Shown: piece by piece, positions 1 through 33,147 of the stretch
Numbering within the stretch: position 1 is the first letter of the stretch
How the letters are laid out: the number at the start of each line of letters is the position of its first letter
The notes under the pieces: generated by a model
What the model was told of the DNA's origin: nothing
The model's database searches: none
Seen by the model: the letters and a program-made list of their open reading frames with translations, nothing else
NCBI GenBank assembly: GCA_023135835.1
Contig: JAGLSI010000005.1
Coordinates: 1-33,147, forward strand
Source: Minisyncoccota bacterium
GTDB taxonomy: Bacteria > Patescibacteriota > Minisyncoccia > Phycocordibacterales > UBA12079
Length of the DNA: 33,147 bases
Direction: 5' to 3'
Program-made: the position numbers and the translations under genes

Positions 1-197
1 TTTTCTAAATCAGAAATATCAGAAATTAAATGAATAAATAATCTGTCCATTCTTATGTTTTTTAACTCCCGAATTTGTTTATTAGAAACCTTATCATCAA
101 ACAAAGATGAAAAACCATAAATTGTATCTGTTGGTAATAAAAAAACTTTATTAATTAAGTTTTCTTTTTTTAATTCTCTCCAATTTGTTTTAATCAT
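1..197 (-). CDS. tsaC: Threonylcarbamoyl-AMP synthase (TsaC/Sua5/YrdC family), N-terminal part, truncated by window edge
   Basis: Reverse-strand translation MIKTNWRELKKENLINKVFLLPTDTIYGFSSLFDDKVSNKQIRELKNIRMDRLFIHLISDISDLE matches the YrdC pattern (PTDTIYG, I..LK..R...LFIHLIS). Confidence 0.7.
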   Translation of the reverse strand, partial: MIKTNWRELKKENLINKVFLLPTDTIYGFSSLFDDKVSNKQIRELKNIRMDRLFIHLISDISDLE

Positions 198-206
198 TTT
201 TATATT

Positions 207-1415
207 TTATTTAATCACACCACCTCCTAAACAAATATCTTTATCGTAAATTACAATAGATTGTCCTGAAGATGCTGTTTTTTGTTCTTTTTCAAAATTT
301 ACAAAAACTTTTTCTTGTCCAATCTCTGATTTAGGGTCATCTTTTCTTTCTAAAACACAATTTTGTAAGGTTTGACGATACCTAATTCGTGCTGAGTATT
401 TTTTATTTAAATCTGGTTCTTTTTCTAAAATCCAATTAATATCTTCAATCTCAAGTAAATTTTTATCATTACCCTGACCCCCTTCAATGGTAGCGCTCGG
501 AGCGCTACCATTTTTAATCTGAAAATCATGAGAAACTATTAAAGTATTTTTTTCTAAATCTTTTGCAACAACATAATAAGGATTATCATCAGTGCCTTTT
601 TCTAAAATTCTAAACCCGTGTCTTTGCCCTAAAGTATAATAATGTATTCCGTCATGTTCCCCTATTTTTTCTCCAACACTATTCAAAACATCTCCAATTT
701 TATGAGGGATAAATCTTTCTAAAAATTCTTTCATATCTACTTTTCCAACAAAACATAAACCTTGACTATCTTTTTTTTGAGCATTAATTAAATTAAATTT
801 TTTAGCTATTTTTCTTACTTCTGGTTTTTCAAACTCTCCAATAGGAAATAAGCAATGTTTCAATTGCTTCTGAGTTAAAGTCCACAAAAAATATGATTGA
901 TCCTTATTTTTATCTACCCCCGCCAATAACTCCCACTTGGTAACTTGATTACCAAGTGATTTCTCCGCACTTGGTAACTTGATTACCAAGTCATTTAAAC
1001 GAACATAATGACCTGTTGCAATATAATCAACTCCATTTTGTAAAGCAAAATCTAAAAAAGCTCCAAATTTTATCTTTTTATTACACATCACATCAGGATT
1101 AGGAGTTCTACCTTTTTTATACTCATCAATCATATAATCAAACACCCCTTGCTTATATTCTTTTTCTAAATCTAAATCTAAAAATGGAATCTCTAAAAAA
1201 GCACAAACACGCATTGCGTCTAAACGATCTTCTTTCCACTGACACTCTATAAAATCAGGTTGCCAAACTTTAATAAAAACACCAGTCACATCATAACCTT
1301 GATTTTTTAGCAAAACAGCAGTGACAGAAGAGTCCACCCCTCCTGACATTCCAACAAAAACCTTCCTTCCTCTTTGATAAGTAGATTTATTTTTTAATTT
1401 ATTTTTATTTTCCAT
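207..1415 (-). CDS. mnmA: tRNA-specific 2-thiouridylase MnmA
   Basis: VGMSGGVDSSVTAVLLK, NPDVMCNKKIKFG, ATGHYVR, KDQSYFLW, DSQGLCFVGK and YYTLGQRHGF motifs. Confidence 0.97.
   Translation of the reverse strand: MENKNKLKNKSTYQRGRKVFVGMSGGVDSSVTAVLLKNQGYDVTGVFIKVWQPDFIECQWKEDRLDAMRVCAFLEIPFLDLDLEKEYKQGVFDYMIDEYKKGRTPNPDVMCNKKIKFGAFLDFALQNGVDYIATGHYVRLNDLVIKLPSAEKSLGNQVTKWELLAGVDKNKDQSYFLWTLTQKQLKHCLFPIGEFEKPEVRKIAKKFNLINAQKKDSQGLCFVGKVDMKEFLERFIPHKIGDVLNSVGEKIGEHDGIHYYTLGQRHGFRILEKGTDDNPYYVVAKDLEKNTLIVSHDFQIKNGSAPSATIEGGQGNDKNLLEIEDINWILEKEPDLNKKYSARIRYRQTLQNCVLERKDDPKSEIGQEKVFVNFEKEQKTASSGQSIVIYDKDICLGGGVIK
486..512. repeat. Palindromic insert inside the mnmA coding sequence (AATGGTAGCGCT-CGG-AGCGCTACCATT)
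   Basis: Perfect 12-bp arms, 3-nt loop. Encodes part of NGSAPSATIEGG, which looks like an insertion relative to typical MnmA. Confidence 0.8.
935..991. repeat. Two direct copies of a 23-nt palindrome (ACTTGGTAACTTGATTACCAAGT) inside mnmA
   Basis: Identical copies at 935-957 and 969-991. Encoded segment NDLVIKLPSAEKSLGNQVTKW lies in a variable loop just before GVDKNKDQSYFLW. Confidence 0.85.
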
Positions 1416-1443
1416 AGTCTCTCTTACTTAAAAACCCTAATTT

Positions 1444-1477
1444 GTTATTATGATATTATTGATAATATCATAATAAC
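1444..1477. promoter_or_regulatory. Perfect palindrome (16-bp arms), candidate operator between the HTH gene and mnmA
   Basis: GTTATTATGATATTAT-TG-ATAATATCATAATAAC. Confidence 0.6.
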
Positions 1478-1485
1478 ATCAAACA

Positions 1486-1770
1486 TTAATTTATAACCTT
1501 TTCAGAAAAAGTTAAAAAATGTTTTCCTTTATCTGTAATTTTATGCTCAACTACTGAACCTTTATAGTTTTTATAAATAAAACCAACTTTTTCTAACCTC
1601 TGAGTATGGCTAGCTCCTGTCTGATAATTTATTTTTAAAATATCAGAAATTTCCTCAACACTTAGATTAGGATTTTTATTGATTAACATTAATATTTTAA
1701 TTCTTTTTTTATTAGCAACTGCTTTAAAATATAATTCCAATAATTTAATTTGTTTTTCTGCAATCTTCAT
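1486..1770 (-). CDS. ArsR/MarR-like winged-helix transcriptional regulator
   Basis: KRIKILMLINKNPNLSVEEISDILKINYQTGASHTQRLEKVGFIYKNYKGSVVEHKITDKG reads as a wHTH. Confidence 0.8.
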   Translation of the reverse strand: MKIAEKQIKLLELYFKAVANKKRIKILMLINKNPNLSVEEISDILKINYQTGASHTQRLEKVGFIYKNYKGSVVEHKITDKGKHFLTFSEKVIN

Positions 1771-1786
1771 AATTTTATCTCTCTTT

Positions 1787-1822
1787 TATTATTATGATAT
1801 TATTGATAATATCATAATAATA
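1787..1822. promoter_or_regulatory. Second palindrome (17-bp arms) upstream of the HTH gene, same core as 1444-1477
   Basis: TATTATTATGATATTAT-TG-ATAATATCATAATAATA. Confidence 0.6.
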
Positions 1823-1842
1823 TTTATGTTGATAACATTAGA

Positions 1843-2658
1843 TTAGTTATTATTCTTTAAAATTTTTTCAACTTGTTCTTTGCTTGGGGCTTTGCCGTGC
1901 CAAGTATAATCATTTTCAAATTCTTTGAAACCTTTTCCTGGGATTGTGTGAGCAATAATTACAACCGGTTTTTCTGTTATTTTTTTAGCAATTTCAAAAG
2001 CCCCGATAATTTGCTCAAAATCATGCCCGTCTACTTCTATTACATCCCAATTAAAAGCTTCAAATTTATCTCGTAATGGTTCTAGAGAAAGCACATCTTC
2101 AGTTTTTCCACTAATCTGAATTTCATTTCTATCCACAACAGCAATTAAATTATTTATTTTTTTATGTCCTGCTAACATTAAAGCCTCCCAAACTTGCCCT
2201 TCTTGTAATTCCCCATCTGACATTAAACAATAAAATTTTTTATCCGATTCTTTATTATCAATTTTTTCTGCCAAAGCCATTCCTACAGCCTGAGACAATC
2301 CAGAACCAAGAGGTCCTGAACTTGTTTCTAGTCCTTTCAACCACTCTTTGTGAGGATGCCCTTGCAAAGATGATCCGAATTTTCTTAAGGTATCCAATTC
2401 TAGTTTAGGGAAATATCCCAACTCAGCCATAACAACATACAATGCTGGACAAGTATGCCCATGAGAATAAATCACTCTGTCTCTGTCTTTCCAATCAGGG
2501 TTTTTAGGGTCATGATTCAAAATTCCAAAATATAATGCAACCAAAATATCTACCATCCCCAAAGGTCCTGCAGTATGTCCTGAACCAGCCTTGGCTAACA
2601 TTTTTAATATTTCTTCTCTAATTATTTGCGCTTTTTCTTTATATTTTTCTGTATCCAT
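1843..2658 (-). CDS. Transketolase, N-terminal (TPP-binding) subunit only
   Basis: GSGHTAGPLGMVDILVALY, GPLGSGLSQAVGMALAEK, DGELQEGQVWEALMLAGHKKINNLIAVVD, GKGF. 271 aa; no C-terminal half in the window. Confidence 0.92.
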   Translation of the reverse strand: MDTEKYKEKAQIIREEILKMLAKAGSGHTAGPLGMVDILVALYFGILNHDPKNPDWKDRDRVIYSHGHTCPALYVVMAELGYFPKLELDTLRKFGSSLQGHPHKEWLKGLETSSGPLGSGLSQAVGMALAEKIDNKESDKKFYCLMSDGELQEGQVWEALMLAGHKKINNLIAVVDRNEIQISGKTEDVLSLEPLRDKFEAFNWDVIEVDGHDFEQIIGAFEIAKKITEKPVVIIAHTIPGKGFKEFENDYTWHGKAPSKEQVEKILKNNN

Positions 2659-2840
2659 CCCATTAGAGACAATTTACAAGAAGTAAATAATCTTAAATTT
2701 AATTGTTAATTTTTAATTCCCGCCAAATCTCTAACGGGATTTATATTTACTTATTATATCTTATCCTTTGTTTAGTATCTAGCCCATTTTAAATCCCTGG
2801 ACATCCGATGTCCAAGTAAATTATTTAAGGAAAATGAAAA

Positions 2841-2862
2841 CCCCCTATTAAAAAATAGGAGG
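2841..2862 (-). terminator. Intrinsic terminator at the 3' end of the candidate ncRNA
   Basis: Minus strand CCTCCTATT-TTTT-AATAGGGGG followed by TTTTCATTTTCC. Confidence 0.6.
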
Positions 2863-3097
2863 AAGTAGCAGAGAGAGGGGAGGTTAATCCAAAACCTGTT
2901 CTAAACACCCTTGTTTATAGTCCTAAGTCTTCTCGTGTACTCTCTTAAGACCCCACAAATTATTAAAGAATCCCATTCTAGCGAGTTGAATAGCTTCCGA
3001 GGAAACCCTCCACTAAAACTTTACCTTAACATGCCCTTAGAAAAAACGACCGAATCGCATCCCTAGTGAATTATTACTCTCTGCTAGCTACGACTGA
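2841..3097 (-). ncRNA. Unclassified structured RNA candidate, about 255 nt
   Basis: Non-coding gap. Minus-strand TTGCTT (3126-3131)-17 nt-TATATT (3103-3108) promoter-like element; long-range closing stem 2866-2875/3077-3086 (TAGCAGAGAG/CTCTCTGCTA); terminator at 2841-2862. Confidence 0.55.
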
Positions 3098-3136
3098 AAT
3101 AGAATATACTCTTTTTTTAAAAATTAAGCAATAGTT

Positions 3137-3841
3137 TTAAGATAAATTATTTAATTTCTCAATATTTTCTGCAATTTGTTGCGAACTGTTATTTTCCCCA
3201 AAAATTGCTGAGCCAATAGCTAATCTTTCCGCTCCGGCATCAACTAAATCCCTAGAGTTTTCTAAGTTAACTCCCCCATCAACTGAAATTATCATTTCAG
3301 GATTTTCTTTTCTAAATTCTCGTATTTTTTCAATTACTGCGGGGTTAAAAGAACTTCCTTGCACCCCCACTCTATCAATCCCCATAAATTGCACAAAATT
3401 TATTTTATTTAAATAAGGATAAATTGTTTTAGTTGAAGTATTTGGAATTAAAGCTAAACCAATATCAGGTGAAAAATTTTCAAATTCAAAATTTGAAAGT
3501 TTTTCACCCCAATCTTCATAATGAAAAACGATTCTTTCAAAACCTGAATTACCCAACTCACTAAACCGTTCAGTTATTTTACTTTGCCCGTCTATAAGAT
3601 TAAGGTCTATATTTATATTCATTAAATCTAATTCAAAATCAAAAATATCTAAATATCTCTGGATTATAGAAAAATTAATATTTTCAAATAATTCATCATC
3701 ACAAATATCAATTTGCACCATCAACTTCTCTTCCATACCTAAAATTTGATAAGCCTCTTTCAGTAAATTTAATTTTACTTCTAAATCTTCAAAGCTTTTA
3801 GCTAAAATAGCTGGAATTATTTGTATTTTTTTATTAATCAT
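3137..3841 (-). CDS. Ribulose-phosphate 3-epimerase-like TIM-barrel protein
   Basis: IIPAILAKSFEDLE, FVQFMGIDRVGVQGSSFNP, ISVDGGVNLENSRDLVDAGAERLAIGSAIF. Canonical N-terminal metal-binding motifs look altered. Confidence 0.75.
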   Translation of the reverse strand: MINKKIQIIPAILAKSFEDLEVKLNLLKEAYQILGMEEKLMVQIDICDDELFENINFSIIQRYLDIFDFELDLMNINIDLNLIDGQSKITERFSELGNSGFERIVFHYEDWGEKLSNFEFENFSPDIGLALIPNTSTKTIYPYLNKINFVQFMGIDRVGVQGSSFNPAVIEKIREFRKENPEMIISVDGGVNLENSRDLVDAGAERLAIGSAIFGENNSSQQIAENIEKLNNLS

Positions 3842-3941
3842 AAGTTTATTTTAACATAAAAATTATGGACTGCCACAAAAAGTTATTTTTTTAATTAACT
3901 CAACTCGTTGAATTAATTAAAAAATAACTTTTCTCGCAGAG

Positions 3942-3968
3942 ACGGATTTTGGCTTCGCCAAAATCCGT
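3942..3968. repeat. Dispersed intergenic palindrome ACGGATTTTGGC-TTC-GCCAAAATCCGT
   Basis: Near-identical copies at 21488-21512 and 25987-26013. Confidence 0.8.
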
Positions 3969-4138
3969 TTGTTTTTATGTTTTAATGTTCTTGTGTTTTA
4001 ATGATTTTCCGCTATACTAATGAAAGTTATTTTAAAAAATAACTATATTATTAATCATATATTGAAAATTAATCTTTTTATAAAGAAATTCGGCAGATTG
4101 TGGATTTGTAAAAAATATTTCATTATATACTTTAAATT

Positions 4139-5233
4139 ATGTTAAATACTATAGAAGAAGAAAATAAAGATTTATTAGATGAATCTTTAATGTCTAGTTT
4201 CTTAGAGAAAACACAAGTCCTTCCAAAAACTGGTTCAATGATTGAAGGATCTGTTATCTCTTTAGAAAAAAATGCTGTTTTTATTAATCTACCCCCATTT
4301 GGAACAGGGGTAATTTTTGGTAAAGAATATATAACAGTAAAAGATGTTCTAAAAAATATCAATGTTGGAGATAAAATTATCGCTAAAATCATTGATCTTG
4401 AAGGAGAAAACGGTTACATAGAATTATCTTTGAAAGAAGCTCGTCAAGCTATCGTTTGGGGAGAAGCAGAAGAAATGATGAATTCTAAAACAATTTTAGA
4501 ATTACCTGTAAAAGAGGCAAACAAAGGTGGTTTAATAATAGAGTGGCAAGGAATTCAAGGATTTCTTCCTGCTTCACAACTTAAATCTGAACATTATCCT
4601 CAAGTAACAGATGGAAATAAAGATAGAATTTTAGAAGAACTAAAAAAATTAGTTGGGCAAAATCTTCCAGTAGCAATTATTGGTGCAATTCCTAAAGAAG
4701 GAAAACTAATATTCTCAGAGAAGAATATTACTCAGGCTCAAAAAACAGAAGCTGTTGAAAAATATGCTGTGGGTGATGTATTAGAGGGAGAAGTAACGAG
4801 TGCTGTTGATTTTGGAATCTTTGTAAAAATAGAAGATGATTTAGAAGGGCTTGTACATATCTCTGAAATCTCTTGGTCACTAGTTGAAGATCCTAAAACA
4901 ATGTTCAAACCTAATGACAAAATAAAAGTTAAAATTATTGAAATTGAAAAAGGAAAGATTTCACTTTCAATCAAAGCTCTTACTCAAAACCCTTGGGAAA
5001 AAGCAAAAAGTACATACAAAAAAGGAGATGATGTTAGTGGAGTTATTATTAAATTCAATAAACATGGAGCTTTAGCCAGTATTGAAGAGGGAGTAGCTGG
5101 TTTAGTACATATGTCAGAATTTGAAAATGAAACTAAATTAAGAGAAGCTCTTGAATTAGGCAAAAGTTACAATTTCAAAATTAGTATTTTTGAACCTGAA
5201 TCTCAAAAAATGATTTTGTCATTTGTATCATAG
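4139..5233 (+). CDS. rpsA: S1-domain RNA-binding protein (ribosomal protein bS1-like)
   Basis: Four S1-like repeats, e.g. VGDVLEGEVTSAVDFGIFVKIEDDLEGLVHISEISW and KGDDVSGVIIKFNKHGALASIEEGVAGLVHMSEF. Confidence 0.85.
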   Translation: MLNTIEEENKDLLDESLMSSFLEKTQVLPKTGSMIEGSVISLEKNAVFINLPPFGTGVIFGKEYITVKDVLKNINVGDKIIAKIIDLEGENGYIELSLKEARQAIVWGEAEEMMNSKTILELPVKEANKGGLIIEWQGIQGFLPASQLKSEHYPQVTDGNKDRILEELKKLVGQNLPVAIIGAIPKEGKLIFSEKNITQAQKTEAVEKYAVGDVLEGEVTSAVDFGIFVKIEDDLEGLVHISEISWSLVEDPKTMFKPNDKIKVKIIEIEKGKISLSIKALTQNPWEKAKSTYKKGDDVSGVIIKFNKHGALASIEEGVAGLVHMSEFENETKLREALELGKSYNFKISIFEPESQKMILSFVS

Positions 5234-5325
5234 AAAACAACTAAAATACAAACATAACACAAACTTGATACAGAAAAACTAAACAGCTACGATTTTTAAA
5301 TCGTAGCTGTTTAGTTTTTGTATAG

Positions 5326-5352
5326 ACGGGCGAGGCTTTGCCTCGCCCGTCT
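5326..5352. terminator. Strong GC hairpin GACGGGCGAGGC-TTT-GCCTCGCCCGTC between convergent rpsA-like gene and pth
   Basis: Perfect inverted repeat in a convergent intergenic gap. Confidence 0.5.
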
Positions 5353-5387
5353 TACTTTTGACTTTATGAACTTTATGGACTTTCGAT

Positions 5388-5981
5388 TCAATTATATTCA
5401 TTCATCGCCTTCACCCGTCCTTCTATAATAATAGAGTCTAAAGCCTTGGTAATTTTAGGTTGAGCTTTTTTTAAAATTTCTAAATCTTTTTTAGTAAAAT
5501 CTTTCATAAGAAAATCTAAAACTTTATTTTCACCTTTTACTTTTTTTAACTTACCCGTTGGAGTGATTGGAGTAATCCCCACCCGTAATCTTATAAATTC
5601 TTTGGTTTTAATTGTTTTAACAATTGATTCTAATCCTTTATGCCCCCCTGTTCCTTTATTCCAAGAAATTTTAAAATCACCTAAAGCTAAATCCAAGTCA
5701 TCATAAACCACAACTAAAGTCTCTGCTTTTTTCTTACTAGTAATCAAGGACTTTATACTCAAGCCTGATTTATTCATAAAAGTTTCTGGCTCAATTAATT
5801 TCACTTTATTCTTTCCAACAAATCCATCAGAAGTAATAGCTTTTAACTTTCCATCAATTAACCATTCTTCAAACTTATTTTTCTTTGCATAATAATCTAA
5901 AATAATCCGCCCTATATTATGACGAGTTTTTTCATATTCTTCTCCTGGATTTCCCAAACCTACAATTAAATACATACACAA
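5388..5981 (-). CDS. pth: Peptidyl-tRNA hydrolase
   Basis: MYLIVGLGNPGEEYEKTRHNIG, PETFMNKSG, VVYDDLDLALGDFKISWNKGTGGHKGLESI. The second Met is a possible start. Confidence 0.96.
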   Translation of the reverse strand: MCMYLIVGLGNPGEEYEKTRHNIGRIILDYYAKKNKFEEWLIDGKLKAITSDGFVGKNKVKLIEPETFMNKSGLSIKSLITSKKKAETLVVVYDDLDLALGDFKISWNKGTGGHKGLESIVKTIKTKEFIRLRVGITPITPTGKLKKVKGENKVLDFLMKDFTKKDLEILKKAQPKITKALDSIIIEGRVKAMNEYN

Positions 5982-6055
5982 TAGTATAAAGTAAAAAACT
6001 AAAAGTTGAAAGTAAAAATAATAGCGCTCGAAGCGCTATTATTTTAGTAAGAAAA

Positions 6056-6087
6056 AACCGCTGTGTTTATCCAAAAACACAGCGGTT
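6056..6087 (-). terminator. Intrinsic terminator for the 6124-6822 gene
   Basis: Minus strand AACCGCTGTGTTT-TTGGAT-AAACACAGCGGTT followed by TTTTC. Confidence 0.75.
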
Positions 6088-6123
6088 GATAACTTTTGTA
6101 GGATATCAAGCCTTCTAAATATT

Positions 6124-6822
6124 TTAATCAGGAAACGAAAATCGAGCGAGTATTTCTCCCCAATTTTTTCCTCCTCTCCGAATATCTTTCCGAGGGCCCC
6201 AGTTCCCTTCAAAATAAGGATACTTCTCCTCACCCAGAGGTGAATCCAAAAAATCTTGGGAAACGAGCCGTCCTGTTTTCTCATCAATCGAAATCATTCC
6301 CACATGGTTTGTACAGATGATCTCAACGCCCTCAAGCTTTCCTTTTCCCGAAAAACAATCAAAGGCTGCCGAAGCAGGATGGTCATGGTGGTTTTGGTCT
6401 GTCACCACCGCCACCTTTTTGATACCGGCACAAAGAGACAACAAAGCAATCGTTGTTCCAATAGGCATTTCTTGCCCTACATAATGTTCACCCTCCGGAT
6501 CTTGCGCCTGACGAGAAGCAAGGACCATCAAATCAGTCATGACAATGTCAAAGTCCGGATGGGTTGTCGCTTTCTTGTGACAATCACATTGAAACACAAA
6601 TCGAACTTCTCTTTCTTCTTCGTTGAGGTCACAAAGAGGTAGATCTTTGTATCTCTCATCAAAAAGCCTATCGGACTCATCATAATCAGTTTGAGCAATA
6701 AGAGCTTTCTGAGCCTCGTCGTAAGTTCCGACGATAGTTACATCATGACCCTCAAGGGTTAGCTCCGCTGACTTGCGGTGACTTTCACTGTCGTCAAATA
6801 CCAAAATCTTTAACTGTCCCAT
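6124..6822 (-). CDS. Receiver-like (CheY-fold-like) protein of unknown function
   Basis: Starts KILVFDDSESHRKSAELTLEGHDVTIVGTYDEAQKAL and contains DFDIVMTDLMV. SD AAAAGGAGAAGAAAG before ATG. Visibly higher GC than neighbours. Confidence 0.55.
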   Translation of the reverse strand: MGQLKILVFDDSESHRKSAELTLEGHDVTIVGTYDEAQKALIAQTDYDESDRLFDERYKDLPLCDLNEEEREVRFVFQCDCHKKATTHPDFDIVMTDLMVLASRQAQDPEGEHYVGQEMPIGTTIALLSLCAGIKKVAVVTDQNHHDHPASAAFDCFSGKGKLEGVEIICTNHVGMISIDEKTGRLVSQDFLDSPLGEEKYPYFEGNWGPRKDIRRGGKNWGEILARFSFPD

Positions 6823-7019
6823 CTTTCTTCTCCTTTTTCAGAATGATTCTAAGATTTAATTTCAAAAAACATTAACTTATCTGCTCAGTATAATATCAAA
6901 TAATATCAAACATGTCAAGTTGTATAACAATTTAAATTTCCTTGCTTATTTTTTAGAAACTATGTGGAATAGGTCATTTTTTTGACTTTAGGTTTTGATG
7001 AGAGTAAAATATTCCCAAG

Positions 7020-7571
7020 ATGAGTGAAAATAAAGAAAATTTTATTATAGAAACTCTTAAATTCTCCTTAATCGCCATTTTAATAGTGCTTCCTTTCAGG
7101 ATATTCATCGCTCAACCCTTTTTAGTTAGTGGAGCTTCCATGAGTCCTAATTTTGAAACAGGACACTATCTAATTGTAGACCAACTTTCATATAACTTTG
7201 AAGAACCTCAAAGAGGAGAGGTTATTGTTTTTCGTTACCCTAAAGATCCTAAAAAATTCTTTATCAAAAGGATAATCGGACTACCTAACGAAGTAGTAAT
7301 TCTTGAAAATAAGACTGTTACAATTAAAAATATAAACAATCCTGACGGTTTTAAGTTAAGTGAATCTTATGTCAAAAACTTTTCTGATAATAATATGAAA
7401 ATAACCTTAAGCGAAGGTGAGTATTTTGTAATGGGAGATAACCGACCAGCTAGTTCAGATTCTAGATCATGGGGAGTCCTCCAAGAAGACCTCATCATCG
7501 GAAGATCTTTCCTTAGATTATTCCCCTTTAACGAAATTGAGTTATTTCCTGAATATCCTGAAGACTTTTAA
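7020..7571 (+). CDS. lepB: Signal peptidase I
   Basis: VSGASMSPNFETGHYLIVDQLSY, GEVIVFRYPKDPKKFFIKRIIGLP, YFVMGDNRPASSDSRSWG. Confidence 0.97.
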   Translation: MSENKENFIIETLKFSLIAILIVLPFRIFIAQPFLVSGASMSPNFETGHYLIVDQLSYNFEEPQRGEVIVFRYPKDPKKFFIKRIIGLPNEVVILENKTVTIKNINNPDGFKLSESYVKNFSDNNMKITLSEGEYFVMGDNRPASSDSRSWGVLQEDLIIGRSFLRLFPFNEIELFPEYPEDF

Positions 7572-7608
7572 AACAATCTTAATTACTAAATCTTAATTCT
7601 ATAATAAA

Positions 7609-8712
7609 ATGTCTAAAACAATAAACAAGGTAGAACGAACAGACGAAATTGCAAAATATTATGGTTTTAAAAAAACAGAGGTCCCTTCTTCCTGTAAACT
7701 TGGAAGTGTTTTTCTTCATCCAGACCAAAAAAGAACTATTTTAGAAAAACATAAAAATGATTACCCTAAAAAAGGTAATAATATTTCAATGATTTATAAT
7801 AAAAAAAGAAAACCTGTTAACTCTTTTAGAAATTTTAATTTTGACATTATAGGTGTTGCCGATAGTATTGCCGAAGCAACAATTATTCATACAGCCATCA
7901 CCTCACTTAGAGAAGAAGGTTATAAAAATCCTTTTGTAAATATAAATAGTTTGGGGGATAAAAATTCTCTATCTAGTTTTAGAAAAAGTTTATTTGATTT
8001 TTATAAATCTAGAGTTGATGAACTGCATCCAAAATGTAGAAATTTTAATAAAAAAGATGTATTTAATTTATTTTTATGTAACCACAAAGAATGTCGTGAA
8101 TTAAGAAAAGAAGCCCCTCGCCCTATCTATTTTTTATCTAATGAAAGCCAACGACATTTAAAAAATACTTTAGAATATCTAGAATCAATGAATATTGTTT
8201 ATAATATTGATGATTTATTAATAAGCTCAGACGATCATTTGTCAGATATAATTTTTGAAATAAAACACAAAGCGACTTCTCCAGAAAAAGAGATTATTTT
8301 AGGAAGAGGAGGAAGATATGATAAATTAGCTGAAAATATTCTTCGTAAAAGAGGTTTATCAGCGGTTGGAGTATCCTTAGAATTTCCAGTAAAAAAAAGT
8401 CCTATTCTAGAAAAACCATTACCTGAAAAAGCTGAATTTTATTTTATTCAATTTGGACCAAGCGCTAAGCAAAAAAGCTTACCTGTTATTGAAATGCTTA
8501 GAAAGGCTAATTTAAGAATTAATAGAGACTTACATATTAATAAATTTGAAGAACAAATAACTAAAGCCCGAGAGTTAGATGTTCGTTATATTTTAATTTT
8601 AGGCCAAAAAGAAGCAGAGGAAGACACACTTATAATAAAAGATTTAAAACAAGCTACTCAAAAAACCGTTAAATTAAAAATGGTTTTGAATTATCTAAAA
8701 CAATTAAAGTAA
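7609..8712 (+). CDS. Histidyl-tRNA synthetase-like protein (divergent, short)
   Basis: NFNFDIIGVADSIAEATII, VNINSLGDKNSL, LGRGGRYDKL, C-terminal anticodon-binding-like domain; canonical class II motifs 1/2 not evident. Confidence 0.7.
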   Translation: MSKTINKVERTDEIAKYYGFKKTEVPSSCKLGSVFLHPDQKRTILEKHKNDYPKKGNNISMIYNKKRKPVNSFRNFNFDIIGVADSIAEATIIHTAITSLREEGYKNPFVNINSLGDKNSLSSFRKSLFDFYKSRVDELHPKCRNFNKKDVFNLFLCNHKECRELRKEAPRPIYFLSNESQRHLKNTLEYLESMNIVYNIDDLLISSDDHLSDIIFEIKHKATSPEKEIILGRGGRYDKLAENILRKRGLSAVGVSLEFPVKKSPILEKPLPEKAEFYFIQFGPSAKQKSLPVIEMLRKANLRINRDLHINKFEEQITKARELDVRYILILGQKEAEEDTLIIKDLKQATQKTVKLKMVLNYLKQLK

Positions 8713-8824
8713 AATCTTTTGGCCAGTATCGTTTTTTCTTAAGAAAAAAAAACGATACTGTTATGTAAAAATCCCCTAGGATTTTCTTGCATTTCGTCTT
8801 AAAAAATGATAATTTATATAAACT

Positions 8825-9064
8825 ATGATAAATATAGAAATCACTAAAAAGAATAGTAATGAAAATGACATGAATATGATTCGTCGTTTTACTAAAAAAG
8901 TTCGTAACTCAGGAATTCTTCCGAGAGTTCGCTCTATTCGTTATAATAATAGAAAAGTATCTAAATTTATTAAAAAGAAAGAAGCTCTTCAAGGAATTGC
9001 AAAAAGAGAAGAAATAAAAAGAATGATTAAGTTAGGTAAACTACCAGAGAACAGATTGAGATAA
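8825..9064 (+). CDS. rpsU: Ribosomal protein bS21-like
   Basis: Small basic protein with RRFTKKVRNSGILPRVRSIRYNNRKVSKFIKKKEA. Confidence 0.85.
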   Translation: MINIEITKKNSNENDMNMIRRFTKKVRNSGILPRVRSIRYNNRKVSKFIKKKEALQGIAKREEIKRMIKLGKLPENRLR

Positions 9065-9070
9065 AAACTA

Positions 9071-9098
9071 AAAGGGTTCGGCTAAAGCCGAACCCTTT
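9071..9098 (+). terminator. Intrinsic terminator after rpsU
   Basis: AAAGGGTTCGGC-TAAA-GCCGAACCCTTT plus T-tract. Confidence 0.85.
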
Positions 9099-9198
9099 TT
9101 TTAATTTCTAGCATCACGAAAAACAATAGATGAAACCTGTTGTCTTTTTATATATAACTTTATGGACTTTAAAGACTTTTGACTTTATACTATTGAAT

Positions 9199-9573
9199 AT
9201 GTTTGATATTAAAAATACAACTAGAAACAATAACCCTAATCTTCCTTTTCAAAAAATTAAAGAAAAGATATTAGGTAAAAAATATGAATTAAGTTTAGTT
9301 TTTATTGGTGATAAATTATCAAAAAAACTAAACAATCAATATCGTAAAATAAATAAAGCTACGAACATATTATCTTTTAATCTTACTGAAACAGCAGGAG
9401 AAGTTTTTATTAATTTAAATCTAGCAAAAAAACAAGCTTACAAATTTAATAAAAATTATACTGATTTTGTAGGGCTCCTACTTATCCACGGTTTATTGCA
9501 TTTGAAAGGTTACCAACATAGTAGTAAAATGGAGAGTGAAGAAGAAAAAATAAGAAAGTTTTTTAATCTTTAG
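9199..9573 (+). CDS. ybeY: Endoribonuclease YbeY (rRNA maturation factor)
   Basis: NILSFNLTETAGEVFIN and LLIHGLLHLKGYQHSS (HGxLHLxGYxH). Start moved to the internal ATG because the upstream part is repeat-derived. Confidence 0.87.
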   Translation: MFDIKNTTRNNNPNLPFQKIKEKILGKKYELSLVFIGDKLSKKLNNQYRKINKATNILSFNLTETAGEVFINLNLAKKQAYKFNKNYTDFVGLLLIHGLLHLKGYQHSSKMESEEEKIRKFFNL

Positions 9574-9604
9574 TAACCAGCAGACTAGGTGATTTGACTG
9601 TTAG

Positions 9605-9682
9605 AGAAAATTTGCTTCCTGAATCAAAACCTCGTTTTGATTAGACAAACATTCTTTGGAGTGTTTTAGCCACAAATTTTCT
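9605..9682. other. Candidate three-way-junction RNA structure upstream of ftsA
   Basis: Closing stem 9605-9614/9673-9682 (AGAAAATTTG/CAAATTTTCT) enclosing hairpins 9622-9642 and 9648-9665. Confidence 0.35.
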
Positions 9683-9721
9683 ACAACTTTTTATCTTCTA
9701 TTCTCTACCTTTTAATTAATT

Positions 9722-10891
9722 GTGTTAAAAAAAATATCAGTTGGAATAGATGTGGGAACTTACCAAATAAAGGTAATTATTACTGAATTAGTAAAGCAGC
9801 CCGATGGAAAAAAGATTCCTAAAATAATAGGTAAGGGGTTATTTAAATCCAAAGGTTTAAGACATGGATATATTATAAATAAAAACGAAGTTACAAGAAG
9901 TGTTCTTCAAGCAATAAGCCAAGCTGAAAAACAAGCTAAAATAAAAGTTAAAAAAGCTTTTATTTCTATAGGAGGAATAAGTCTAGAAGGAATACATATT
10001 AAAAATAAAACCGTAATCACTAGAGTTGATAATGAAATCACTCAAATAGATTTAAATAATATTTTAACTGAAAACGAAAAAAACCCTCTCCTTTTAAATA
10101 AAAAAGTAATCAGTACTATTCCAATAGAGTACAAAATAGATAACAAAAAAGTACTTGGAAACCCTATTGGGATGAAAGGTAATAAATTAGAATCGCAAAT
10201 ACTTTATGTAACTTGCTTAAAACAACACCTATACGATTTAATTCAAGCTATTGAGGAAATTGATATTGAAATAGAAGATATTCACGCATCTCCAATCGCA
10301 GGTTCTTTTGTAACCCTAACTAAAACACAAAAAATTGCTGGTTGTGTTTTAGCAAACTTAGGAGCTGAAACAGTTTCAATCATAGTTTTTGAAAATAATA
10401 TACCTATCTCATTAGAAGTCTTCCCTATTGGTTCTACAGACATAACAAATAATATAGCTTTGGAACTAAAAATTCCTTTAAATGAAGCTGAACAAATAAA
10501 ACACGGAATTATAACTTCTACAATTTACCCACGCAAAAAATTAGAAGAAATTGTTGAAACCCAACTTAATGTTATTTTTAAATTAATTGAAGCTCATCTT
10601 ACAAAAATTAATCGTAACGCCTTATTGCCTGCCGGAATTATTATTTCAGGAGGAGGTTCTGGAATTACAACAATAAGAGATTTAGCAGAAAACTCTCTTA
10701 ATATTCCTTCTCGAATAGCTAATATTAATTTTGTAAATGATTCAAATAATATTGTTCAAGATTCAACATGGGCAGTTTCTTATGGCTTATGTTTAATGGG
10801 GCTAACCGCTGGTCAAGATGTTGAAACAAAAAGTTTTATAAAAACCTTTTTTAACCAAACAAAAAAATGGATAACTCAATTTTTTGTATAA
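9722..10891 (+). CDS. ftsA: Cell division protein FtsA
   Basis: VGIDVGTYQIKVIITE, SQAEKQAKIKVKKAFISIGG, GIIISGGGSGI, C-terminal amphipathic-like NQTKKWITQFF. GTG start. Confidence 0.95.
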   Translation: MLKKISVGIDVGTYQIKVIITELVKQPDGKKIPKIIGKGLFKSKGLRHGYIINKNEVTRSVLQAISQAEKQAKIKVKKAFISIGGISLEGIHIKNKTVITRVDNEITQIDLNNILTENEKNPLLLNKKVISTIPIEYKIDNKKVLGNPIGMKGNKLESQILYVTCLKQHLYDLIQAIEEIDIEIEDIHASPIAGSFVTLTKTQKIAGCVLANLGAETVSIIVFENNIPISLEVFPIGSTDITNNIALELKIPLNEAEQIKHGIITSTIYPRKKLEEIVETQLNVIFKLIEAHLTKINRNALLPAGIIISGGGSGITTIRDLAENSLNIPSRIANINFVNDSNNIVQDSTWAVSYGLCLMGLTAGQDVETKSFIKTFFNQTKKWITQFFV

Positions 10892-11046
10892 GCCTTTAAA
10901 GGGTTTATAAATAAAGCAATTTGTTTCATAATTTAAAGTAGCATTGCATTTTCTTTTAATATATAATACAAAGTAAATAGATTTAATAAAAACAGAATTA
11001 ATCTTATAGTCAAAATATTGATAATTTTTGCCTAAAAATAACTAAT

Positions 11047-12273
11047 ATGCCAAAAATAAACACTGAGATAGAATCATTCGCTAGAATAAAAATCATAGGG
11101 GTAGGAGGAGCTGGAAAGAATGCTACCAACTATATGATCAAATCAAAAGTGCAAGGAGTTGAATTTATAGCAATCAACACAGACGCACAAGATTTACACC
11201 ATTCATTGGCTAAAAAGAAAATTCATATAGGAAAAAACCTTACTAATGGTTTAGGGGCTGGAATGAATCCTGAAATAGGAAGAAGAGCTGCAGAGGAAAC
11301 TGCTGAAGAAATCCAAGATGTTCTAAAAGGAGCAAATATGGTATTTATTACCGCTGGTTTTGGTGGAGGAACAGGAACTGGAGGGGCTCCAATTATCGCT
11401 AAAGCAGCAAAAGACCTAGGAATATTAACCGTAGCAGTAGTAACTAAGCCCTTTATGTTTGAAGGAGCTCAAAGAAGTGCTATTGCTGAAGAAGGACTTG
11501 CTAGACTAAAAGACTCTGTGGATGCCTTAATTATCATTCCTAACGACAGAATTTTAAGTGTATCCCCTAAAGGAACTACAATGGATAATGCTTTTGAAAT
11601 GAGTGATAAAATTCTAAAAGAAGCAGTTGAAGGAATTTCAGATTTAATTACTGTTCCAGGAAAAATTAATGTAGACTTTGCTGATATCCTAACAATTATG
11701 GGAGATGCTGGATCAGCTCTTATGGGAATAGGAAAAGCTAGTGGAGAAAACAGAGCGGAAGAAGCTGCTTTACAAGCAATAAACTCACCATTATTAGATA
11801 TTTCAATTGCAGGAGCAAAAGGGGTGTTACTTTCTGTTTCAGGAGGTGATGATTTAACTATAAATGAAATTCAAGAAGCTGCTAGAATTGTAACTGAATC
11901 AATTTCTCCAGACGCTAAAGTAATTTTTGGAACATCTAAAACAGAAAAACTGAAGAAAAATGAAATTAAAATTACTGTAATTGCTACTGGGTTTAAAGAT
12001 ACTAATGGAAACGGAGGAGGATTATTCCAAAGAACACCTAAAAAAGAAGAACCTGTGGAGGAAAAAGTGAGTATTTTTAGTAGCGGAGCAAAAAAAGAAG
12101 AGAAAAAGGAAAAAGAGAAAGAAAAGGAAGTAATTAAAGAACCTGAAAAAAAGAAAAAAGAAGTGCCTAAACCTAATCCGAAACCAAAAATTTTAGAAAT
12201 TCCACAAGATGACGATGATGATGATACTTGGGATGCAATTCCATCATTTCTAAGAAGATCAAAATTGAAATAA
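11047..12273 (+). CDS. ftsZ: Cell division protein FtsZ
   Basis: KIIGVGGAGKNATNYM, FITAGFGGGTGTGGAPIIA; C-terminal IPSFLRR peptide after a charged linker. Confidence 0.99.
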   Translation: MPKINTEIESFARIKIIGVGGAGKNATNYMIKSKVQGVEFIAINTDAQDLHHSLAKKKIHIGKNLTNGLGAGMNPEIGRRAAEETAEEIQDVLKGANMVFITAGFGGGTGTGGAPIIAKAAKDLGILTVAVVTKPFMFEGAQRSAIAEEGLARLKDSVDALIIIPNDRILSVSPKGTTMDNAFEMSDKILKEAVEGISDLITVPGKINVDFADILTIMGDAGSALMGIGKASGENRAEEAALQAINSPLLDISIAGAKGVLLSVSGGDDLTINEIQEAARIVTESISPDAKVIFGTSKTEKLKKNEIKITVIATGFKDTNGNGGGLFQRTPKKEEPVEEKVSIFSSGAKKEEKKEKEKEKEVIKEPEKKKKEVPKPNPKPKILEIPQDDDDDDTWDAIPSFLRRSKLK

Positions 12274-12282
12274 AACTAAGTA

Positions 12283-12320
12283 AAACAAACAACTATAATT
12301 AAAATCATAGTTGTTTGTTT
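12283..12320 (+). terminator. Intrinsic terminator after ftsZ
   Basis: AAACAAACAACTAT / ATAGTTGTTTGTTT plus T-tract. Confidence 0.8.
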
Positions 12321-12346
12321 TTATAATCTTTATCTTAAATTATTAA

Positions 12347-12367
12347 TGCGGAAGTGAGAGGATTCGA
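12347..12367 (-). repeat. 21-nt duplicate of the tRNA-Ser 3' end
   Basis: TGCGGAAGTGAGAGGATTCGA identical to 12552-12572. Confidence 0.85.
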
Positions 12368-12553
12368 CTTCAACTCACTAAGCAAAATATTTCGTTCACA
12401 AGTTCACTCATATTTTACTAAGTGGTTCCTGTCCGGGCTCACCAGTTAGAAAACTCGCTATCGCTTGTTTCCTCTGGCTCCGCCTTTCGAACCCTTCCCT
12501 ACCAACAAGACACTTTTTTAAAATAGCTTAATCGCTATTTTAAAAAACTGTTG

Positions 12554-12640
12554 CGGAAGTGAGAGGATTCGAACCCCTGATACAGTTTCCTGCATACCGC
12601 TTTTCGAAAGCGGCGCTTTCAACCACTCAGCCACACCTCC
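12554..12640 (-). tRNA. tRNA-Ser (CGA)
   Basis: Minus-strand cloverleaf: acceptor GGAGGTG/CACTTCC, anticodon arm CCGCT-TTCGAAA-AGCGG, long variable arm, T-arm AGGGGTTCGAATCCTCT. No encoded CCA. Confidence 0.95.
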
Positions 12641-12735
12641 AATATATTTATGTAAATAAATCTAACATCTTTTTGCTTTTTTGACAAAAATTGGTATAAT
12701 AATTTTCAATTATAGCTTATTGTTTATAATTAAAT

Positions 12736-12807
12736 GGCCCTATCGTCTAATGGTTAGGACATCAGCTTTTCAAGCTGGCAATCCGGGTTCGATTCCCGGT
12801 AGGGTCA
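12736..12807 (+). tRNA. tRNA-Glu (UUC)
   Basis: GGCCCTA/TAGGGTC acceptor, loop TTTTCAA with anticodon TTC, T-arm CGGGTTCGATTCCCG. Confidence 0.96.
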
Positions 12808-12814
12808 CAAATTT

Positions 12815-12845
12815 AAAAAGAGATAGTTTTTTACTATCTCTTTTT
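12815..12845 (+). terminator. Hairpin terminator after tRNA-Glu
   Basis: AAAAAGAGATAGT-TTTTT-ACTATCTCTTTTT. Confidence 0.75.
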
Positions 12846-12972
12846 AAATTCTAGTGAATCTCCTGTGGAGATAATCGAAAGTCGGAAGAAAATCCGAGAT
12901 TTTCTGAGACGGGGTCGAGAGTACTTATTATTTTCAGAGCGAAGCGAATGAAAATAATAAGTAACTCGTGAC

Positions 12973-12996
12973 CGATTCCCGATAGGGTCACAAATT
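12973..12996 (+). repeat. 24-nt duplicate of the tRNA-Glu 3' end plus flank
   Basis: CGATTCCCGATAGGGTCACAAATT versus 12790-12813 CGATTCCCGGTAGGGTCACAAATT (one mismatch). Confidence 0.85.
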
Positions 12997-13103
12997 AAAA
13001 AATATTTATTTATAACAACATTCCAGAAGGAATATTGTGTGATGAAATCATTGGATTCAACCCAATTATGATAAATAAAAATCTTGATTTAATTAAATAA
13101 CTT

Positions 13104-13205
13104 ATGAAAATATTATCCATTGAAACAAGTTGTGACGAAACTGCTATCAGTATTTTAGAAGCTGAGAGAATAAATTGGTTTTTTAAAACTCATTTTAGTT
13201 TATAA
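13104..13205 (+). pseudogene. Truncated duplicate of the tsaD 5' end
   Basis: 13104-13163 matches 13601-13660 at 59 of 60 nt from the ATG, then diverges and stops (MKILSIETSCDETAISILEAERINWFFKTHFSL*). Confidence 0.9.
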
Positions 13206-13511
13206 CGGGTTTACAAGCATTAGTATAACATGAGCTAATATTATCCATATTATTGTAAAAACTAACAGCAAAAAAATTATTCCTATGATTTGTTTCGTGG
13301 TTAATATATTTTGATTTTTTTTAGAAATCTTAAAAAACCCATAACATGTAAATATTATTGTAATTACTGAAATAAAAATTAGAATCATTAAATCCCCTCC
13401 AGTAAAAACTCTAAATCTCGTAATTAAAGAAGGGTATAATAAAATTATTGTATATAATATTAAGGCTATTATACTAAACTCAGATTTAAAAAAACTATTT
13501 ACTTGTTTCAT
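13200..13511 (-). CDS. Small membrane protein (about 3 TM), unknown
   Basis: Hydrophobic 103-aa ORF between the tsaD fragment and intact tsaD. Confidence 0.55.
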   Translation of the reverse strand: MKQVNSFFKSEFSIIALILYTIILLYPSLITRFRVFTGGDLMILIFISVITIIFTCYGFFKISKKNQNILTTKQIIGIIFLLLVFTIIWIILAHVILMLVNPL

Positions 13512-13600
13512 GTTATTATATCTTATTGAAGTATGTTTAAATACTTTTTAAATTATTTTATAAATATATTTTTATATATAAAATAATTATACCATAATCT

Positions 13601-14887
13601 ATGAAAATATTATCCATTGAAACAAGTTGTGACGAAACTGCTATTAGTATTTTAGAAGCTAAGGGAGTTTTTGGCGATGCTGAAAATCCAGTAAAATTTA
13701 AAATTTTAGCTAATACTTTAATTTCTCAAATTGATATTCATAAAGAATATGGAGGAGTCTTCCCTGCTTTGGCTAAAAGAGAACATGCGAAAAACTTAAT
13801 TCCTATTCTTCGTAAAACACTAGAAGAGGCAAAACTTAACAACCAAATTACTAAAACTAAAAATCCTTGGGAGTCCAACACCCAAGTAGAAGAAATTTTA
13901 GAGCGAGAATCTGATTTATTAAAATTATTTTTAGAATATATTCCTACTATTAAAATTCCTGAAATTGATGCTATTGCTATTACCCAAGGCCCTGGACTAG
14001 AACCTGCTCTTTGGGTAGGAATTAATTTTGCCAAAGCTCTAAGCCTAGTTTGGAAAAAACCCCTTATCCCTGTTAATCATATGGAAGGTCATCTTCTTTC
14101 TTCATTCATTGGCTCAGAGTCAAAAACCCAAAGTCAAAAGTCAAAGGAAATTGAATTCCCTGCTATTGGACTACTTATTTCTGGAGGACATACTGAATTA
14201 ATTTTAATGGAGAAATTTAGAGAATACAAAAAAATTGGACAAACAAGGGATGATGCTATTGGAGAAGCTTTTGATAAGGTTGCCAGAATGATGGACCTTC
14301 CCTATCCTGGTGGGCCAGAAATATCAAAACTTGCCCAAATCCAAAGAGAAAAACAAATTGACAGTGTTCCAAGCACTAATATCAAATTACCAAGACCAAT
14401 GCTAAATACTGATAATTTTGATTTTTCTTTTTCTGGCTTAAAAACAGCAGTATTATATTTAATTAAAAATCTGAAAAAAGACCTGCTTGCCGGCAAGGCA
14501 GGAAATTCCAGGAATGAATTACCTGAAGAAATTAAAGAAGAAATTGCTTTGGAATTTGAAAATGCTGTAACTGAAATTTTATTAAAGAAAAGTGAGAAAG
14601 CGATTGCAAAATATCAAGCTAAAACCTTAATCTTGGGCGGAGGAGTGATAGCTAATAACCACATACGACAATCATTTGAATCACTTAGTAGCCGGGGTAC
14701 TGATTTAGAGATTCTGATACCAGAAAGAGAATTTTCTACAGATAATGCGATTATGATAGGAATTGCTGGATATTTTAAATATATGGAACAAAACCCTAAA
14801 CCTTTGATCGGGCAAAAGAAAAAAGGTCAGCTGCAAACTGCAACCGACCTTGTAAACCTTCAAGCTAATGGGAATTTAAAACTTTAG
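13601..14887 (+). CDS. tsaD: tRNA threonylcarbamoyladenosine biosynthesis protein TsaD
   Basis: LSIETSCDETAISIL, NHMEGHLLSS, LLISGGHTELI, GEAFDKVARMM, LILGGGVIANNHIR. Confidence 0.98.
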   Translation: MKILSIETSCDETAISILEAKGVFGDAENPVKFKILANTLISQIDIHKEYGGVFPALAKREHAKNLIPILRKTLEEAKLNNQITKTKNPWESNTQVEEILERESDLLKLFLEYIPTIKIPEIDAIAITQGPGLEPALWVGINFAKALSLVWKKPLIPVNHMEGHLLSSFIGSESKTQSQKSKEIEFPAIGLLISGGHTELILMEKFREYKKIGQTRDDAIGEAFDKVARMMDLPYPGGPEISKLAQIQREKQIDSVPSTNIKLPRPMLNTDNFDFSFSGLKTAVLYLIKNLKKDLLAGKAGNSRNELPEEIKEEIALEFENAVTEILLKKSEKAIAKYQAKTLILGGGVIANNHIRQSFESLSSRGTDLEILIPEREFSTDNAIMIGIAGYFKYMEQNPKPLIGQKKKGQLQTATDLVNLQANGNLKL

Positions 14888-15100
14888 ATGGTTGTCATAG
14901 ATGTTGTAATACCTTTCAGCCATTTCTGTTGTTTCAGCATCTAATTCAATCACAATCGTTCCTTCTGTCTCCTTTAAAATCTCTGCTATTTTTTCAGCAA
15001 GACTCCAAACAAGTAAATTGAAATCTTCATCTGCCTCTCTTAATTTTTCAAACCCGGGATGTTTTCCTATAACAAGTTCTTCTACCTCGCTTACATTCAT
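14876..15100 (-). CDS. Small acidic protein, unknown (tandem paralog A)
   Basis: 74 aa; strong SD (GAGGAGGGGATCATG). Confidence 0.6.
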   Translation of the reverse strand: MNVSEVEELVIGKHPGFEKLREADEDFNLLVWSLAEKIAEILKETEGTIVIELDAETTEMAERYYNIYDNHLKF

Positions 15101-15121
15101 GATCCCCTCCTCACAAATTAT

Positions 15122-15352
15122 CTAGAAACCAAACACATCTCCACAAATTTCAGCATATCTTTGAAAAAGACCTTCGGCTTCTTTATCTAATTCAGGTAAA
15201 GGTTCTCCTTCTGGATGAAAACTCATTCCTTTCATTTTTTCCCTGATCTTTCCATGAAGCTGTTTAAATTCTTCATTTTCATTTAATAAAGCATCCAACC
15301 CAGAATGTTTTAGATAAGGCATTATTAACGCCTTCGCCTCATTTAAATTCAT
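15122..15352 (-). CDS. Small acidic protein, unknown (tandem paralog B)
   Basis: 76 aa; SD-like AAGGGGGGTAAATTATC before ATG; resembles neighbour A. Confidence 0.6.
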   Translation of the reverse strand: MNLNEAKALIMPYLKHSGLDALLNENEEFKQLHGKIREKMKGMSFHPEGEPLPELDKEAEGLFQRYAEICGDVFGF

Positions 15353-15500
15353 GATAATTTACCCCCCTTATATAAAAATATCTAAGAACTTTCTCTATAT
15401 CCTATATTACCTACAATTTAAAAAAAGTAAAGGTTAAAACAATAAAACAACAATTTTGTAAAGTGTTTTCGTGTAAATTCTTTTATGTTACTATAATAAA

Positions 15501-17630
15501 ATGAATGAAAAATTTCTTAACCCATACGACCCTCAAAAAACTGAAAAAATAAATTATAAGCTCTGGGAAGAAAGTGGTTTCTTTAATCCTGACAAGCTTC
15601 CTGAGCGTCACCAAAAACCATTTACAATCATAATGCCTCCTCCAAACGCAAATGGATCTCTTCATGCAGGGCATGCTCTTTTTGTAACTCTTGAAGACTT
15701 AATGATTCGTTATAAACGAATGCAGGGCTTTAAAACTTTATGGGTTCCTGGAGCCGATCACGCTGGTTTTGAAACACAAGTGGTTTATGAAAAAAAGTTA
15801 GAGAAAGAAGGAAGATCTCGTTTTAAAATGGATCCCAAAGAATTGTATGATGAAATAATGCAATTTACTTTAGATAATAAAAGTTTTATGGAAAACCAAG
15901 TTCGTTCACTTGGGGCATCTTGTGATTGGTCACGAGAAAGATTTACCTTAGAACCCAAAATAATAGAAACCGTCTATGAAACTTTTAAAAAACTTTCTGA
16001 TGATAACTTACTTTATAGAGGAGAGAAATTAGTTAATTGGTGTTCCAAACATCAAACATCTTTGTCTGAATTAGAAACTGATGGAGTAGATAAAGAAGAT
16101 AAATTTTATACTTTTCAATATGGACCTTTTCAAATTGGAACAACTAGACCTGAAACAAAATTTGGTGATAAATATGTTGTAATGCACCCCGACGACGAAA
16201 GATATAAAGAATATAGTCATGGACAAAAAATTGACTTAGAATGGATAAATGGACCTATTACAGCTACTATTATTAAAGATGAGGCTATTGATATGAAATT
16301 TGGTACAGGAGCAATGACAATTACCCCTTGGCATGATACTGCTGATTTTGAAATTGCCCAAAGACACAACTTAGACTACGAACAAATTATAGACTTTTAT
16401 GGAAAATTATTACCCATTGCCGGACCAGAATTTGAAGGAAAAAATATTTCTGTTGCTCGCGAAGAAATTGTTAAAAAATTAGATGAGAAAGGCTTGTTAG
16501 TTAAAACAGAAGAAAGTTTTAAACATAATGTTAAAGTTTGCTATAAATGCAACAGACCAATTGAGCCTCAAATTAAAGCTCAGTGGTTTATTAAAACAGA
16601 ACCCTTAACTCAAAAAGCATTAGAAGCTGTTGAAAAAGGTGATATAAAATTTGTAACAGAAAGACATGAGAGAATTTTTAGACATTGGATGGAGAATATT
16701 CATGATTGGAATATTTCACGACAAATTATTTGGGGAATTCCTATCCCAGCTAAAATATGTTTAGATTGCGGAGAAGGTATGGTTGATTTGGATGACTCTA
16801 TTTCTAAATGTTCTAAATGTGGAGGAAAAATAGAAAAAGATAAAGATACTTTTGACACTTGGTTTTCTTCTGGACAATGGCCTTTTGCTACTTTAAATTT
16901 TCCAGAAGGAAAAGATTTCAAAGGATTCTACCCTACCGATGTAATGGAAACAGGACATGATATTTTATTTTTCTGGGTAGCACGAATGATTATGCTTGGG
17001 ATTTACTGTACAGGAGAGGTTCCTTTTAAAACTATTTACTTACATGGTCTGGTTAGAGATGCAAAAGGTAAAAAAATGAGTAAAAGCGTAGGTAATGTAG
17101 TTAATCCATTAGAATTAAGTGACAAGTATGGAACTGATGCACTAAGAATGTCTTTATTGGTTGGAAATACTCCAGGAACTGATATGAATTTATCTGAAGA
17201 TAAAATCAAAGCTTATAAAAAGTTTGCTAATAAATTATGGAATATAAGTCGTTTTGTTTTAGATAATACAAAAGATTTAAATGAGGTAGATTTAGAATCT
17301 GAAGATATAAAAAAATTAATTAATTCTAATTCGGAATTGATTAATCTTGAAAAAACAATTACAGATATTACAAAAGATTTAGATAATTTCCAATTTCATA
17401 TTGCGAGTGAAAAGATATACCACTATATTTGGCATGAATTTGCTGATAAAATAATAGAAGAGTCTAAAGAAAAACTAGATAACTCAGAAACTCAATTAAT
17501 ATTATTATATATACTACAAATTTGCTTAAAAACACTGCACCCATTTATGCCATTTATCACAGAAGAAATATGGAAATCTATGCCTATTAAAAATAAAAAA
17601 TTATTATTAATTGAGGAGTGGCCTGTTTAG
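15501..17630 (+). CDS. valS: Valyl-tRNA synthetase
   Basis: PPPNANGSLHAGHALFVTLEDLMIRYKRMQGF, GADHAGFETQ, DTWFSSGQWP, GKKMSKSVGNVVNP. Confidence 0.97.
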   Translation: MNEKFLNPYDPQKTEKINYKLWEESGFFNPDKLPERHQKPFTIIMPPPNANGSLHAGHALFVTLEDLMIRYKRMQGFKTLWVPGADHAGFETQVVYEKKLEKEGRSRFKMDPKELYDEIMQFTLDNKSFMENQVRSLGASCDWSRERFTLEPKIIETVYETFKKLSDDNLLYRGEKLVNWCSKHQTSLSELETDGVDKEDKFYTFQYGPFQIGTTRPETKFGDKYVVMHPDDERYKEYSHGQKIDLEWINGPITATIIKDEAIDMKFGTGAMTITPWHDTADFEIAQRHNLDYEQIIDFYGKLLPIAGPEFEGKNISVAREEIVKKLDEKGLLVKTEESFKHNVKVCYKCNRPIEPQIKAQWFIKTEPLTQKALEAVEKGDIKFVTERHERIFRHWMENIHDWNISRQIIWGIPIPAKICLDCGEGMVDLDDSISKCSKCGGKIEKDKDTFDTWFSSGQWPFATLNFPEGKDFKGFYPTDVMETGHDILFFWVARMIMLGIYCTGEVPFKTIYLHGLVRDAKGKKMSKSVGNVVNPLELSDKYGTDALRMSLLVGNTPGTDMNLSEDKIKAYKKFANKLWNISRFVLDNTKDLNEVDLESEDIKKLINSNSELINLEKTITDITKDLDNFQFHIASEKIYHYIWHEFADKIIEESKEKLDNSETQLILLYILQICLKTLHPFMPFITEEIWKSMPIKNKKLLLIEEWPV

Positions 17631-17724
17631 AAAGTTAGGAATTAACTAATTAGGATTGGGTTGAGCCGAAGCCCACCCTATTCTTAAAAAGCTAACAGGC
17701 TAACCAGCCATAAGCTAAATAATT

Positions 17725-18420
17725 ATGACAAACGAGTTAATACTTTATGCGTTTCTAGGAGGGGTTTTACCAACAATATTTTGGCTTTGGTTTTGGCTTA
17801 AAGCTGATAAATTAAATCCTGAGCCAAAAAGATACATAGCTTACTCTTTTGTTTTTGGAATACTTTCAGCTCTATTAGTTTTACCAGTAGAAGAATTTCT
17901 AAGTGAAATTATTACAGGAACAGGAATTATACTTATAGTAGCTCTATCGTTTTCAGAAGAATTATTTAAATATCTTGGAGCTTATTTTAGTGCTTTAAAT
18001 AAAAAATATATGGATGAACCCATAGATGCTGTTATTTATTTAATCACTGTAGCTTTAGGATTCGCTGCTCTGGAAAACTCTCTTTTCTTGTTAAGTGCCA
18101 TGAAATCAAACGGGGCTGAAATTAGCAGAATTGTTTTAGTGGGAAATATGCGTTTTATAGGAGCAACCTTATTACACACTTTATGTTCTGGGGTAATTGG
18201 ACTATTTATTGCTTTTTCTTTTTATAAAAAAAGTTTTTCTAAAAAAGTTTTTTTATTAATAGGGTTTATCCTATCAGTTACATTGCACACTTTCTTTAAT
18301 TTTTTTATAATTAATAGTGAAAGTAAAATTTTTATAATATTTTTAGCAATATGGGTAGCTATAATAATAATGATTCTTTTACTAGAAAAAATTAAACATA
18401 TGCGAAAAAGATTCGTATAA
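17725..18420 (+). CDS. PrsW-family intramembrane protease-like protein
   Basis: Multi-TM protein with SEELFKYLG, ALGFAALEN and LHTFFNF motifs. Confidence 0.8.
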   Translation: MTNELILYAFLGGVLPTIFWLWFWLKADKLNPEPKRYIAYSFVFGILSALLVLPVEEFLSEIITGTGIILIVALSFSEELFKYLGAYFSALNKKYMDEPIDAVIYLITVALGFAALENSLFLLSAMKSNGAEISRIVLVGNMRFIGATLLHTLCSGVIGLFIAFSFYKKSFSKKVFLLIGFILSVTLHTFFNFFIINSESKIFIIFLAIWVAIIIMILLLEKIKHMRKRFV

Positions 18421-18461
18421 ACTAATAATTAAATTATTAATTAAATTTAAAAATAAAAATA

Positions 18462-18905
18462 ATGAAATCTTTTTTTGATAAATTAACCGCTTCAAATAAT
18501 AACGAGGAAGAAACTGAGGATATTTTAGAGTTTAATAATTCTAATGAAAACCTTTCTGATATTGTTGAAGAAGAAGCTAAGGATGGTGAATTATCTGTGG
18601 ATGTTTTTGATGAGGGAGATAAAATTGTTCTTAAAACTATGGTGGCAGGAGTAGATCCTGATGACTTAGATATTTCAATAACTAGAGACGCTATAACTAT
18701 AAGAGGCTCTCGTAATGAAGAAAGAGAAATCAGTCAAGATGCTTATTATGAAAAAGAACTTTATTGGGGATCTTTTTCTAGAACAATAAAACTACCAACA
18801 GAAATAGATATTGACAATTCAGTTGCTATTGAAAAAAACGGACTTTTAATTTTAAATTTACCTAAAGTAGATAAAGAAAGAAAATCTAGTCTGAAAGTAA
18901 AATAA
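18462..18905 (+). CDS. Hsp20/alpha-crystallin small heat-shock protein
   Basis: LSVDVFDEGDKIVLKTMVAGVDPDDLDISITRDAITIRG...FSRTIKLPTEIDIDNSVAIEKNGLLILNLPK. Confidence 0.92.
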   Translation: MKSFFDKLTASNNNEEETEDILEFNNSNENLSDIVEEEAKDGELSVDVFDEGDKIVLKTMVAGVDPDDLDISITRDAITIRGSRNEEREISQDAYYEKELYWGSFSRTIKLPTEIDIDNSVAIEKNGLLILNLPKVDKERKSSLKVK

Positions 18906-18925
18906 AAAGCTAAAATAATAAAAAA

Positions 18926-18949
18926 AGCGACGGACTAAAGCCCGTCGCT
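18926..18949 (+). terminator. Terminator after hsp20
   Basis: AGCGACGG...CCGTCGCT followed by CTTTTTATTT. Confidence 0.75.
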
Positions 18950-18971
18950 CTTTTTATTTAATCAAATTTCT

Positions 18972-20075
18972 TTAATTCATATAAAGTCTTTTATTTTCCT
19001 TATGCCCCTCAAAATCTTCAGCATAATACATGTTTCCAGCTCTATCTGATAAATAAAATAAGTAATTAGATTCAACAGGAGTCGCGGCTGCTAATAAAGA
19101 ATAAATACTCGGATTAGCAATTGGCCCTATTGGTAATCCTTTATTAGCATAAGTATTATAAGGAGAATCAACTTTTAAATCCTCTAACGTAAGCTGGTAC
19201 GTATTTTTACCTATGATATAAGGAAATACAGCATCCACCTGCAACGGCATGTTAATGTCTATTCTTTTCCATAAAATACCTGCTATTTTTTGCTTAGACT
19301 TAAGAGTTCTTGCTTCTTTCTCTAAAATAGAAGCCATGATTACAATCTCTTCTAAGGTTTTTTCTGACTCTTCTATCTCAAGAGCAATCTCCTCAAGCCT
19401 TTTGTCAAAATTTTCTTTCATAGTTTTAATTACAGCCTTAGGGGTTACATTTGGTAGAAAATAATAAGTATCAGGAAATAAATAACCCTCTTCGTCTTCA
19501 GCTAATTTTATAAACTTATCTTTATCAAAATTTTCAAATTTAGAACTCAAGGTCTCTGCAATATCAAAAATAGTAAAACCCTCTACCATAACTACTCTAG
19601 TCGGAATAATTCCATACGACCCCCTTATCATTCTCCAAACAACCCTAATTACAGAAGAATCTTTCTCAAAAAAATAATCTCCTGCCATTATTCTTTTTCC
19701 GCTCATCAGTAAATTAGCAAATAACTCAAATATTTCTGATGACTTAATTACATGCGTTTCTTCTAATTCAGTAGAAATCTCAGACAAAGTTTCTCCTAAT
19801 TCAACAGAAATAATAGTCCCTTTAGGAAAATCTTTGGGGGGAGCCATTAAAAAGTGATAAAACAAAGCGCTAGCAATCAAAAACCCTATAATTAAATAAC
19901 TACTGATCTTAAAAAACTTAAAATTTAACAATATTGAATGGCTAAATAAAGACTTATTTTTTAAACGAATCTTTGTAAAACAATTTTTAACTGAAACCTT
20001 AATATTTCTAGGGTTATAATTTGGGGGTGTTAACATAATATTTATTAGTCTAAAGTCTATAATGTCAAAAGTCAA
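18972..20075 (-). CDS. mltG: Endolytic transglycosylase MltG (YceG-like)
   Basis: VEGFTIFDIAETL, GYLFPDTYYFLPNVTP, ASILEKEA, INMPLQVDAVFPY, YNTYANKGLPIGPIANPS. Confidence 0.93.
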   Translation of the reverse strand: MTFDIIDFRLINIMLTPPNYNPRNIKVSVKNCFTKIRLKNKSLFSHSILLNFKFFKISSYLIIGFLIASALFYHFLMAPPKDFPKGTIISVELGETLSEISTELEETHVIKSSEIFELFANLLMSGKRIMAGDYFFEKDSSVIRVVWRMIRGSYGIIPTRVVMVEGFTIFDIAETLSSKFENFDKDKFIKLAEDEEGYLFPDTYYFLPNVTPKAVIKTMKENFDKRLEEIALEIEESEKTLEEIVIMASILEKEARTLKSKQKIAGILWKRIDINMPLQVDAVFPYIIGKNTYQLTLEDLKVDSPYNTYANKGLPIGPIANPSIYSLLAAATPVESNYLFYLSDRAGNMYYAEDFEGHKENKRLYMN

Positions 20076-20139
20076 AAGTTTTTATTCTAGAAAGATTTGT
20101 TTACAAACTCTTTAACTTGACTTAATTTTCTTTAGAAAA

Positions 20140-21393
20140 TTAAGTTGGTAAATTAAATGGCGCTTCAGCCTTTTTAGACATTAATTTTGATAATGTTGGA
20201 GTTTGAACAACTCCTCCAGGGAAATGATAAATAGTGGCTAATTCTTCTGTGTTTAATACAAAAGGCTGATAAAAAAGCGAAAATGACCTTCTTCTATATT
20301 CATTAAATACTTTTTGTTTTAATCTATTTACCCTTATCCCTTTATAATCTTGCCACGGAAAATCAAAACCTGTCGCTTGAGTTAATTTAAATCCATTCAA
20401 ATTATTTGAATTAAATTGTTTAAAAGTTCCTATCATAGCTACAATATTAATAGGATTAAATGATTCTTTTTCAGCTAAATAAATACCTCTAATATTGCAA
20501 TCAAAACTTAATTTTGAAACCGATCTTTCAATTGCAGCAATTACACCAGACTCTCCTTTAGTCATCATTCTAGGAGCTGTCCCTTCTTCTGCAGGTTTAG
20601 TAGCTTCTGTAATTAAATCTTTAACAGCCTCTTTAGATTGATCTCCCCAATCTTCAAAAGTATTCCACTCTTTCTTCTCCCATTTCTCTTTCCAAGCCAA
20701 AGCTTTTTTTCTTTCTTTTTTGTGAGCTTTTACAAGAATTTGTAACCAAATCTGCTGACCTTTTCCAGCAGACCCTAAATATTCAATAATAGGGGTGATG
20801 GGATCAATTTTTTCTTCTTCTTTAATTCCTTTACTTTCCATGTCATAATCAACATAAGTTTTAATAGGGTAAAAATCATCTTTAGCTAATTTAAATTCTG
20901 TCCCCCACAAAGTAAGGGCGTTTGGATCATAATTAACAAAAGAAGTATAATCAGGCACCTCGGTAATTTCAATGTCTGGATATTGTGCATAAATTTGAGC
21001 CTCTACTAAATTTTTAAAAAAACCCCTTGTCCAGATAAAAAACTTGACTTGCCCTTCCAAAGAAACCATCTCTAAGGAAAAAACTGGTCTTGATTTACCC
21101 TCAACATATTTTTGATACCAATTAGCTTCTCCTCCTACCTGAATTAAAGAAGTTAAAAATAACTCCATAGCTAAAGGTGTTTTTTTTATTTCGTTCGGTA
21201 ATTTTAACTCTAATAACCTATAATCTTGTTCATTAAGAAATTTAGTTTGAATATAATTCATCCAATTATTCCATAATATATATATTAAAATCACGGGTAA
21301 CCAAATAGGCATGAATAAATATAAATAATTCAATGCACCCACAATCAGACTATAATAAGCTGGAGGAAATATATTAGCAAAAGTTTCTATCAT
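20140..21393 (-). CDS. Conserved membrane-anchored protein, unknown
   Basis: N-terminal TM segment (FMPIWLPVILIYILW) then a large soluble domain; no confident family. Confidence 0.6.
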   Translation of the reverse strand: MIETFANIFPPAYYSLIVGALNYLYLFMPIWLPVILIYILWNNWMNYIQTKFLNEQDYRLLELKLPNEIKKTPLAMELFLTSLIQVGGEANWYQKYVEGKSRPVFSLEMVSLEGQVKFFIWTRGFFKNLVEAQIYAQYPDIEITEVPDYTSFVNYDPNALTLWGTEFKLAKDDFYPIKTYVDYDMESKGIKEEEKIDPITPIIEYLGSAGKGQQIWLQILVKAHKKERKKALAWKEKWEKKEWNTFEDWGDQSKEAVKDLITEATKPAEEGTAPRMMTKGESGVIAAIERSVSKLSFDCNIRGIYLAEKESFNPINIVAMIGTFKQFNSNNLNGFKLTQATGFDFPWQDYKGIRVNRLKQKVFNEYRRRSFSLFYQPFVLNTEELATIYHFPGGVVQTPTLSKLMSKKAEAPFNLPT

Positions 21394-21487
21394 ATATACT
21401 ATATTTTACTATAAAATAGTTTTTAAAGTAGAAAGAATGTAGATAACTTTGTTTAGGAAATTAGGTCTTAGGCGTTAGGTGTTAGAG

Positions 21488-21512
21488 ACGGATTTTGCGA
21501 AGCAAAATCCGT
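21488..21512. repeat. Dispersed intergenic palindrome ACGGATTTTGC-GAA-GCAAAATCCGT
   Basis: Same family as 3942-3968; a second hairpin AAAAAGGTCGTGGC-GAA-GCCACGACCTTTTT follows. Confidence 0.8.
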
Positions 21513-21573
21513 TAATAAAAAGGTCGTGGCGAAGCCACGACCTTTTTACTTTATAGACTTTATGGACTTTTGA

Positions 21574-22599
21574 CTAAACAAGCGAATATGTTCCGTCTTT
21601 ATGTTTTTTAAAATAATCTGAATTTTGTAGGTTTACAACAACAGTATTTTCTTTAACATACCTTTCTTTCAAAACTCTATCAATAACAGATTCTTTAGTT
21701 AATTTTCCTTCTCTCTTTAAAATATCTAAAATAACATCTTTTACAATTCCTTTAGAATATCCCCATTCAGCTAAAGCATACATTCCTCTTCCTACCAAAA
21801 CAAATCTTTGATCTTTAATTAATTCGTTATGACAAGTAGCAGTGTGAACATTTTTCTTAAAATGTTTATTTATCATCTTAGCCACCTCTTTAAAATGCAT
21901 TGGTGAACCATTTTGTCTAACAACTAAATAAGCATAACTTCTAATTCCTCTAATTTTAATATTTTGAGAAGTAGCCAAACCCCATTCATCAAAAGGATTC
22001 TTATTTATCACTTTTGAAGTAGTTAACCATTTTTTAATCTGATCATTATTTACTTCTTTTCTGTTCTTTATTTTTTTAGCTTCTTTGCGAACCAGTTCTA
22101 ATAAATCATTCTCTGAAACCAATTGATCTCCTTCAAATTGACCATGAACTCTTTTTAATATTTTAACTACATCTTCGGCTAATTTCTTATCGGTATACCA
22201 CTTAGTATCAAAATCAATGTCTCCTTTATCTTTATAAAACGGACTTCCTATTACAAACAAAAAATATAGATGATTTTGTTCTGAAGCATCATTTGACAAA
22301 TGTTCTAACAAAGAATTCTCTTCAACCATTCCCCCAACGCTCTCTATAATAGAACTTAGCTCATCAAAATACTTTTCTGCTTTAGTAAAATTATCAGACT
22401 TAATTATGTTCTTAATTGAATGATTTTCAATTTGTCTTACTCTTTCTCGAGTAATTTTATATTTTTGGCCTATAGCTTCCAAAGTAGACTTTTTTACAGA
22501 ACCACCCAAACCATACCTTCTGATTAAGATATCTTGTGACCTTTTAGGGAGTTCTAAAAGAAAGTTTTGGACTATTTCCTTTGAATTAAATGTTGTCAT
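21574..22599 (-). CDS. Sigma-70 region 4-like HTH fused to a C-terminal HARE-HTH-like domain
   Basis: LPKRSQDILIRRYGLGGSVKKSTLEAIGQKYKITRERVRQIENHSIKNI plus GSPMHFKEVAKMINKHFKKNVHTATCHNELIKDQRFVLVGRGMYALAEWGY. Confidence 0.8.
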   Translation of the reverse strand: MTTFNSKEIVQNFLLELPKRSQDILIRRYGLGGSVKKSTLEAIGQKYKITRERVRQIENHSIKNIIKSDNFTKAEKYFDELSSIIESVGGMVEENSLLEHLSNDASEQNHLYFLFVIGSPFYKDKGDIDFDTKWYTDKKLAEDVVKILKRVHGQFEGDQLVSENDLLELVRKEAKKIKNRKEVNNDQIKKWLTTSKVINKNPFDEWGLATSQNIKIRGIRSYAYLVVRQNGSPMHFKEVAKMINKHFKKNVHTATCHNELIKDQRFVLVGRGMYALAEWGYSKGIVKDVILDILKREGKLTKESVIDRVLKERYVKENTVVVNLQNSDYFKKHKDGTYSLV

Positions 22600-22785
22600 T
22601 ATTTTATTTTCCTTATTTTTATCATTATTTGGCTAAAAAGTCAAGGAAATCCTAATACAGGATTTCCGCAATCCCTCACTATTATTAATATAGATAATAA
22701 TAAAGCAATGTCGGATAAATTAATTATAAATTTGTTTTAAAATTAACTAAATAAGATTAATAATAGTGACGGGGGAAACCTTTTA

Positions 22786-25209
22786 TTAGACTACAATACT
22801 TAATAGTTTATTTTTAATATATATTATTTTTTTTGTCTCTTTTCCAACTATCCATTTTTGCACCTTTTCATCGTCTAGAGCTCTTTTTTTAATGGTTTCT
22901 TCGTCTTCTCCATCTTCAATTTCAAGTTCTGACCGTACTTTTCCGTTCACTTGAATAACCACAATATGCTTTTCGTCTTTAGCTAAGGCTTCATTATACT
23001 CTGGCCACTTTTCCAAATGAATTGAATCTGTATGTCCTAAACTCTCCCACAATTCTTCTGTAATATGCGGAGCAAACGGTGCTAAAATTTTTAAGAAAAT
23101 TTTAAAATCTTGTTTAGAGACAGAAGAGCTTTTTACAATATTTATAAATTTCATCATTTCAGAAATAGCAGTATTGTATCTCAAGTTTTCAATATCATTT
23201 TCTACTTTCCTAATTGTCTTGTGCAAAGAATTAATTACTTCATCAGAACTTTCTGTTAAATTCTCACTTACAGCCCAAACTTTTTCCAAAAAACGATAAA
23301 TTCCTACAATATTATTTTCATTCCATAATACTTCATCTTCTAACGGAGCCGCAAATAACATATAGGCTCTAACTGAATCTGCTCCAAATCTTTCTACCAT
23401 TTCAGTTGGATTAACTACATTCCCTTTAGATTTAGACATCTTTTTTCCTTCACCATCCAATACCATTCCTTGATGTCTTAATTTCAAAAAAGGTTCATCA
23501 AAATCCAATAAACCAATTTGCTTCATGGCTTTCACAAAAAAACGAGAAAACAAAAGATGCATATAAGTATGCTCCGCTCCTCCAATATACAAATTAACAG
23601 GCAACCATTTCTTGCGAGTTTCCGAACAAAATTCATTATCATTATGTGCATCTGGATATCTTAAAAAATACCACGAGGAATCCACAAAAGTATCCATTGT
23701 GTCATATTCTGGAACCCAACCTTCACCAAAAATCTTTTCTGTTCTTTCTTTTAATTCTTTTGAATCAGCTAACGGAGAAATCCCCGTTGGTTTAAAATCT
23801 ACATCAGTTGGAAGCAACCAAGGAAGATATTCTTTAGGAATTAATTTAACTTCACCTTCAGGCGAATAAACAATTGGTATTGGACAACCCCAATATCTTT
23901 GTCTTGAAATTGACCAGTCTCGCAAACGATAATTATTAATTAATTCCCCGCCCACAAACTCTGTAATTTTTTCCTTAGCTTCTTCTGAATCTAGTCCATT
24001 GAATTGCCCTGAGTTTATTATTTTTCCATTTCCAGAGTAAGCTTTTTCTTCAGTATCTCCTCCTAAAATAACTTCTTTAATCTCTAAACCAAACTTAGTA
24101 GCAAATTCATAATCTCTTTCGTCATGTGCGGGTACTGCCATGATTGCTCCTGTTCCATAACCACTTAAAACATAGTCAGCAATAAAAATTGGAATTCCTG
24201 CCTCACCAGCGGGCAGGTCTTCTTTGTCTGTTTTACCCGCTTTAGATAGGGCTGGATTGATTGCAAAAATTCCTAGAAGCTGAACTCCTGTTTTCTCTTT
24301 TCCTTCAACTCTATCCATCTCTGATTTTTTTTGAGTATCAATTATATATTTTTCCACTTCTTCCCAATTTTCTATTTTACCTTTCAATTCCTCAACTAAT
24401 TTATGTTCTGGAGCTAACACCATATAGGTTGCTCCAAACAAAGTATCTGGTCTGGTTGTAAATACTTTCAACTTACTTTTGACTTTTGACTTTTGACTTT
24501 TGACTAGGAAATTTATTTCCGCTCCTTCTGATTTCCCTATCCAATTTCTTTGATTTTTAATTGTATGTTCTGGCCAATCAACCTTATCTAAATCTTCAAT
24601 CAAAGCATCAGCAAAATCAGTAATTTTAAAAAACCACCCAGGAATTTCTTTTTGAGAAATCTGTGTTCCGCATCTTTCACATTCCCCTCCTAACACCTGT
24701 TCATTTGCAATTCCTGTCTGACAAGATTCACACCAATTAATTTTTGATGTTTTTTTATAAACTAAATTATTTTTAAAAAACTCTCCAAATAACCATTGTG
24801 TCCATTTATAATATTCTGAATCTGAAGAATTAACCATCTCATCAAAATCATAATTCAAACCAAGGGATTTCATTTGAACAATATAATTTCCTATATTTTT
24901 TTGAGTAGTTTCAGCAGGATGAATTCCAGTTTTAATCGCATAATTCTCAGCGGGTAAACCAAAAGAATCAAAACCCTGAGGATGTAAAACATTAAATCCT
25001 TGCATCTTTTTAAAACGATAAAATACATCAGAAGCAGTATAAGATTCTGTATGTCCCATATGCAAACCTTCCCCAGAGGGATAAGGAAACATATCTAACA
25101 TATAAAATTTTTCTTTAGATTGGTCGTCTTTATCTATCTTAACTACATTATCTTTCTTCCATTGGTCTTGCCATTTCTTCTCTATTTTTTTATGATCGTA
25201 TTTTTTCAT
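22786..25209 (-). CDS. leuS: Leucyl-tRNA synthetase
   Basis: MFPYPSGEGLHMGHTESYTASDV, NVLHPQGFDSFGLPAENYAI, MDTFVDSSWYFLRYPD, KMSKSKGNVVNP. Confidence 0.98.
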   Translation of the reverse strand: MKKYDHKKIEKKWQDQWKKDNVVKIDKDDQSKEKFYMLDMFPYPSGEGLHMGHTESYTASDVFYRFKKMQGFNVLHPQGFDSFGLPAENYAIKTGIHPAETTQKNIGNYIVQMKSLGLNYDFDEMVNSSDSEYYKWTQWLFGEFFKNNLVYKKTSKINWCESCQTGIANEQVLGGECERCGTQISQKEIPGWFFKITDFADALIEDLDKVDWPEHTIKNQRNWIGKSEGAEINFLVKSQKSKVKSKLKVFTTRPDTLFGATYMVLAPEHKLVEELKGKIENWEEVEKYIIDTQKKSEMDRVEGKEKTGVQLLGIFAINPALSKAGKTDKEDLPAGEAGIPIFIADYVLSGYGTGAIMAVPAHDERDYEFATKFGLEIKEVILGGDTEEKAYSGNGKIINSGQFNGLDSEEAKEKITEFVGGELINNYRLRDWSISRQRYWGCPIPIVYSPEGEVKLIPKEYLPWLLPTDVDFKPTGISPLADSKELKERTEKIFGEGWVPEYDTMDTFVDSSWYFLRYPDAHNDNEFCSETRKKWLPVNLYIGGAEHTYMHLLFSRFFVKAMKQIGLLDFDEPFLKLRHQGMVLDGEGKKMSKSKGNVVNPTEMVERFGADSVRAYMLFAAPLEDEVLWNENNIVGIYRFLEKVWAVSENLTESSDEVINSLHKTIRKVENDIENLRYNTAISEMMKFINIVKSSSVSKQDFKIFLKILAPFAPHITEELWESLGHTDSIHLEKWPEYNEALAKDEKHIVVIQVNGKVRSELEIEDGEDEETIKKRALDDEKVQKWIVGKETKKIIYIKNKLLSIVV

Positions 25210-25248
25210 ATAAAAACCATTTTATCATAGGTTTAGATATAAAAAAAC

Positions 25249-25290
25249 AAAAATTCCATCGGCTCATTTTAGTGAGCCGATGGAATTTTT
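25249..25290 (-). terminator. Strong hairpin terminator after the 25335-25904 gene
   Basis: AAAAATTCCATCGGCTCA-TTTTAG-TGAGCCGATGGAATTTTT, 18-bp arms. Confidence 0.75.
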
Positions 25291-25334
25291 CCTTTATGGA
25301 CTTTATAGACTTTACGAACTTTTGACTTATTTTA

Positions 25335-25904
25335 TTACTCAGTAAACTTTTTTATTGCTAAATAGATCAAAACAACTAAAGCAAGTCCTAGAATAGCCAA
25401 GTGTAGCCAATCACTAGCATATTGCCAGTACCTTAATGAAGCAATAATAAATGACAATATTCCACTTAATGATAACGCAATAGAGACAACTTCTTTGGCT
25501 AAAGTCATAAATCCAATAATAACAGAAATCACTCCAAAGATAATTAAAGCTATAAATACATTTCTTTCGTAATCCTCTCTAGCAGTATTAAATTCTTCAT
25601 GACAAGTAAATTGTTGATTACAATAACCAGATTCCCTTTGCGAAGTAGCAGGCAATTCATCTTCAACCAAAGGATCAGAAACCCCTATCATTCGCACTTC
25701 ATATTGAGGCTGTTCAACCCACTGCCCTCCTTCAATTAAACATTCTTCCTGATTATTAATTTGCTTAACAACAGGCTTGTCTTCACAATAATTATTATAT
25801 CGAGGCTCTGGATAAGCCACTTTTACCGCATACAAAAAGAATAGATTCAAAACAATTACTATTCCAATTATTAAAGGCCATTTTAATATTTTTTTAGTTT
25901 CCAT
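25335..25904 (-). CDS. Membrane protein, unknown (N-terminal TM, extracytoplasmic Cys-containing region, C-terminal TM helices)
   Basis: Hydropathy pattern of the translation only. Confidence 0.55.
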   Translation of the reverse strand: METKKILKWPLIIGIVIVLNLFFLYAVKVAYPEPRYNNYCEDKPVVKQINNQEECLIEGGQWVEQPQYEVRMIGVSDPLVEDELPATSQRESGYCNQQFTCHEEFNTAREDYERNVFIALIIFGVISVIIGFMTLAKEVVSIALSLSGILSFIIASLRYWQYASDWLHLAILGLALVVLIYLAIKKFTE

Positions 25905-25986
25905 GGTATTTTTTAATTAAGCTACTAATAATTCATTATATCATTAAAAAATATTAAAGCACTAGAACATAAAAACATAAAAACAA

Positions 25987-26013
25987 ACGGATTTTGGCGA
26001 AGCCAAAATCCGT
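25987..26013. repeat. Dispersed intergenic palindrome ACGGATTTTGGC-GAA-GCCAAAATCCGT
   Basis: Same family as 3942-3968 and 21488-21512. Confidence 0.8.
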
Positions 26014-26038
26014 TCTTAAATCCTAAATCTAATTAAAT

Positions 26039-27133
26039 TTATATCTTAAATTCAATCACATCTCCGTCTTTAACAATATATTCCTTTCCCTCAATTCTGA
26101 TTAAACCTTTTTCTCTAGCCTGAGCACGAGAACCCGAATTTAATAAATCTTCCCAATTTATAACATCAGCTTTAATAAATTTATCTTTAAAGTCTGTGTG
26201 GATAGCGGTTCCTGCTATAGGAGCTGTTGAATCTCTTTTAGTTGTCCAAGCTCGTGATTCTTCTTCACCCGTAGTCATAAAAGTAATCAAATCTAAAAGC
26301 TCATAACCCTTTCTAATTAATATATCAATATCATCACAAGCCCCGCCTAAAGTTTGTTTATACTCTCCTCTTTCATCTTCGGGTAAATCTTTTAATTCAT
26401 GTTCTATTTGAGTATCAATTTTTATCCATTTTGCACCTGTTTCAGTTAAAAACTTTTCTACCTCTTCCCAACGAGAGTCATCCATTTCATCTAAATTTTT
26501 TCCTCCCATTTTTTTATTAAAAGCGTATAAAATTGGCTTAATAGTTAAGAGGTTTAAAGTTTTTATTATTTTTTGTTCTTCTTCGTTACATTCTATTGAA
26601 TTAGCAAATTTCCCATCATCTAAAGCCTTTTCAATTTTTATTAAAATTTCTTTTTCAATTATAGCTTTCTTGTCTCCCTTTTTTACATCTCTTTCTAAAT
26701 TAGCAATTCGCTTTGAAACAGTTTGAAAATCCGCCATTATCAATTCCAAATTGATTACTTCAATATCGCTCATCGGGTCAATTTTCCCGTTTACATGAAT
26801 TACATCTTCATCTTCAAAAATTCTAACTATTTCAATAATTGCATCAGTCTCACGAATATTAGCTAAGAACTTGTTTCCCAAACCCTCTCCCTCATGTGCT
26901 CCAGCCACTAAACCAGCAATATCAACAAACTCAATGGCTGTATAAATAGTTTTTTTAGAATTGGAAAATTCACCCAATTTATCTAAGCGAGCATCAGGTA
27001 CAGAAACAACCCCTACTGAAGGATCTATTGTACAAAAAGGATAATTTTCAGCTAGAACACTTTTTTCCGTTAATGCATTAAAAAGTGTAGATTTTCCAAC
27101 GTTGGGTAAACCAACAATTCCGATTGATAACAT
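26039..27133 (-). CDS. ychF: Redox-regulated ATPase YchF (Obg-like GTPase family)
   Basis: [74 protein letters not shown]. Confidence 0.98.
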
Positions 27134-27239
27134 AATAAATTAGTTAAAAGTCTATAAAGTCAAAAGTTTATAAAGAATTTTAATTTTCAACACAGTTGAT
27201 AATATCATAAACAAGATTTTATTGCATTTTATTAGGTTA

Positions 27240-27752
27240 TTAGCTTTTTCTTTTTTCTTTAAATTCTAGAGCCCTTTTAATTATATTTTCACCAACTTTA
27301 CCCCAATCAAAATATTTTTTGTAATCTTTAGGATTAATACAAAGGATTTTATCAACAAAACCAGCGGGATCTGATTCAAACTCCCCTATTTTTTCAACAA
27401 TAGCAAAATATCTTAATTGATAAAATGATTCTTGAATTCCCCTTGTATCTATAACCTTTTGATAGCCAATGAGTTTAAAATTAGTTACCTTCATATTAGA
27501 TTCTTCTTGTATTTCTCTAATTAAAGTTTCATCTGGATGTTCATTTTCTTCAATAGAACCTCCAACCAAACCCCAATTATTTTTTTCAATATCGTGAACG
27601 ATAACTATCTTTTCTCCATAAAAAGCCACAGCATAACATTGTTTGAGTCTTTCTTTTGGTAAATGATCAAAAGAATCACATTCATAATATTCAAAGATAT
27701 ATTTAACACCAGCATGTCCTAAATATTCTTCTGTAATAATTAATTTTTCCAT
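27240..27752 (-). CDS. NUDIX hydrolase
   Basis: GGSIEENEHPDETLIREIQEESN matches the Nudix box. Confidence 0.9.
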   Translation of the reverse strand: MEKLIITEEYLGHAGVKYIFEYYECDSFDHLPKERLKQCYAVAFYGEKIVIVHDIEKNNWGLVGGSIEENEHPDETLIREIQEESNMKVTNFKLIGYQKVIDTRGIQESFYQLRYFAIVEKIGEFESDPAGFVDKILCINPKDYKKYFDWGKVGENIIKRALEFKEKRKS

Positions 27753-27761
27753 AAATTATTA

Positions 27762-28298
27762 TCACCTCAACAAATTTTTATAAGTCTTTTTTAATTCATT
27801 TAATTGAGTTTCAACATCAAAAAGCCCCATTTTATTTCTTCTTTTTTCCAAATTATCTAAGTCTTCAGTAGGAGACATCACGAGCTTCCCATTTTCTATC
27901 TTAAATTGAGTACCATATAACTGTTTTTTACCTTCAGCTATTAAAATTCTATCTTCTAAATATGCTAAATCTTTAGAATCTGCCTCATTTTTTTCTACTG
28001 CTTTTTTTAATAATTTTAAAACTTCCTTCTGTAAAATAATATCTTTATCCATATGCTGAACTAATAACCAAAAATTATGAGACGCTTCCTCTCCAACTAA
28101 AGAAATAGTAGGCCAACTGTATTTTCTTAAAACTTTTTCAACAAACTTCTTACTTATTGAATCTTGAAAAATTACCTCTGAACAAAGTTCTTTAATTTGG
28201 GGAAATTTAAGAGATAGATTTCGTATATATTGATCTTGAGTCGCGTATTTATTTATCTCTATCTTTAATTTTTCATTCATATTATATATATTACACAT
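27762..28298 (-). CDS. DUF6624-like protein
   Basis: DQYIRNL...YSWPTISLVGEEASHNFWLLVQHMDKD...LAYLEDRILIAEGKKQLYGTQF...KRRNKMGL; family recalled from memory. Internal Met (MNEKL) may be the start. Confidence 0.65.
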   Translation of the reverse strand: MCNIYNMNEKLKIEINKYATQDQYIRNLSLKFPQIKELCSEVIFQDSISKKFVEKVLRKYSWPTISLVGEEASHNFWLLVQHMDKDIILQKEVLKLLKKAVEKNEADSKDLAYLEDRILIAEGKKQLYGTQFKIENGKLVMSPTEDLDNLEKRRNKMGLFDVETQLNELKKTYKNLLR

Positions 28299-28300
28299 AA

Positions 28301-28328
28301 AAAAGAGGGGTGTCTATTCCCCTCTTTT
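28301..28328 (-). terminator. Terminator after the first ATP-grasp ligase
   Basis: Minus strand AAAAGAGGGG-AATAGACA-CCCCTCTTTT. Confidence 0.8.
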
Positions 28329-28333
28329 CGGTC

Positions 28334-29260
28334 TTAAGATATTAATGCTTGTGCAATTGCTTTTCCAATAGGCAATCCCGTTCGCTCCTCTATAAATTTC
28401 CATTGTCCATTTGGATTAATTTCCAAAAAACAATACTCATCATCAGGAGTTACAATCATATCTATACATCCAAACCGTAGTCCTAACTCCGAGACATACT
28501 CAATACAAAGCTGTCTGATGTTCTTAGGTAATTCAAATATAGAAGCTTCTCCTAGCCCTCTTCTCCAATCAATTTTTGACGAGCTCTTAACCGTCGCAGC
28601 AAAAACATTATCATCAACAACAGTAATTCGTAACTCAAACTTCTTTTTAATCAATTTTTGAAAGATTACAGGAGAAAGCTTCAGCCTATCAATATTATTC
28701 ATAAATTCGGCTGTGACTTTATTTGTAAAAACAATACGATTTCCGTGAAGACTATTTGTTAATGTCTTAACAACCATCTCTTCCTCGCAGTATTTCCAAA
28801 AATCTTTAGCTCTAACAGGATTAGATGTTATTAAAGTATCAGGAATAACAAAACCCATATCCTGTGCTGTTTTTAACTGAAACGGTTTATGCTCAGCTTC
28901 AAGCATCTTGTAATAATTATTTATCCATTTAGCTTCCTTTAAGAGAGAGGCTAATGATCTCCAGAGAGCCAAAAACTGCCGATACATAAAAATTGATTCT
29001 TCATGTGGAGAATGTTCCCTCAAAGTTTTAGGTAAAACAGGTTTCCAAAACCATACTGATTCAACATTATTAAGGATATATTCCGAGATACCAACATCAG
29101 CAAATGTTTCTGCTTTTCTATCGATGAAGGAAAAACCGACTCCTTCATTCTCTAGACAGAGATCTGCCTTAAATATAATAACCTCTTTATCGCTAATTTC
29201 ACGAAGATGCGCAGTAACAGGTTCAACCAAATCTTTACTATTTCCAATTATAAATATCAT
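28334..29260 (-). CDS. ATP-grasp RiPP maturase, MvdC/MvdD (graspetide ligase)-like, locus 1
   Basis: VWFWKP, WINNYYKMLEAEHKPFQLKTAQDMGFVIPDTLITSNP, FQKLIKKKFELRITVVDDNVFAA, IDWRR, GCIDMIVTPDDEYCFLEINPNGQWKFIEERTGLPI. Strong SD AAAAAGGAGGTGTTTCATG. Confidence 0.88.
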   Translation of the reverse strand: MIFIIGNSKDLVEPVTAHLREISDKEVIIFKADLCLENEGVGFSFIDRKAETFADVGISEYILNNVESVWFWKPVLPKTLREHSPHEESIFMYRQFLALWRSLASLLKEAKWINNYYKMLEAEHKPFQLKTAQDMGFVIPDTLITSNPVRAKDFWKYCEEEMVVKTLTNSLHGNRIVFTNKVTAEFMNNIDRLKLSPVIFQKLIKKKFELRITVVDDNVFAATVKSSSKIDWRRGLGEASIFELPKNIRQLCIEYVSELGLRFGCIDMIVTPDDEYCFLEINPNGQWKFIEERTGLPIGKAIAQALIS

Positions 29261-29290
29261 GAAACACCTCCTTTTTAAATAAAGATTAAA

Positions 29291-29319
29291 AAGAGAGCAA
29301 CCACATGAGTTGCTCTCTT
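29291..29319 (-). terminator. Hairpin between precursor 1 and its ATP-grasp gene (candidate partial terminator)
   Basis: Minus strand AAGAGAGCAA-CTCATGTGG-TTGCTCTCTT then TTTAATCTTT, just before the ligase SD. Confidence 0.6.
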
Positions 29320-29355
29320 ACCTACAATAATGTTGATAAAAAGCATTAGCCTCAT

Positions 29356-29496
29356 TTAGTCCAAACCAGCAGAATCTGGCTCATCATGAGTACCAATAGA
29401 AGTACCACCGAAAACAACCTGTTGTTCTCCCTCATAAACAATATTGATAGTTTCTGCAAAGTCCAAAATAAGGGGTTTTACTTGCCCTTTTTCCAT
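29356..29496 (-). CDS. Candidate graspetide precursor peptide 1 (46 aa); absent from the ORF track
   Basis: MEKGQVKPLILDFAETINIVYEGEQQVVFGGTSIGTHDEPDSAGLD; strong SD GGAAAGGAGGTGAGCGAATATG; directly upstream of and co-oriented with the ATP-grasp ligase; Ser/Thr then Asp/Glu C-terminal core. Confidence 0.75.
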   Translation of the reverse strand: MEKGQVKPLILDFAETINIVYEGEQQVVFGGTSIGTHDEPDSAGLD

Positions 29497-29707
29497 ATTC
29501 GCTCACCTCCTTTCCTATAGTAAGTATTATCGTTAAAGGACTACCTATTTATAGGATAATCTTTTGGTTAAAATAGCAATATAAATTTATTATAATCCAT
29601 AACCTTCTTATGTTCAAAAAAAACACTCTCCATTAAGTGTTTTTTGATTGACGATTCCAAAGCCTCTTTTTTGAAATGGGTAATTTATAGTAAATTCAAA
29701 AAATATT

Positions 29708-29935
29708 TTAATTCAAAATATCTTTTAACTCGTTTTGATAATTACTCATTACTTCCATAGTAGCTGACATTTGGTCTTTTCCCTCTTTCATTTTAGCCTG
29801 AACTTCTGTTCCAATTTTTTGAAATAATTCTGGATTTTCAGTAACAACTTTTAAAATTTTTTCTTGTTCTGCTTCAGGCACGTCTTTTAATTGTGACTTC
29901 AACATCTTCTTCATCATCATATCTTTTAATCCCAT
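29708..29935 (-). CDS. Small helical protein, unknown
   Basis: 75 aa MGLKDMMMKKMLKSQLKDVPEAEQEKILKVVTENPELFQKIGTEVQAKMKEGKDQMSATMEVMSNYQNELKDILN. Confidence 0.65.
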   Translation of the reverse strand: MGLKDMMMKKMLKSQLKDVPEAEQEKILKVVTENPELFQKIGTEVQAKMKEGKDQMSATMEVMSNYQNELKDILN

Positions 29936-30325
29936 AATAAATTTAGTTAAAAGTCCATAAAGTCGAAAGTCGAAAGTCTTTTTTTAAAAAATTGCGGAGC
30001 AATTTTTTTTACTTTATAGACTTTATAAACTTTATAGACTTTTGACTTAATTATAATAACTTTTATATTAACATTTTAAATACTAAAAACAAATCCCCTT
30101 ACTATTCCAATCCATTGGACTAGTATCGATTTTTAATTTATTAAATTTTGATTAAAAAAAATAGAAATGAAAAACACCGAATCCCCGAAGGAAAACGATG
30201 TTTTTCATAGCACCTAAATTTTGGCAAGCCAAGATTCAAGTACTGTCCATATATTATCAAAATCAATAAATAAGTCAACAGCTATTCTTTGTTAAACAAT
30301 ATATTATATATTACGTCAAATTATA

Positions 30326-31402
30326 CTATTTAACTTTTATTTCAAACTTAATTCTTCCAATTACTAAATTAGATTTTGTTTTTACATCTACTCTCCATTC
30401 CCCTGCTATTAAATTATTAGCATATACATAACCCCTATAACCATCCTCCCTTCCTCCTTCAATTGGATATTCTACTTTATTATAAGAAACCCATCTATTC
30501 TTCTGATTATCATACAGAGACCATTCATAAATTATTTCTGTTTTTAAATCAGTAGGAGCAAAAACTGAAGAATAAATATAAACAGGTCCTTGGGAAATAT
30601 TTAAAAAGTTATTTCCAAAAGAATACCAAGGTACTTCTACATCTTCTAACAAATAATCTCCGTTAATACTTTTTTCTATATTTCTATAAACCCCAATTTC
30701 TTTTATTGATAAAGGAACAGGAGGAATAATATTCAAAAAATACATTAGGTTAAACAAAACAAAAACACCAATTATGTGTATAGTTATTTTTTCTTTTCTT
30801 TTTTGACTTATTTCAAGAATGAAAGAAGAAATAAACTTAATTAATCCCCAAATTAACAAGAGACTTAAAAATCCACTTAAAACAAAAATCCAAACGCCTA
30901 TTTGTTTTAAAACAACAGGAATAAAAAAAATCATAAACGAAAACAAGGCAATAAACAAAATATTTATCTGAAAATCAATTTCCTTGTACTGTTTTCTAAA
31001 TTTTTCATTCCCAATAAAAATTCCAAAAATAATTAACAAAAAAATCCAACTAGTTGTCCAAGATGCAGACTTTGTATAGAAAATAATATAAGCACTAAAA
31101 AGTCCTCCAAAAGCAAACTGAGTAACTAAGGGGATATATTTTTCAAATTTTGAAAAATATGAATATTTATCCTGTATTTCTTTAGCTTTAATATAATTAA
31201 TTAAAATAATACTAAGTACAGCTAATAACAGGTAACTTAAAATTACTAAATTATCAAAAACCTGATCAATTCGAGTCAATGTTAAATTATCTACTATCAA
31301 ACCCGTTGTAAAAAACCCAATGATTAAATATTTTTCATTTTTAGTAAACCAAGACCTAGTTTTTTCCGTTCGCTTCTTAATTCTATTCTTTAGATTTAAC
31401 AT
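30326..31402 (-). CDS. Multi-TM membrane protein with DUF2914-like C-terminal domain
   Basis: Several TM helices, then GPVYIYSSVFAPTDLKTEIIYEWSLYDNQKNRWVSYNKVEYPIEGGREDGYRGYVYANNLIAGEWRVDV. Confidence 0.65.
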   Translation of the reverse strand: MLNLKNRIKKRTEKTRSWFTKNEKYLIIGFFTTGLIVDNLTLTRIDQVFDNLVILSYLLLAVLSIILINYIKAKEIQDKYSYFSKFEKYIPLVTQFAFGGLFSAYIIFYTKSASWTTSWIFLLIIFGIFIGNEKFRKQYKEIDFQINILFIALFSFMIFFIPVVLKQIGVWIFVLSGFLSLLLIWGLIKFISSFILEISQKRKEKITIHIIGVFVLFNLMYFLNIIPPVPLSIKEIGVYRNIEKSINGDYLLEDVEVPWYSFGNNFLNISQGPVYIYSSVFAPTDLKTEIIYEWSLYDNQKNRWVSYNKVEYPIEGGREDGYRGYVYANNLIAGEWRVDVKTKSNLVIGRIKFEIKVK

Positions 31403-31516
31403 TAATTATATTTTAGCATCATTCAAAAAAAATTTCTTTACAAAGTTTATCTTTTAAACTATTCTTTGTTATTAGATAAAGCTCTTTAATATAATTAAAT
31501 ATAGGAGAATGGGGAA

Positions 31517-32509
31517 ATGAAAAAAATACTTTTAATCGCAAGTTTAGATGAAAAATATTATTATTTACCTTTCATTAATGCTGGTAAAGATAAAAATATT
31601 GAAATACATATTTTTGATCCTGATAGTATCCCTGAAAAAGCAGAATTAGAAATCTTTTTCAATCGAAACAGTGTCAAAATTGATGGTTTTATAGATACTA
31701 ATAAAATTGTTGAAGAAAATTTTCAGAAATCTAGAATAAAAATATCTGAAATTGATGTCGCTTGGTATTTAAGAGAAAGACCTGGGATATCTTTAAAAGA
31801 AATGAACTTAAAAAACAAATTTGCTAAAAATGAGTCAAGAGTAGCTGTTAAAACACTATTAGCTACTCTTGAGTGTAAATGGGTAAATAAAAAAGAGACA
31901 ATAGATTTTTTATCAAGCAACAAATTGTATCAACAAATAATAGCTCACAGAAGTGGATTAATTACTCCTGATACATTAATATCAAATAACGCAAAGAATG
32001 TTTCTAAATTTTCAAGATTAAAAGGAGATTTACTTTTAAAGCCTTTAGGATATATAGGAATAGATGACAAGGGAGAATATTTTCTTTATGCACAAATTTT
32101 CTCTCAAAAAGAAATTTCTAATTCTTTTGGTGCGATAAAAGCATGTCCAGTCTTTGCTCAAGAATATATAAAGAAAAGATATGAATATAGAATTATGGTT
32201 ATCGGAAATTCTGTATTATCTTGTCGTATAGATTCTCAAGCAAGTGAAAAAACAAAAATAGATTGGCGTCATTATGATTTTGAAAATGTGAATCACAGTA
32301 AAGTTGATTTACCAATAGAAATACAGAAAAAACTTCTATACTTTATGAAAAAAATTAATTTAAAATACGGAGCAATTGATATGATAGAAACTCCAAATGG
32401 AGAATTTGTTTTTTTAGAAGTTAACCCCTCTGGACAATGGGGTTGGATAGCTGATCTAGCAAAATTACCCATATCAGAAGCTGTAGTTAATATGCTTCTC
32501 AATATTTAA
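31517..32509 (+). CDS. ATP-grasp RiPP maturase, MvdC/MvdD (graspetide ligase)-like, locus 2
   Basis: AWYLRERPG, KWVNKKETIDFLSSNKLYQQIIAHRSGLITPDTLISNN, FAQEYIKKRYEYRIMVIGNSVLSCRI, IDWRHY, YGAIDMIETPNGEFVFLEVNPSGQWGWIADLAKLPI. Confidence 0.87.
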   Translation: MKKILLIASLDEKYYYLPFINAGKDKNIEIHIFDPDSIPEKAELEIFFNRNSVKIDGFIDTNKIVEENFQKSRIKISEIDVAWYLRERPGISLKEMNLKNKFAKNESRVAVKTLLATLECKWVNKKETIDFLSSNKLYQQIIAHRSGLITPDTLISNNAKNVSKFSRLKGDLLLKPLGYIGIDDKGEYFLYAQIFSQKEISNSFGAIKACPVFAQEYIKKRYEYRIMVIGNSVLSCRIDSQASEKTKIDWRHYDFENVNHSKVDLPIEIQKKLLYFMKKINLKYGAIDMIETPNGEFVFLEVNPSGQWGWIADLAKLPISEAVVNMLLNI

Positions 32510-32522
32510 TTTCAAAAAAAAT

Positions 32523-32556
32523 AAAGGCTTTGATTAATTTACTAATCAAAGCCTTT
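32523..32556. terminator. Bidirectional terminator between ATP-grasp 2 and precursor 2
   Basis: AAAGGCTTTGATTA-ATTTAC-TAATCAAAGCCTTT, perfect 14-bp stem, A/T tracts both sides, convergent genes. Confidence 0.85.
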
Positions 32557-32574
32557 TCTATAATGCATATTTTT

Positions 32575-32778
32575 TTAATTACGAGTAGCATCTTCCTGTT
32601 GATCATGCATTTCTGGTTGTGCTCCAGCAGTGGTAACAACAGTCATATGTGTTGCAACAGGTGTTATCACAATTCCATCTTTATCGAATTCTTCTATTAC
32701 AACTTCTGGTTTCTTTTCAATTCTACGAAGTAGAATAGGCGCATTATTATCAATTTCAAAATTATTTCCAGTTAACAT
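32575..32778 (-). CDS. Candidate graspetide precursor peptide 2 (67 aa)
   Basis: MLTGNNFEIDNNAPILLRRIEKKPEVVIEEFDKDGIVITPVATHMTVVTTAGAQPEMHDQQEDATRN; SD AAAGGAGGTTTTGCTATG; TxxTxxTT then ExxDxxED core; beside the second ATP-grasp ligase. Confidence 0.77.
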   Translation of the reverse strand: MLTGNNFEIDNNAPILLRRIEKKPEVVIEEFDKDGIVITPVATHMTVVTTAGAQPEMHDQQEDATRN

Positions 32779-32830
32779 AGCAAAACCTCCTTTTCTTTAT
32801 ATATTCAAAAACAAAATAACTAAACTTTTT

Positions 32831-33147
32831 TTATAATAACTTATTATTAATCCAAAAGTCAAGCCCTATAATTTTATCTTTAAATTCTTTTACGAGGTAT
32901 TTGGCGGTTGTTTTTTCAGGTTCTGTTATTATACCATCAGACCATATTTCAGCTTCTCTTAATTTGTTGTGAGTTAAAAGATAAAAAAGTTTAGTTATTT
33001 TGTTTGGATGATTTCCAAATTGATACTCTAAAGCTTTTTTTGAATATTCTTGAGCTTTTTTTTTGTTATGATACCTCCAAATTGCACAACTAATAGCATG
33101 ATGATACCACGACCATAAAATATTCCTTATCCAAAAAACCTCATCTG
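32831..33147 (-). CDS. C-terminal part of an unknown protein (TPR-like helices), truncated by window edge
   Basis: Open reverse frame DEVFWIRNILWSWYHHAISCAIWRYHNKKKAQEYSKKALEYQFGNHPNKITKLFYLLTHNKLREAEIWSDG...NNKLL*, not in the ORF track (no start in window). Confidence 0.55.
   Translation of the reverse strand, partial: DEVFWIRNILWSWYHHAISCAIWRYHNKKKAQEYSKKALEYQFGNHPNKITKLFYLLTHNKLREAEIWSDGIITEPEKTTAKYLVKEFKDKIIGLDFWINNKLL

Follow-up and report, generated by a model that had tools for sequence, protein, structure and literature searches.

The 33,147-nt stretch of DNA analysed here (the window; contig JAGLSI010000005.1 of a Minisyncoccota bacterium, GCA_023135835.1, whose genome we call G000) carries a 46-codon gene, and we propose, with a probability of roughly 0.88, that it encodes a graspetide precursor whose macrocyclase would be the adjacent ATP-grasp ligase (ligase 1). 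This reading draws on homologues found upstream of other ligases, a single clade to which those ligases belong, selection on the reading frame, profile and structure matches of the ligase, the pattern of leader and core, hairpins at a shared position in three genomes, and neighbouring DUF6624 genes. The gene itself, its conservation, its linkage to a ligase of macrocyclase type, the leader motif and the core pattern are shown; that the peptide is modified, how many rings it bears, any attenuation, the point of cleavage and a bioactivity are inferred. A sequence-only reading of the same DNA had pointed towards a graspetide as well, and its RiPP precursor, leader and compact core stood up to our searches, while the GG cleavage junction it had placed between the two parts did not. 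The features of the locus are collected in Table 1.

Table 1. Features of the two graspetide-type loci in the window
Feature	Position	Strand	Basis or remark
46-aa precursor gene	29356..29496 (stop included)	-	MEKGQVKPLILDFAETINIVYEGEQQVVFGGTSIGTHDEPDSAGLD + TAA; homologues, purifying selection
Shine-Dalgarno AAAGGAGGTGA	29503..29513	-	sequence
Leader recognition motif PLILDFAE (residues 8-15)	29452..29475	-	Phhx(1,2)h; comparable to microviridin PFFARFLE
Predicted core TSIGTHDEPDSAGLD (residues 32-46)	29359..29403	-	consensus in four relatives; cross-links inferred
Hairpin with U-tract, putative terminator-like attenuator, between precursor and ligase 1	29291..29319	-	z -4.3
Graspetide-type ATP-grasp ligase 1 (308 aa)	28334..29260	-	profiles, structures, intact ATP-grasp motifs
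Second hairpin, between ligase 1 and DUF6624	28300..28329	-	z -4.5
DUF6624 gene, likely partner in the biosynthetic gene cluster	27762..28280	-	PF20329, E 3.6e-19
Precursor 2	32575-32778	-	graspetide-type pair with ligase 2
Ligase 2	31517-32509	+	graspetide-type, convergent with precursor 2

Identification of the probable precursor gene

The unannotated ORF proposed from the sequence was found letter for letter, complete with an ATG start codon, a Shine-Dalgarno sequence and a stop, and it is co-oriented with ligase 1 as had been claimed, both genes lying on the minus strand. The precursor is on the 5' side, with 95 nt between its stop and the ATG of ligase 1, and the plus-strand reading of the same interval is unrelated and without meaning. 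Its Shine-Dalgarno sequence is strong, and among the relatives described below the counterpart is near-identical in G004, similar in G437 and weaker in G186. A Shine-Dalgarno sequence precedes only six of the window's ORFs between 30 and 100 aa in length, the 46-aa precursor among them, and it is the sole one of the six to pair a Phhx(1,2)h leader with a tail in which T/S residues are followed by D/E (the background for this combination was counted within the window). Such a tail occurs in one other ORF of this set, precursor 2. Searches of Pfam, NCBIfam and PHROG with the peptide gave no usable family match, an NCBIfam match to pheromone_VP1 (E 0.15) being noise; a PDB search with a profile of the peptide returned chance matches only, and no relatives of the peptide were found in the viral contigs and plasmids searched.

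An order-wide search (399 genomes) identified homologues of the precursor in G004, from the same genus (JAGLLX010000002.1, listed in the public genome set as 'Candidatus Paceibacterota bacterium'), and in G186, from another family; a class-wide search added one more in G437, from another order, and a phylum-wide draw of 389 genomes yielded no further relatives. Over full-length alignments these peptides are 93% (G004), 61% (G186) and 58% (G437) identical to that of the window. Each of the three lies directly 5' of a ligase gene with a gap of 68-79 nt, and in all four loci, then, a short precursor adjoins, and is conserved with, a clade-mate ligase 68-95 nt downstream. The family as found comprises four members, and conservation at single positions rests on few sequences. 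Weak matches in G184 (E 0.04) and G611 fell inside longer unrelated ORFs and were judged to be chance; the remaining weak matches of the class-wide search were dismissed as chance on their weak E-values alone.

Comparison of the window with G004 showed that third codon positions account for 18 of 23 substitutions in the precursor (binomial P 1.3e-5), with dN 0.058, dS 1.02 and dN/dS 0.06, and that DNA identity drops from 83% within the ORF to 56% in the upstream flank and 51% in the gap between precursor and ligase. Given this codon-position bias, the low dN/dS and an ORF conserved between diverged flanks, the precursor is a protein-coding gene under purifying selection. Loss of the ORF in relatives had been named beforehand as one observation that would speak against the gene; we looked for it and found the ORF intact. 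The rarity of the motif combination in the window, the homologues 5' of clade-mate ligases and the purifying selection together confirm that the 46-aa ORF is a real gene, beyond chance.

The adjacent ATP-grasp ligase

The profiles nearest to ligase 1 are those of ATP-grasp peptide maturases (TIGR04187, E 1.9e-62; MvdC, 9.3e-60; MvdD, 1.1e-49), no named maturase model being matched above its curated cutoff. By sequence, the solved structures closest to it belong to graspetide macrocyclases, headed by AMdnB (7m4s, E 9e-44) and including MdnB, MdnC, CdnC, PruB and PsnB, and a predicted model of ligase 1 (7-sequence alignment, pTM 0.74, weak loops) matched these six enzymes in fold ahead of RimK. 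In the alignment ligase 1 keeps the conserved ATP-grasp motifs intact, DWRR and LEINPNGQW among them. Pfam labels the domain RimK, and the same ATP-grasp subfamily holds enzymes that are hard to separate from macrocyclases by sequence (PMC8939145), and the peptide could be a substrate to which the ligase does something other than ring closure, such as adding amino acids in the manner of RimK or ligating an alpha-guanidino acid. We regard this as very unlikely, as macrocyclases are the best matches by both profile and structure, ahead of RimK, and the core of the peptide has conserved Thr/Ser residues followed by Asp/Glu.

A tree of 39 ligases unites those accompanied by a 46-aa-type precursor, four in all, in one clade with 100/100 support, and ligase 2 of the window belongs to a distant, separate clade that is likewise supported at 100/100; the two systems of the window therefore represent independent families and not a recent duplication. 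Of four genomes examined from the window's genus, two carry the ligase 1 clade, as does one of three from the family of G186; this patchy presence suggests horizontal transfer or loss. The ligase copy in G437 is cut short close to a contig end. On plasmids and in two phages, ligase 1 had distant relatives only, at <60% identity.

Leader and core of the peptide

The leader motif PLILD[FL]AE is invariant at seven of its eight positions among the four relatives (P8, L9, I10, L11, D12, A14 and E15), F13 being replaced by L in G437, and a regular-expression search matched PLILD[FL] in all four members to Phhx(1,2)h, the published leader signature of graspetide precursors (PMC8939145). The linker has four invariant residues (Y21, Q26, V27 and F29) and the core ten (T32, G35, T36, D38, E39, P40, D41, A43, G44 and D46), with S or T at positions 33 and 42, giving the consensus T[ST]xGT[HY]DEPD[ST]AGxD common to all members. 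This consensus bears out the suggested division of the peptide into a leader and, at its C-terminus, a compact core of ~15 residues, and the residues named then as likely to take part (T32, S33, T36, D38, E39, D41, S42 and D46) are correctly positioned in the window peptide. The putative core nucleophiles T32, S/T33 and T36 stand before the carboxylates D38, E39, D41 and D46, and donors ahead of acceptors is also the order in known graspetides (PMC7823629). Since the family retains four hydroxyl and four carboxyl residues, the fourth of each (S/T42 and D46) being as conserved as the three main acceptors named earlier, three rings in the core are possible. As the core lacks Lys, the predicted side-chain rings would be esters.

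In microviridin biosynthesis Arg17 of the MdnA leader touches Glu191, Asp192 and Asn195 of MdnC (PMC7823629). The position of this Arg is occupied by Asp (Asp12) in all four precursors, and in a phmmer alignment MdnC Asp192 corresponds to Phe186 of ligase 1, a position held by F, L or M in the ligases of the relatives. With both partners changed, the exact docking chemistry of microviridin is not carried over, and the leader probably uses the same docking site with a rewired contact.

The GG-like junction proposed between leader and core corresponds to a G30-G31 doublet that is present in the window peptide; the doublet before T32 is also GG in G004, but AQ in G186 and AG in G437. Searches for a C39 peptidase domain gave nothing in G000 (~90% complete, which makes the absence there not absolute), G004 or G186, and a weak partial match in G437. 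With this variation, and no C39 in three of the four genomes, a GG junction is not supported as a conserved feature, and neither the conserved GG/GA/GS doublet nor the genome-encoded C39 of the C39-processed double-glycine class was recovered for the family. Canonical GG is likewise absent from most precursors of CPR branch 1 (PMC8939145). Under the graspetide reading one may also ask whether a C39 peptidase/ABC transporter cuts the leader at GG31; the GG of the window and G004 copies suggests this, and the doublets in G186 and G437 and the C39 results make it unlikely.

Gene neighbourhood and expression

A DUF6624 gene lies 3' of the ligase in the window, G004 and G186, and near the ligase in ~12 further loci of the order. 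We set its start at 28280 by homology, within a longer ORF that begins at 28298; an AlphaFold model of the protein (pLDDT 51) was too poor to use. Loci of the ligase-2 clade showed no DUF6624 next to the ligase and have a TPR-like gene instead. DUF6624 has been reported in graspetide groups 18, 20, 23 and 42 and put forward there as a possible, so far unrecognised class of biosynthetic enzymes (Carter 2026, PMC13097080); it may correspond to 'cluster 23' of PMC8939145. The neighbouring NUDIX gene (27240-27752) was rejected as part of the locus, since no copy was found adjacent to the ligases of the relatives. Between the two graspetide loci of the window, 30326-31402 (-) encodes a predicted membrane protein with a C-terminal DUF2914, for which no match was found among the other ligase loci.

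The precursor-ligase gap also contains a hairpin in G004 (with U-tract) and in G186 (G+C-rich, without U-tract); these and the window hairpin occupy the same place with unrelated sequences, and the structure is terminator-like in two genomes. We interpret it as a site of likely partial termination that would yield more substrate than enzyme. A short ORF with a Shine-Dalgarno sequence, a terminator-like hairpin and then an enzyme gene is also the classical attenuator layout, in which the peptide would be a regulatory leader controlling the ligase and not its substrate. This we consider highly improbable: the amino-acid sequence is kept over two orders and the hairpin sequence is not, a regulatory codon run is absent, leader and core obey the rules of graspetides, and the ligase is a relative of macrocyclases that need a peptide substrate, with no other candidate substrate adjoining it.

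Under the graspetide reading, the leader PLILDFAE would dock on the ligase encoded just downstream, which would phosphorylate side-chain carboxylates in the core TSIGTHDEPDSAGLD; the upstream Thr/Ser hydroxyls would then attack the activated carboxylates, closing two to three macrolactone rings, with four as the maximum. The hairpin 3' of the precursor stop probably cuts read-through and would favour substrate over enzyme, DUF6624 probably plays an accessory role, and the leader would be removed by some non-C39 protease.

Other candidate precursors beside ligases

We observed further graspetide-type loci in the window and elsewhere, and several precursor families were recognisable beside CPR ligases by a simple search for leader and Shine-Dalgarno sequence. 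A hairpin lies between the convergent precursor 2 and ligase 2. Relatives of precursor 2 occur beside ligases in G180 (locus L034) and G348 (L037); the leader reads P[IL][LM]LRRI[EQ], the core is T[VI]VTTxGxxPEMxD, and this family matches the published branch 1 core signature. Additional candidate precursors with a PIT[FL][LI]-like leader are found beside CPR ligases in L023, L026, L027, L028 and L031, and the tails of those in L026, L027, L028 and L031 resemble DT[FM]IQ.[ST]GDSDT. A pair of candidates lies beyond DUF6624 in L020 (3125-3289, -) and L022 (3153-3305, -), with leader EIPLGILLSEE and, at the other end, PTSAWWTGGP[DE]S followed by a short acidic tail. The graspetide ligase of L024 (G355:C52, 341-1264, +) contains three in-frame TGA codons, and as two of them are at Trp positions (KWVNN and DWRR) this contig (25% GC) seems either to read TGA as Trp or to be mis-binned; a possible precursor (79-285, ...TGRDTHPDTTGDD) lies ahead of it. 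At 1703-2777 of Leptospira phage KF114876.1 (L070), a 37-aa ORF carrying two TKT/TKTE repeats (MFLVTKTDTIREVDDDMNFNNLTYLLTKTEENKEQDE) comes ahead of a graspetide-type ATP-grasp gene and may be a precursor of the repeat type.

Comparison with known systems

The source of the window is an ultra-small member of the CPR bacteria, reduced and mostly episymbiotic cells that retain genes for peptide macrocyclases. The precursor and its relatives supply a defined substrate, an enzyme and a candidate partner protein for testing. The kind of system is already known, as CPR graspetides were described by Makarova 2022 (PMC8939145) and the association with DUF6624 by Carter 2026 (PMC13097080). The peptide family itself looks new to the databases searched here, with a prior listing in the supplementary tables of PMC8939145 possible. 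For most branch 2 CPR loci the 2022 survey identified no precursor and suspected that small ORFs had been missed, and the 46-aa ORF is a missed small gene of that sort.

Like Makarova's CPR branches 1 and 2, the window locus combines a CPR ATP-grasp ligase with a small precursor bearing a Phhx(1,2)h leader, mostly non-canonical cleavage sites and a recurrent uncharacterised neighbour (cluster 23 in that survey). The branch 2 neighbours Tiki/TraB and alpha/beta hydrolase have counterparts beside the G186 and G437 loci as weak fold matches, below Pfam cutoffs. The branch 1 core TxxxTx(6-10)Dx(1-4)D, however, fits one of our four members only, and does so via a non-conserved Thr. The locus shares the set of ligase, precursor and DUF6624 with Carter groups 18, 20, 23 and 42 (PMC13097080), the last of which has many members from candidate phyla; the likeness to group 42, and to branch 2 should DUF6624 be cluster 23, is one of gene neighbourhood.

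The second pair of the window is also of graspetide type, and the architecture of the 46-aa precursor had been said to differ from that of precursor 2, as indeed it does: precursor 2 has another leader (P[IL][LM]LRRI[EQ]), another core (TxVTTxGxxPEMxD), a ligase from the other 100/100 clade, convergent gene order and a TPR-like neighbour in place of DUF6624. The microviridins (MdnA with MdnB/MdnC; AMdnB) share the ligase fold with our system, are its closest relatives by ligase sequence and have a leader, PFFARFLE, that is comparable to PLILDFAE; unlike them, the window locus has one ligase in place of the MdnB/MdnC pair, Asp12 for the leader Arg17, Phe186 for MdnC Asp192, and a core with neither TxKxPSD nor Lys. 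We found neither the PFFARFL leader nor the TxKxPSD core that mark membership of the microviridin/marinostatin family, and the peptide had no Pfam match. As a tentative suggestion, for which we would put the chances well below even, ligase, precursor and DUF6624 may constitute a distinct group of CPR graspetides, with a rewired leader recognition (Asp/Phe for the Arg/Asp of microviridin), a new TSxGTHDEPDSAGxD ring pattern, DUF6624 as partner or tailoring protein, and export and trimming that would proceed free of C39.
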